In this document: in pieces, positions 1-51,252 of the stretch
How positions within the stretch are numbered: position 1 is the first letter of the stretch
Layout of the letters: every line of letters begins with the position of its first letter
NCBI GenBank assembly: GCA_022548915.1
Contig: JAKZES010000039.1
Span: 1 to 51,252, forward strand
Direction of reading: 5' to 3'
DNA from: Verrucomicrobiaceae bacterium E54
Lineage (GTDB): Bacteria > Verrucomicrobiota > Verrucomicrobiia > Verrucomicrobiales > Akkermansiaceae
Length of the DNA: 51,252 nucleotides
Position numbers and translations under genes: made by a program
Notes under the pieces: generated by a model
Databases searched by the model: none
Told to the model about the DNA's origin: nothing
Seen by the model: the letters and a program-made list of their open reading frames with translations, nothing else

Positions 1-229
1 TCATTCCCGTCACGAGATTCGGCTCCGGTGTCTCAAGGAGCAGGTGGAAATGGTTGCCCATCAGCACCCATGCATGAACCCGCCAGCCATGGCTGCCGCA
101 CACTTGCTCAAGTCGCGACAGAAAAGCGCGCCGGTCGTCATCTGTCTTGAAAACGACCTTCCCACCATCACCACGTGCCATCACATGATACACCGCCCCA
201 GGATACTGGTGACGCAACGCCCTCGGCAT
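1..229 (-). CDS. REP-associated tyrosine transposase (RAYT, Y1/IS200-like), partial
   Basis: The reverse strand encodes 76 residues that begin MPRALRHQYPGAVYHVMARG and reach NHFHLLLETPEPN before running off the window. The N-terminal PGAVYHVM.RG block, the D.DR..FL segment and the HFH (HUH) metal-binding pair are hallmarks of the Y1 transposase family, in particular the single-copy RAYT enzymes that mobilise REP-like palindromes. The catalytic tyrosine lies beyond the window edge. The ATG at 229 is chosen because an in-frame stop lies a few codons upstream. A repeat-like sequence sits just upstream (268-295). RAYTs are normally domesticated rather than autonomous insertion sequences. Whether this copy is intact cannot be seen. 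Confidence 0.88.
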   Translation of the reverse strand, partial: MPRALRHQYPGAVYHVMARGDGGKVVFKTDDDRRAFLSRLEQVCGSHGWRVHAWVLMGNHFHLLLETPEPNLVTGM

Positions 230-267
230 GACCAACCCCCATCACTCTGACGAGGTCAACTCAAGCA

Positions 268-295
268 GAAATGTTGAAATGCAGCACCTGACCCC
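268..295. repeat. Candidate RAYT-associated repeat end
   Basis: Read on the minus strand, this stretch contains GGGGTCAGGTGCTGCATTT followed by CAACATTT. It closely resembles the GGGGTCAGG...TTGCA...GACATTT boundary sequence often found next to RAYT/Y1 transposases. It lies 40-65 bases upstream of the transposase start, where such ends are expected. The match is from memory of the pattern; only one end is visible. Confidence 0.4.
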
Positions 296-322
296 ATCCA
301 CACATACCATAACACGTAACAC

Positions 323-928
323 CTATCGACCGCGCTGAGACAAACGGTCAATCTCCCGAAGCATGCTTGTCTCGCGTATCAACCTGTGATCATCTTCCTT
401 TCGCCCATAATATGATTTTCTTATAATATCAACAACTCTCCATCCTTGAGACGTCTTTACGAGCACGAATTCAATTTGAAGCAGGCCCCATTCATCTTCC
501 CAATTTTGCGCTGTCCGACTAACGATCACAGATGCTTTACCTGAAAAAACTTCCACATCTGTTACCTTCTGTTCAACGTAATTAGTCATTGAAGACTCAA
601 GGGGAAGCAAGATTCCATAGCGAATCTCGGATTCACCCAGATCACCATTGCGGACTACACCAATGAGCTTCTGCGTAGTCTCTTCCGTGAAAACCCCCTC
701 CGGGTTATGACGTTTAAGCGCGTTATCAAGGTTTTCTTGATAGGGAACTTCCAGCTCACGGCCATCCGGCCACGTTAGCGCTTCCTCAACCTTTCCTAGC
801 ACCTTAAGGATGTCCTCCTCGTCACTGATCGCCTCTGTGTCACGAAGGTTGCGACCACGGTGCAAGTCGTTAAACCCACATCCTACAAGGAGGACGGTGA
901 TCACATACTTTAACACGGTCTTCACCAT
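323..928 (-). CDS. Hypothetical lipoprotein (201 aa)
   Basis: The N-terminus MVKTVLKYVITVLLVGCGF is a type II signal peptide with lipobox LVGC, so the mature protein should be lipid-anchored at Cys17. The rest is acidic to neutral, with no recognised domain. The C-terminal half (FVLVKTSQGWRVVDIIRK) has the alternating strand pattern of NTF2/SnoaL-like or DUF4878-type folds, but I would not assign a family. Base composition is clearly more AT-rich than in the metabolic genes further along. It follows another orphan lipoprotein gene in the same direction, downstream of a truncated SpvB/Rhs-type gene. Confidence 0.7.
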   Translation of the reverse strand: MVKTVLKYVITVLLVGCGFNDLHRGRNLRDTEAISDEEDILKVLGKVEEALTWPDGRELEVPYQENLDNALKRHNPEGVFTEETTQKLIGVVRNGDLGESEIRYGILLPLESSMTNYVEQKVTDVEVFSGKASVIVSRTAQNWEDEWGLLQIEFVLVKTSQGWRVVDIIRKSYYGRKEDDHRLIRETSMLREIDRLSQRGR

Positions 929-1038
929 CTATTGATCCGCTGAGAGATTCCGGGAGGGAGACTACTCGGGTATGCTCGTTGCGGCGTAACACAACACAGG
1001 TGTGTCCTTTAACACAACACTCTTTTACACTTTTGACG

Positions 1039-1350
1039 CTATCCCCACGTGTTGCCGACCCTGCAGCAATCCGATTTGTTCAGATAACCCCACCCCTTAA
1101 TGACACCCTTAGAATTAACCACGTAATACCACCGACATGACGTGCAATCATTCAACCTAAGAGAGTATCTTTTGCCGCCACTAGCATCCTGCACATCGTA
1201 AATTGCGCCAGATTTCTCCCAAGCTGATATTGGTTTTCCGATGTAGCTTTCTACCATGTACTCGAAGTTGCCCTTCGTTTTCGGAAAGCCTGAGCAGGCC
1301 ACCAAGAGGCTAGACAAAGTAAGAATCAGAGCTTGAACCAAAATCTTCAT
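1039..1350 (-). CDS. Small hypothetical lipoprotein (103 aa)
   Basis: MKILVQALILTLSSLLVACSG is a lipoprotein signal peptide with lipobox LVAC (Cys19). The mature part has a pattern known from small SmpA/OmlA-like or surface lipoproteins: a helix (MVESYIGKPISAWEKSG) then strands (KRYSLRLNDCTSCRWYYVVN, GVIKGWGYLNKSDCC). It carries several cysteines (CTSC, DCC) that could form disulfides. The 'GKPISAW...G.P' logic suggests a small bacterial lipoprotein fold, not a defined function. It is AT-richer than its surroundings and sits about 100 bases after the end of the SpvB/Rhs-type gene on the same strand. Confidence 0.7.
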   Translation of the reverse strand: MKILVQALILTLSSLLVACSGFPKTKGNFEYMVESYIGKPISAWEKSGAIYDVQDASGGKRYSLRLNDCTSCRWYYVVNSKGVIKGWGYLNKSDCCRVGNTWG

Positions 1351-1455
1351 AAAGAGGCAATCAGTAGGTCCTTGTGGGGAAAAGAGAGAACACTACAAAA
1401 GGCGCAGCCAAGGGAACGTTTATTCCGCCGACGATGTCGCCAGCCAAACCTGGAA

Positions 1456-3030
1456 TCAGTCATTGCCGGTGTATTCGATGCGATCCACCCGCTGGTTGAG
1501 CACCTCGCCGGGGAAACCGGAGGTCGGATTATCGCGGGTGTAGCGGACCCGGAAGTAGTTGCCGACCGTGTCCTCGACGCGCGTCACCGACCACGAAAGC
1601 GCGCCGCCGGGATCCCCCGCTGCGTCGGCCTTCTCCACACGGGCTTCCGCAGTATCCCCGAGGGTGAGAGTCAACCCGGACTTCGTTTCGATTTGCCACC
1701 ATTCAGGGCCATGGTGAAGCTGGCCTCGGGCGGTGATCCGGGCGAAGGAATCCATCTCGGTGCGGTAGACCGAATCCGCCTCGCCATAGACTCCCTCAAC
1801 CAGGACAAGGCGTTCGCCGTTGAAGAAGAAGCGGTCGTTCGGATCGAAATCCACGCCATCGATCATGCCGTCCTTGGCAAGCGTGGTACGGCCGCGGGCA
1901 ATTTGTTGCAATCCGTTCAGCGACCAGCCGAGACCCGCGATGCCGTTCGCTCCATTCGACGAATAGTCGAGGGAGATCTTGGGCTCCATTCCGGCGGTCC
2001 CTTTCGGGATGTCGATCGGAATGCTGTAGGCGGCTGAGCCGTCACCACCCACGGTGAGCGAGCCTTTCAGGGCACCAACCGCGGTGTGCTGCCCGAGAAT
2101 GGTAAGTGGCGGCACGGCACCGACCGGAGGAGGCGTCACCGAGGGAACCACGCCTTCGCCGCCCGAAGGACTCCAGATCGAATCGAGGTAATCCTCCAAC
2201 CAGCTCTTCCCGGTGGCGGGATTGATTTCGTCGCGGTCATAGACGAGAGGGTTCGACCCGTTGGCGGTCTCCCACGCGTCGGGAAGCGCGTCCTTGTCCG
2301 CATCCGGGAAAAGCATGTTGTCGGGGTTCGCGGAAAGATCGTCGACCAATACATCCACCACGTCGCTGCCGTAAAAATCGAGGCTGCTGAGCAGGGCGGC
2401 CCGACCTTCGAAGCCGACATTTGCTGCGGCAAGCTGGCCATCAACGAACAGGTCCCAGACAAGCCGGGCACTGTCGTGCCGCAGGGTCAGTCGGACGTAG
2501 TCCGCAGCACGCGGTTCGACCGGATCGATGGAGAACCCGGGCGCGAGGCGATACCATTCCCCGACCTCCGCCGGATCGGCGGCGTCATCATTTCCGTCAT
2601 AGACCCAGAACTCACCGGCAGCCCCGGCGTCATCGAGCTGGAACGCGGCCTGGCTGCCGTTGACGAAGAGCGAGGCGAGGCTACCTGCGGGATTCGCCGG
2701 AGGCTTGATCCAAAGATCAACAAAAGCAACGGTCTCCACTGGATCCCAGTCGAGCATGCGGCGCAGGCGAGTCTCGCCGAGGCTGGCGGTCTGCCCGACC
2801 CGCAGCGCCTGGCCACCGCCAAGGCCCTCGCCACCGGGACTCACCTCCGCCGTGCCCGAAATCAATTCCCATTCAGAATAGGCGCTGCTGGTTCCCGAAT
2901 CGACCGCATCAAACGGCTGGAAGGTCGGTGATTCAAAATCGACCGGCGGCAGGTACGCCAGGACCGAGGTTCCGAGCATCGAGAGGTTGGCAAGAACTGC
3001 ACCGGTCCAAGACAACCACGGGTTTTTCAT
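1456..3030 (-). CDS. Secreted SpvB/Rhs-family protein, C-terminally truncated
   Basis: The 524-residue product starts with a signal peptide (about 1-25). It continues with a concanavalin/LamG-like region (about 30-235), an Asp-rich Ca-binding-type motif FPDADKDALPDAWE (241-254), a Pro-rich linker, and from about 320 the typical start of an SpvB domain (GSLTVGGDGSAAYSIPIDIP, PKISLDYSSNGANGIAGLGW). SpvB/Rhs/Tc-toxin-like proteins of this type are usually well over 1000 residues, with FG-GAP and YD repeats and a variable C-terminal domain. Here a TGA follows RIEYTGND, and the next codons in frame do not continue the domain. The remnant may be inactive, or may be a stand-alone N-terminal module. 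Two orphan lipoproteins follow downstream. Confidence 0.75.
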   Translation of the reverse strand: MKNPWLSWTGAVLANLSMLGTSVLAYLPPVDFESPTFQPFDAVDSGTSSAYSEWELISGTAEVSPGGEGLGGGQALRVGQTASLGETRLRRMLDWDPVETVAFVDLWIKPPANPAGSLASLFVNGSQAAFQLDDAGAAGEFWVYDGNDDAADPAEVGEWYRLAPGFSIDPVEPRAADYVRLTLRHDSARLVWDLFVDGQLAAANVGFEGRAALLSSLDFYGSDVVDVLVDDLSANPDNMLFPDADKDALPDAWETANGSNPLVYDRDEINPATGKSWLEDYLDSIWSPSGGEGVVPSVTPPPVGAVPPLTILGQHTAVGALKGSLTVGGDGSAAYSIPIDIPKGTAGMEPKISLDYSSNGANGIAGLGWSLNGLQQIARGRTTLAKDGMIDGVDFDPNDRFFFNGERLVLVEGVYGEADSVYRTEMDSFARITARGQLHHGPEWWQIETKSGLTLTLGDTAEARVEKADAAGDPGGALSWSVTRVEDTVGNYFRVRYTRDNPTSGFPGEVLNQRVDRIEYTGND

Positions 3031-3269
3031 GGAACGGTCGTAGATACCCCCCCCCGCTCAGTTCAAGCCATGTAGTGCGAAATCCTTCGCGCGGTTTTGC
3101 ATTGACCAGAACGTTGGCTTGCGACCGAGCAATTTCCGCTGGCTGGTCGTGCTGATTGAGGCCGAGCGAGCGGGTGCCGGGTCCATCACCGGCGCTCATC
3201 CCTCCCCCGCCCCTTCTTTGATGGCGCTATTCGGCTTGCGCCCCGGCGAATCCCGCGCAGCTTCGGCGC

Positions 3270-4085
3270 ATGCCGATTTCCCCGAAGCCAGGCACCGCCC
3301 TTCTCATCGTCGGTCATGGCTCCACCGAAAATCCCGACTCTTCCACTCCCTACTTCGATCACGCCGACGAGATCCGTGATCGACAGCTTTTTTCGGAGGT
3401 CCACTGCTGCTTCTGGAAGGAAGAGCCATCGATGCGGGAGGCGCGCTACCTCATCGAGGCCGACGAGGTCTACGTCGTCCCGGACTTCATCAGCGAAGGG
3501 TATTTCACCCAGGAGGTCATCCCCCGCGAACTGGAGCTCGAGGGTCCGACCACCCGGCGCCATGGAAAGACCTGGCACTACACCCTGCCGGTCGGCGTCC
3601 ACGCGTCGATGACCGACCTCATCCTGCGACGGGCACGGGAAGTCGCACCCGATGTGGAGGAGGAGGAAACCACCCTGTTCATCGTCGGCCACGGCACGGG
3701 CCTGAACCAGAACTCGACGAAAGCCGTAAGGGATCAGGCCGAGGCGATCGCGGCCAGTGACGCGAAGTTCGCGGCGGTCATGGACACCTACATGGAAGAG
3801 CAGCCCTTCATCGCGGACTGGGCCAAGCTTGCCGAGACGCCCAATGTCGTGGTGGTTCCCTTCTTCATTGCGGACGGTCTTCACAGCTATCAGGACATCC
3901 CCGTGCTTCTCGGGATCGAGGAGGACGAGGGGGAAGCGGCGAGCCAGCGGGAGGTCTTCCGCCACAACCCCCACCACCTCCGCGGAAAGACCCTCTATTA
4001 CTCCTCGGCGATCGGCACCGAGCGCCTGATGGCCGACGTCATTCTCGACCAGATCTCGGACTTCGATTCGAAACACCGCTCATGA
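3270..4085 (+). CDS. CbiX/SirB-like chelatase with two CbiX domains
   Basis: The 271-residue protein carries two copies of the CbiX-type signature: LLIVGHGSTENPDSS at residues 11-25 and LFIVGHGTGLNQNS at 136-149. Each heads a chelatase-like half, as in duplicated sirohydrochlorin chelatases that insert Co or Fe (or Ni) into tetrapyrroles. No cob, hem or cys genes lie nearby, so the metal and substrate are not defined. The start ATG at 3270 puts the first motif at the normal distance from the N-terminus. The stop overlaps the next gene's start (ATGA at 4082), so the two are probably translated together. In Deinococcus a CbiX domain and the downstream partner's domain occur in one protein (DR2241), which supports a joint function. 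Confidence 0.85.
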   Translation: MPISPKPGTALLIVGHGSTENPDSSTPYFDHADEIRDRQLFSEVHCCFWKEEPSMREARYLIEADEVYVVPDFISEGYFTQEVIPRELELEGPTTRRHGKTWHYTLPVGVHASMTDLILRRAREVAPDVEEEETTLFIVGHGTGLNQNSTKAVRDQAEAIAASDAKFAAVMDTYMEEQPFIADWAKLAETPNVVVVPFFIADGLHSYQDIPVLLGIEEDEGEAASQREVFRHNPHHLRGKTLYYSSAIGTERLMADVILDQISDFDSKHRS

Positions 4086-4729
4086 TCATCGACCGACTCG
4101 TTCAGGCTCTCGATGCCGGCATCGACCACATCGGCGAGGTCCGGATCCTCCGGGACGTGCAGGGTGCCGCCTACGCGCTGTGTCACCACGACGACGCGGG
4201 AGCCTTGGAAGACCTTGAAGTCCATCGTGGCCCTGGTCCGGCGCGGGACATCTCCACCTGGGCTGCCGACGGACACTACCGTTTCACCAAGGGCGAACTC
4301 TCGCTCAAGCGCGGCTGGTTGTTGCTCCTCGAAGATGCCACCCAACTCCGGCAGGCGCTCGACCTCCTATATCCGGCGGCGCTCGGGTTGTGGATCGCTC
4401 ACGAGAACGGAGACCTCGATGTGCAGCATCTCCGGGAGAAGCTCGACCGGCAGACGGGCATGTACAAGTTCGCCCGCAACATCAGCGACGAGGGCGCCCA
4501 GAAGCTGGTCCAGAAGGTCTGCGGCCCGGGCAATTGCTGTGTGAAGAAGATCCTCTGGCAGCTCGACGAGCAGACTCCACTGGAAGACAGCGAGGCGAGC
4601 CGCTTCGACGGCACGCTGGCTCCGAACTCGATTCCGCTGCTCTGCCGCGAGGCCTGCAATCATTTCGTCGCCGAGTGCCGGAAGGCCTCCAAGGCCGAGT
4701 TCGAGGCGGCCCAGAAAACGGATTCGTAG
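4082..4729 (+). CDS. DR2241-like Fe-S partner of CbiX
   Basis: This 215-residue protein resembles the non-chelatase part of Deinococcus DR2241: an alpha/beta stabilising domain at the N-terminus and a C-terminal part with clustered cysteines (CGPGNCCVK, CREACNHF, C further on) fitting a 4Fe-4S site. The gene overlaps the stop of the CbiX gene by four bases, so a complex with that chelatase is the simplest reading. The role of the cluster (electron supply or structural) is not known from sequence. The family assignment rests on the Cys spacing and gene pairing, not on an alignment. Confidence 0.7.
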   Translation: MIIDRLVQALDAGIDHIGEVRILRDVQGAAYALCHHDDAGALEDLEVHRGPGPARDISTWAADGHYRFTKGELSLKRGWLLLLEDATQLRQALDLLYPAALGLWIAHENGDLDVQHLREKLDRQTGMYKFARNISDEGAQKLVQKVCGPGNCCVKKILWQLDEQTPLEDSEASRFDGTLAPNSIPLLCREACNHFVAECRKASKAEFEAAQKTDS

Positions 4730-4745
4730 GCATTCCGGCTCTTCT

Positions 4746-5465
4746 TCAAGAGACCGGCCTCACTTCCTCCGCCTGGATCACGGGGAGCACGCCGTCCGCG
4801 GTTCGGAGCAGCAGTTCGCCCTTGGATCCGATCCCCACGACCTCGCCGGTCTGCTCACCCCGGGAGGTCCGGAGCACGACCCGCCTCCCACTGAGCACGC
4901 AGCGGCGGCGGATTTCCTCAAGCATCGCCTCGAACCCGTCGCCGATGGAAGCACTCCGGCCGGCGAGCCGCGGCAGCAGCAGGTCAAGCACCTCGGCCGC
5001 CTCCCAATGGCGGCCATCCTCGATCAGGAGCGAGGTCGCCTCGATTCCGGGGTCGAAGTCGCGCATGCCCAGATTGAGGCCGATCCCGACCACCGCTCCA
5101 TCGTCGGACGATTCCACGAGAATGCCGCCCACTTTCCTCTCCCGGATCCACAGGTCGTTCGGCCACTTCAGCCCCGCCTCGTAGCCCATTTTTTCGAGCG
5201 TTTCCGCGACGGCCAGACCCGCTGCCAGGGAGAGCCGGGGCCAGAGGGCGAGCGGCACCGTCGGACGCAGGAGCACGGAAAAGGTCAGGCTCTCGCCTTC
5301 GACGGACTGCCAGCGGTTCTGTCGCCTCCCCCGCCCCTGCGTCTGCCGCTTCGCCACCACCACCGTCCCCGGCGGGTATTCACTCCGGTGGAGATGATCA
5401 TTCGTGGAATCCACCTCATCCAACCAGTGGATGCTCCATCCATCAGGCAAGTGGTCCGGGCTCAT
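4746..5465 (-). CDS. birA: Biotin--[acetyl-CoA-carboxylase] ligase (no HTH)
   Basis: The 239-residue enzyme attaches biotin, via biotinyl-5'-AMP, to the carboxyl carrier protein of acetyl-CoA carboxylase. Visible motifs are DSTND (start of the catalytic domain), the biotin-binding loop GRGRRQNRW, KWPNDLWI and KVGGILVE with the catalytic Lys, and the C-terminal SH3-like cap (GEVVGIGSKGELLL). It starts directly with the catalytic domain, so it lacks the N-terminal winged helix of E. coli BirA and should not act as a repressor. The ATG overlaps the nadC stop by four bases; nadC and birA form a translationally coupled pair. Confidence 0.93.
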   Translation of the reverse strand: MSPDHLPDGWSIHWLDEVDSTNDHLHRSEYPPGTVVVAKRQTQGRGRRQNRWQSVEGESLTFSVLLRPTVPLALWPRLSLAAGLAVAETLEKMGYEAGLKWPNDLWIRERKVGGILVESSDDGAVVGIGLNLGMRDFDPGIEATSLLIEDGRHWEAAEVLDLLLPRLAGRSASIGDGFEAMLEEIRRRCVLSGRRVVLRTSRGEQTGEVVGIGSKGELLLRTADGVLPVIQAEEVRPVS

Positions 5466-6316
5466 GGGTCCGACTCCACGAAGTCCAGCGCAAGGTCGAG
5501 CGAGACCGCCGAATGCGTGATCGCCCCCACCGAAACGAAGTCGACCCCAGAGGCGGCAATCGCCGCGACGGTCTCGAGCGTGACCCCGCCGCTCGCCTCC
5601 AACCGCGGCACTCCCTTCTTACCGCGCATTTCCACCGCCTCCCGAAGTTCCGAAGGCTCCATGTTGTCGAGAAGGATGTAATCGACCCCGTCGAGCCCCA
5701 AGAAATCCCGCACCTGCTTGAGCGTATCCGCTTCCAGCTCCACTTCGATTCCCGGCCGCTCGCGCTTCAACCTCCGGATCGACTCCTGCAATTGCACCAG
5801 ATCGGTTTTCGTGACCAGGTGATTGTCCTTCACCATCGCGCGGTCGTAGAGGCCCATTCGATGGTTGGTGCCACCGCCCGCCACCACGGCCGACTTTTCC
5901 AGCAGGCGCCAGCCCGGGGTCGTCTTGCGGGTGTCGAGGATCCGTGCGCGCGCCCCCTGGATGCGGTCGACATACTGCCGTGTGAGGGTGGCCACGCCAC
6001 ACATCCGCTGGAGGAAATTGAGCGCGGTCCGTTCGGCGGTGAGAACGGAACGGGCCGCGCCACGAACCTCCATGACGCGGGCTCCCTTTCCGAGGCGGAC
6101 ACCATCCTTGAGCAGCAGTTCCACCTCAAGCCCCGGCGCCACCCGATGGAATACCTCCCTAGCCACTTCGCCTCCGGCCAGCACCCCTTCATCGCGGGCC
6201 ACCACGAAGGCGCGGACCCGTGCCTCCTCGGGCACGAAATACAGCGAAGTCACATCGCCGGACCCGACATCCTCGGCCAGGGCCGCATCGATCAGCTTCA
6301 AAACAGACTCGTCCAC
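5462..6316 (-). CDS. nadC: Nicotinate-nucleotide pyrophosphorylase (carboxylating)
   Basis: NadC converts quinolinate and PRPP to nicotinate mononucleotide, CO2 and PPi in de novo NAD synthesis. The 284-residue product has the family length and the diagnostic blocks EDVGSGDVTS, RTALNFLQRMCGVAT, the PRPP/quinolinate-binding DTRKTTPGWR, GGGTNHRMGLYDR, and the C-terminal EASGGV...ASGVDFVSVGAITHS barrel end. It is the first gene of a nadC-birA pair on the minus strand. The gene before it (transporter, 6362) ends 45 bases away and is functionally unrelated. Confidence 0.95.
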   Translation of the reverse strand: MDESVLKLIDAALAEDVGSGDVTSLYFVPEEARVRAFVVARDEGVLAGGEVAREVFHRVAPGLEVELLLKDGVRLGKGARVMEVRGAARSVLTAERTALNFLQRMCGVATLTRQYVDRIQGARARILDTRKTTPGWRLLEKSAVVAGGGTNHRMGLYDRAMVKDNHLVTKTDLVQLQESIRRLKRERPGIEVELEADTLKQVRDFLGLDGVDYILLDNMEPSELREAVEMRGKKGVPRLEASGGVTLETVAAIAASGVDFVSVGAITHSAVSLDLALDFVESDP

Positions 6317-6361
6317 GGACGGAGCTTATGCCGCCGGGCGCCGTCCGCCAATCCCGATGGC

Positions 6362-8077
6362 TTAATAACGCATGGTCACGCCGAAGTGCGTCCGGCTCCC
6401 CCGCCCGTCCAACCACCATCCGTGGTCGGCCCACAGGTCCACGTATTCGCTGACCCTCATCCGGATTCCCACGCCCGCACCGGACACCGAGGTGGTGGCC
6501 CCGCCATCGTTGCGGAGCCAGGCGTGATCGAAGAAGCCAACCCCGCGAACCCGAACCTGATCGCCCCCCCGCCACTCGGGACTGACGACCTCGAAGCTTC
6601 CCTGCACGCCTCCGTCCGCGATGAATTCGCGCTCGCCAATCCCGCGGACGGAGCGGTAGCCACCGGCGGCAAACTGCTCCGACGGCAGCAACCGGGAGTC
6701 CGCCCACTGCGCCGCCCCACGCAGGCCGAGCCGCCAATCCCCCCCGGGCGACCACCAGCCCTGGCCGGACAACCGCCCGAGCACGTAGCTGGAGTCCGCT
6801 CGTGGATCATAGGCCCTGAAGTCCGCGTCATCATTTCCGTCGACCAAGCCACCGGGCGATGCCAGCAAGCTGGCTGCCAGGACCACGCCGGCATCATCCC
6901 AGCGCCGCTCGGCCCGGTACGAAAGCTTCCCGTGAAGCAAGCGAACCTCACCCGGCGAAAAGGCCCCTCCCCCGAAGAGCACGAACTGGTCGGTCGCCTT
7001 GAGCTCGAAGCCACTGGTGAACTCCTGCTTCCACCGCCCCAACCTCGGCAGGATCATCCGATGTCCCATCGCGACGGACCACGAGGTGCCTTCGTTGTCC
7101 AGAATCCCGACCGCCGACGGCGTCCGGTTCTCCACCCTCGCATAAGCGGCATCGATTTGGAGGGTTTGCTGCAAGCGATGAAGCGGGATCTCCCAACTGA
7201 GCGCGTGGGCGTGAAGCGACGAAACGGGAATCCCGAGGACCGTCTGCCACGCGATGATCTGCTCGCCCCGGGTCATCCCGACCGCGCCCAGAAGAAGACG
7301 TTCCCTGCCGGCGAGATCGGGCCCGCTGTTCTCATAGCCGAGACTCACCCGCCATGGCCGGCTTTCCTCCAAACCGATCAGGATGTCCGCGCTTGCAGGT
7401 TCAAGCCCCGGCGACACGAAGAGCCTCGGTTGCCGGAACGCACTCCGCCCGAACCAATCCAACTGCCGGTCAAGGTCCCCACGTCGAAGCACCTCCCCTT
7501 CGACCAGCGAGATGCCATCTTGAATCAACTCGGCGTTTCCATACCGCGGCCTCGCGACGCCCACCCGTCCGATCCGGCCGACCTCGACGAACAACACCAA
7601 CAGGCCGCCCTCGAAGTCCTGCCCGAGCGCATCCACCGCCACCACGGGATAGCCCTGACGATCGTAATGAATGAGGATCAGATCAATGACCTCAAGCAGT
7701 CGCGCTTCATCGAGAGCGGCCCCGAGAACCGTCTCCAGCCGCCCCGCCAGCCGGTCCGGCGCGGGCAGAATCAGCGTCGATTCCACCTCCAAACCCGGCG
7801 AAACTCCCTCGATCCGCCCGTCCTCCTGCCACGACCGGAGCCGGATTTTTGACAATTTCTCCGCCAGACGGATGCCGCGCCGGTCACCCGCCGGTTCGCC
7901 CGGACGAACCTCGGGCAGACTCTCGACCACCTCGCCCTGGGGAACCTCGGGCGCAATTCCGGGAATCAGATCTTCGCCCCGGATCCGCTCCGCAGGAGTC
8001 AACACCAACACACCTGCCGCGAGGACGATACAGGAAAGCCCTCTACTCCAAGCATTCGCTCGCCCCTGATTTGCCAC
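6362..8077 (-). CDS. ShlB/FhaC-type two-partner secretion transporter (TpsB)
   Basis: The 571-residue product has an N-terminal signal segment (hydrophobic about 14-28), a POTRA region (about 55-235) and a 16-strand Omp85-type barrel. The hallmark L6-loop motif appears as YRSVRGIGERE, followed by GGVQGSFEV. It ends in the aromatic outer-membrane signal FGVTMRY. TpsB proteins fold in the outer membrane and export a beta-helical TpsA carrying an N-terminal TPS domain. The start is a GTG at 8077 and no alternative ATG lies before the signal peptide. The gene is divergent from a secreted subtilase, and a short TpsA-like gene lies beyond the subtilase. The usual tpsB-tpsA operon is therefore split by a protease. 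Confidence 0.88.
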   Translation of the reverse strand: MANQGRANAWSRGLSCIVLAAGVLVLTPAERIRGEDLIPGIAPEVPQGEVVESLPEVRPGEPAGDRRGIRLAEKLSKIRLRSWQEDGRIEGVSPGLEVESTLILPAPDRLAGRLETVLGAALDEARLLEVIDLILIHYDRQGYPVVAVDALGQDFEGGLLVLFVEVGRIGRVGVARPRYGNAELIQDGISLVEGEVLRRGDLDRQLDWFGRSAFRQPRLFVSPGLEPASADILIGLEESRPWRVSLGYENSGPDLAGRERLLLGAVGMTRGEQIIAWQTVLGIPVSSLHAHALSWEIPLHRLQQTLQIDAAYARVENRTPSAVGILDNEGTSWSVAMGHRMILPRLGRWKQEFTSGFELKATDQFVLFGGGAFSPGEVRLLHGKLSYRAERRWDDAGVVLAASLLASPGGLVDGNDDADFRAYDPRADSSYVLGRLSGQGWWSPGGDWRLGLRGAAQWADSRLLPSEQFAAGGYRSVRGIGEREFIADGGVQGSFEVVSPEWRGGDQVRVRGVGFFDHAWLRNDGGATTSVSGAGVGIRMRVSEYVDLWADHGWWLDGRGSRTHFGVTMRY

Positions 8078-8307
8078 GGCAAGAAATTAACGATGAAGGG
8101 CGATCGACCCAAGCTCAAAACCAGCACATCCAAATAGTTTGGAAAGCCAGCATTCAAGTGTTCTTAATTTTAAAATAGACCAGTTATTCGAGCTTCATAC
8201 ATCTGTAAGTTTAAACAACTTATCATAAGGTACGAAGGAACTAGTAATTTCTCGACGGCACCCTATCTGAAAGTTATTCACAACCAAAACCAACTTCCTG
8301 CAGGGGC
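8078..8307. promoter_or_regulatory. AT-rich divergent promoter region, TpsB / subtilase
   Basis: These 230 bases separate two divergent genes and are sharply AT-rich relative to their GC-rich coding flanks. No gene was seen. On the plus strand the 11-mer TCTGTAAGTTT (8202-8212) is followed by AT-rich sequence. The same 11-mer occurs in the promoter-side region of the TpsA gene on its coding strand (11085-11095). Exact promoter positions cannot be fixed from sequence alone. Confidence 0.5.
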
Positions 8308-9933
8308 ATGCATACAGGGAAATTTCTACCATTCGCCGCACTCGCGGCCGCCAGCCTTACCACTACGGTCGCCGTAGCAAAAGACCCGGCAACCACCGTG
8401 ATTCCACACGGTGTCATCGAAGATTCCGGCTGGGCCCTCGCCCGCCTGAACGATGGAGCGAACCCATCGAGCGGAACGCTGGACTTCCGCTACCCGGAGT
8501 CCAGCCGTCCGGTGCGCCTCTACCTCATCGACTCGGCGGTCGACAACACGAGCGGCTGGTTCGACGACAACGCCAACCTCACCTTCGTCCAGGGAATTCG
8601 CGTCGCGAGCGGCACCTCCTATGATCCTGGTAGCGAGACCGCCTCACTCGACCACGGCACCCGCATGCTGTCGGTGATCGCGGGGCCGGAGTTCGGAGTG
8701 GCCTGCGGCGTTCCGGTCGAACTCTACTCCTACGATATCTATCCGAGCGAAGGCTCGAACATCGCGCTTCTGGTGAGCGCGGTGGGACAGGCGACAGCCC
8801 GACATGAGATCGACAAGCTCTCGAACCCGGACTTGCTGGGCGTCATCTGCATCGCCAACGGAACCGGCGACCCGACACGCAGCCCGACCCTTCTCGCAGC
8901 CATCGACCAGGCGCTCGGCCAGGGCCTCGTGGTAGTGGTGTCGGCCGGCAACGACAACGCCGATGCACTCAATGGTCACAACCCGGCTCAGGTGATCAAT
9001 CACGTCAAGGACGCCTACCTTCCTGCAGCCTACGGATCTTCACGCGACGGCCTCATCACGGTCGGCGCCTCGACCCAGGACAATGCAAAATCCCCGACAT
9101 CGAACTTCGGAGCCGCGATCGACGTCTGGGCTCCCGGCGTCGAAGTCCCCACCTTCGACACGGCGAATCCGAGCGGCGGTCAGTCCTCCCCGATGAACGG
9201 AACGAGTCCGGCGGCGGCGATGGTTGCCGCCGCAGCGATCGCCGAACTCTCGCGCCAGCCCGGGCTCGATCCCGCCGGCGTGGAAGACGAGCTGAAGTCG
9301 CGGCTTTACGCCGCCGGAAGCGTCTCCATCGTTCAGATCGATGACGATCTCGATGCCGACGGCTCGGTGGATGAGTTGGAACGCTTCTTCGGCTATCCGA
9401 TTGATGATGCGACCAGCGCGCCCCCGCCGGTGGGTTTCGTCGCCTCCGGCTCGACCTCCGAGCTTTCCTTCACCATCGATGCCGACCTGTGGCAGCCCGA
9501 CAACCCGCTGGAACTCTCGGACTCTTCGGCATGGCGACTCCTTGGCTCTTCGGACCTGATCAACTGGGTCGTCGTCGACCCGGTGCTCGTCATTGGATCC
9601 GAGGCCGACGGTCGCCTTCCGGTGACAGCGGTCGCATCGAACGAATCGGTTCCGCCTCCCGCAGCCCCGACCGACCCCGAAACGGCACAGACCACCAATC
9701 CGGAGGCCACCGCACCGAAGGCCTATGTGGCCACCCCCGAGGAGATCATGGCGACCCAGGAACTCATTCGCCAACTCTTCGAGTCCACTCCCGAATTGTA
9801 TCCCGAATGGTATTGGGAAACCTTGGGCGTCGCCTACGAGACCCAGACCGTGCCTGGCGAGGTGTCGCTGACGGTAACCCCCACCTCTTCGCAGCGGGTC
9901 TTCTACCGCATCGAGGTGATTCCCAACCCCTGA
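8308..9933 (+). CDS. Secreted subtilisin-like serine protease (S8)
   Basis: The 541-residue product has a signal peptide (about 1-24). Its catalytic domain has the full S8 triad: Asp75 in LYLIDSAVDN, His116 in LDHGTRMLSVIAG and Ser300 in MNGTSPAAAMVA, with oxyanion Asn215 in VVSAGND. The GTSPAAA block departs from the usual GTSxAAPxV. After it come an acidic EF-like stretch (DDDLDADGSVDELE, about 347-360) and a roughly 170-residue tail rich in Pro, Thr and Ser, ending in a strand motif RVFYRIEV. No propeptide domain is obvious. It is divergent from the TpsB gene and converges on the TpsA-like gene with 8 bases between stops. That makes it a candidate processing or regulatory protease for the exported TpsA. 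Confidence 0.85.
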   Translation: MHTGKFLPFAALAAASLTTTVAVAKDPATTVIPHGVIEDSGWALARLNDGANPSSGTLDFRYPESSRPVRLYLIDSAVDNTSGWFDDNANLTFVQGIRVASGTSYDPGSETASLDHGTRMLSVIAGPEFGVACGVPVELYSYDIYPSEGSNIALLVSAVGQATARHEIDKLSNPDLLGVICIANGTGDPTRSPTLLAAIDQALGQGLVVVVSAGNDNADALNGHNPAQVINHVKDAYLPAAYGSSRDGLITVGASTQDNAKSPTSNFGAAIDVWAPGVEVPTFDTANPSGGQSSPMNGTSPAAAMVAAAAIAELSRQPGLDPAGVEDELKSRLYAAGSVSIVQIDDDLDADGSVDELERFFGYPIDDATSAPPPVGFVASGSTSELSFTIDADLWQPDNPLELSDSSAWRLLGSSDLINWVVVDPVLVIGSEADGRLPVTAVASNESVPPPAAPTDPETAQTTNPEATAPKAYVATPEEIMATQELIRQLFESTPELYPEWYWETLGVAYETQTVPGEVSLTVTPTSSQRVFYRIEVIPNP

Positions 9934-9941
9934 GGCTTGGG

Positions 9942-11033
9942 TCACCGGTTTGTCCGGGTGCCGCCGCGGACCCCACCGAAGAATGAGCTCCGGCTCGCCA
10001 GAACCGGCTTCCGCTCGTTCCGGGCCGTCTGAATTTTCTCCTTTTTCCGGTCGCGCATTGAGTCGGCCGAGGCACTCATCGGAGCTGAATAAGTAATCCT
10101 TCTCCGGTCGCTGACCGCCGAACCATCGGGGCGCTTGAGCGCCGGGATCCCCAGGCTGGCATCCCCCACCACCCCCGGGGCATCGCCGTCGATATGAGGG
10201 CGGATGACGGCGCTTACCTCGTTGAATAAGCCATCGAAGATTGAGTCGTTCGCGATAAAGCCTTGGGATTCATTGGAGATCCGGCCGGACTCGCCCACCC
10301 CGAAAAAGACCTGGGCGTTGCCCTCGCCGATCACTCCATTGTTGAGCACCTCCGCTCCGGCTGAAACCTCAATCTTGGGTGCACGAAGGCTCCCTTCATT
10401 GAAAACCGTTCCTGCGAGGGAGTTCTGACTGAGCCGACGTTCTCCCGCGCCAAGGATCTCGATATCACTTCCACCCCCGACCATCACACGACCGTTCGGG
10501 GCATCAAGAGAGGCTCCTGAGAAGATTCTCACATTCTGCCCTGCCACCGTCACATCGCGGGCCGTGGCTTCAAGGCTACCAAAGACAAGCACGTCTCCAC
10601 CACTAGCACCGCTCAGAGTGAATCCAGCGCCGCCGGCGAAGAGCCCGGCATCGACGCCGAGCGTTGCCAGCGTCACGGATTCGGCCGTGATGGACCCGGT
10701 GATGATCAAATTACCATTCGGCGCGAAGAACCCGAGATTTCCGTTCGCGGTGATGTCACCGGCGATCAAATGGGTGCCGGCCCCATTGAGGTAGTTGGTG
10801 ACCGTGTCCCCGCCGACAAAGTTGAAAACCAACTCGTCGTTTCCGGCGAGATTCATCTGACCCCAGTCGAAGACACTGTCGTCGCTGATCGTGAAAATCG
10901 TCTGCGAGCCATCGGCCGTGGCGACCGTTTCCCAAGTGGCGGTTCCAGGTGTCGTCAGGACAAAATCCTGCGCCAAGACGCCGCTGCAGAGCAGCAGAGA
11001 CAAGCTCGGCAATGATCGAAGGGTGTGGGACAT
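9942..11033 (-). CDS. Short filamentous-haemagglutinin-like exoprotein (TpsA-like)
   Basis: The 363-residue protein begins with a signal peptide (MSHTLRSLPSLSLLLCSGVLA). It is then built of beta-helix-type strands with TPS-domain features: FNFVGGDTVTNYLNG, FFAPNGNLIITGSI, SLDAPNGRVMVGGG, and repeated VFNEGSL.A / VLNNGVIG.G turns. It is far shorter than classical TpsA adhesins or haemolysins, which reach thousands of residues. The C-terminal 60 residues switch to a basic tail (RDRKKEKIQ, RNERKP, SFFGGVRGG). The pairing with the TpsB gene 1.9 kb away is by family. The subtilase between them may cleave it. It could be a carrier or sensor, not an adhesin. Confidence 0.72.
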   Translation of the reverse strand: MSHTLRSLPSLSLLLCSGVLAQDFVLTTPGTATWETVATADGSQTIFTISDDSVFDWGQMNLAGNDELVFNFVGGDTVTNYLNGAGTHLIAGDITANGNLGFFAPNGNLIITGSITAESVTLATLGVDAGLFAGGAGFTLSGASGGDVLVFGSLEATARDVTVAGQNVRIFSGASLDAPNGRVMVGGGSDIEILGAGERRLSQNSLAGTVFNEGSLRAPKIEVSAGAEVLNNGVIGEGNAQVFFGVGESGRISNESQGFIANDSIFDGLFNEVSAVIRPHIDGDAPGVVGDASLGIPALKRPDGSAVSDRRRITYSAPMSASADSMRDRKKEKIQTARNERKPVLASRSSFFGGVRGGTRTNR

Positions 11034-11400
11034 CGGAAAGTAAGGGTGGGACAGCCGATGCAGAAGCTAGGCTTAAATTTAAGGAAACTTACAGAATTGG
11101 GAAGCGAATTCTAAAATTTATTCAGATTCGGCCGACACCCGCGGATTCCCCCCAGAACCATTGCGGATGTCGGCCGATCGCTGAACACGTGCTGCAATCC
11201 CTTGGATTCCAGCCCATGAAAGGAAGTTCCGTCGCCGGGTGCCGACTGAGGCCTCCCCCCGGAAACCCCAGTGACCCGAGCTGTCGAGAACAACCTGTCA
11301 TCACCACTCCCAATCGCACCTGAAATTCCTGATTTCCAAAATTCATTGAAAAGTTCATGATCAAGGTGATCCCCGCAGCCATGGGGCTGCCATTCCGCTG
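11034..11400. promoter_or_regulatory. AT-rich divergent region, TpsA-like / CHAT
   Basis: No conventional gene was seen in these 367 bases. The left third is AT-rich and holds AAACTTACAGA (11085-11095), the complement of an 11-mer also found upstream of the subtilase. Just before the CHAT start lies a short hairpin, GCAGCC (11375-11380) with GGCTGC (11385-11390), in place of a clear ribosome binding site. A 14-codon reading frame (see 11357) also overlaps the CHAT start. Both flanking genes are presumably transcribed outward from here. Confidence 0.45.
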
Positions 11401-11401
11401 A
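11357..11401 (+). promoter_or_regulatory. Possible leader mini-ORF overlapping CHAT start
   Basis: An ATG at 11357 opens a 14-codon frame, MIKVIPAAMGLPFR, whose TGA stop (11399-11401) overlaps the CHAT gene's ATG as TGATG. An internal ATG at 11381 gives MGLPFR in the same frame. No good Shine-Dalgarno sequence precedes the CHAT ATG itself, so coupling by reinitiation is plausible. The sigma-like gene downstream has a similar arrangement at 14140-14160. A frame this short can arise by chance. Confidence 0.25.
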
Positions 11402-14043
11402 TGCGCTTCGTGTTCATATTCCTCGCAATCTGGCTGCCTGCTGCGGTGGGAGCGGTGGATTTTGAACGTCCGGCCGAAGCGGAGGCCCAGCTCAAGGAGC
11501 TGGTCGGGGAATGGGAAGCCGCTTGGGAAGCCGACGCCAACCCCGAGAACGCGATCGGACTCGCCACCAGCCTTCACGCACTCGGGGTGGTTGAGCGCCA
11601 GCTCGCACGGACCAATGCCGCCATCAGCCACCTCCGGAGGGCCTGCGAACTTCTCGAGCCCCACTCCGCGGAACTCTTGGCCGAGGCCCGCGAAGCGCTG
11701 GCGGTCGCGCTTCAAGATCGAGGCGATTTCCAGGAGAGCGAGGCCCTGCTTCGGGCCGTGCTGGACTCCCGCCGGAGGTCCGGGACGGAGGCCCCCCTGG
11801 CGCTTGCCCTGACCCTCGACCACCTGGCCCTGTCCCTGCTGCTGCAGGGCAGTTACACCGAGGTGCTTCCGCTTCTCGAGGAGGCTTCCGCCCTTCTTTC
11901 GGAAAGCCATCCCGCGGAGCAGGCAAGGGTCCTCGGCCACCTCGGCCGCTACCACCACACCCTCGGCAGCCACGCCCGGGCGATCGATTACTTCGACGAG
12001 GCGCTCGCGACCGACTTCCAGCAACCGGAGTTGCGCCTTTCGCTCCGGTCCCAGCGGGCCCTCGCCCAACTGCGGCTCGGCCTCACCGATGAGGCCGTGT
12101 TGGCGACCGAGAGCGTCGCCGACGACGCGCGCACGCTCCTGGCCGATACCCCGATCCGGGCCATCCCCTACATCAACAACATGGGCGCACTGGCGCTCTC
12201 GCTCGGCCAGCCCGGGGAGGCGGCTCAAGCCTTCCGCGAAGCGCGAGCCTTGATCACCGAAAGCCTCGGCGATCAACACCCCGCGCTGGCCGGCATCCAC
12301 CACAATCTCGGCGTCGCCCTCCAGCAGGAAGGGTTGCTCGGGCAGGCGAGGGAAGAACTGCTCGCCGCGCGACGGGTCCAGAAGCTGCATCTTCCCGAAA
12401 TCCATCTCCGGGTGGCCGAGACCCGGCGCGAACTGGCGGTCAACGCCATCCTCGACGACCTGCCGGATGCCGGAACGATCGCGCGCGAGGCCACCGCCGC
12501 CGGCCTCGCCTTGCTTGAGCGCCTCGTCGAAAGCGGCAGCGAGACCGAACGCCTGAACTTCCTCGAACGCTTCGACCTGATATCGCTGCCCTGCGAGATC
12601 GGCGATGCCCGGCTGATCGCCGACACCCTGATCGCGAGCAAGGCCCGGCTGCTCGACTCCCTGATCGGTGCAAGCCCGTCGACCGCCCCCCGCTGGCAGG
12701 ACCTCTCGGCATCGCTACCCCCCGGCTCCGCCTTCATCGACTTTTGCCGCTACCAATCGGTGCGGGTCGGCGAGGCGGAACGCTACGGAGCGATTCTGCT
12801 GGTGGCGGGCGGCGAGCCCCAATGGATCGAGCTTGCCGATGCCGATGATCTCCAACGCTGGCTGGGAGCCTTCAAGGAAAGGCTCGACTGGAATGCGGCG
12901 CAGCTCGGCGGTGATGATTCGCCGGCCCCCGCCCTGACCCTGGCCGGCATCCTGGGTTTCCTTTACCAGCAGTTCTGGGCACCCATCGATGACCGGATCC
13001 CGGGTGAAATCCAGCATCTCGCCGTCTCCCTCGACAGCACCTCCCACTTCCTCCCGCTTCCCGCCCTGCTCGACCACGAGGGCCGCACCCTCTGCCACCG
13101 CTACAAGCAGATCACCCGGGTCGCGAGTGGCCGCGATCTCCTCGATGCCCGGGAGCTGCCCCCAATCGCGGATGTGCCATGGACGGTGCTCACGATTTCC
13201 GACTACCCCCGGACACCGGAGGCGCCCACCGGGCAAAGCCGTCTCGGCGAAATCCTCGGTCGCCTGGGCCCGCTCCCCGGGACCTCAAAGGAGGCAAAAG
13301 CCATCCGCAAGGTCGCGCCCCGAGGATCCCTCTTTCTGGAGGATGACGAGGTCACGGAACCCGCGGTGACCGCCCTCCCCGGGAATCCGGGTGTTTTGCA
13401 CTTCGGCGGACACGCCTTCTTCGTCGGCGACACCCGCTCGGGGGCGCCGGTCGACTTCGACCTGGAATCCGACCAGCTCCTCGCCAGCGGCCTGGTGCTC
13501 CATCGCGGACTGACCACGGTGAGCGGAGTCCCCGGCGAAACCCCCGATGACGATCTGCTGTTCCCCGGGGAAATTGCGCGGCTCCCGCTGGGCCAGACCC
13601 GGCTGGTCACCCTTTCCTCGTGCGACTCCGGCCTCGGCACCTCGGTGGATGGCGAAGGCGTGCTCGGCCTGCAGCGAGCCTTCGCCACCGCCGGTGCCCG
13701 CGAGGTGGTGGTCGCCCTGTGGCCGGTCTCCGACCTCTCCACCCCCGATTTCATGCGCCGCTTCTACGAGCTCGCCGTCCACTCCGACCGCTCGGCCCAG
13801 AGCCTGTGGCAGGCCCAGGCCGAGCGGATCCCGTCACCCGACGATCCGGACTTCGAACAGGCAGTGCTCCGCTACGCTCCGTTTTTCATGACCCAGCACC
13901 ACCCTCTGCAGACAGGCGGCCCGATCGAACCCGCCAAACGACGATCCCCGCTCTGGCTCGGGCTGCTTGGCGTGATTCTCCTGGCAATCATCGCCGCGAT
14001 TCGACTCATCCGCAGGCTCCGGGCTCGCCCCGAAAAGCTTTAG
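11401..14043 (+). CDS. Membrane-anchored TPR-CHAT caspase-like protease
   Basis: The 880-residue product has a signal peptide (MRFVFIFLAIWLPAAVGA), a long TPR-like helical array (about 45-400, with repeats such as ALGVVERQLARTNAAISHLRRA and HHNLGVALQQEGLLGQAREEL) and a C-terminal CHAT domain. The predicted catalytic pair is His671 (LHFGGHAFF) and Cys741 (TLSSCDSGLG), followed by GVLGLQRAFATAGAREVVVALWPVSD, the classic CHAT end. One TM helix (about 851-868) and a basic tail close the protein. Signal peptide plus C-terminal TM predicts the TPR and CHAT domains lie in the periplasm, unlike most CHAT effectors, which are cytoplasmic. CHAT proteins are caspase/separase-like peptidases, often activated through their TPRs. 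The neighbouring TPS and sigma-like genes suggest a signalling or processing role. Confidence 0.88.
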   Translation: MRFVFIFLAIWLPAAVGAVDFERPAEAEAQLKELVGEWEAAWEADANPENAIGLATSLHALGVVERQLARTNAAISHLRRACELLEPHSAELLAEAREALAVALQDRGDFQESEALLRAVLDSRRRSGTEAPLALALTLDHLALSLLLQGSYTEVLPLLEEASALLSESHPAEQARVLGHLGRYHHTLGSHARAIDYFDEALATDFQQPELRLSLRSQRALAQLRLGLTDEAVLATESVADDARTLLADTPIRAIPYINNMGALALSLGQPGEAAQAFREARALITESLGDQHPALAGIHHNLGVALQQEGLLGQAREELLAARRVQKLHLPEIHLRVAETRRELAVNAILDDLPDAGTIAREATAAGLALLERLVESGSETERLNFLERFDLISLPCEIGDARLIADTLIASKARLLDSLIGASPSTAPRWQDLSASLPPGSAFIDFCRYQSVRVGEAERYGAILLVAGGEPQWIELADADDLQRWLGAFKERLDWNAAQLGGDDSPAPALTLAGILGFLYQQFWAPIDDRIPGEIQHLAVSLDSTSHFLPLPALLDHEGRTLCHRYKQITRVASGRDLLDARELPPIADVPWTVLTISDYPRTPEAPTGQSRLGEILGRLGPLPGTSKEAKAIRKVAPRGSLFLEDDEVTEPAVTALPGNPGVLHFGGHAFFVGDTRSGAPVDFDLESDQLLASGLVLHRGLTTVSGVPGETPDDDLLFPGEIARLPLGQTRLVTLSSCDSGLGTSVDGEGVLGLQRAFATAGAREVVVALWPVSDLSTPDFMRRFYELAVHSDRSAQSLWQAQAERIPSPDDPDFEQAVLRYAPFFMTQHHPLQTGGPIEPAKRRSPLWLGLLGVILLAIIAAIRLIRRLRARPEKL

Positions 14044-14139
14044 TTTTAAGCATTTGAAGCTAATTTTGAGAACTTTTGAACGGTTTGGCTGAAAATAAAT
14101 CTAAATTGAATGCTTGAACTCTCTTTATTTTAATATTTC

Positions 14140-14160
14140 ATGGTGGCGTTCCAGCCATGA
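14140..14160 (+). promoter_or_regulatory. Possible leader mini-ORF overlapping sigma-like gene start
   Basis: ATG at 14140 opens a six-codon frame (MVAFQP) whose TGA overlaps the next gene's start as ATGA (14157-14160). The preceding bases (about 14044-14139) are AT-rich. They carry no clear ribosome binding site for the 14157 start, so translation by coupling is conceivable. It parallels the arrangement before the CHAT gene but may be chance. Confidence 0.22.
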
Positions 14161-15083
14161 CCCCCGCTGTTTGTCCCGAACAGTTGGAACGTTGCTGGCA
14201 GGCCTGCTGGACTCGTGCCCGCCGGCCTGTCGAAGGCGTTCTGATTACCGAAGAAGAGGCCGAGCGCATCGCCGAGCAGGCGATCCGCAATGCGTCCTTT
14301 GAGTTCGAGTCGTTTGACGATGAAGTTGCCTTCACCGCCCGTGCGATCGAGATTGCGGGGGAAGCGACGCGCGAATTGGTCGCCGCCAAGCGTCGCAGCG
14401 ACGCGGATCCACAGCTGCACCACGATCCTGAGGATCGACGCTACGAGCGGAATCTGGATCTCGACCGGCTGCAGCGCTACGACCCGGATCGTGGCTTCAA
14501 CGACCGCGAGTGGAACGGCCTTCCCGACCTCCTGAAGCCGCTCGCCCTCCGCACACTCCAGCGCAAGGGCATTTCCGGCCACGATGCCGAAGAGGTGTTC
14601 ATGGATGCCCTCGTCGAGCTCGCCAAGGTGCGAAACTCTGACAACAAGGCGCCAATCCTCGATCCGACCGTCTTCGAGGAGCTCATTCCGCTCCACCTCC
14701 GGATCGTCGGCTTCCGGGCGATCGATTGGCAGCGGCGCCGCACCACGCTGAAAAACCGGCCCAACGACGGCGAGAGCTTTGATGCGCTCACCGACGACTC
14801 CGAGCGCCCGCTGCAGTTCGAGGATCCATCGGCGGATCCCGAAGCGCCGACTTTCGAGCACATCTACAAGGAATGCCGGGAGGTCCTGGACTCCGACGAG
14901 TGGGATCTCGTCTACACCCTCTTCGTCGCCCAGGCGGCGACCATCCAGGAGTTGATCGAAGAACAGGATTTCTGCCACCGGTACGGCCTCAAGCGCTCCG
15001 CCTCTGCCTCGACCCGCCGCCGGGTCCTGAACGAGCGGATCCAGACCGCGTTGGAAAAAATTCGAAAAACTTTGGTTGATTGA
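14157..15083 (+). CDS. Divergent ECF-like sigma factor
   Basis: The 308-residue protein has no signal or TM segment. After an N-terminal extension of about 120 residues comes a sigma-2-like helix block: GISGHDAEEVFMDALVELAK matches the DAEDLVQ..FL region, and IVGFRAIDWQRRRTT resembles region 2.4. The C-terminal part (EWDLVYTLFVAQAATIQEL, then RSASASTRRRVLNERIQTAL) fits a sigma-4 helix-turn-helix. It resembles the ECF-type factors frequent in Verrucomicrobia and Planctomycetes but is divergent, so another DNA-binding role is possible. It lies 113 bases after the CHAT gene and 36 bases before a one-TM protein, the usual sigma/anti-sigma order. Confidence 0.6.
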   Translation: MTPAVCPEQLERCWQACWTRARRPVEGVLITEEEAERIAEQAIRNASFEFESFDDEVAFTARAIEIAGEATRELVAAKRRSDADPQLHHDPEDRRYERNLDLDRLQRYDPDRGFNDREWNGLPDLLKPLALRTLQRKGISGHDAEEVFMDALVELAKVRNSDNKAPILDPTVFEELIPLHLRIVGFRAIDWQRRRTTLKNRPNDGESFDALTDDSERPLQFEDPSADPEAPTFEHIYKECREVLDSDEWDLVYTLFVAQAATIQELIEEQDFCHRYGLKRSASASTRRRVLNERIQTALEKIRKTLVD

Positions 15084-15119
15084 AAACAGTTACGAATTTC
15101 TACGATTGGAGGACTAGCC

Positions 15120-15710
15120 ATGAAACTTGAACTTTCACCCCCACTTGAGTCAATCCGCCGGATCCTCGAGGGAAGTCTGCGCCTGAAGCCCGACGAGCCC
15201 GTTCCCAGCGTACCCGCCGGACTCCTTCACGATCTCAACCAGCGCTTCGCAACGCAACGCATCGTGATCGAACCGAGCCGCCAGCGGCGTTGGCTCGCCA
15301 GCCTCCGCGGCCTCGTCCGGACTCCCGCCTTCGGCTTGGCGGCCGCAGCGCTCATCGTGTTCGGAGTTCTGACTCCCATCGTCGGTCATGACCGTGGGCG
15401 CACCAACGCCGAATCGTTCAGGGGCGTTTCCACCCCGGTCAGCGCCCCCACCATGATCGTTCTCGTCGACAGTCCCGCGGGACTCGCCGACACCCTCGCC
15501 CACTCCCGCTCCTTCGAGGCCGACAGCGTGGTGGCCGTGACGGACCTCGCGTCCGCCGACCAGATCGCCGCTCCCAAGGTGGTGCTCAACTTCACCGATG
15601 CCACCCTCGCCGCGATCAATGACCAGGGCTATGTGGTGCACACCGCGCCCCTGCCGAAAAGCATCGCCGAGCTCAGCCTTCTGGTGGCCGACGCCCTGAG
15701 CCACCTCTGA
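15120..15710 (+). CDS. Single-TM protein, possible anti-sigma factor
   Basis: This 196-residue protein has a cytoplasmic N-terminal segment (about 1-65, helical, with basic patch PSRQRRW), one TM helix (about 69-89, TPAFGLAAAALIVFGVLTPIVG) and a periplasmic domain of about 105 residues. The latter has a Rossmann-like strand pattern (TMIVLVDSPAGLADTL, SVVAVTDLASADQI, KVVLNFTDATLAAINDQGY). A strong ribosome binding site (GGAGG, 15108-15112) precedes the ATG. Position and topology suggest an anti-sigma partner of the preceding protein, sensing an envelope signal. There is no ZAS zinc motif (HxxxCxxC), so this is inference from context. Confidence 0.6.
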   Translation: MKLELSPPLESIRRILEGSLRLKPDEPVPSVPAGLLHDLNQRFATQRIVIEPSRQRRWLASLRGLVRTPAFGLAAAALIVFGVLTPIVGHDRGRTNAESFRGVSTPVSAPTMIVLVDSPAGLADTLAHSRSFEADSVVAVTDLASADQIAAPKVVLNFTDATLAAINDQGYVVHTAPLPKSIAELSLLVADALSHL

Positions 15711-15750
15711 TCCTGGCGGACTTTCCCACTTGGAAGGCGACGCGGCATCC

Positions 15751-16632
15751 ATGCAGACTGTGTGCATGCCGCGCTTGGCCCTGCTCCAGTCCCGGGGATT
15801 TCCCACCAAAGACGGTGCCTTCGAGCACCATGAGTCACTGATCCGAAAGGCCGCGTCCGGGGGATCCGCGATCATCGCGACCCAGGAGCTCTTCCTCACG
15901 CCCTACTTCTGCACCACCGAGGATCCGGCGCGCTTCGACCTCGCGGATCCGATCCCCAACGATTACACCGACCGGCTCGGCGCGCTTGCCGCGGAACTCG
16001 GGGTGGTCATCGTTTCATCCCTGTTCGAGAAACGCGGTGCCGGGGTGTTTCACAACACGGCGGTGGTCCACGATGCCGATGGCACGATGCTGGGCTGCTA
16101 CCGCAAGAGCCACATCCCCCAGGACCCCGGGTTCGAGGAAAAGTTCTACTTCACGCCGGGCGATTCCGGCTGGCCGGTGTGGTCCACGCGCCACGGGCGC
16201 ATCGGGGTCCTCGTTTGTTGGGACCAGTGGTTTCCGGAGGCGGCCCGCCTGATGGCCCTCGGAGGTGCCGAGATCCTGCTTTACCCCACGGCCATCGGCT
16301 GGCTCCCGAGCGAGAAGGACAGCCTTGGAAAGGCCCAGCACTGCGCCTGGGAGACCGTCCAGCGCGGTCACGCGGTGGCCAACGGCTGCTTCGTCGCCGC
16401 GATCAACCGGGTGGGCACGGAAGACGGCACCGAGTTCTGGGGACAATCCTTCATCGCCAATCCCTACGGCGAGGTCGTCGCCCGCGCCGAAACCGGCGAC
16501 GAACAAGTCCTCATCCACGAGATCGACCTGGGTCAGGTCGAAGAGTTCCGGCGCATCTGGCCGTTCTTCCGGGATCGCCGGATTGATGCCTACGCCGGGT
16601 TGGGCCAACGCTGGACAGCCGGAACGCCATGA
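15751..16632 (+). CDS. aguB: N-carbamoylputrescine amidase
   Basis: AguB hydrolyses N-carbamoylputrescine to putrescine, CO2 and ammonia. The nitrilase-superfamily triad is visible: Glu46 in ATQELFLTPYFC, the Lys in YRKSHIPQDPGF, and the Cys in LVCWDQWFPEAAR. The substrate-typical FYFTPGDSG and WPFFRDRRIDAY blocks are also present. Length (293 aa) is right for the family. I take the ATG at 15751; an ATG at 15766 (MPRLALLQ) is equally close to the conserved core, whereas a TTG at 15730 adds only unconserved residues. The stop overlaps the aguA start (ATGA at 16629), so the two enzymes are made together. Confidence 0.94.
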   Translation: MQTVCMPRLALLQSRGFPTKDGAFEHHESLIRKAASGGSAIIATQELFLTPYFCTTEDPARFDLADPIPNDYTDRLGALAAELGVVIVSSLFEKRGAGVFHNTAVVHDADGTMLGCYRKSHIPQDPGFEEKFYFTPGDSGWPVWSTRHGRIGVLVCWDQWFPEAARLMALGGAEILLYPTAIGWLPSEKDSLGKAQHCAWETVQRGHAVANGCFVAAINRVGTEDGTEFWGQSFIANPYGEVVARAETGDEQVLIHEIDLGQVEEFRRIWPFFRDRRIDAYAGLGQRWTAGTP

Positions 16633-17669
16633 CCCCGGCCGAACTGGGGTTTGCCATGCCCCCGGAATGGGCACCGCAGGAGGCGGTCTGGCTCTCGTGG
16701 CCGGTCCCCGATCCGCGTCACTGGGGCGGCTCCAAGCGGGACCGCATCGAGGCGGGGTTTGCCGAAATCGCGGCGGCCATTTCGGCGTTTGAACTCGTGC
16801 GGATCAACGCCACCTCCTCGAACCACCAGCGCATCCGCTCCCTGTGTGAGACCGCCAGGGCCGTGCCGGAGCGGATCGAGCTCTTCGATCATGCCCACGA
16901 CGATGTGTGGTGCCGGGACCACGGCCCGATCTTCGTGCGGAATGGTGCCACCGGCGAGGTCGCAATCACCGATTGGGAGTTCAACGCATGGGGTGGAAAA
17001 TTTCCCCCGTGGGACTCCGACAACCGGATTCCGCGTCGGGTGGCCGACTCGCTCGGCCTGCGCCGCTTCGAGGCCGGAATGGTTCTCGAGGGCGGCGCAA
17101 TCGAGGTCAATGGCCGGGGCCAGCTCCTGACCACCGAGGCGGTTCTTCTCAACCCCAACCGCAACCCCGGCCTGAGCCGGGACGACATCGAGTCGCGCTT
17201 GCGGGATCACCTCGGCGTCCGGGAGATTCTGTGGCTGGAAAAGGGCATCGAAGGTGACGACACCGACGGCCATGTCGATGACCTGGTTCGCTTCACCGAC
17301 GACCACACGCTGGTAGCCGCAACCTCGGCCAGTTCGCCGGACCGGGAAACCCTCGCCGCCAACCTGGAGCGACTCCGTGGTTTCCGCGGTCCGGACGGTC
17401 GGTCGTTCCAGATCCACGAGATCCCGCTTCCCGAGTCCTGTGAGGTCCCGGGCTGGCGGCTCCCGGTACTACCTGCATCGTATGTGAACTTCCTCATCGT
17501 GAACGGCGGGGTGCTGGTCCCGACCTTCCGGCAGAAGCGCAACGACGATCGCGCGCTCGGGATCCTGAAGGAACTGTTCCCAGACCGAACCGTCGCCGGA
17601 ATCGACTGCCTCGAACTGGTCGAGGAAGGTGGCTCGCTGCACTGCATCTCGCAGCAACAGCCGGCGTAG
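16629..17669 (+). CDS. aguA: Agmatine deiminase
   Basis: AguA converts agmatine to N-carbamoylputrescine and ammonia, the step before AguB. The 346-residue protein shows the PPE.A.QEAVWLSWP start, the DDVWCRDHGPIF motif, the ITDWEFNAWGGKF block, EGDDTDGHVDD, and the C-terminal GGSLHCISQQQP with the catalytic Cys339. Together with aguB it gives the arginine-decarboxylase-linked route to putrescine. No speA is visible in the window. The gene ends convergently, six bases from a VWA-domain gene on the other strand. Confidence 0.95.
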   Translation: MTPAELGFAMPPEWAPQEAVWLSWPVPDPRHWGGSKRDRIEAGFAEIAAAISAFELVRINATSSNHQRIRSLCETARAVPERIELFDHAHDDVWCRDHGPIFVRNGATGEVAITDWEFNAWGGKFPPWDSDNRIPRRVADSLGLRRFEAGMVLEGGAIEVNGRGQLLTTEAVLLNPNRNPGLSRDDIESRLRDHLGVREILWLEKGIEGDDTDGHVDDLVRFTDDHTLVAATSASSPDRETLAANLERLRGFRGPDGRSFQIHEIPLPESCEVPGWRLPVLPASYVNFLIVNGGVLVPTFRQKRNDDRALGILKELFPDRTVAGIDCLELVEEGGSLHCISQQQPA

Positions 17670-17674
17670 GCTCC

Positions 17675-18739
17675 TCAGTCGACCGGAACGAGGTCCACCT
17701 TGCCGCCCTTCCGGACGATGCTGAACTGACCCCCGGTCCGTTTCGCGAGTTCCTTCATGGCGCCCTCAGCCTTCGGCTGCATCATCGCCACGGTATTGAT
17801 GATGGTGTGGGTTCGTTTGGCCTTCCGCCCGAGATCCTCGGCCAACTTGACCATGTTCCCCCCCGTGGATCCGTCGGTCATGAAGAAAATGATCTGGGGA
17901 GCCGGTTCCATGTCGAGCGCCATCAGGAGCGCATCCTCCCAATCCGTCCCCCACACCAGCTTCGTCTCCTTGACGTGCTTGAGGGACTTGGAACGGCTCC
18001 CGTCGCCCGAAAGCCAATCCGGCTTGAGTTCCTTGCCGACGGGTTCCCAGGCGTGCGCGCCACCGGTCGTCTTCCACTTGTAGTCCCTGCCCTTGTAAGT
18101 GACGGTCGCGGTCTTGTTGCCCTGCATCTTCACCTCGCTCCCCGCCACCCAGGCAGGGCCTGCGAAGAAGATCATCTGATAGGCCATGCCCGGACCGATC
18201 TGGCTGATCGATTTTTCCAGCTCGGCCCTCATCAAGCCATCGCGCTCCCCGCGCATCGAGGCCGAGTAGTCGATCACGTAGCAAACCCGCTGCGCCGCGA
18301 CGCTCTGCCGGAAAAAGGTCGTTCCGCCCCCACCCATGCCATCGATCGTGCCATCGGCCCAGCCCTGCCCGAGGTCGTCGCCGTATCCGAAGTCGGGAGA
18401 AAGCTCGCTGACATCCACCTCCGGCACGGGGATTGCGGTCGGCGAGGCGGCGTCGGCGACGATCGCCTTGGCCGCCGACATCGACGGAGCCGACGGTTTC
18501 GCCTTCATCTGCGACCTCGTCTTTTGCTTCACCTCCTCGTTCTCGCTCTGCGGCCCGGCGTAGGAGACGATCGGTGGATTCTCGCGGTTCAGCGCCGGAA
18601 GAAGCACAAAGGCGAGGACCAGCATCACCAACCCCACCACCAACAGGCCGATCACGATGCTGCTGATGCTGCTCACGCGCCGCTGTTGGCGAAGCCTCGC
18701 CTCCTGAGCATCGAGGATATGACGACCGACTCGCGACAT
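17675..18739 (-). CDS. Membrane-anchored VWA-domain protein
   Basis: The 354-residue protein has a basic cytoplasmic N-terminus, one TM helix (about 28-50), a low-complexity Pro/Ala linker (about 55-140), and a von Willebrand A domain facing the periplasm. The MIDAS motif DYSAS is at 157-161 and is followed by FFMTDGSTGG. The domain may bind a partner through Mg. The start at 18739 is preferred over one 24 codons upstream because it follows a GAGG ribosome binding site at proper spacing and leaves a normal N-in TM topology. No partner gene is adjacent; similar stand-alone proteins are common in this phylum. Function unknown. Confidence 0.75.
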   Translation of the reverse strand: MSRVGRHILDAQEARLRQQRRVSSISSIVIGLLVVGLVMLVLAFVLLPALNRENPPIVSYAGPQSENEEVKQKTRSQMKAKPSAPSMSAAKAIVADAASPTAIPVPEVDVSELSPDFGYGDDLGQGWADGTIDGMGGGGTTFFRQSVAAQRVCYVIDYSASMRGERDGLMRAELEKSISQIGPGMAYQMIFFAGPAWVAGSEVKMQGNKTATVTYKGRDYKWKTTGGAHAWEPVGKELKPDWLSGDGSRSKSLKHVKETKLVWGTDWEDALLMALDMEPAPQIIFFMTDGSTGGNMVKLAEDLGRKAKRTHTIINTVAMMQPKAEGAMKELAKRTGGQFSIVRKGGKVDLVPVD

Positions 18740-18891
18740 TGAAGCAAACCTCGGGCATCTTCCCTCTGGATCAAGCAACTTGTCCGAAAAGCCTGGGATT
18801 CCGCAAACCAACGGGGTCCCGTGACGCTGACGGTGCCACGTGTTGCCACCCGGGTGCCGATGCCGCGCCCAATACTGATGAACGGCAAGTC

Positions 18892-19983
18892 CTATTTCTC
18901 CCGCGGCGGGGCCACCGATCCTCCCTTGACGACCTCGGGCACCAGCCAGGGATTGCCTCCCGGGTTGGCGTTCCCGGCAACGAGTTGCTCAAGCCGCCGG
19001 ACGACCTGCTTTGCCACCACGGCGGGATCGGAAAGGTAGCCGGTGACCTCCGGGACCAGGTACTCGAGAAACGGCTCGCGGGCCAGTGACACCAGGCTCA
19101 GGTCCTCCGGTACCCGGAGGCCCGCCCTCGCCGCGCAGCCGAAAAGCGTCGCCACCTGCCGGGCACGCGTCGCGATCAGGGCGGTCGGCGGCTCCTTGAG
19201 CCGCATCGCCCGGACGAACAGGCGCTCGATTCCCGCCGTCGTCCCGTTCTCCGCCAGTTCCATCACCTCGAAAGCCTCTTCACCCGTCTCCCTCGCACCC
19301 TTGAGCGCGGCCTCCACGCCGCGGAGGCGGTCGGGCGGGGTCATCACCCCGATCTTGCGATGGCCCATCCGCCACAGCATGCCCGCCGCGTGGCGGGCGG
19401 TCGCCTGCCAGTCGATATCGAGAAACGGCAGAGAAACTCCTTCGTACGGCGTTCCCCTCACCAGGCAAGGCATCCGGTGGTCGGCGAACCAGCGCTGCAC
19501 CGGGCCGCTCGAACGATGCAGGATCCACGCCCCGCGGCGTTCCCCCTCGATAAACCCATCGAGACGGCGCCCTGGTTGATTGGATTCATACCAGCCGGGG
19601 GCGAAGACCTCGAAGCTTCCCCCTTTCTCAGCGAGCGCCCGCCGGATGTGGTCGACCTCCAACAGCATCGGCTGACTGAGGCGCTCGAGTCGCTGGGGCG
19701 ATAGCATGCCGATCCGCAGGCTCTTCGCCACACCCACCGGCGACTTCCTCCGCCCGCCCGCGACACGCCGGCGCTTGCCCGCCTCGGCGGGAGCAAGCAG
19801 GCCCTCGTGCTCCAGTTCCGCCAGGGTCAGGCGCACCGTATCCCGTCCGACCTGCAGCAATTCCGCAAGACGCCTCTCTCCAGGCAGGAAATTCGACCAC
19901 TCACCCGCCTCGATTCGCAGCCGCATCACGCGCACGCACTCGGCGACCAAGCTGCCCCGCTGCGGCATCCATACCCCCTCCAT
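18892..19983 (-). CDS. GntR-type regulator with LacI-like sensor domain
   Basis: The 363-residue regulator joins a GntR winged helix (about 1-75: FLPGERRLAELLQVGRDTVRLTLAELEHEGLL) to a LacI/periplasmic-binding-protein-like ligand domain (about 90-345: VDHIRRALAEKGG, GMLWRMGHRKIGVMTPPDR, PTALIATRARQVATLFGCAA, PEDLSLVSLA). Such hybrids (AraR-like in layout) usually repress sugar genes until the sugar binds. It sits at the edge of the sialic-acid/amino-sugar locus and is its most likely local regulator; the effector is not known. Two start codons are possible, ATG 19983 and ATG 19968. An inverted repeat lies over this point. Confidence 0.85.
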   Translation of the reverse strand: MEGVWMPQRGSLVAECVRVMRLRIEAGEWSNFLPGERRLAELLQVGRDTVRLTLAELEHEGLLAPAEAGKRRRVAGGRRKSPVGVAKSLRIGMLSPQRLERLSQPMLLEVDHIRRALAEKGGSFEVFAPGWYESNQPGRRLDGFIEGERRGAWILHRSSGPVQRWFADHRMPCLVRGTPYEGVSLPFLDIDWQATARHAAGMLWRMGHRKIGVMTPPDRLRGVEAALKGARETGEEAFEVMELAENGTTAGIERLFVRAMRLKEPPTALIATRARQVATLFGCAARAGLRVPEDLSLVSLAREPFLEYLVPEVTGYLSDPAVVAKQVVRRLEQLVAGNANPGGNPWLVPEVVKGGSVAPPREK

Positions 19984-19996
19984 GGATGCGGTATGG
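19965..19996. promoter_or_regulatory. Interleaved inverted repeats over the GntR start (candidate operator)
   Basis: GCATCCAT (19965-19972) pairs with ATGGATGC (19982-19989). CCATACC (19970-19976) pairs with GGTATGG (19990-19996). The symmetry overlaps the first codons of the regulator, fitting autoregulation, though part of it is coding sequence. No clear second copy was found in the sialidase/symporter divergent region (21431-21610). Confidence 0.35.
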
Positions 19997-20114
19997 GCTA
20001 TTCCCCGCCAGAACGCAACCGGTTTGACAAGAAAACCAGAAGAAGGCTCGGTGCTCCTGGTGCAGTCCGCCTCACCGACGATCCACTGTTCTGTCGGGAT
20101 GGGTCGCGCCGTTG

Positions 20115-20194
20115 ACCGCAGATTGAGGGGATTTAAAGGATTACGCAGATTTATGGATCTCTGAAGATCCGCGTAATCCCCTTAATCTGCGGTT
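20115..20194. repeat. Hairpin-forming REP-like dispersed repeat
   Basis: The left arm (from 20115: ACCGCAGATTGAGGGGATT) and the right arm read in reverse from 20194 (AACCGCAGATTAAGGGGATT) are near-identical. Each continues into ACGC(A/G)GAT, with a 9-base insertion (TAAAGGATT) only in the left arm. The whole forms a long imperfect hairpin between the regulator and the sialidase. This ACCGCAGATTxxxGGGGATTACGCxGAT sequence is of the type found repeated in verrucomicrobial and planctomycete genomes. It may be a RAYT substrate. Confidence 0.7.
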
Positions 20195-20227
20195 CCCAAA
20201 AACTCCCAAGCTGTTGGACGCACTACA

Positions 20228-21430
20228 CTAAGGCCGTGCCCAGTCCGGGACCTCCCCGTCGCCGGTTTTCTCGCCGTCGAGAACCCAGCCGAGATTGAAG
20301 CGAGCGATGGTGCCGGCCCCTTCGGGTCCGCCCTCGAAAAGCAGGTAGATCCAGCCCTCCGACGGCGTCCCGGGACGGCCGGCATCGAGTGAGGAATAGG
20401 CGAACCTCCCCTCAAACACCCGGCGACGCACCGGCCACGTCCGGCCCCCGTCGAAGCTTGTCCAGACGTGCCCGTTCTTCCGGCCGCTGGCGCTGGCGAT
20501 GTTGCTGAAGATCAACACGTCACGCCCCAGCACCGGCAGGCGGACCAGACCACCCATCAGCCCGTAAGCGCTGTCGGCATTGCCGTCGGGCAGGACCGAC
20601 GAGCGCTCGGGATCGACCCAGGTCGCGCCGCCGTCGCGACTCACCGCGCTCCAGCGCCACAGCGAGTCCTCTTTCGTCGGCGCCCAGTGCCGCCGGGTGT
20701 TGTAGTGCAGCGAGCCGTCGGAAAGCTCGACGATGCAGGCCTCGCCCGTCCCCATCACCGGCACCGGCTCCGATGCCTTCCATGAACGTCCGCCGTCATC
20801 ACTGAACATCGCGTTGGTGTAGTGGGTGTGGAAAATCCCGCGGGGGTAGTTGTGCCGCCCGTACCAGCGCGTCGGCCGGATCAGGCGGCCCTTGTAGCGG
20901 CCGTGGCGGAGGCAGATACCATGCTCGTTCATGTGCATCGAGGGGACGTGCCCCATCGAGTTGGGATGAATCGTCGCCCCCCTCTTTTCCCAGCTGACCC
21001 CGTGATCCTTCGAGGCAAACACCGCCAGCGGTGCCGGGGGATGGTCGGCCTCGACGAAGGCGAAGATCTCACCGGAAACCTCGTCCACGGTCACCCCGCC
21101 CCCCATGAATCCCTTGGCGACCGGGATCGGATCGCTCCACGTCTCGCCCCCATCGGTGCTGCGCCGCAGACCGACCCCGCCGAAAACCGCCAGCACCGAG
21201 CCATCGGTGGCGACCACCACATTCGGAAACCGGTCCTTCGCAAACAGCGCCTTCATGCCAAAGGACGGTTCGCCGAGAAAGGCGTCGATCTTCCCTTCAA
21301 AATCGGAGGCCGGCTTGAAGACCGCATTGTCCTCGTTCCAGCCGACGCCGTCGAGAGCGCGCAGCGGAAAGGGAAAAGGGGCCAGAAGCAGGAGGGGAAG
21401 CAGACGTTTCACGAGGGAAGTGTAGTGCAT
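20228..21430 (-). CDS. Secreted sialidase-like BNR-repeat protein
   Basis: The 400-residue product starts with a signal peptide (VKRLLPLLLLAPFPFPLRA). It carries five Asp-box (BNR) motifs: STDGGETW, SKDHGVSW, SDDGGRSW, SRDGGATW and SFDGGRTW. These predict a six-bladed beta-propeller of the exo-alpha-sialidase type, which would release terminal sialic acids outside the cytoplasm. The typical FRIP/RIP arginine motif is not clearly seen, so activity is inferred mainly from fold and from the divergent nan genes. A GTG at 21412 could be the true start, giving a shorter signal peptide. It diverges from the symporter fusion gene. Confidence 0.75.
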   Translation of the reverse strand: MHYTSLVKRLLPLLLLAPFPFPLRALDGVGWNEDNAVFKPASDFEGKIDAFLGEPSFGMKALFAKDRFPNVVVATDGSVLAVFGGVGLRRSTDGGETWSDPIPVAKGFMGGGVTVDEVSGEIFAFVEADHPPAPLAVFASKDHGVSWEKRGATIHPNSMGHVPSMHMNEHGICLRHGRYKGRLIRPTRWYGRHNYPRGIFHTHYTNAMFSDDGGRSWKASEPVPVMGTGEACIVELSDGSLHYNTRRHWAPTKEDSLWRWSAVSRDGGATWVDPERSSVLPDGNADSAYGLMGGLVRLPVLGRDVLIFSNIASASGRKNGHVWTSFDGGRTWPVRRRVFEGRFAYSSLDAGRPGTPSEGWIYLLFEGGPEGAGTIARFNLGWVLDGEKTGDGEVPDWARP

Positions 21431-21610
21431 CTACCCGATGCCCGGGAGCATGATCCGTAAGGCACCTCTCGGCCGCTCATCGGAAAGCAAAATGCTATCT
21501 TGGACGCATCCGCGCTGACAACCAACCGCCATCCGGTCGGCTCAGCCAACCAGAGCGCCCGAATTCTCCAACCTTGTCAGTTTCCGTCACCCTCCACCAG
21601 TTTCCCAACC
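21431..21610. promoter_or_regulatory. Divergent promoter region, sialidase / nan operon
   Basis: These 180 bases lie between divergently transcribed genes and must hold both promoters. Nothing gene-like is present once the symporter start is placed at 21611. No palindrome matching the candidate GntR operator was found by eye. Confidence 0.4.
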
Positions 21611-24142
21611 ATGCTGCGCACTGCCGCCACCGTCCTGATGCTGCTTTCCCTGCTTCCGGCAAGGGCCGCGCTGTCGTGGTCGGAACTCCCGCCGCTGCCG
21701 GACGAGCACGGCTTCGCCGGGGCGTTTGCCGGGGTTTCGGAAGGTTCTTTGGTCGTGGCCGGCGGGGCGAATTTTCCCGACGGCGCCCCCTGGGCCGGTG
21801 GCGAAAAGGTCTGGCACGACCGGATTTTCGTGCTGCCCGAGAGCGGCACCGAATGGCGCGAGGCCGGCCGCCTTCCCCGCCCGCTCGGCTACGGCGTGTC
21901 GATCACCACGCCGCGGGGCGTGCTCTGCATCGGCGGCTCCGATTCGCAGCGCCATCATCGCGAGGTCTTCCTGCTGCGGGCAAAAGGCTCGGAAATCGAA
22001 ACCGTGCCGCTGCCGCCACTCCCCGTGCCGCTCGCCAACATGGCCGGCTCCCTGGTCGGGGAAACCGTCCACATCATCGGCGGCTCGGTCTCGCCCGACG
22101 CCACCAGTGCCTCGAGCCAGCACTTCGCCTTCGACGGATCCGAATGGACCGTCCTCGAGCCACTCCCCGGCCCCGGCCGGATCCTTCCGGTGGCCGGCAG
22201 CCGGGCCGATTCGCTCTTCGTCTTCTCCGGTGCGTCGCTCGCCGCCGATCCCCGGGGAAACCCGGTCCGCACCTACCTGCACGACGCCTGGAAGTACGAC
22301 ATCTCTAATACTTGGACCCGCCTCGCCGACCTCCCCCGCCCCGCCGTCGCCGCGCCGTCTCCCGCGCCCGCGGTGGGAGCCTCGCACCTGCTCGTGATCG
22401 GCGGCGACGACGGCACACTGGTCGACTTCCAGCCGAAATCGGATCACCCCGGATTCACCCGCGGGATCCTCGCCTACGACACGGTCACGGACACCTGGGC
22501 ACCCTCCTCGGAGTTGCCGGGCCCGATGCTGTCACCGGTGACCACGCCGGTCATCGGGTGGTCCGGCGGCTTCGTCGTGCCGACCGGCGAGGTGCGCCCC
22601 GCGGTTCGCTCTCCGCAGGTGCTGCTGGCCGCCCCGCAGGTCTCAAAGACCGCGTTCGGCGCGTTCAACTGGTCGGTGGTCGCCATCTATCTCGCCGGCA
22701 TGATCGGCGTCGGAGTGTTCTTCATGAAACGCGAGGCCTCGGCATCGACCGAAGCCTACTTCCGCGGCGGCCAGCGGGTGCCCGCATGGGTGGCGGGCCT
22801 CTCGATCTTCGCCACCATGCTCAGCGCGCTGACCTTCATGGGCATCCCGGCCCGCGCCTACCAGACCGACATCTCGTGGTACATCGGCCAGCTGCCGATC
22901 CTGCTGATCGTCCCCATCGTGGCCGTCTTTTACCTGCCGTTCTTCCGCAAGCTCGACCTGACCTCGGCCTACGAGTACCTTGAGAAGCGCTTTTCCCTCC
23001 CCTGCCGCCTGTTCGCCTCACTCTCCTTCACCGCCTTCCACCTCGGGCGGATCGCCATCGTGCTCTACCTGCCGGCGCTGGCGCTCGCCGCGGTGTCGGA
23101 CATCGGGGTTGTCACGGCGATCATCGTCATCGGCGTGCTGTGCATCATCTACACCGTGATCGGCGGGATCGAAGCGGTGGTCTGGACCGACGCCATCCAG
23201 GCCATCGTCCTGATGGCCGGTGCGCTGCTGTGCTTCGGCCTCGCGGTCGGCCATGTCGAGGGCGGCTTCGCCGGCGTGGCCGAGATTGCCCGGACCGACC
23301 ACAAGCTCTTCGAGAACCTGCGCTGGGATTCCTTCAGCATCGCCGACGGGACCACCTCGGTCGTCGTGCTGTTCGTCGCCTTCTTTTTCAACTCGCTGGT
23401 GCCCTACACCTCCAGCCAGGACGTCGTGCAGCGCTACGTGACCACCCGCGACCTGAACGCCGCCCGGAAATCGCTGAAGGTCACGATGTGGATGTCGGTC
23501 TTCGGGTCCCTGGTCTTCTTCCTCCTCGGAACGGCGATCTACGCCTTCTACAAGACCCACCCCGGGCGTCTCGACGCCACCCTTCCGGCCTCCGATTCCA
23601 TCCTGCCCTTCTACATCGTCCGCGAGCTTCCGGTCGGGATCTCGGGCCTGGTGATCGCCGCCATTTTCGCCGCGGCGCAGTCCACCGTGTCCTCTTCGCT
23701 GAACAGCGTGGCCACCACCTTCGTCAAGGATCTCGACAGCCGCCTGCTGCGACCCGGACGAAACGACCGCACTTATCTGCGCAGCGCCCAGACCGTCGTC
23801 GTCGTGGCGGGAGTCGTCGGTGTCGGCATCGCCATCGCCATGGCGCAATCGAACATCGAGTCGGCGTTCAAGACCTTCAACACCATGATCGGCCTGACCG
23901 CCGGCTCGCTCGGCGGGCTGTTCGCGCTCGGCATCTTCACCCGCCGGGCTCACGGCAGCGGCGCGCTCCTCGGTGCCTTCGCCGGCCTGGCCACGGTGCT
24001 CTCGCTCCATCTCTCCAAGGCTCCGGTCAGCGGGCTGCTCTATGCCTTCATCGGCTTTGCCGCCTGCTCCCTCGTCGGCTGGCTGGCCAGCCTCGTCCTC
24101 ACCGGGCGCTCGGATCCCGGACTTTCCCTTCACCACCCATGA
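21611..24142 (+). CDS. Kelch mutarotase (NanM-like) fused to SSS sodium symporter
   Basis: The 843-residue protein has a signal peptide (MLRTAATVLMLLSLLPARA), a Kelch beta-propeller (about 20-345, with repeats such as VVAGGANFPDGAPW, IIGGSVSPD, LLVIGGDDG) and an SSS-family Na/solute symporter with about 13 TM helices (from about 350: NWSVVAIYLAGMIGVGVFF, then QDVVQRYVTTRD). The Kelch part resembles YjhT/NanM N-acetylneuraminate mutarotase. The fusion would present beta-anomer sialic acid in the periplasm directly to its transporter. The ATG at 21611 is chosen because it opens the signal peptide. Its stop overlaps nanA (ATGA), which supports sialic acid as substrate. Such fusions are known in Planctomycetes, Verrucomicrobia and Bacteroidetes. 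Confidence 0.9.
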   Translation: MLRTAATVLMLLSLLPARAALSWSELPPLPDEHGFAGAFAGVSEGSLVVAGGANFPDGAPWAGGEKVWHDRIFVLPESGTEWREAGRLPRPLGYGVSITTPRGVLCIGGSDSQRHHREVFLLRAKGSEIETVPLPPLPVPLANMAGSLVGETVHIIGGSVSPDATSASSQHFAFDGSEWTVLEPLPGPGRILPVAGSRADSLFVFSGASLAADPRGNPVRTYLHDAWKYDISNTWTRLADLPRPAVAAPSPAPAVGASHLLVIGGDDGTLVDFQPKSDHPGFTRGILAYDTVTDTWAPSSELPGPMLSPVTTPVIGWSGGFVVPTGEVRPAVRSPQVLLAAPQVSKTAFGAFNWSVVAIYLAGMIGVGVFFMKREASASTEAYFRGGQRVPAWVAGLSIFATMLSALTFMGIPARAYQTDISWYIGQLPILLIVPIVAVFYLPFFRKLDLTSAYEYLEKRFSLPCRLFASLSFTAFHLGRIAIVLYLPALALAAVSDIGVVTAIIVIGVLCIIYTVIGGIEAVVWTDAIQAIVLMAGALLCFGLAVGHVEGGFAGVAEIARTDHKLFENLRWDSFSIADGTTSVVVLFVAFFFNSLVPYTSSQDVVQRYVTTRDLNAARKSLKVTMWMSVFGSLVFFLLGTAIYAFYKTHPGRLDATLPASDSILPFYIVRELPVGISGLVIAAIFAAAQSTVSSSLNSVATTFVKDLDSRLLRPGRNDRTYLRSAQTVVVVAGVVGVGIAIAMAQSNIESAFKTFNTMIGLTAGSLGGLFALGIFTRRAHGSGALLGAFAGLATVLSLHLSKAPVSGLLYAFIGFAACSLVGWLASLVLTGRSDPGLSLHHP

Positions 24143-25035
24143 ACATCCCACTCCACGGGCTCGTCGCCGCGACCCACACACCCTTCCATCCCGACGGATC
24201 CCTTGCGCCGGAGGTGGTTCCCCTTCAGGCCGCCCACCTCTCGAAGAACGGGATCCGCACGGTCTTCATCACCGGCTCGACCGGGGAAAGCCATTCGCTG
24301 ACCCGCGACGAACGCCTCGCCGTCTTCCGCGCCTGGGCGGAAGCGGCTCCGGCCCACGACCTCACCGTGGTGGCCCACGCCGGCTCGAACTGCCTCGAGG
24401 ACGCCAAGGTCTTCGCCGCCGCAGCCGCGGATCTGGGCTTGGACGCCGTGGCGGCCCTGGCCCCGAGCTACTACAAGCCCGACGACCTCGACACCCTGAT
24501 CGATTGCTGCGCCCTGATCGCCGGTGCGGCGCCGGGCCTGCCCTTCTACTACTACGACATCCCGGCACTCACCGGGGTCTGCCTGCCCATGCGCGAGTTC
24601 CTCGCCAAAGCCCCGGAACGCATTCCCAACCTCGCCGGCGTCAAGTTCACCAACGACGATCTCGATGACTACTCACGCTGCCTGAAGGTCGGCGACTTCG
24701 ACATCCCCTGGGGCATCGACGAGCAACTCCTCGCCGCGCTCCAGGCCGGAGCCAGGGGTGCGGTCGGCTCTTCCTACAACTTCGCCGCCCCGCTCTATCG
24801 CAGGCTCATCCAGGCTTTCGAGGACGGGGACCTTGAGACCGCCACCCGGCTCCAGCGGGAAGCCATCGAACTGATCGAGGCACTCGCCGCGGTGGGCTAT
24901 CTCGGCGCCGTCAAAGCCATCATGGAATGGCAAGGCGTGCCGCTCGGCCCGGCCCGGCTGCCGCTCGCAAACCCAAGCCCCGCCCAACTCGAGTCGCTTC
25001 ACGAGAAATTCGACTCTCCTGTCCTCCAGCCGTGA
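24139..25035 (+). CDS. nanA: N-acetylneuraminate lyase
   Basis: NanA cleaves sialic acid to N-acetylmannosamine and pyruvate in the cytoplasm. The 298-residue TIM-barrel protein of the DHDPS/NAL family has GSTGE at 46-50, the catalytic Tyr139 in FYYYDIP and the Schiff-base Lys169 in GVKFTNDDL. KFT with YYYDIP favours neuraminate lyase over dihydrodipicolinate synthase. It overlaps the symporter stop by four bases and its own stop overlaps the next start (GTGA), so import, cleavage and epimerisation are translationally coupled. Confidence 0.9.
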   Translation: MNIPLHGLVAATHTPFHPDGSLAPEVVPLQAAHLSKNGIRTVFITGSTGESHSLTRDERLAVFRAWAEAAPAHDLTVVAHAGSNCLEDAKVFAAAAADLGLDAVAALAPSYYKPDDLDTLIDCCALIAGAAPGLPFYYYDIPALTGVCLPMREFLAKAPERIPNLAGVKFTNDDLDDYSRCLKVGDFDIPWGIDEQLLAALQAGARGAVGSSYNFAAPLYRRLIQAFEDGDLETATRLQREAIELIEALAAVGYLGAVKAIMEWQGVPLGPARLPLANPSPAQLESLHEKFDSPVLQP

Positions 25036-26201
25036 GCGCGGACCTCGCCGACTTCTACCTGCGCCAGCTCCGGGACGACTGTCTGCCGTTCTGGTTCCCC
25101 CGCGCGGTCGATGAGCAGCACGGTGGATTCCTCCACTGCTTCGATCGCGACGGCACCCTGGTCGACAGCGACAAGTCGGTCTGGGCGCAGGGCCGCATGA
25201 GCTGGATGCTGCTCACCCTCTACCTGGAGATCGAGCGCCGTCCCGAGTGGCTTGCCTGGGCGGAAAGCGGCCTGCGCTTCCTCGAGGAGAAGTGCACCGA
25301 CCCCGAAGACGGACGCCTGTTCTTCCATGTCGCCCGCGACGGCACCCCGATCCGCAAGCGGCGCTACGCCTATTCGGAGAGCTTCGCTTCGATCGCCTTC
25401 GCCGCGCATGCCGCGGCCACCGGATCGGATGAATCGGCGACCAAGGCGCGCGCACTCTTCGATCGCTTCACCGACTGGCACTTCACCCCGGGCCGCATCC
25501 CGCCGAAGTTCACCGAGGCCCGCCCCCTCACCTCCCTCGGGCCGCGCATGATCACCCTGGTCACCGCGCAGGAACTCGAACTCCGCCTCGGCAAGAACGA
25601 CGAGATCAGCGCCTGGATCGACCGCTGCCTCGAGGAAATCGAAACGCTTTTCGTCAAACCCGACCTCCGCGTGGTGATGGAAAACGTCGCTCCCGACGGC
25701 TCGATCTCCGATCATTTCGACGGGCGCACCCTGAATCCCGGCCACGCGATCGAGGGCGCGTGGTTCATCATGGAGGAGGCCCGCCGCCGGGGCGATTCAC
25801 GCCTGGCGAAGCTCGGCTGCGACATGTTCGACTGGATGTGGGGGCGCGGCTGGGACCGGGAACACGGCGGTCTTTTCTACTTCCGCGACGTCTTCGACCG
25901 ACCGGTTCAGGAATACTGGCATGCGATGAAATTCTGGTGGCCGCACGACGAGGCGCTGATCGCGACCCTCATGGCCCACCAACTCACTGGCGAGACCGGC
26001 TATCTCGCCATGCACCGGCACTGCCAGCTCTGGGCCTTCGATCACTTCAGCGACCCCGAACACGGTGAATGGTACGGATACCTGCACCAGGATGGCCGAC
26101 CCTCCTCCAACCTCAAGGGCTCGCTCTGGAAATCCTTCTTCCACCACCCCCGGGCCCTGCTGCTGTGCCACCAACTCGCTTCCAGAATGATCAAAGACTG
26201 A
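25032..26201 (+). CDS. N-acylglucosamine 2-epimerase (AGE)
   Basis: AGE interconverts N-acetylmannosamine and N-acetylglucosamine, taking the lyase product into amino-sugar metabolism without ManNAc kinase. The 389-residue (alpha/alpha)6-barrel protein shows the family blocks WFPRAVDEQHGGFLHCFDRDG, KSVWAQGRMSWMLLTLY, RRYAYSESFASIAFAAH, LNPGHAIEGAWFIMEEA, MKFWWPHDEALIA and the C-terminal GSLWKSFFHHPRALL. The start is GTG 25032, which overlaps the nanA stop; the open frame extends upstream only into the antisense of nanA-coding logic. It closes the first three-gene nan unit. A 258-base gap follows. Confidence 0.92.
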   Translation: MSADLADFYLRQLRDDCLPFWFPRAVDEQHGGFLHCFDRDGTLVDSDKSVWAQGRMSWMLLTLYLEIERRPEWLAWAESGLRFLEEKCTDPEDGRLFFHVARDGTPIRKRRYAYSESFASIAFAAHAAATGSDESATKARALFDRFTDWHFTPGRIPPKFTEARPLTSLGPRMITLVTAQELELRLGKNDEISAWIDRCLEEIETLFVKPDLRVVMENVAPDGSISDHFDGRTLNPGHAIEGAWFIMEEARRRGDSRLAKLGCDMFDWMWGRGWDREHGGLFYFRDVFDRPVQEYWHAMKFWWPHDEALIATLMAHQLTGETGYLAMHRHCQLWAFDHFSDPEHGEWYGYLHQDGRPSSNLKGSLWKSFFHHPRALLLCHQLASRMIKD

Positions 26202-26459
26202 ACGAAGCGCTCCCTGCCGAGCCAGCCTCGGCTCCCGCAGATGAAGGAAACGCCGCCCGATCCACACCGGGAACGCCGACGCCAACCGTGGATTTCACCG
26301 AATAAAACAAATAGAAAGCCGAAAAAGATAGTCGCTACGCAAGCCGATCGGCTATCAACACCGGAACTATTTCCATCCTTCGAACTGTCAGGAAGGTTCT
26401 CGACGGGCGAACCTTCAAATTCATTCCTTCAGACCATTCCGAGAACGGAACCATCCAAC
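26202..26459 (+). promoter_or_regulatory. Intergenic region before the second operon unit
   Basis: The 258 bases between the epimerase and the ROK kinase include a locally AT-rich stretch (about 26300-26345). An open frame runs through it, but its residues are low-complexity and unlike any domain, so I treat it as non-coding. It probably holds a second promoter for the kinase-to-epimerase genes. A short palindrome, GCCGATCGGC (26342-26351), is present. Confidence 0.4.
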
Positions 26460-27860
26460 GTGAAAGCACTTCTTCCCACCCCTGCCGCGCACCGACCGGA
26501 GCTCGACCCGGAGTTCCTTCCCGCATCCTTGTGGACGCGCCAGTACCGGAGCCTCGGCGACGAGCACGGCACCCGTCCCATCGAGATCGAGTTGCTGCGG
26601 CCCGACGGTGCCGGGACGCGGCATGACGATGCACTTCTGCCCGACACCCCCGAATTTCACGAACTCAATCGCCATCACCTCGAACGGACCATCAAGTTCC
26701 TGTTGTGGGGCCGCGGCGGCAGCCGGGTCCGCCTGAAGGGATGTGCTGAACTCTGCGACGAACTTCAGCAAGCCTACGCTCCCGGCGGCGGGCGGGCATT
26801 CGATGCCGACTTCGTGGAGCGGGTCTTCGGTGAAGCCCTCACTATTCAGGATGCCTCGTCCGGATCGTCGGACTCCCCGCCCTCGACCGCTTCCGCAAGG
26901 GGAACCGACAGTGCCCTCAAGGGCTGCCGGATCGGCTTCGACCTCGGTGGCTCGGACCGCAAGTGTGCCGCCTTGATCGACGGCGAAGTGGTCTTCTCCG
27001 AGGAGATCCCCTGGGACCCCTATTTTCAGAAGGATCCATCGTACCACTACGAGGGCATCATGGACAGCCTCCGGCGCGCCGCCGCGCACCTGCCGCGGGT
27101 CGATGCGATCGGCGGATCGGCCGCCGGTGTCTACGTCGACAACCGGGTCCGCGTGGCGTCGCTGTTCCGCGGCGTGCCCGACGAGCTTTTCAAGGACCGT
27201 GTCGAGAACATCTTCCTCGATATCGCCCGCGAGTGGAACGACGTGCCCATCCGGGTCGTCAATGATGGCGACGTGACCGCTCTCGCCGGATCGATGTCGA
27301 TGAAGGACGGCGCCGTCCTCGGCTTCGCCATGGGCACCAGTTCGGCGGCAGGCTACGTCGACGGCGACGGATCGATCACCGACTGGCTTTCCGAACTTGC
27401 GTTCGTGCCCATCGACTATCGCGAGAATGCGCCGGCCGACGAGTGGTCCGGCGACATCGGCTGCGCGGTCCAGTATTTCAGCCAGCAGGGCGTCTCCCGC
27501 CTCATCCCCGCCTCCGGCCTCGAGATCGATCCCGAACTGGGCAAACCGGAGCAGCTTGTGAAGGTCCAGGAGTTCATGGAGGCCGGAGACGACCGCGCCG
27601 CCGCCATCTACCGCACCATCGGCACCTGCCTCGGATACTCGATCCCGCAGTTCGCCCGCTTTTACGAAATCCGGCATCTGCTGCTGCTGGGCCGCGTGAT
27701 GAGCGGCAAGGGCGGCGACCTGATCATCGAGCACGCCGACACCGTGCTGCGCGACGAATTCCCGGCCCTCGCCTCCACGCTCCAGATCAGCACGCCCGAT
27801 GAAAAGATGAAGCGCCACGGCCAGGCGATCGCCGCGGCCAGCCTCCCGGTCCTGCCGTGA
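26460..27860 (+). CDS. ROK-family sugar kinase with N-terminal extension
   Basis: From GTG 26460 the product is 466 residues. The ATP-binding DLGGSDRKCAA motif is at about 161-171 and GTSSAAGY at about 292, giving a ROK/hexokinase-like ASKHA kinase with an unusual N-terminal domain of about 150 residues. The standard ROK zinc motif (CxCGxxGCxE) is not present; only DIGCAVQYFSQQG aligns with it. Because it follows AGE and precedes a symporter, GlcNAc (to GlcNAc-6-P) is a likely substrate, but ManNAc or a neutral sugar is possible. The GTG is chosen because conserved-looking sequence starts there; the frame stays open to 26241. Confidence 0.75.
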   Translation: MKALLPTPAAHRPELDPEFLPASLWTRQYRSLGDEHGTRPIEIELLRPDGAGTRHDDALLPDTPEFHELNRHHLERTIKFLLWGRGGSRVRLKGCAELCDELQQAYAPGGGRAFDADFVERVFGEALTIQDASSGSSDSPPSTASARGTDSALKGCRIGFDLGGSDRKCAALIDGEVVFSEEIPWDPYFQKDPSYHYEGIMDSLRRAAAHLPRVDAIGGSAAGVYVDNRVRVASLFRGVPDELFKDRVENIFLDIAREWNDVPIRVVNDGDVTALAGSMSMKDGAVLGFAMGTSSAAGYVDGDGSITDWLSELAFVPIDYRENAPADEWSGDIGCAVQYFSQQGVSRLIPASGLEIDPELGKPEQLVKVQEFMEAGDDRAAAIYRTIGTCLGYSIPQFARFYEIRHLLLLGRVMSGKGGDLIIEHADTVLRDEFPALASTLQISTPDEKMKRHGQAIAAASLPVLP

Positions 27861-27906
27861 CGGACCCACGTCCGACAACCCACCGTCTCCCTCCCACAAC
27901 TCCATC

Positions 27907-29892
27907 ATGAGCCTGCAATCCATCGACTGGACCATCATCGGCATCTTCTTCGCCGTCGTCCTCGGCATCGGCTTCGTCGCCTCCCGGACGGCCGGCAAGA
28001 ACACCCAGGAATTCTTCCTCGGAGGCCGTGGCATGCCGTGGTGGCTGCTGGGCATCTCTATGGTGGCCTGCACCTTCTCCTGCGACACGCCGAACCTGGT
28101 CACCGGCATGGTGCGCGAGGACGGCGTCTCGAAGAACTGGGCGTGGTGGGCCTTCCTGATCACCGGCATGGTCACCGTCTTCATCTACGCCAAACTGTGG
28201 CGCCGATCGGAGGTGATGACCGACCTCGAGTTCTACGAGCTCCGCTACTCGGGCAAGGGCGCGGCCTTCCTCCGCGGATTCCGGTCCCTGTATCTCGGCT
28301 TCCTCTTCAACATCCTCATCATGGGAACGGTCACCCTCGCGGCGATCAAGATCGGCGGTGTGATGCTCAACCTGACCCCGCTTCAGACCGTCGTCTATGC
28401 CTCGATCTTCGTGGTGCTCTACGCCGCCATCGGCGGCTTGAAGGGCGTGATTTGGGCCGACTTCTTCCAGTATTCGATCGCCATGTTCGGAGCGGTCTAT
28501 GCCGCCTACGTGGCGGTACAACAGCCGGCGGTGCAGGAAATCGGCGGCCTCGCCGGACTGGTCGGACCCGACTCGCCGATCGCCGACAAGCTCCGCATCT
28601 TCCCCGATTTCGGCGACGCCTCGAAATGGGTCCCGCTGCTCTTCATCCCCCTCGCCGTGCAGTGGTGGGCCGCCTGGTATCCGGGTGCCGAACCCGGCGG
28701 CGGCGGCTATGTCGCCCAGCGCATGCTTGCCGCCAAGGACGAGAAGAACGCCATCGGTGCCACCCTGCTCTTCAATTTCCTGCACTACGCGATGCGCCCG
28801 TGGCCATGGATCATTGTCGCCCTCGCCTCGCTGGTCATCTATCCGATGGACCGGCCGGAAGAGCGGGAGGCCGCCGCAGCCACGCTCCGGAGCGCGCCCT
28901 ACGAGAGTTTGCTGATCCAGTATCAGGCCGGCGACCCCTCGCTGACGCCCGAGCAGACCGAGGAAATCCGCGCTCTCCTGCGCTCGAAGGACGGCCTCAC
29001 CAGCCTCGCCGGATCGGAGGCAGCGAGTGGCGTTGACGAGCAGTATCTGCGCCACGACATCGCCTACCCGGTGATGATCTCCAAGCTCGGCCCGGGATGG
29101 CTGGGCCTCGTCGTCGCCTCGCTCATCGCCGCCTACATGTCGACGATCGGCACCCACCTCAACTGGGGTTCGTCCTACGTCGTCAACGACTTCTACCAGC
29201 GCTTCGTCAATCCCAAGGCCTCCCAGAAGGAACTCGTGCGCGTCGGCCGGATCTGCACCGTGCTGCTGATGCTCCTGGCGGGACTCCTCTCGCTGACCGT
29301 GCTGCAGGATGCCACCCAGGCCTTCAATCTGCTGATCCTCTCCGGCGCCGGGTCGGGGATGATCTACCTCCTCCGCTGGTTCTGGTGGCGGGTCAACGCG
29401 GTCTCGGAGATCTCGGCCATGATCGTCACCACCCTGACCGCGATCACCGTCACCTTCATCGTGCCGAAATTCGTCGATGTCGGGACCGTGAAACTCGGCG
29501 TGCTCGACTGGGGCAGCCTGCAGTTCCTGATCACCGTTGCGATCACGACCGTCACCTGGCTGACCGCGACGCTCGTCACCAAGCCGTGCGAGACGAAGAC
29601 CCTGCGGAACTTCTATGCCAAGGTCCGTCCCGGCGGGCCCGGCTGGAGAAAGGTCGTCCAGGAAGCCGAATCCGAGGGTCTCGATCTCGAGGGTCCCGCC
29701 AAGGGCAAGGGCTGGGAACTCCCCTACGAGATCCTCTGCGTGTTCATCGGCCTGGTCATGATCTACTGCTCCCTCTTTGCCATCGGAAACTTTGTCTACG
29801 GCAAGATGATGATGGGAACCATCCTTGGCGCGGTTGCGGTCGTCAGCTGCTTCGCGCTGTTCTCCGTGTTCAACAAGACCCGCGCCAACTGA
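27907..29892 (+). CDS. SSS-family sodium/solute symporter
   Basis: The 661-residue membrane protein has about 14 TM helices and SSS features: DYNFFL-like GKNTQEFFLGGRGMPWW, SCDTPNLVTGM, GGLKGVIWADFFQY and the WYPGAEPGGGGYVAQRMLAAKDEKNA loop typical of a subgroup found in Planctomycetes, Verrucomicrobia and Bacteroidetes. A long hydrophilic loop (about 310-370) precedes the conserved core segment GLVVASLIAAYMSTIGTHLNWGSSY. The substrate is not evident. Its place between two sugar kinases suggests GalNAc, GlcNAc or a glycopeptide-derived sugar. It starts 46 bases after the ROK gene and ends 5 bases before the next. Confidence 0.9.
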   Translation: MSLQSIDWTIIGIFFAVVLGIGFVASRTAGKNTQEFFLGGRGMPWWLLGISMVACTFSCDTPNLVTGMVREDGVSKNWAWWAFLITGMVTVFIYAKLWRRSEVMTDLEFYELRYSGKGAAFLRGFRSLYLGFLFNILIMGTVTLAAIKIGGVMLNLTPLQTVVYASIFVVLYAAIGGLKGVIWADFFQYSIAMFGAVYAAYVAVQQPAVQEIGGLAGLVGPDSPIADKLRIFPDFGDASKWVPLLFIPLAVQWWAAWYPGAEPGGGGYVAQRMLAAKDEKNAIGATLLFNFLHYAMRPWPWIIVALASLVIYPMDRPEEREAAAATLRSAPYESLLIQYQAGDPSLTPEQTEEIRALLRSKDGLTSLAGSEAASGVDEQYLRHDIAYPVMISKLGPGWLGLVVASLIAAYMSTIGTHLNWGSSYVVNDFYQRFVNPKASQKELVRVGRICTVLLMLLAGLLSLTVLQDATQAFNLLILSGAGSGMIYLLRWFWWRVNAVSEISAMIVTTLTAITVTFIVPKFVDVGTVKLGVLDWGSLQFLITVAITTVTWLTATLVTKPCETKTLRNFYAKVRPGGPGWRKVVQEAESEGLDLEGPAKGKGWELPYEILCVFIGLVMIYCSLFAIGNFVYGKMMMGTILGAVAVVSCFALFSVFNKTRAN

Positions 29893-29897
29893 GCCCC

Positions 29898-30992
29898 ATG
29901 CACGACCTCGAAGCCATCTCTTCGAACTTCCTGATCCCCGCCGACTTCCAGTCGGCGGAACCGTACGGAAGCGGCCACATCAACGACACCTATGCCGTCC
30001 GATTCAGCCAGGCCGGCACCGGCGTCCGCTACATCTTCCAAAGGATCAACCATCACGTCTTTCCGGACCCGGTCGCCCTGATGAGGAACATCGAGCGGGT
30101 CTGCGCGCACTCACGCTCGAAGCTCGGCGGCCTCGACGCCTCGCGGCAAACGCTCACCCTCATCCCCACCCGCGACCTCCGGAACTGGCACGTCGACGGC
30201 GAGGATCACTGGCGTTGCTACCTGTTCATCGAGAATGCCCGCACCTACGACGCCATCCGAAGCCTCGATCAGGCGACCGAGGCGGCCCGCGCCTTCGGCC
30301 GGTTCCAGGGGATGCTCGCCGACCTGCCCGGCGGGCGTCTTTCCGAGACCATCCCCGACTTCCACCACACCCGGAAGCGCTTCGAGAACCTGGTCCGGGC
30401 TTTCGAAGCCGACGCCCATGGCAGGGCCGGCGCGGTGGCCGAGGAGATGGCCTTCATCCGCGAGCGGGAGGCCGATACCGACATCATCATCGACGCCCTC
30501 GAGTCCGGCCGCATTCCCGAGCGCATCACCCACAACGACACCAAGCTCAACAACGTCATGATCGACGATGCGACCGGCGAGGGCATCTGCGTGATCGACC
30601 TCGACACGGTGATGCCGGGCACGGCCCTCAACGACTTCGGCGACATGATCCGCACCGCCACCAATCCCGCGCGGGAGGACAGCAGGGACTTGTCCGAGAT
30701 CCGGATGAGGCCGGAGTACTTCGAGGCGATCGCCCGCGGCTACCTCGAGGGGGCGTCCGGTTTCCTCACCGAATCGGAAATCGAACTGCTGCCGGTCTCG
30801 GGCAAGCTGATGACCCTCGAGGTCGGCATTCGCTTTCTGACCGACTTCCTCGAGGGCGATATTTACTTCAAGACCCAGCGTGACGGGCACAACCTCGACC
30901 GCTGCCGATCCCAACTTCGACTTGTGGAATCCATCGAAGGGCAGATGGATGACATGAAGCAACGACTCGACTCACTCACCGCTGTTTTCTGA
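29898..30992 (+). CDS. NahK-like N-acetylhexosamine 1-kinase (APH fold)
   Basis: The 364-residue aminoglycoside-phosphotransferase-fold kinase has the Brenner-type motif THNDTKLNNVMID (about 211-223), the metal-binding VIDLDTVMPGT (about 232-242) and the N-terminal YGSGHINDTYAV loop. These blocks and the length match Bifidobacterium NahK, which phosphorylates GlcNAc and GalNAc at C1. This fits the following GH109-type enzyme (GalNAc release) and UDP-sugar epimerase. Other APH-family substrates cannot be excluded. Eighteen bases separate it from the next gene. Confidence 0.8.
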   Translation: MHDLEAISSNFLIPADFQSAEPYGSGHINDTYAVRFSQAGTGVRYIFQRINHHVFPDPVALMRNIERVCAHSRSKLGGLDASRQTLTLIPTRDLRNWHVDGEDHWRCYLFIENARTYDAIRSLDQATEAARAFGRFQGMLADLPGGRLSETIPDFHHTRKRFENLVRAFEADAHGRAGAVAEEMAFIREREADTDIIIDALESGRIPERITHNDTKLNNVMIDDATGEGICVIDLDTVMPGTALNDFGDMIRTATNPAREDSRDLSEIRMRPEYFEAIARGYLEGASGFLTESEIELLPVSGKLMTLEVGIRFLTDFLEGDIYFKTQRDGHNLDRCRSQLRLVESIEGQMDDMKQRLDSLTAVF

Positions 30993-31010
30993 AACCAATC
31001 CCGAACGAAC

Positions 31011-32492
31011 ATGAACGATCAACAACCCCACACTCCCGGCGAACACGCAACCCGGTCCCGCAGGGGCTTCCTCAAGGCCCTTGGCGGCGTCGGTGCCGGA
31101 CTCGCCGCCATCCCCGGCCTCTCCCAGGCCGCCCCATCCCGTCCGACCGGCGCCCGCTACATGGGCGGCTTCGTGGCGCCGAAGCTGGACAAGGTCAAAG
31201 TCGCGATCATCGGCGTCGGTGCCCGCGGACCGACCCATCTCGCCCATGCCGCTGCCGCGGAAGGGACCGAGTTCGTCGGGATCTGCGATCTTTACGAGGA
31301 TGCGGTCCAGCGGGCCAAGGAGCGCGTCCTCAAGGAGGACCCCGAGCGCCACAAGAACGTCAAGACCTACTCCGGTGACAAGCACGCCTACCGAAAGATG
31401 CTCGCCGAGACCAAGCCCGACGCGGTGTGGATCGCCACGCCCTGGGAATGGCACGCGCCGATGACCATCGACGCGATGAAAGCCGGTGCCCACGCCTTCG
31501 TCGAGGTGCCGCTGGCCGTCGGCATCGAGGAAATGTGGCGGATCATCGACACGTCGGAAAAGACCGGACGCCACTGCATGATGCTGGAGAACGTCAACTA
31601 CGGCCGGGAAGAACTGATGTTCCTCAACATGTGCCGTCAGGAGGTTTTCGGCGAAATCCTCCACGGCGAGGCCGCCTACATCCATGAACTCCGCGGCCAG
31701 ATGCGGCAGTATGAAAACGGGCGCGGCACCGGATCATGGCGCACGCTCCACTGGGCCAACGAGAACGGCAACCTCTACCCGACCCACGGCCTCGGCCCGG
31801 TCGCCCAGTACATGAACCTTGCCCGCAAGGACGACAACTTCCGGCGTTTGGTCTCCTTCTCGTCGCCGGCACGAAATCACGAACTCTACGCCAGGGAAGT
31901 GCTCGGCCCCGACTCGAAGTCGGCCAAGCTCGACTTTTCCAAGGGCGGCGACATCAACACCACGCTCATCAAGACCACCGCGGGCCGCACCCTCATGGTC
32001 CAATGGGACGAGAGCAGCCCACGCCCCTACAGCCGCCACAACCTGATCCAGGGGACCCGGGGCACCGGAGCCGGCTTCCCCAACCGGATCGCGCTGGACT
32101 ACACTTGGACGAACGCCACCCCCGCCCTGCGCAAGGTGCTCGATCTTCCCGAGGACAAGCCAAACCAGCATTCGAACTACCATGCGTGGATCGAGGGCGG
32201 AGGCTTCGACGCCTTCTACGAGCACTTCGACCACCCCCTATTCAAACGGATGCAGGACATTGCGAAAAAGCACGGCGGTCACGGCGGCATGGATGCCATC
32301 ATGAACTTCCGCGCGATCGAATGCCTCCGGAAGGGTGAGCCGCTCGACCAGAACGTGTACGAAGGCGTCTTCTGGTCCGCCGTCACCCCGCTGTCCCGCA
32401 AGTCGGTCGCCGAGGACGGGATGCCGCAGGACTTCCCCGACTTCACCCGCGGCGAGTGGAAGAACACCGCGCCGCTCGCCATCATCACCTGA
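31011..32492 (+). CDS. Tat-exported GH109-type glycosidase (Gfo/Idh/MocA fold)
   Basis: The 493-residue protein starts with a twin-arginine signal (SRRGFLKALGG, residues 16-26). An NAD-binding Rossmann fold follows (KVAIIGVGARGPTHL, about 62-76), then a Gfo/Idh/MocA C-terminal domain. The blocks GNLYPTHGLGPVAQY, SRHNLIQGTRG and HGGHGGMDAIM are typical of GH109 alpha-N-acetylgalactosaminidases, which cleave by a transient NAD-dependent oxidation and need export as a folded holoenzyme, hence Tat. It may therefore remove GalNAc from O-linked glycopeptides in the periplasm. Not every GH109-like protein has this activity. It is eight bases from kbl. Confidence 0.85.
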   Translation: MNDQQPHTPGEHATRSRRGFLKALGGVGAGLAAIPGLSQAAPSRPTGARYMGGFVAPKLDKVKVAIIGVGARGPTHLAHAAAAEGTEFVGICDLYEDAVQRAKERVLKEDPERHKNVKTYSGDKHAYRKMLAETKPDAVWIATPWEWHAPMTIDAMKAGAHAFVEVPLAVGIEEMWRIIDTSEKTGRHCMMLENVNYGREELMFLNMCRQEVFGEILHGEAAYIHELRGQMRQYENGRGTGSWRTLHWANENGNLYPTHGLGPVAQYMNLARKDDNFRRLVSFSSPARNHELYAREVLGPDSKSAKLDFSKGGDINTTLIKTTAGRTLMVQWDESSPRPYSRHNLIQGTRGTGAGFPNRIALDYTWTNATPALRKVLDLPEDKPNQHSNYHAWIEGGGFDAFYEHFDHPLFKRMQDIAKKHGGHGGMDAIMNFRAIECLRKGEPLDQNVYEGVFWSAVTPLSRKSVAEDGMPQDFPDFTRGEWKNTAPLAIIT

Positions 32493-32500
32493 TCGCCATC

Positions 32501-33676
32501 ATGACCGCATCCGTCTTCGAAAAACGCACCGAGGAAACGCTCCGGGGTCTCCGGGAGGCCGGCACCCTGAAGCAGCTTCGCCACGTCACCGGCCCGATGG
32601 GTCCGGTCGTCCGCCTCGAGGACGCCGGGGAGGTCATCGTGCTCTGCGCCAACAACTACCTCGGACTGGCCAACCACCCCGAAGTCGTCGAGGCCACCCG
32701 CAAGGGTCTCGGGCAATACGGGGCCGGCACCGCGTCGGTCCGCTTCATCTGCGGCACCTTCGACGCCCACCGCGAGCTCGAGCAGAAGCTTGCCGACTTC
32801 TCGGGGACCGAGGCGGCGCTCAGCTACGTCAGTTGCTGGAATGCCAACGAGGCCGCCATCGCCACGGCCGTCGGCCCGAAGGACGTCGTCCTCTCCGACG
32901 AACTGAACCACGCCAGCATCATCGACAGTTGCCGGCTTTCCCGACCGCTTCGGCGCGGTGTCTTCAAGCACCGCGACCTCGACGACCTACGTGAGAAGTT
33001 GCAGGCCGCCGCGGCCGAGGCCGAACTGATCTGGGTCATCACCGACGGCGTCTTCAGCATGGAGGGCTCGGTCGCCGACCTCGCGGCCACGCTGGAACTG
33101 TGCCGCGAGTTCAACGCGATGCTCGTGGTCGATGACTCGCACGGCGTCGGCGCGCTCGGCGCGACCGGCAAGGGCACCGCCGAACACTGCGGCGTGTGGG
33201 GCGAGATCGACGTCATCACCGGCACGCTCGGCAAGGCTCTTGGCGGAGCGGCCGGCGGCTACGTCGCCGCCAGCCAGCGCTTCATCGACCTGCTGGTTCA
33301 GCGCAGCCGCACCAGCCTGTTCTCCAACGCGCTGCCGGTGCCGGTGGCCTGCGGCGCGACCCGGGCGGTCGAGCTCATCCAGCGCGACACGACCCTGATC
33401 GATCGTCTGCGCGCGAACACCGCCGCCATCCGGACCGGGCTCACCGACCTCGGCTTCGAGCTGCAGGATTCCCCGAGCGCCATCCTGCCGATCATGATCG
33501 GCGACGAGGCCGAGGCGATCCGCAAGAGCGAACGCCTGCTGGAACTCGGCGTCTGGGTCGTCGCCTTCGGCTTTCCGGTCGTGCCCCGCGGCGAAGCCCG
33601 CCTGCGACTCCAGGTCTCCGCCGCCCTCACCAACGAGCACATCGAGCGCGTGCTCGCGGCTTTCGCCAAACTCTAA
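32501..33676 (+). CDS. kbl: Glycine C-acetyltransferase (2-amino-3-ketobutyrate CoA ligase)
   Basis: Kbl cleaves 2-amino-3-oxobutyrate with CoA to glycine and acetyl-CoA, the second step of threonine degradation. The 391-residue alpha-oxoamine synthase shows [40 protein letters not shown] and the PLP-binding [15 protein letters not shown] with Lys245. The ATG at 32501 gives the family start. It lies eight bases after the GH109-type gene and seven before tdh, so threonine breakdown is in the same transcription unit as GalNAc-related genes. Confidence 0.95.
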
Positions 33677-33683
33677 CGAACGG

Positions 33684-34715
33684 ATGAAGGCCCTGGTCAA
33701 ATCCGCCGCCCGTCCGGGTCTCGACCTCGTCGAGGTTCCCGAGCCGGAACTCGGCATCAACGACGTGCTCATCCAGGTCGACCGGACCGGCATCTGCGGC
33801 ACCGACCTGCATATCTACAACTGGGACGCCTGGGCCCAGTCGGCGGTCTCACCCCCGCTGGTGATCGGCCACGAGTTTGTCGGACGCATCGTCGAGATGG
33901 GCTCGAACGTCACGGACTGCCGCATCGGCGACCTCGTGAGCGGCGAAGGCCACCTCGTCTGCGGCCGCTGCCGCAACTGCATGGCCGGCCGCCGCCACCT
34001 GTGCAAGGACACCCGCGGCGTGGGCGTCAACCACCCCGGTGCCTTCGCCGAGTACATCGCGCTGCCGGTCACCAATGTCTGGCACCACCAAGCCGGCATC
34101 GACCTCGACGTCGCCGCCATCTTCGATCCCTTCGGCAACGCCGCGCACACCGCGCTCCAGTTTCCCTGCCTGGGCGAGGACGTCCTGATCACCGGAGCGG
34201 GCCCGATCGGCATCATGGCCGCCGCGATCGCCCGCCATGCGGGTGCCCGCCACGTGGTCATCACCGACGTCAACCCCTACCGCCTCGATCTTGCGCGGAA
34301 GATGGGAGTCGACCTCGCCGTGGACGTCCGGACCGAGAAGCTCGAGGACGTCCGCAAGCAACTCGGCATCCGCGAGGGCTTCGACATCGGCCTGGAGATG
34401 TCCGGGAACCCCCAGGCCTTCAAGGACATGCTCGCCCACATGTGCCACGGCGGCCGGATCGCGATGCTCGGGATTCCCAGCCAGGAGCTCGCCATCGACT
34501 GGAACCGGGTCATCTTCAACATGCTCACCCTCAAGGGCGTCTACGGCAGGGAGATGTACGAGACCTGGTACCAGATGTCGGTGCTGGTCGAAGGTGGCCT
34601 CGATCTCCGGCCCGTCATCACCCACCGTCTCCCCTACACCGATTTCGAAGCCGGATTTGCCGCGATGAACGAGGGCAGCACCGGCAAGGTCATCCTCAAC
34701 TGGCTCGAAGCCTGA
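33684..34715 (+). CDS. tdh: L-threonine 3-dehydrogenase
   Basis: The zinc-dependent medium-chain dehydrogenase oxidises L-threonine to 2-amino-3-oxobutyrate, the substrate of Kbl. The 343-residue product shows the catalytic-zinc [14 protein letters not shown] and GHEFVG motifs, four structural-zinc cysteines ([19 protein letters not shown]), [12 protein letters not shown], the NAD-binding [13 protein letters not shown] and the Tdh-typical [11 protein letters not shown] near the end. It pairs with kbl with a seven-base gap. Confidence 0.96.
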
Positions 34716-34728
34716 CCCCCCAGTCCGC

Positions 34729-35649
34729 ATGAAAATCCTCGTCACCGGCGGAGCCGGCTTCATCGGCTCCCACATCGTCGAGCACTACCAGGGCAAGGCC
34801 GACGAAATCCGGGTGCTCGACAATTTCCGCACGGGCTACGCCCGCAACCTTGAAGGACTCGACTGCACCGTCATCGAGGGCTCGATCACCGATCGCGATG
34901 CCGTCCGCAAAGCCATCGAAGGGATCGACCTGGTGTTCCACCTGGCGGCGCTGGTCAGCGTTCCCGAGTCGATGGAGCGTCCGGCCGAATGCGTGGACAT
35001 CAACGTCCATGGCCTGCTCAACGTGCTCGAGGCGGCCTCCAGCGCCGGGGTGCGCAAGCTCGTCTTCGCCTCCTCGGCCGCCGTCTATGGCGACAACCCG
35101 ACCGTTCCCAAGGTCGAGACCATGCTTCCCGAGCCGAAGAGTCCCTACGCCATCACCAAGCTCGACGGCGAATACTACCTCGACCTTTTCCAGGGCGAGG
35201 GACGTCTCGACACCGCGGCGATCCGCTTCTTCAACGTCTTCGGACCCCGCCAGGACCCGAAGGGTGCCTACGCCGCCGCCGTGCCCATCTTCATCGAAAA
35301 GGCCCTGGGCGATGAGGCGATCACCATCTTCGGCGACGGTGGGCAGACCCGGGATTTCATCTACGTGAAGGACATCGTCGGCGCGCTGGTCTTCGCGGCC
35401 GAAACCGCCGGGGTTTCGGGCGTGTTCAACGCCGGCTACGGGGACCAGATGACGATCAACGACCTCGCCTCCGAGGTCATCCGGATCACCGGGTCGGCCT
35501 CCGACATCATTCACGCGCCCGAGCGTCCGGGTGATGTCCGGCATTCAAGGGCGGAGGTGTCCGCTCTCACCGCCGCGGGATGGCGGGCCGAACACACCCT
35601 TGCCGAGGGGCTTGCCGCCACCGTGGCCTTCTTCGACACGCCGCGCTGA
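34729..35649 (+). CDS. NAD-dependent UDP-sugar 4-epimerase-like protein
   Basis: The 306-residue extended SDR begins with GGAGFIGSHIV, has FHLAALVSVPESME, the SSAAVYG Ser motif and the catalytic SPYAITK (Tyr-x3-Lys). Then come FFNVFGPRQDPKGAYAAAVP and DFIYVKDIV. This pattern is GalE/WbpP-like and fits UDP-GlcNAc/UDP-GalNAc or UDP-Glc/Gal 4-epimerisation. As last gene of the kinase-GH109-threonine run, thirteen bases after tdh, it may convert activated GalNAc to GlcNAc. An alternative is cell-surface polysaccharide precursor synthesis. Confidence 0.85.
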   Translation: MKILVTGGAGFIGSHIVEHYQGKADEIRVLDNFRTGYARNLEGLDCTVIEGSITDRDAVRKAIEGIDLVFHLAALVSVPESMERPAECVDINVHGLLNVLEAASSAGVRKLVFASSAAVYGDNPTVPKVETMLPEPKSPYAITKLDGEYYLDLFQGEGRLDTAAIRFFNVFGPRQDPKGAYAAAVPIFIEKALGDEAITIFGDGGQTRDFIYVKDIVGALVFAAETAGVSGVFNAGYGDQMTINDLASEVIRITGSASDIIHAPERPGDVRHSRAEVSALTAAGWRAEHTLAEGLAATVAFFDTPR

Positions 35650-35651
35650 GC

Positions 35652-35671
35652 CCCGCCCCAACGGGAGCGGG
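35652..35671 (+). terminator. Possible terminator hairpin after the operon
   Basis: CCCGCCCC (35652-35659) and GGGAGCGGG (35663-35671) can form a GC-rich stem with one mismatch, directly after the epimerase stop. No U-run follows, so this is a weak rho-independent terminator at best. The rest of the 209-base gap to the next start shows nothing clear. Confidence 0.3.
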
Positions 35672-35858
35672 CCCGATCGCCTGGAGATGCATCGGTTCTT
35701 CCCTTGATTGCGGAATCCCGGGAGACTACCCGTGGGATCGAAGGCAACGAAGCTCGATTGCATGCCGCAATCGAGGGAGTGGGCCGCGATCCACCCGGCC
35801 GGGCGGAACCACCCCGCGCGTCAGCAGTGCCCGGGCAATCGCTCCCCCCTCCATCCCC

Positions 35859-36791
35859 GTGAATCTCGAAATCCGCCATACCAGCCGCTACGCCTACAAC
35901 TGCCCGGTGCAGTTGCATCCCCATCTGATCTACTTGCGGCCCAGGGAGAACTCATTGCTGCACGTCAAGAGCTTCGAACTGATCCTCGAGCCCGGCGGGA
36001 CGATCCATTGGATGAGGGACGACTTCGACAACCTGCCGGCCAGCATCCACTACACCGCCATCTCCGAGACGCTGGAGATCCGGTCCGAATGCGTGGTCAC
36101 GACCACCGACCTGCCTCCCTTCGATTTTCTGGTGCGCGACTATGCCCGGACTTTTCCCTTCACCTACGAGCCCCTCCATCACGGCAATCTTTCCCTCTAT
36201 CTGGCTCCTCCATCGGCGGAAGTCCAACAAGCCCTCCGCCAGTGGCTGGATGCGCGCTTCATCTACCGCCCGACCGATACGGTCGCCTGGCTTCTCGCAC
36301 TGGTCCAGACGCTGAACGCCAATGTTCGCTACGAGCGCCGGGACGCGCCGGGCATTCAGGAACCCATGGACACCATCCGTCTTCACTCCGGCACGTGCCG
36401 CGACTATGCCACGCTCTTCATCGCCTGCGCGCGGACCATGGGAATGGCGGCCCGCTTCGTCAGCGGCTACGTGCATGCTCCTTCGCCGGATCCGTCGCTC
36501 CCGGGGGACATGCATGCGTGGGTTGAAGTCTTTCTGCCCGGTGCGGGCTGGAGGGGCATCGATCCGACCTACGGGATTTTCTGCGACAATGCGTATGTGC
36601 CGGTCGCCCATGCAGTGGTGGCGGAAAGCATCAATCCCATCCAGGGCTCCTACTACAGCCCGGTGCCGGCGATGGCCACGATGACGAGCGACGTCCGCGT
36701 CCGCCCGGTGGATCTCGAGGGGCACTCCGCCCCCCGTGCGGTGGACCCCGCAAGCCCGGTGACACCACCCGGTCACCCGAAATCCCGGTAG
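35859..36791 (+). CDS. Transglutaminase-like protease-fold protein
   Basis: The 310-residue protein begins with the conserved N-terminal strand domain LEIRHTSRYAYNCPVQLHPH. It carries the transglutaminase-like catalytic triad: Cys in HSGTCRDYATLF, His in GDMHAWVEVFLPG, and Asp in WRGIDPTYG. Cytoplasmic members of this family act as peptidases or amidases and often sit with alpha-E and circularly permuted ATP-grasp proteins, which are absent here. The GTG at 35859 is chosen because the domain starts immediately; upstream frame content is antisense-like. Function unknown. Confidence 0.88.
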   Translation: MNLEIRHTSRYAYNCPVQLHPHLIYLRPRENSLLHVKSFELILEPGGTIHWMRDDFDNLPASIHYTAISETLEIRSECVVTTTDLPPFDFLVRDYARTFPFTYEPLHHGNLSLYLAPPSAEVQQALRQWLDARFIYRPTDTVAWLLALVQTLNANVRYERRDAPGIQEPMDTIRLHSGTCRDYATLFIACARTMGMAARFVSGYVHAPSPDPSLPGDMHAWVEVFLPGAGWRGIDPTYGIFCDNAYVPVAHAVVAESINPIQGSYYSPVPAMATMTSDVRVRPVDLEGHSAPRAVDPASPVTPPGHPKSR

Positions 36792-36859
36792 CCGACGACG
36801 GCAGAATCAGGCCGGTTCACCCGCCGAAGGCAGCGGCGCTCAAAAGGCACTCGCGATTT

Positions 36860-38386
36860 CTACTCCCACTCGATGCTCGCCGGCGGCTTCGTCGAGACGT
36901 CGTAGAGCACGCGGTTGATCCCCGCCACTCCGTTGAGGATGTCGTTGCTCGTCTGGCGAAGCAACTGGTAGGGCAGCTCGACCCAGTCGGCGGTCATCGC
37001 GTCCTCACTGATCACCGCCCGCAGGGAAATCGCCCACTCGTAGCTGCGCTCGTCGCCCTTCACCCCGACGGTCTTGACCGGCACCAGCGCGGCGTAGGCC
37101 TGCCACACCTTGTCATACCAGCCGAACGCCTTGAGGTGATCGATGAAGATCGCGTCGCACTCGCGGATGATCCCGAGCTTTTCCTCGGTGATGTCGCCCG
37201 GGCAGCGCACCGCGAGACCGGGACCCGGGAAGGGATGGCGCTGGAGAATGTCGTTCGGAATGCCCAGCGACGCACCAAGCGCCCGGACCTCGTCCTTGAA
37301 AAACTCGGCCAACGGCTCGAGCACCTTGCCCTCGGCCTGGAGCTCGATGATGCGGTCGACCCGGTTGTGGTGGGTCTTGATCTTCGAGGCCTTCGACTTC
37401 GCATTCGAAGCGCTTTCGATGACGTCGGGATACAGCGTCCCCTGCGCCAGCAGCTCGGCATCGCCGACCGCCTCCCAGAAGACGTCGATGAACAGGTTGC
37501 CGATGATGTCGCGCTTCTTTTCCGGCTCGGAAACCCCGGCCAGCTTGCCGAGGAACAACTCGGAGGCCTCGACCGTTTCGATCGGCACGCCCATCCGGTG
37601 GAAGTTGCTGCGGACCTCCTCGCCCTCGTCCTTCCGCATCAGCCCGTGGTCCACGAAGATGGCCCGGATGTTCACCCCGGCCTCGTGGAGAAGCACGGCC
37701 AGCACCGTGCTGTCGACCCCGCCCGAGACGCCGCACACCACCTGGCGGTTCCCGACCTTTTCGCGGATGCCGTCGATGATCTCGCGCTTGAGGTCGTCGA
37801 TGCGGAAGGGCTCGAGGTTCTTCGCCTGCAGCAGAAAGTTGTGGAGGATCCGGGTCCCCTCGTGGGTGTGGGTCACCTCCGGGTGAAACTGGATGCCGAA
37901 GAACTTGTCACCCCAGCGCAGCGCCACCGGCGTGCCGTGCTGGTTCCGCGCGATCACCTCGCACTCCTCGCCGAGGTCGCGGACGGTGTCGGAGTGGCTC
38001 ATCCACACCTGCGACTCGTGGGCGAGCCCCTCGAAGAGTCCCTCCGGCGCGGCCGGACACAGCTTCGCCGGACCATACTCACGCTTGTCGCTCGGATGGA
38101 CGCTGCCGCCGAACTTGATGTTGAGGAGCTGCATGCCGTAGCACAGGCCCAGCACCGGGACGCCGAACTTCTTGAGCGCCTCGAAGTCGAGGTCGGGCGC
38201 ATCGGAGTCCGCCGTGCTCTTCGGTCCGCCGGAAAGAATGATCGCACCGGGATTCCCGATCTCCGGGAAATCCTCGATCGCGTAGAGCCGGGCGAAGTAC
38301 CCGAGTTCGCGGACGCGGCGGACGATGAGCTGCGTGTACTGCGAGCCGAAATCGAGGACGGCGACGTGGTTGTCTTCGTGCTGCAT
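36860..38386 (-). CDS. guaA: GMP synthase (glutamine-hydrolysing)
   Basis: GuaA aminates XMP to GMP using glutamine and ATP. The 508-residue protein has the class I glutamine amidotransferase domain (Cys82 in LGLCYGMQLL, His and Glu in GIQFHPEVTHT), the ATP pyrophosphatase P-loop SGGVDST, and the C-terminal dimerisation domain ending KPPASIEWE. All catalytic residues are present. It starts seven bases after guaB, which is the usual guaBA operon order. Confidence 0.98.
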   Translation of the reverse strand: MQHEDNHVAVLDFGSQYTQLIVRRVRELGYFARLYAIEDFPEIGNPGAIILSGGPKSTADSDAPDLDFEALKKFGVPVLGLCYGMQLLNIKFGGSVHPSDKREYGPAKLCPAAPEGLFEGLAHESQVWMSHSDTVRDLGEECEVIARNQHGTPVALRWGDKFFGIQFHPEVTHTHEGTRILHNFLLQAKNLEPFRIDDLKREIIDGIREKVGNRQVVCGVSGGVDSTVLAVLLHEAGVNIRAIFVDHGLMRKDEGEEVRSNFHRMGVPIETVEASELFLGKLAGVSEPEKKRDIIGNLFIDVFWEAVGDAELLAQGTLYPDVIESASNAKSKASKIKTHHNRVDRIIELQAEGKVLEPLAEFFKDEVRALGASLGIPNDILQRHPFPGPGLAVRCPGDITEEKLGIIRECDAIFIDHLKAFGWYDKVWQAYAALVPVKTVGVKGDERSYEWAISLRAVISEDAMTADWVELPYQLLRQTSNDILNGVAGINRVLYDVSTKPPASIEWE

Positions 38387-38393
38387 GATGCCG

Positions 38394-39848
38394 TTAGCTG
38401 ATGGGCTGGTAATTGGTCGGTTCCTCGGTGATCACGATGTCGTGAACATGGCTCTCGCGCAGGCCGCCGGGGGTGATGCGGGTGAAGCCGGCGCGCTCGC
38501 GCAACTCCTTGAGGCTGCCCGCGCCGACGTAGCCCATGCCCGAGCGCAGGCCTCCCATGAGCTGGAAAATCACGTCGGCCAGCGGCCCCTTGTAGGGCAC
38601 GCGGCCCTCGACGCCCTCGGCGACGAGCTTGCCCGACGAGTTCTGGCTGTAGCGGTCGCCCGCGCCCTTCTTCATCGCGCCGATGGAGCCCATCCCGCGG
38701 TAGGTCTTGAAGCGGCGCCCCTGCGAATAAACCGTCTGGCCCGGACTCTCGCGCGTGCCGGCGAGCAGCGACCCGAGCATCACCAGGTCGGCCCCGGCGG
38801 CGAGCGCCTTGACCACGTCGCCCGAGTAGCGGATCCCGCCGTCGGCGATCACCTTCACCCCCTTCGAGCGGGCGTAAGGCGCGACGTTCTGGATCGCGGT
38901 GAACTGCGGCATCCCGACGCCGGCGATCACGCGGGTCGTGCAAATCGATCCGGGCCCGACGCCCACTTTCAGGGCACTCGCACCGGCATCGATCAGGTCG
39001 CGGGCTCCCTCCTCGGTGACCACGTTGCCCGCGACCACGGGACGATCCGAAAGGCTGCGCAATTTTTCGATCACCTCCATCACCCGGGTCGTGTGACCCG
39101 TCGCCGCATCGATGAACAAGGCATCGGCCCCCGCCTCGATCATCGCCTGTCCGCGCTCGATGCAATCGGGACCCACGCCCACGGCCGCCCCGCAGCGAAG
39201 CTGGCCGTTCGGGTCCTTGGCGGCATCGGTGAATGCCGCACGCTTCTCGATGTCGGCCCCGGTGATCAGTCCCGCGAGCTTGCCCTCGCCGTCGACGAGC
39301 GGCAGCTTCTCGATCCGGTTCTGATAGAGGATGCGGCGCGCTTCATCGAGTTCGGTGTTCGGCGGCGCGGTGACCAGCCGCTCCATCGGCGTCATCACGT
39401 CGCTGACCTTCGATCTTTCGCAGTCGAGATAGCGGATGTCGCGCCCGGTGATCATCCCCTCGAGGCGTCCTCCCTCATCGACCACCGGAAAGCCGGAAAA
39501 ACCGTGCTCCTCCATGATCGCCACCACTTCGGAAACCGTCTGTTCCTTGCGGACCGTCAGCGGCTTGAGAATCACCGCGTTCTCCGAGCGCTTGACCCGT
39601 GAGACCATCGTGGCCTGGTCGCCGATGTCGCAGGCGCGGTGGATCACCCCCATGCCGCCCTCCCGGGCCAGCGCGATCGCCAGCTCGGATTCCGAAACGG
39701 TGTCCATCGCCGCGGAGACGACGGGAATGCGCAGGTCGATGCTGTCGGTGAGCGCGGTCGAGAGATCGGTGGTCGCCGGGAGCACCGCGCTCAACCGGGG
39801 CACCAGAAGGACGTCGTCGAAGGAGAGCCCGGTAGTGATGTCCGCCAT
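38394..39848 (-). CDS. guaB: IMP dehydrogenase
   Basis: GuaB oxidises IMP to XMP with NAD, the rate-limiting step of guanine nucleotide synthesis. The 484-residue enzyme shows the start [10 protein letters not shown], a central pair of CBS domains (about 93-200, including [11 protein letters not shown]), the catalytic Cys in [15 protein letters not shown], the IMP-binding [10 protein letters not shown], and [14 protein letters not shown]. It is upstream of guaA by seven bases. The HAD gene before it ends 83 bases away. Confidence 0.98.
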
Positions 39849-39931
39849 GGCGGAGTCAATGGAGCACGACGCCCGGAATCAAGTCCGAATCGGTCCCCAC
39901 CTCGAAATTTCCGGCGGTCGCCTCACCGACA

Positions 39932-40549
39932 TCAGCCTTTCAACAACTCCAGCGGAGCCGGAACGGCAATCACCTGCATGCCGGCCCGCTGGGCGGCCAT
40001 GATGCCCGCCGGCGCATCCTCGAAGGCCAGGCATTTCCCCGGCGCGACGCCGAGCAACTCGGCCGCCTTCAAATAGATGTCCGGGGCCGGCTTGCCGACG
40101 CGGACGTCGTCCGCCGTCACCACCTCGTCGAAGAGGTCGGAAAGCTCGAGCGCCTGCAGCGTCTTTTCGATCACCAGGCGGGTGCCGCCGGTGGCCACCG
40201 CCATCGGCAGCTTGCCGCGCAGGGAACGGGCAAGGGCCACCACCTCGTCGATCCCGTCGAGCGTGTGGAGCTGCCCCAGAAACGCCTCGCGCTTCTTCAT
40301 CGCGACCGCTTCCGGATCGAGCTTCAGGCCATACTCGTCGTTGAGCTCGACCACGATGTCGGTCGTCGGCCGCCCGCCCATCGCGTAGAAGACATCCTCC
40401 TGAAACACATTGGCCGCGCCGTAGTAGGCCAGCGCCTCGCACCACGCCGCGAAATGGGCCGGCATCGAATTCACCAGGGTCCCGTCACAGTCGAAGATCA
40501 CCGCTTCGACCCCGTCCATTGAAACTTTAAGCTCTCCAACCTTTGCCAT
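39932..40549 (-). CDS. HAD-superfamily phosphatase (beta-phosphoglucomutase-like)
   Basis: The 205-residue protein has HAD motif I FDCDGTLVNS, motif II around VATGGTR, the conserved Lys in VRVGKPAPDIYL, and motif IV FEDAPAGIMAAQ. The helical cap inserted after motif I is of subclass I, as in YqaB fructose-1-phosphate phosphatase and beta-phosphoglucomutase. The substrate cannot be told. I start at ATG 40549; an ATG at 40519 (MDGVEAVIFDCDG) is an alternative closer to motif I. It lies between the uridylyltransferase and guaB on the same strand. Confidence 0.88.
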   Translation of the reverse strand: MAKVGELKVSMDGVEAVIFDCDGTLVNSMPAHFAAWCEALAYYGAANVFQEDVFYAMGGRPTTDIVVELNDEYGLKLDPEAVAMKKREAFLGQLHTLDGIDEVVALARSLRGKLPMAVATGGTRLVIEKTLQALELSDLFDEVVTADDVRVGKPAPDIYLKAAELLGVAPGKCLAFEDAPAGIMAAQRAGMQVIAVPAPLELLKG

Positions 40550-40634
40550 CGGGCGGAGGGCGTAGCAATCGGCCCGGCGATGACAAGCGCACAAAACAGG
40601 AATGTTCGTCACATCCTGCCACCTCCTGTGGAAC

Positions 40635-42017
40635 TCACTGAAAACCAGCACGCTTTCCCGCCTGGGAAAACACCACCGGTTCGGCCGACCCGTCGAGATG
40701 CACCTCTCCCACCACCTCCGCCCCGTCCTCGAAGCGCACTTCGCCGGTGATCGTGAGGGAATCGCACTTCGCCAGGGAAGGCACGCCGAGCGAATCAAGC
40801 GCGTCCACGAACTTGTAGCGGTCGTCCAGCCTGACCACCGGAGGCACCCCGCCCCGCTCGGGGACCAGGGCCACGCGGCCATCCTCACCGATGCGGTAGG
40901 CGTCCGATCGCAGTGCAAACAGGTCGGCGCTCGTCTTCACCGGCGCGAAGCGGGAACGCGGAACGTCGATGGCCGTCGCCCCATCGAAGCACTCGATCGC
41001 CGCTCCCATCGCCGTCTCGAGTTGAAACACGGGCGTCGATGACTTGTCGCGCGGATCCACCGTCTTGCGGTTCCGGATCATCGGCAGCGGCAGCAGGCCT
41101 CCGTTGGCCCCGAGCGTCTCCTTGAGCCGGTCGAGCCGGATCCAGATCGAGTTGGTGTTGAAATACCGGTGGCGATCGATGTTCTGGAACGCCTCCAAAT
41201 CCTCATCCGGACACTGGGCAACTTCCCGCAGCAAGAGCTGGCCGTCCGACTTTCGGCGCGCCAGATGCCCGCCCTTCCGGTCGGCCTGCGTCCGCCGCGT
41301 GACCTCCATCATGAAGGGCGCGTCGGACTCCGCGAACCACGACAACAGTTCGGGCGCAAGCACCGCGCCGAGGTTGTCGGAATTCGAAACAAAGGCGTAG
41401 CGGATTCCCTCGTCCAGCAACCGGTCCAGCCAGCCGCTGCCGACCAGCGCCGGGTAAAGGTCGCCGTGACCCGGCGGGCACCATTCCAGATCGGGATTGG
41501 CAGGCCATGCCACGGGCGCAAGCGACCCGGCGTCGATCTTCGGCACCTGGTTCTGCATCAGCTCGACGTCGTCCGCCGCCCGCAGGCCCTCGGGCGCATG
41601 CCCGGCGAGATGCCCCAGCGTGTCCTCACTGGTCGCGAAGCTGTTCATCAGCAGCAGCCGCACCGGCGCACCGGTCCGCTCGCGCAGCGAAGCAACCTGC
41701 CGGACGATCAGGTCGAGGAAGGTCACCCCCGGCCGGACTTCGAGCAGGCTCTTCACCTTCTCCAATCCCATGCTGGTGCCGAGGCCGCCGTTGAGCTTGA
41801 TCAAGACCGTCTGCGCCAGCAGCGCGGGATCGAAATCGTCGACCGGATCGGGATATGCCGGAAGATCGGCCGTGGGCTCGATCGCCTCCTCCGGGATCAG
41901 CCCGGTCTCGTCGCGACAGAGTGACTCGTAATTGCGGCGGAAAGTCTCGATGGCCGGGCGGGCCACCCCCGCCTCGGACATTTTGGCCTCGAATTTGGAA
42001 AAGTCGGCTTGCTTCAT
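40635..42017 (-). CDS. UTP--glucose-1-phosphate uridylyltransferase (UDPGP family)
   Basis: The 460-residue protein belongs to the eukaryotic-type UDPGP family, not the bacterial GalU type. It shows LNGGLGTSMGLEKVKSLL (nucleotide-binding loop), FVSNSDNLGA, the WCPPGHGDLYPAL motif, and the C-terminal left-handed helix region GEVRFEDGAEVVGEV. It makes UDP-glucose from UTP and glucose-1-phosphate; related enzymes also accept GalNAc/GlcNAc-1-P. I prefer ATG 42017 over a GTG at 42038. It diverges from rpoN across about 170 bases. Confidence 0.92.
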   Translation of the reverse strand: MKQADFSKFEAKMSEAGVARPAIETFRRNYESLCRDETGLIPEEAIEPTADLPAYPDPVDDFDPALLAQTVLIKLNGGLGTSMGLEKVKSLLEVRPGVTFLDLIVRQVASLRERTGAPVRLLLMNSFATSEDTLGHLAGHAPEGLRAADDVELMQNQVPKIDAGSLAPVAWPANPDLEWCPPGHGDLYPALVGSGWLDRLLDEGIRYAFVSNSDNLGAVLAPELLSWFAESDAPFMMEVTRRTQADRKGGHLARRKSDGQLLLREVAQCPDEDLEAFQNIDRHRYFNTNSIWIRLDRLKETLGANGGLLPLPMIRNRKTVDPRDKSSTPVFQLETAMGAAIECFDGATAIDVPRSRFAPVKTSADLFALRSDAYRIGEDGRVALVPERGGVPPVVRLDDRYKFVDALDSLGVPSLAKCDSLTITGEVRFEDGAEVVGEVHLDGSAEPVVFSQAGKRAGFQ

Positions 42018-42190
42018 GCTCGGAGTATTCGCCCCCACGGCTTAGGTGGTGGCTGGCAAAGGTCACGCGAAATCCGCGGAGTCCGAGACCCGTCAAATAC
42101 TTTTTTTCGCGATTGGCATATTTTCTGCTGTCGAATCAGATCGAATCGGGTAAAGAGTCCGAGCGAACCTGCGCGTTTCGCCGTCCGCTC

Positions 42191-43591
42191 ATGCCCGAGC
42201 CCTCGCTCCATCAATCGCTCTCGCAGCAGCAGTCGCTGGCGCCCCAGATGCGGCGCAGCCTGGAAATTCTGCAGGCGAATTCGATGGAGCTCACCCACAT
42301 GGTGCAGCAGGCCCTGGAAACCAATCCGGTACTTGAGGACGTGACGGAGTCGCTCTCGCTCGACGAGATGGAGCCCTCCGCGGAGGAGGCGGACTCCCTC
42401 GATGATCTCGATCGCACCGAGGACGACTGGCGCGAACTCGAAATCATGGAGCGGCGCAACCAGACCTGGACGCCGGACGACGAGGAGCGGCGCGAGCATT
42501 TCTATCAGTCCATCATCGCCCCCGAGACCCTCCAGCAGCACCTCGCCGCCCAACTCGAACTCTCGCTGCTCGAACCCTCCGTCCGGGAGGCCGCCCAGGC
42601 CCTCCTCGGCAACCTCGACTCCCGCGGTTTCTACGACCTCCCCCCTTCCGAGTTGGGGATCCGGCTCGGACTGAACAAGAAGGACGTCGAGGAAGCCGTC
42701 GCCCTGATCCGCACCTTCGACCCTGTCGGCGTCGGCGCGCTCGACCTCAAGGACTCCCTGCTCATCCAGCTCGAACGCCGGGACCGCAAGAACTCGCTCG
42801 AATACCGCATCATCAGCGACTACCTCGACGACCTCGCCCGCAAGCGCTACCCGCGCATCGCCCGCGCACTCGGAACCAGCGTCGACCGCATCTCGGAGGC
42901 CGCCGAGGCCATCGGCAAGCTGACCCCGAATCCGGGCGGCGAGTACGACCCGAGCGGCAACCCGCACATCCGGCCCGATGTAATCATTGAGAACACCGAT
43001 GATGGCCTGCGCGCCCGCCTCACCAACGAGTACCTGCCGAAGCTCAGGATCAGCGACTTCTACAAGGACCTGCTCGGCCGCACCGGCTCCGATGCCAAGG
43101 CTCGCCAGTTCCTGCGTGAAAACCTGCGCGAGGGGCGGACGCTGATCCATTCGCTCTCGCTGCGCCAGAGCACCATCCTCGGCATCGCCGAAAAGCTCAT
43201 CGAGCATCAGCGCGACTTCTTCGAGAAGGGCCCCCGGCACCTGCGCCCGCTGACCATGAACGACATCGCCGACGAACTCCAGCTGCACGCCACCACCGTG
43301 TCGCGGGCCGTCGCCGGAAAGTATGCGCTTACGCCCCACGGCTTGATGGAGATGCGGGCATTCTTTGCGGCGGGCTACGAAACCGCCGACGGATCGAAGG
43401 TTTCCAACGCAGGGGTTCGGGAGGCGATGCAGGAACTCATTTCCAAGGAAAACCCCGCCAAGCCGCTCTCCGACGACGCCATCGCCAAGGCCCTCAAGGC
43501 CCAGGGGATCCCGGTCGCCCGCCGCACCGTGGCGAAATATCGCGACCAACTCGGCGTCCTTCCCTCCCACCTCCGGCGCAGCTTTTCCTGA
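42191..43591 (+). CDS. rpoN: RNA polymerase sigma-54 factor
   Basis: The 466-residue RpoN shows region I (Gln-rich SLHQSLSQQQSLAPQMRRSLEIL), an acidic region II (about 50-100), the core-binding region III, a helix-turn-helix (MNDIADELQLHATTVSRAVAGKY) and the diagnostic RpoN box ARRTVAKYR at 443-451. ATG 42191 begins region I directly. Target promoters (-24/-12) and an activator were not identified in this window. It is followed after 48 bases by mrp on the same strand. Confidence 0.97.
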   Translation: MPEPSLHQSLSQQQSLAPQMRRSLEILQANSMELTHMVQQALETNPVLEDVTESLSLDEMEPSAEEADSLDDLDRTEDDWRELEIMERRNQTWTPDDEERREHFYQSIIAPETLQQHLAAQLELSLLEPSVREAAQALLGNLDSRGFYDLPPSELGIRLGLNKKDVEEAVALIRTFDPVGVGALDLKDSLLIQLERRDRKNSLEYRIISDYLDDLARKRYPRIARALGTSVDRISEAAEAIGKLTPNPGGEYDPSGNPHIRPDVIIENTDDGLRARLTNEYLPKLRISDFYKDLLGRTGSDAKARQFLRENLREGRTLIHSLSLRQSTILGIAEKLIEHQRDFFEKGPRHLRPLTMNDIADELQLHATTVSRAVAGKYALTPHGLMEMRAFFAAGYETADGSKVSNAGVREAMQELISKENPAKPLSDDAIAKALKAQGIPVARRTVAKYRDQLGVLPSHLRRSFS

Positions 43592-43639
43592 CTTCGCTTT
43601 TGATCCCCGGCGAAATCCCTCTACGGGTGGGGCACGCGC

Positions 43640-44680
43640 ATGAGCACTGACCTGATCAAACAAGCCCTCAGCCGGGTCTCCTACCCCGGCTTCTCCCGCG
43701 ACATCGTCTCCTTCGGCCTCGTCAAGGACATCAGGACCGGGGACGGCGAGACCGTTGTCAGCATCCAGGTCTCCACCAAGGACCCCGAGGTTCCGGAGCG
43801 AATCTTCAAGGACTGCCACGCGGCCCTCGCCGAACTGCCCGACCTCGGCACCGTCCGGGTCGAAATCGACGTCCAGAATCCGCCCGACTCCACCGGCGCG
43901 CCCTCGACGGTCGAGGGCCAGAGTTCCATTCCCGGCGTGAAGCAGATCATCGCCGTCGCCTCCGGCAAGGGCGGCGTCGGCAAGTCCACGGTCGCCTCCA
44001 ACCTCGCCATCGCGCTGGCCGCCACAGGCTCCAGGGTCGGCCTTTGCGACTGCGACCTCTACGGCCCGTCGATCGCCATGATGTTCGGCAGCCACGAACG
44101 GCCGATGGCCAACGAGCACGAAGAGATCATTCCGATCGAGGCCCACGGACTGAAACTGATGTCGATGGGCTTCCTGCTCGAGGAGCGCTCACCGGTGATC
44201 GTCCGCGGACCGATGGCCACCCGCTACACGCAGCAGTTCCTGCGGCAGGTCGCCTGGGGCGAACTCGACTACCTCATCCTCGACCTGCCGCCGGGCACCG
44301 GCGACATCCAACTCACGATCGCCCAGACCGTGTCGGTCGATGGCGCGGTGATCGTCACCACCCCCCAGGAGGTCGCCCTCATCGATGCCCGCAAGGCGGT
44401 CTCGATGTTCGCCAAGGTCAACGTCCCGATTCTGGGACTCATCGAGAACATGGCGTGGTTTGAATGCGATCATGGCACGCGATATGCCATCTTCGGCGAT
44501 GGAGGCGGAGTGCGTGAGGCCGAAAAGATGAACGTCCCCATGCTCGCCCGCATCCCGATCGAACCGCCCGTCCGCGAGGGCGGCGACGAAGGCCGACCCA
44601 TCGCCCTCACCCCCCCCGACCAAAGCGCCGCCTCCGCCGCCTTCCACGCCGCCGCCCAAGCGATCAAGGACCGCCGATGA
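43640..44680 (+). CDS. mrp: Mrp/ApbC-type iron-sulfur carrier P-loop ATPase
   Basis: The 346-residue protein has an N-terminal MIP18/DUF59 domain (about 1-90) and a deviant Walker A ATPase (VASGKGGVGKSTVASNLA, about 111-128) with the family blocks SIAMMFG, RGPMATRYTQQFL, LDLPPGTGDIQLT and GLIENMAWF. Mrp proteins bind a bridging 4Fe-4S cluster and deliver it to apoproteins. The usual CPxC cluster motif reads FECDHGTRY here, so the second cysteine is missing (GGC for TGC), which may change cluster binding. Length and all other motifs are normal. Confidence 0.93.
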   Translation: MSTDLIKQALSRVSYPGFSRDIVSFGLVKDIRTGDGETVVSIQVSTKDPEVPERIFKDCHAALAELPDLGTVRVEIDVQNPPDSTGAPSTVEGQSSIPGVKQIIAVASGKGGVGKSTVASNLAIALAATGSRVGLCDCDLYGPSIAMMFGSHERPMANEHEEIIPIEAHGLKLMSMGFLLEERSPVIVRGPMATRYTQQFLRQVAWGELDYLILDLPPGTGDIQLTIAQTVSVDGAVIVTTPQEVALIDARKAVSMFAKVNVPILGLIENMAWFECDHGTRYAIFGDGGGVREAEKMNVPMLARIPIEPPVREGGDEGRPIALTPPDQSAASAAFHAAAQAIKDRR

Positions 44681-44772
44681 TGAAATCGGCACGCCCAATC
44701 AACCGACCCCCGCAACACCGAGGATAGACGACCCCTCAGTACGATCCTCCATCCGCCATCCTCCCATCCATC

Positions 44773-46176
44773 ATGCCCCGCAAGACCAAGCTCATCGTCA
44801 CCCTCGGCCCCGCCACCGAGAAGGAAGAGACCATCGGCGAGCTGCTCGATGCCGGTGCCAACATCTTCCGGCTCAACATGAGCCACGCGAAGCACGAGTG
44901 GGCACGGCAGATGACCCGGCTCATCCGCCGCCAGTCGGAGCAACGCAACCTCCACGCCGCCGTCCTCTTCGACCTCACCGGCCCCTCGATCCGTACCGGC
45001 GACCTCGACGAGCCCTACGAACTCAACATCGGCGACCTGGTCGAATTCCGGAAGGCCGGCACCGATCCGTCCATCCCGCTTTCCACGACCGTCAACTACC
45101 CGGGGATGATGGACGACGTCGTGGAAGGCCGGACACTGGTGGTCGACAACGGCACCCTGCTGATGGAAATCCGCACCAAGAAGGACGACCGCATCCTGTG
45201 CGAGGTCCGCAATGCCGGAAAGCTCGGTTCGCGCCGCCACATCAACCTCCCCGGCACCCGCCTCAACCTCCCGGCCATGACCGACAAGGACCGCAAGGAC
45301 CTGGCACTGGCCGTCGAATGCGACGCCGACTTCGTCGCCGGCTCCTTCGTCCGCGACGCCGCCCACGTCCACGAACTCCGCTCCGCCACCGACGCCCTCG
45401 AGGGCACCGCCCAGATCATCGCCAAGATCGAGGACCAGGAGGCGGTGAAGCACATCGACTCGATCATTCACGCCGCCGACGGCATCATGATCGCCCGCGG
45501 CGACCTCGGCATCGAGGTCGACTTCGAGGACCTGCCGATCCTCCAGCGCCGCATCATCAAGCGCTGCCACGAGCTCAGCACCCGGGTCATCGTCGCCACG
45601 CAGTTGCTCGAGTCGATGGTGCAGAACCCGACCCCCACCCGTGCCGAGGTCACCGACTGCTCGAATGCGGTTTACGAGGAATGCGATGCGCTGATGCTTT
45701 CCGGCGAAACCAGCATCGGCAAGCACCCGCTGCGCTGCGTCGATGCCCTGGTCAAGATCACCCGCCGGATCGAACGCTCCGGCGGGCTCGGCTACGGCCA
45801 GAAGGCCCCGCTCCTCGACGAACGCCAGAAGGTCGCCCGCGCGGCCATCACCCTGGCTGACTCGTTGCCGGATTCGCTGCTCATCGTGCTCACCCGCCGC
45901 GGCGTCCTCGCCAACAAGGTCGCCATGCTGCGCCCGCGGACCCGCGGCTTCTACGCCTTCACCCCGAAGGAAACCGTCTGCCGGCAACTGTCGCTCAACC
46001 GGGGCGTCAAGGCCTTCCGCCTGCCCTTCGCCGCGGGCATGGACGAGACCATCGAGCGTGCCACGGCCTTCCTCCTCGAGCACAACCACGTGCGCCCCGG
46101 CGGACCGATGATCATCGTCTCGGACCTCCTCTCCGATCACATCGCCGCCAACTCCATCCTGCTCCACCACGCGTAG
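44773..46176 (+). CDS. pyk: Pyruvate kinase
   Basis: Pyruvate kinase makes pyruvate and ATP from phosphoenolpyruvate and ADP. The 467-residue product shows the barrel start TKLIVTLGPAT, RLNMSHAKHE, the active-site Lys in IIAKIEDQEAV, MIARGDLGIEV, ATQLLESMVQNPTPTRAEVTD and a C-terminal domain (RGVLANKVAMLRPRTRGFYAFT). The otherwise near-invariant TKGPEIRTG block reads DLTGPSIRTG, with Thr/Leu where TK is expected, so this is a divergent isozyme. Its stop touches a repeat element that starts at 46176. Confidence 0.93.
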   Translation: MPRKTKLIVTLGPATEKEETIGELLDAGANIFRLNMSHAKHEWARQMTRLIRRQSEQRNLHAAVLFDLTGPSIRTGDLDEPYELNIGDLVEFRKAGTDPSIPLSTTVNYPGMMDDVVEGRTLVVDNGTLLMEIRTKKDDRILCEVRNAGKLGSRRHINLPGTRLNLPAMTDKDRKDLALAVECDADFVAGSFVRDAAHVHELRSATDALEGTAQIIAKIEDQEAVKHIDSIIHAADGIMIARGDLGIEVDFEDLPILQRRIIKRCHELSTRVIVATQLLESMVQNPTPTRAEVTDCSNAVYEECDALMLSGETSIGKHPLRCVDALVKITRRIERSGGLGYGQKAPLLDERQKVARAAITLADSLPDSLLIVLTRRGVLANKVAMLRPRTRGFYAFTPKETVCRQLSLNRGVKAFRLPFAAGMDETIERATAFLLEHNHVRPGGPMIIVSDLLSDHIAANSILLHHA

Positions 46177-46419
46177 GAGTGGCGCTTTTCAAGCGCCATT
46201 ACGGGGCGTGGCGATCTCCTGATCGCGGGGCTCGGTGTGGGAGTTCGGGGAGATGAAATCCTGGAATTCGCGGATGACTTGATCGAAGTCGGCTCGGGAC
46301 CTCTTCGAAGACACGACCGTGTCTCCGCGGCTTGAAAGCCGCCCCGCCCCGCTATGGCGCTTCCCCCTTCGCCACCCACCCCGCCGAGGCTTCGGGGGAC
46401 AGGTGGAAAGCGCCACTCC
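46176..46419. repeat. Hairpin-rich inverted-repeat element (MITE/REP-like)
   Basis: GGAGTGGCGCTTTTC (46176-46190) and GAAAGCGCCACTCC (46406-46419) are near-perfect inverted copies 215 bases apart. Between them lie small stems: GGCGCTTTTCAAGCGCC (46181-46197), GCGATCTCCTGATCGC (46209-46224), GACACGACCGTGTC (46309-46322) and GCGGCTTGAAAGCCGC (46327-46342). The right end lies inside ispE. This modular layout is like dispersed verrucomicrobial repeats and could be a MITE or composite REP element. Confidence 0.6.
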
Positions 46420-47245
46420 CCGCCGTCAGCCCGCTCCAGACCCACAGCGTCGGATCCAGCTCTTCCCGTGCCGCACGAATCAGCGCGGCCGCCTCTTCCG
46501 GCTCCCGAAGCACGGCAAACATCGTCGACCCCGATCCGCTCATCAGCGCGCCGGCCACCTCGCTCCGTTCCCGCAGCCATTCCTTCATTTCGGCGAGGAA
46601 ATAGTGCTTCGCGAAGACCGGTCGCTCGAGGTCGTTGACCAGCTCGCCCCAATCGAAGGTCTGGGCCTCAAAACCGACGCCGGCGACCGGCCGCGCCCCC
46701 TTCCACGCCCGGTAGGCGTCGGGCGTCGCCACGCCGAAACCCGGCTTCAGCAACACCACCGGCAGCGGCGGCAGCGGCGGGCCCGCCTCGATCCGCTCGC
46801 CCCGACCGCCGACACGCCCCACCGGCGGACCGAGAAAAAACGGAATGTCCGAGCCGATCGACGCCGCCATTTCACGCAGGCGCTCCCTCTCCAGCCCGCT
46901 GCCGAAAAACTCGTTCAGCCCCCGCAGCATCGCCGCCGCGTCGCTGCTGCCGCCTCCGAGACCCGCGCCGTGGGGGACCACCTTCTCCAGGCGCACCCGA
47001 AGCGGATCCTCGGTTCCCGTCGCCTCGCGGAACAACCGCAGCGCCTTCAGCACCAGATTCGAGCCGTCGGTCGGCACTCCCGGCACATCGCACTCGAACC
47101 GATCGACCTCCGCCGCCTCGATCTCGATCCGGTCACACAGCCCCGGCAGGCTTACCATCACCGAGTCGATGTCATGGAATCCATCGTCCCGCCGCCGCAG
47201 CACGCGCAGCGAGAGATTCAACTTGGCCGGCGCCTCGACGATCAC
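46352..47245 (-). CDS. ispE: 4-diphosphocytidyl-2-C-methyl-D-erythritol kinase
   Basis: IspE is the GHMP kinase of the non-mevalonate isoprenoid pathway. The 297-residue product shows EAPAKLNLSLRVLRRRDDGFHD, the ATP-binding PHGAGLGGGSSDAAAML, and the C-terminal MSGSGSTMFAVL. All core motifs are present. The last part of the reading frame (after about residue 278, GAFHLSPEA onward) is formed by the right end of the 46176-46419 repeat, so the C-terminal tail may be acquired sequence. It follows pgeF by seven bases. Confidence 0.95.
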   Translation of the reverse strand: MIVEAPAKLNLSLRVLRRRDDGFHDIDSVMVSLPGLCDRIEIEAAEVDRFECDVPGVPTDGSNLVLKALRLFREATGTEDPLRVRLEKVVPHGAGLGGGSSDAAAMLRGLNEFFGSGLERERLREMAASIGSDIPFFLGPPVGRVGGRGERIEAGPPLPPLPVVLLKPGFGVATPDAYRAWKGARPVAGVGFEAQTFDWGELVNDLERPVFAKHYFLAEMKEWLRERSEVAGALMSGSGSTMFAVLREPEEAAALIRAAREELDPTLWVWSGLTAGSGAFHLSPEASAGWVAKGEAP

Positions 47246-47252
47246 GACCGGA

Positions 47253-47969
47253 TCATGCGGCTCCCTCCCGCATGATCAACGCCAACATGCGTCCCGTGCG
47301 CCCCTTCTCCATCCGGTAGCTGTACCACCGGTCGAGATCCGCGGCCGTGTCGACGCCCGAATCCCGGAAATCGCCGAGTCCCAGGTCCTCCGCCTGGCCC
47401 GCGATCCGGGCGGCGATGTCCACCTCGTAATGCGGCGGCCGGATGCACGGACCCAGCACCGCCACGACATCCCGCGCCCGGGTGCCAAAAGCCTCCGACA
47501 TCGTTCTCACCCCGGCCTCGAGAATGTTGCCCTCGGTCCCCTTCTTTCCCGAATGCAGCAACCCGACCGCACCCGTCCGTCGATCCGCCAGCCAGATCGG
47601 CCCGCAATCGGCGACGTAGATCCCCAGCACCTCGCCCGGCTGATCCGTCACCAACCCGTCCACCCCCTCCAAAGGCTCACTCGACGCCTTCTCACCCGCC
47701 TCACCGGCAGACGACCCCACCACGGCCACCGCCGCCCCGTGGACCTGCTCCGCCCGCCACCAGCAATCCGTTCCGAACATTTCACGGACCCGCGCCTCAT
47801 GGTGCGGCCGCAGGCGCTCCAGCACCTCATCGCGCTCGCCATCCACCGGAACCCCCGGCACCCGCTCAATGAAGTCCGCACGCACGCCGGGAAGCTCCCG
47901 CAGCGGCGCCAAAAAATCCTCATCCCTCGTCACCCCGACACTCCGCCACAACCCACCACCCCGGGTCAC
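47253..47969 (-). CDS. pgeF: PgeF/YfiH-family laccase-domain protein
   Basis: The 238-residue protein shows the Cu/Zn-site motifs of the family: EQVHGAAV, VADCGPIWLAD, LLHSGKKG and VLGPCIRPPHYEV. Members include the peptidoglycan-editing factor PgeF, which removes misincorporated L-Ser muropeptide precursors, and multi-copper oxidase or purine nucleoside enzymes, so the substrate is not fixed by sequence. It is translated with ispE. A terminator upstream (48029-48067) separates it from marR. Confidence 0.9.
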   Translation of the reverse strand: MTRGGGLWRSVGVTRDEDFLAPLRELPGVRADFIERVPGVPVDGERDEVLERLRPHHEARVREMFGTDCWWRAEQVHGAAVAVVGSSAGEAGEKASSEPLEGVDGLVTDQPGEVLGIYVADCGPIWLADRRTGAVGLLHSGKKGTEGNILEAGVRTMSEAFGTRARDVVAVLGPCIRPPHYEVDIAARIAGQAEDLGLGDFRDSGVDTAADLDRWYSYRMEKGRTGRMLALIMREGAA

Positions 47970-47998
47970 GCCCCGAATCCCCCATCAAGAATTCAAAA

Positions 47999-48028
47999 TC
48001 TGAAATCTGAAATCGCACGATCTGAAAT
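47999..48028. repeat. Short TCTGAAAT direct repeats
   Basis: Three copies of TCTGAAAT occur, two overlapping (47999-48013) and one at 48021-48028. They lie just before the terminator in the pgeF-marR gap. They may be slippage products. No function is evident. Confidence 0.5.
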
Positions 48029-48067
48029 AAAAAAGGGCCCCTGTCACGGCACTAACGTGACAGGGGC
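48029..48067 (-). terminator. Rho-independent terminator of marR
   Basis: A perfect 12-bp stem, GCCCCTGTCACG (48037-48048) with CGTGACAGGGGC (48056-48067), has a 7-base loop. On the minus strand it is followed by CC and six U residues (48029-48034). It stands about 50 bases past the marR stop and before the pgeF start. Confidence 0.88.
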
Positions 48068-48120
48068 GCTTGGGAATTCGCCAATTTGGGGGGAGTGTAT
48101 TGTCCCTTAGCAGTAGCGGT

Positions 48121-48582
48121 TCACGCCATCTCGCGGCCCTGGAGGGCGCGCTTGGTGTGTTCGACCGATTCGACCTGGTCTTCGTCCATCTCGGACAGCA
48201 GACTGGACAAGTCCGTCGCGATTTCCGTGCGCATCTTCGAGACGAGCTCGACTCCTTTCTGGGTGATGCGAACCATAATCTTGCGGCGGTCTTCGGCGGC
48301 GTGGACGCGCTCCACATAGCCCAGCTTTTCCAGACGATCGACGAGGCCCGTGGCCGCGGCGGTCGAGTGACCCATCTTTTTCGCGATATCCGACATCGTC
48401 AGATACTCCTCGCTCGAAAGGTAGGCCAGTAGGAAGAATTGGGGGAATGATACGTTTCCTTTGTTGAGTTTCGTGGACAGGTTCAGGATGCAGCTGCGCT
48501 GCGTGAACAGGACGAAGTCAGCAAGTCGATCCGCATCGGCGTGCAGCGTTGAGCCTTTGGGGCTCGAGGTGCTCAGTTTCAT
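48121..48582 (-). CDS. MarR-family transcriptional regulator
   Basis: The 153-residue protein has the MarR winged-helix pattern: dimerisation helices at both ends, the DNA-recognition helix in LTMSDIAKKMGHSTAAATGLVDRLEKLGYVERV and the wing with the family DRR motif, AEDRRKIMVRITQKG. The effector and targets are unknown. It is transcribed alone, with a strong terminator after it and a short inverted repeat before it that may be its own operator. Confidence 0.93.
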   Translation of the reverse strand: MKLSTSSPKGSTLHADADRLADFVLFTQRSCILNLSTKLNKGNVSFPQFFLLAYLSSEEYLTMSDIAKKMGHSTAAATGLVDRLEKLGYVERVHAAEDRRKIMVRITQKGVELVSKMRTEIATDLSSLLSEMDEDQVESVEHTKRALQGREMA

Positions 48583-48601
48583 GGCTGGTTGTAGTAGTGT
48601 T

Positions 48602-48617
48602 CATGTTTTGGGACATG
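48602..48617. promoter_or_regulatory. Inverted repeat upstream of marR (candidate operator)
   Basis: CATGT (48602-48606) and ACATG (48613-48617) form a small inverted repeat 20-35 bases upstream of the marR start. This is a typical place for autoregulation. The site is short and might be chance. Confidence 0.35.
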
Positions 48618-48715
48618 TAAGGGAGCACAGCCTTTGCGGGGAAGAAGCTAGCAACCCACCCTGACCTTTAGCAAGACCGAATTGTAAAAAAACTCAGGGA
48701 TTTCCGGTTTTCCTT

Positions 48716-49102
48716 TTATTCTTGGGGGCTGGAAGGCGGAACTTTTTGAGTATTTCCTGCTTCCGGACCCTCTTCCTCCCGCTTCGGGCGGGCAAAAACC
48801 GCGTCTCCGACCTCGATGTCGCCGGCCTTGATGTCCGCCGCACTGTAGCGGCCCGAACGCTCGCCGGTCACCATCAGGCTCCCCACCCGGTCCCCTTCCC
48901 CCTGCGTCGTGAGCAGCAGACCGACGCCCAGTTTCAGGTCGTTGAAGCCCTGGACGAGCACGAAGCCGTGGTCGGCATGCACCGCCGCGACCCTGCCGAC
49001 CAACTGCGGACCGCTCGGCTCCTCGACCTCCTCCTCCTCCTCGGAGAACCAGCCGCAGGAAGACAGAAGGAGACACAGCAGGAAGCTCGGGAATCGGTGC
49101 AT
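48716..49102 (-). CDS. Small hypothetical lipoprotein (128 aa)
   Basis: The signal peptide MHRFPSFLLCLLLSSCGW has a lipobox LSSC, followed by a very acidic stretch (SEEEEEVEEPSGPQ). A small beta domain follows (LVGRVAAVHADHGFVLVQGF, LLLTTQGEGDRVGSLMVTGE), then KAGDIEVGDAVFARPKREEE. The strands resemble an OB- or SH3-like barrel. I do not recognise a family. The ATG at 49102 gives the complete signal peptide; the open frame upstream is not coding-like. Confidence 0.75.
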   Translation of the reverse strand: MHRFPSFLLCLLLSSCGWFSEEEEEVEEPSGPQLVGRVAAVHADHGFVLVQGFNDLKLGVGLLLTTQGEGDRVGSLMVTGERSGRYSAADIKAGDIEVGDAVFARPKREEEGPEAGNTQKVPPSSPQE

Positions 49103-49189
49103 CGCGAGGGAAAGCGACACCGATCCGGCCCGCGGTGCAAGCGTCCGCCCACGAATGGATCGTTCAGGCAGAATCTTGCACTCCCCAAG

Positions 49190-49290
49190 CCCCGGCGGGG
49201 CGTCTGCACGTTTCCCCGGGGAACGGGACCTCAAAAGGATTTCAAACCCCGGCGGGGCGCAGGCGATGCCGGTAGTCAGCGACCGGCCCG
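49190..49290. repeat. Repeated CCCCGGCGGGGCG palindromes before the integrase remnant
   Basis: The palindromic 13-mer CCCCGGCGGGGCG occurs at 49190-49202 and 49247-49259. The second copy continues as CAGGCGATGCCGGTAGTCAGC, which looks like a fragment of a dispersed repeat. The truncated integrase begins just after it. Confidence 0.45.
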
Positions 49291-49303
49291 ATTCACGAAG
49301 CAC

Positions 49304-50068
49304 ATGGACGGTCCGATCGCGGAGGTTGGCGTTGACGACATCAACCGGTTCCTGCGGTCGCAGAAGACCCTCGGGCCGGTGTCGAAGAATGCCTATCGGC
49401 GCTGCCTCGTAACGATGTTCCGTTTTGCCCAGCGCCAGGGCTACCTCCATCCCGACCGGAAGACCGCCGCCGAACGGACAGAGACCTTTCGGGAGCCGGA
49501 AACCGAAGTCTCCATCTTCACACCGAAAGAAATGGAGAAGATCCTGCTCGCCGCCCACGCCCGGATTCTTCCCCTGCTGGCGATCGGTGCTTTTGCCGGC
49601 ATCCGCACCGCCGAGATCCGCCGGCTGGACTGGAAGGACATCAAGTGGGAGCGCGGTCACATCGAAATCGCCGGACGGAAGGCGAAGACTGCGGCGCGGC
49701 GGCTGGTTCCGCTGAGCGACAACCTCCGGGGATGGCTCGCCCCGTGGCGCCACGAGACCGGCCCGATCGTCCCGATCACCGACTCGTCGGGCGCCATGAG
49801 CGACGTGGCCGCCAAGGCGAGGATCCCGGGCGGTTGGCGTCAGAATGCCCTCAGACATTCGTTCATCAGCTATCGGGTGGCCCTGACCGGAGACGTCGCC
49901 CGGACCGCCCTGGAGGCCGGCGACTCGCCGAAGATGATCTTCCGACACTACCGCGAGATCGTGGACGAGGAAGCGGCCAAGATGTGGTTCGCAATCACGC
50001 CACCCGACGACTGGGTGCCGAAGCAGCTCCCCTGGCCGATGCGGGAGCGGATCCGGCGGCCGCGCGAG
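49304..50068 (+). pseudogene. Tyrosine recombinase remnant
   Basis: The about 255-codon fragment starts inside the N-terminal core-binding domain (GPIAEVGVDDINRFLRSQK) and continues through the catalytic domain: Arg in AGIRTAEIRRLDW, Lys in GRKAKTAARRLVPL, HxxR in LRHSFISYR, and Tyr in FRHYREIV. The first 100 or so residues of a normal integrase are missing. No stop follows MWFAIT.PP: the frame runs into the insertion sequence at about 50068 and stays open far beyond. It is thus truncated at both ends, although the catalytic residues persist. It may once have belonged to a genomic island or integron-like element. Confidence 0.75.
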
Positions 50069-51252
50069 ATTTTTTCTGTAAATTGTGAAGAGGCACGAAG
50101 TTCTGGAGGCGGTTTGGAACGGTTGTTGGTTTTGGAGTTTGGTTCAGTTGTCGGTTGTCAGGGAGAGGTAGGCGCGGCCTGTTTCCCATTCCTCGGAGGT
50201 CTCCATGAGGATGGCGGTGACGAGGCGCAGGACCGAGGCCTCGTTGGGGAAGAGTCCGGCGACCCGGGTGCGGCGCTTGATCTGGAGGTTGAGGTTCTCG
50301 CTCATGTTCGAGGTGCGCAGGCGGCGGCGATGGGGCTCCGGAGCTTGGAAGACGGTGAGACCTTCGGGAATGTTGGTTTCCATCCAGTCGGCGAGCTTCG
50401 AGGCGGTCTTGCGATGTTTTTCAACCAGTTCGGCGAGGCGTTCCTCGGCCCTGGCCCGATCCGGGCAGTTGAAGATCGAGCGGATGTCGGCGGCGACCTG
50501 CTTGCGCATGGCGACATTGGGCACGTAGGCCTGGGCGTTCTGCTGGAGGTGGAACTGGCAGCGCTGCCAGGGGGTGGCGTTGAGGGTGGCGCGCAGGGCG
50601 GCCTTCAGGCCCTCGTGGGCGTCGGAGGTGACGAGATCCGGGATGCCGATGCCGCGGGCCTTGAGCGAGGCGAGGAACTTTCGCCAGTGCGGCTCGGCTT
50701 CGGAGATGGCCGCCGAGACGCCTAGGACCATGCGTTTGCCGGTCTCGCGGCAGACGCCGATGGCGGTGAGCACGGCGCAGTCGCGCACCGCGCCGTCGAG
50801 GCGGACCTTGATGTAGGTGGCGTCGAGGATGAGGTAGAGGATGGCCGGCAGCGGGCGGTTGCGCCATTTCTCGAATTCGGCGTCGAGTTCGGCTGTCAGG
50901 CGCGAGACCTGGGTGGAGGTGACCTCCAGTCCGCAGAGCTTCTTCATGACCTCGGTGACCCGGCGGGTGGAGACGCCTTGGAGATACATTTCGGCGATGG
51001 CGGCCTTGAGCGCGCGGTCGATGCGTGAGCCGGTTTCGAGCAGCGAGGTTCGGAACGGCTCCTCGCAGTCGCGGACCTGCGGGATGCGCAAATCCAGAGC
51101 CCCGAGGGAGGTTTGCAAGCCCCTCGGTTTGAAGCCGTTGGCGTAGCCTGTGCGGGATCCGGTGCGCTCGTGGGAGCCGGCCTGAATGTGGGCGGCACGT
51201 TCGAGGAGCATGGCGGCGTTGAGAAGCATTTCGGCGATGCGGGGCAGCCCGT
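50068..51252 (-). mobile_element. IS256-family insertion sequence, partial
   Basis: The left end is placed near GATTTTTTCTGTAAATTGTG (from 50068), an AT-rich terminal sequence between the integrase remnant and the transposase stop. The other end and the target duplication lie beyond the window. The boundary is approximate. Confidence 0.65.
50144..51252 (-). CDS. IS256-family transposase, partial
   Basis: The minus-strand frame is open to the window end (GLPRIAEM precedes the ATG at 51229), so the N-terminus is missing. The 369 visible residues have the DDE motif of mutator-type transposases: Asp in LILDATYIKVR, Asp in LVTSDAHEGLKAAL and Glu in TSNMSENLNLQIKRRTR, with the CQFHLQQN and GLFPNEASVLRLVTAI blocks of the family. 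No frameshift is visible in this part, so it may be active. It inserted into the 3' end of a tyrosine recombinase gene. Confidence 0.93.
   Translation of the reverse strand, partial: GLPRIAEMLLNAAMLLERAAHIQAGSHERTGSRTGYANGFKPRGLQTSLGALDLRIPQVRDCEEPFRTSLLETGSRIDRALKAAIAEMYLQGVSTRRVTEVMKKLCGLEVTSTQVSRLTAELDAEFEKWRNRPLPAILYLILDATYIKVRLDGAVRDCAVLTAIGVCRETGKRMVLGVSAAISEAEPHWRKFLASLKARGIGIPDLVTSDAHEGLKAALRATLNATPWQRCQFHLQQNAQAYVPNVAMRKQVAADIRSIFNCPDRARAEERLAELVEKHRKTASKLADWMETNIPEGLTVFQAPEPHRRRLRTSNMSENLNLQIKRRTRVAGLFPNEASVLRLVTAILMETSEEWETGRAYLSLTTDN

Follow-up and report, generated by a model that had tools for sequence, protein, structure and literature searches.

The regulated proteolysis of membrane anti-sigma factors, as in RseA/DegS and RsiW, begins with a first cut at a periplasmic site. 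In these systems a protease that senses envelope stress cuts the membrane anti-sigma factor, according to the available text of PMC10028731, which also describes how the TPR-CHAT protease Csx29 cuts Csx30, the inhibitor of CASP-sigma, in the type III-E Craspase. Caspase-like CHAT domains are counted among the key effector domains of bacterial defence in the available portion of a further source (PMC10907252). Two-partner secretion (type Vb; FhaC/FhaB, HxuB/HxuA, HMW1B/HMW1) joins a ShlB-family exporter to a TPS-domain protein, and for Bordetella FhaB the accessible part of one paper reports stepwise trimming by periplasmic proteases and surface SphB1 (PMC8263021). In Pseudomonas aeruginosa the genes regulated by the ECF factor VreI of the PUMA3 system (VreA/VreR/VreI) include those of a TPS pair as well as type II secretion genes, and the system uses a TonB-receptor-like signalling protein, as far as the available text goes (PMC2729926).

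Here we describe six adjacent genes in a stretch of 51,252 nucleotides from Verrucomicrobiaceae bacterium E54 (contig JAKZES010000039.1), the whole of which we call the window. They encode an exporter (TpsB), an S8 subtilase, a short TPS protein (dwarf TpsA), a TPR-CHAT protease, a sigma-like protein and a protein with one transmembrane segment (one-TM protein). The set resembles two-partner secretion in its ShlB-family exporter and TPS-domain protein, and the predicted fold of the dwarf TpsA matches the secretion domains of HMW1, HxuA, EtpA and FHA, but the candidate substrate, at 363 residues, is hardly more than a TPS domain to which a conserved SFF tail is attached, and the pair keeps company with genes for CHAT, a subtilase, a sigma factor and a one-TM protein. 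Like the Craspase as described in PMC10028731, it brings together a TPR-CHAT protease, a sigma factor and, as the presumed substrate, a putative inhibitor; unlike the Craspase, its CHAT protein looks envelope-located, its inhibitor candidate is a membrane protein, set beside Csx30 by description, and no RNA-guided part occurs among the six genes, nor was a Cas7-11/gRAMP partner found among the eight proteins scanned. The likeness to RseA/DegS and RsiW is the putative regulated proteolysis of a membrane anti-sigma factor, and the difference lies in the dedicated CHAT and subtilase genes and the TPS pair. PUMA3, too, links an ECF sigma factor with a TPS pair, but CHAT and subtilase are not named for it in the available text (PMC2729926), and by Pfam no TonB-dependent receptor, as used in PUMA3-type signalling, was found among the six module proteins. 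Each protein family is known, and the six-gene set is apparently undescribed: in the open-licence PMC literature, covered in part, we found neither the combination of CHAT, TPS, subtilase and sigma nor a sigma family with an N-terminal extension of this kind, the SFF-tailed dwarf TpsA or the one-TM family with its single Arg.

Arrangement and identity of the six genes

The initial annotation had placed six open reading frames at 6362-15710, and all are present there, in the alternating divergent and convergent pairs that it described: TpsB/S8 divergent, S8/TPS convergent and 8 bp apart, and TPS/CHAT divergent, with the CHAT, sigma-like and one-TM genes co-directional in the window. The flanks are housekeeping genes: by profile searches nadC and aguB, at opposite ends, and presumably also birA and aguA, judging from their sequences. 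The families proposed for the FhaC-type exporter, the serine protease and the CHAT protein with TPRs were recovered by Pfam (ShlB, Peptidase_S8, and CHAT plus TPRs). The window TPS, sigma-like and one-TM proteins have no Pfam match of their own at E<=0.05; the proposed small TpsA-like beta-helix protein is borne out by the TPS matches of its relatives and by its predicted fold, and the proposed divergent sigma-like factor by its fold and weak profile matches.

TpsB (6362..8077, reverse strand, GTG start) is an outer-membrane exporter of the ShlB/FhaC type, matched by Pfam ShlB (PF03865) over the cut-off at E 3.1e-14 and by POTRA_2 at E 0.01 and 16.1 bits, below the cut-off of 24, and it is the sole ShlB-family protein found in the window genome (one PF03865 match). 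Its putative substrate, the dwarf TpsA (9942..11033, reverse strand), is a bare TPS domain (residues ~24-272) followed by a disordered basic tail. The Pfam TPS model (PF05860) matched 7 of 31 alignment members at E<=0.1 (best 6.3e-14), the window member not among them, and an AF2 model (pLDDT 80.7) forms a beta-helix to about residue 272 and then a low-confidence tail. With this model as the query, the best 17 PDB matches of Foldseek are all TPS-domain proteins, eight of them at E<=0.001 (best 2odl, 1.1e-7). The TpsA proteins of two distant loci (L117 and L125) were missed by the genus profile and placed by eye; leave-one-out profiles recognise them (E 4e-37 and 2.5e-14, respectively), and reversed sequences gave no match. 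Matches of the TpsA profile to the strand opposite the sigma gene in fetched sigma loci were rejected as artefacts.

No large passenger follows the TPS domain in the dwarf TpsA, whose confident model ends at about residue 272, and we therefore describe the pair as a TPS-like variant and not as a canonical TPS system. A separate long PF05860 exoprotein was found in just one of ten module genomes (G004), and since PF05860 misses most dwarf TpsAs, divergent exoproteins may go unseen; on present evidence nine of the ten would have no evident TpsB partner besides the dwarf TpsA. The tail carries the motif R-S-S-F-F-G (residues 348-353; 9975..9992, reverse strand), recognised by alignment and motif count. 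Of 41 tails, 39 have the pattern [RK]x(0-2)[SAG][FL]F in their last 45 residues, where shuffled sequences would give 1.07. Near-duplicate loci and the TpsA of L041/L095, which a contig end cuts short, were left out of this count, and its control, like that for the one-TM motif below, treats related sequences as independent; the two misses are L027 (QASSLF) and L124. In the 31-row alignment the second Phe of the tail is among nine columns conserved at 90% or more, to which one invariant Trp is added.

The S8 subtilase (8308..9933, forward strand; Pfam Peptidase_S8, E 1.2e-23) begins, by eye, with a signal-peptide-like sequence and has the catalytic residues D75, H116 and S300. In an alignment of 15 rows S300 is invariant and H116 is kept in at least 90%; D75 falls short of 90%, at a position where some rows are truncated. 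The caspase-like TPR-CHAT protease (11401..14043, forward strand; Pfam CHAT, E 6.8e-49, plus TPRs) has a dyad, H671/C741, that is invariant in 15 of 15 alignment rows. Both proteins keep their catalytic residues. By eye, the window CHAT has a signal-peptide-like start and a C-terminal hydrophobic helix, and its counterparts in L114, L117 and L124 have lipoprotein-like starts; a CHAT protein with starts of these kinds probably acts outside the cytoplasm.

The sigma-like protein and its membrane neighbour

The sigma-like protein (14157..15083, forward strand) has ECF-like sigma2 and sigma4 folds in its predicted model, for which every one of the 50 PDB matches listed is either a sigma factor or a chain from an RNA polymerase initiation complex, over residues ~99-308. 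Profile matches are weak: NCBIfam sigma70-ECF matches the window protein at E 0.0053, below its cut-off, and Sigma70_r2 matches 10 of 34 alignment members at E<=0.1 (best 0.0011), none of them the window member, in an alignment without L117 (an unread stretch, X), L118 and near-duplicates. The model has no sigma3 domain between sigma2 and sigma4, just a low-confidence linker at residues 201-226, and the N-terminal ~98 residues are conserved and barely covered by the listed PDB matches. Going by this model, the protein is a divergent ECF-type sigma factor with an N-terminal extension of ~98 residues, for which promoter recognition is predicted. A search of genus upstream regions (15 TpsB, 10 S8, 20 TpsA, 15 CHAT and 21 sigma) for a dyad of a 5-mer, a gap of 14-19 and a 4-mer present in at least three of the five gene classes found no motif common to the five, and a reversed control likewise found none.

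The one-TM gene (15120..15710, forward strand) adjoins the sigma gene in 37 of the 41 sigma loci fetched by place (the window, L023-L042, L108-L126 and L131); of the remaining four, L118 and L120 lie at contig ends, and L119 (G041) and L126 (G117) do not. From hydrophobicity and charge, its N-terminus is predicted to be cytoplasmic, its transmembrane segment to span residues ~70-88 and its C-terminus to be periplasmic. The NCBIfam anti-sigma model NF052375 matches 10 of 32 one-TM proteins (best 2.1e-4), including the window protein at E 7.8e-4 and 19.5 bits against a cut-off of 100, and the one-TM matches of the distant loci L123-L125 are weak as well, at 23-24 bits. The zinc anti-sigma (ZAS) subfamily has the motif HxxxCxxC; no His or Cys occurs among the columns conserved at 90% or more in the 32 sequences, which do not show this motif, and FecR, the regulator type of PUMA3-like cell-surface signalling, gave no match in the same 32 proteins at E<=0.05. 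Together with its hydrophobicity, charge and weak NCBIfam match, the position of the gene suggests a probable anti-sigma factor, and we infer that it binds the sigma-like protein.

Arg101 (codon 15420..15422, forward strand) is the only invariant column of the 32 one-TM sequences, which reach down to 15% identity to that of the window and remained from 42 after the truncated L121 and near-duplicates were dropped. It lies in an FRG motif that starts 12 residues past the transmembrane segment in the window protein. The pattern [FLMVIT]R[GSDN], starting 6-19 residues past the segment, is found in 32 of 32 one-TM proteins against 3.7 expected from shuffled periplasmic parts; L114 has IRS, and the dropped L121 has TRG. 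Such an invariant juxtamembrane Arg would look like a fixed first-cut point, and we treat it as a candidate cleavage site; a structural role is possible. We abandoned the argument that an 'RGG' in TpsA and the 'FRG' of the one-TM protein establish a shared protease, since distant families lack the RGG.

These features bear on a reading of the six genes as a secretion locus with its own regulator, in which the sigma factor would drive the TPS genes, the subtilase and CHAT would mature or degrade the dwarf TpsA by removing its tail, and the one-TM protein would be an ordinary anti-sigma factor released by other proteases. The protease trimming of FhaB (PMC8263021, as available) and the link of VreI to the TPS pair that it regulates (PMC2729926, likewise) offer precedents for it, and the conserved TpsA tail suits a processing or retention signal. 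We consider it possible, if somewhat unlikely: no large passenger is seen, a further PF05860 exoprotein occurs in one of ten genomes by a model that misses most dwarf TpsAs, and the single invariant Arg of the one-TM protein stays unexplained.

Co-occurrence in the genus and across the order

Among 18 genomes of the genus, the sigma protein was found in 17, the TPS protein in 17 and CHAT in 16. A neighbourhood search for co-occurrence, named beforehand in the initial annotation as the refuting test, found that the genes occur together in relatives, and not rarely: all six lie at the primary sigma locus in 10 of the 17 sigma-positive genomes (20-kb neighbourhoods) and somewhere in the genome in 16 of the 17. 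Missing members were found elsewhere in G001, G002, G003, G005, G010 and G013, and G016, where the contig ends, yielded no CHAT. In G003, G006, G012 and G017 there are additional sigma loci, accompanied by some or all of the module genes. Near relatives include Haloferula, Luteolibacter and Roseibacillus, as well as MAGs labelled Akkermansia or Verrucomicrobiia.

In a sample of the order, which we take to be Verrucomicrobiales, the sigma protein occurs in 30 of 288 genomes, in 12 of 50 genera and in four families. Among the matches listed, a tailed dwarf TpsA is found in 28 of the 30 sigma-positive genomes and in none of the 258 others, where the TpsA profile meets an N-terminal TPS domain only, mostly that of long exoproteins, and module-grade TpsB (scoring above the first generic match) is found in 26 of 30 versus 1 of 258. 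Module-type CHAT (E<=1e-115) is present in 29 of 30 versus 2 of 258. Fisher values for these associations are ~1e-31 or lower, ignore phylogeny and rest on thresholds chosen after the scores were seen. Scores were taken for the best 3 CHAT, best 4 TpsB, best 7 TpsA and best 8 sigma candidates per genome, and the presence of S8 and one-TM genes is known from the fetched loci. Most of the material for the TpsA, TpsB and CHAT profiles (A4, A5 and A7) came from loci linked to a sigma gene, which makes their recall in sigma-positive genomes partly circular; not circular are the absence in sigma-negative genomes, the unlinked TpsA copies (in G104, G107, G209, G219, G041 and G145) and the unlinked CHATs (in G041, G045, G056, G076, G104, G107, G209, G219, G231, G256 and G283), none of these copies being rows of A4 or A7.

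Two exceptions stand out: G230 (89% complete, 7% contaminated) carries CHAT and TpsB on a single contig and gave no sigma match, and G117 has a weak sigma member and no module-grade TpsA, CHAT or TpsB. Outside the order, no full-length sigma match was found in 387 genomes of the phylum, the matches there being partial, at E>=6e-6 and mostly over sigma region 2. The sigma protein had no match in the plasmid collection; CHAT and TpsB relatives occur on plasmids of other phyla (115 + 25 matching records), and no such combination was seen in eight of their neighbourhoods, as read from the PLSDB gene table, which is incomplete.

The gene order varies. In L123, from a distant family, the order is sigma, one-TM, TpsB, S8, CHAT and TpsA in one direction; in L125, from another distant family, the six are co-directional with TpsA before CHAT; and in L124 and L117 all six are present in mixed directions. 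Eleven fetched loci (L139, L140, L146-L149, L151-L154 and L156) hold a divergent TpsB/S8 pair away from the sigma locus, that of L140 being on the sigma contig about 20 kb off. S8 adjoins CHAT in L139, L140, L141 and L155; TpsA and CHAT are direct neighbours in L134 and L135, and a single gene separates them in L133. The module parts remain in the same genomes even when the genes are scattered. It is extremely improbable, in our estimation, that the genes form no functional unit and are neighbours kept together by descent, for which one could cite the 12 of 30 sigma-positive genomes that come from one genus and the blindness of the Fisher values to phylogeny. Against this, the association holds by genus (TpsA in 11 of 12 sigma-positive versus 0 of 38 other genera and TpsB in 9 of 12 versus 1 of 38, among the matches listed; CHAT in 11 of 12 versus 2 of 38), it spans four families, scattered loci and further copies, and nadC and aguB, the neighbours in the genus, had no match in the 19 order-level loci L108-L126. 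That the six genes form a module, by more than chance, is well supported.

The patchy distribution across the order (30 of 288 genomes) and the standing of CHAT as a key defence effector domain (PMC10907252, as available) would suit a conflict or death module, with CHAT as an effector protease triggered through an envelope sensor, for example by a phage or a rival, and the sigma factor spreading the alarm. PADLOC had no match for any of the six proteins at E<=0.1, and a defence system of known type was rejected on this ground; CHAT probably lies outside the cytoplasm, judged by eye from its signal-peptide-like or lipoprotein-like starts, and it is near-universal in one genus. We regard such a role as quite improbable.

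A candidate route from TpsA export to the sigma factor

By predicted topology, the sigma factor is the one part that does not look like an envelope protein, and its partner looks set to span the inner membrane. The simplest reading is regulated anti-sigma proteolysis by the module's own proteases, in which we infer the sigma/anti-sigma binding, who cuts what, the signal and the regulon. With somewhat less than even confidence, we propose a six-part envelope-signalling module in which an envelope protease frees the sigma factor by cutting the anti-sigma factor, governed by the TPS pair. The ECF-type sigma factor would probably be held inactive by the one-TM protein; the membrane-anchored TPR-CHAT protease and the secreted subtilase would sit in the periplasm, and TpsB would export the dwarf TpsA across the outer membrane. 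An envelope protease (CHAT is favoured, the subtilase possible) would cut the one-TM protein after the Arg of the juxtamembrane FRG, whereupon destruction of the anti-sigma factor would begin and the sigma factor would be freed. A TPR-CHAT protease that acts on a sigma inhibitor has a precedent in the cleavage of Csx30 by Csx29 (PMC10028731, as available). As for the signal, it may arise when the dwarf TpsA is exported through TpsB, becomes jammed there or is matured, and its reader would be either CHAT, with its TPRs, or the subtilase, by way of the SFF tail. The export state of TpsA is the trigger that we favour, since no other part of the module is an obvious sensor and the tail is strictly kept. 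The initial annotation had suggested that CHAT and/or the subtilase process an envelope substrate and that the sigma factor responds; this model is partly supported and would fit the anatomy, with Arg101 and the TpsA SFF tail as candidate sites.

A narrower version, which we hold to be decidedly doubtful, makes the dwarf TpsA a messenger and not an adhesin, with the export state of the bare TPS domain read via the SFF tail by the periplasmic CHAT, which would then cut the anti-sigma factor at the invariant Arg. If true, it would be a new class of envelope signalling, with a periplasmic CHAT as the first-cut protease of a sigma pathway. The proposed module, if it holds, would bring CHAT proteases outside the cytoplasm into protease-gated sigma signalling and give a role to TPS pairs whose substrate is a TPS domain only. 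This six-gene system of one bacterial order combines strong co-occurrence with narrow predictions that concern one arginine, one tail motif and one catalytic cysteine.

The TPS/CHAT intergenic region also holds a locus-specific hairpin (11128..11177, no strand assigned). Rfam gave no match in the window at gathering scores; the hairpin has a covarying stem and a fixed loop, and the loop pattern was found in 3 of the 18 genus genomes.

Loci with a partial or divergent module

One contig (G230 contig 252, locus L138) carried a full-length CHAT protease of the module type together with TpsB, and on this contig no match was found for the sigma-like factor, TpsA or the S8 subtilase. The most divergent member of the sigma family was that of L126 (genome G117), where the sigma gene had no one-TM neighbour and the genome contained no TpsA, CHAT or TpsB of module grade (for CHAT, E<=1e-115). 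Judged by eye, with the window as reference, the genus CHAT protease appeared to be anchored by a C-terminal helix, and the CHAT proteins of distant relatives (L114, L117, and L124) by a lipoprotein-like N-terminus.

Neighbouring genes

The aguB gene, encoding an N-carbamoylputrescine amidase-like protein, starts 19 bp past the one-TM gene and runs in the same direction; the next gene within this region (window 15730-17669) is presumably agmatine-deiminase-like. An aguB gene lay close to the module at 13 of the 17 primary genus loci, and no match to it was found across the 19 order-level loci L108-L126.

Two further secreted proteins were recorded. One, of 524 aa with an early end, is encoded on the minus strand (window 1456-3030), and we take its N-terminal part to be SpvB/Rhs-like; the other, of 824 aa, follows TpsB in the G114 module (L117 12758-15274) and is assumed to be serine-hydrolase/beta-lactamase-fold-like.

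The gap between TpsA and CHAT

Between TpsA and CHAT lies a hairpin (window 11128-11177) with 15-nt arms of 93% complementarity. Both sides of its stem were altered in two relatives with the loop, TTCCCCCCAGAA, unchanged, and this loop pattern occurred once in each of three of the 18 genus genomes. Separately, the motif GTCCCAC was observed about 20 nt upstream of the TpsA start codon (window about 11034-11052) in 12 of the 18 genus upstream regions listed.
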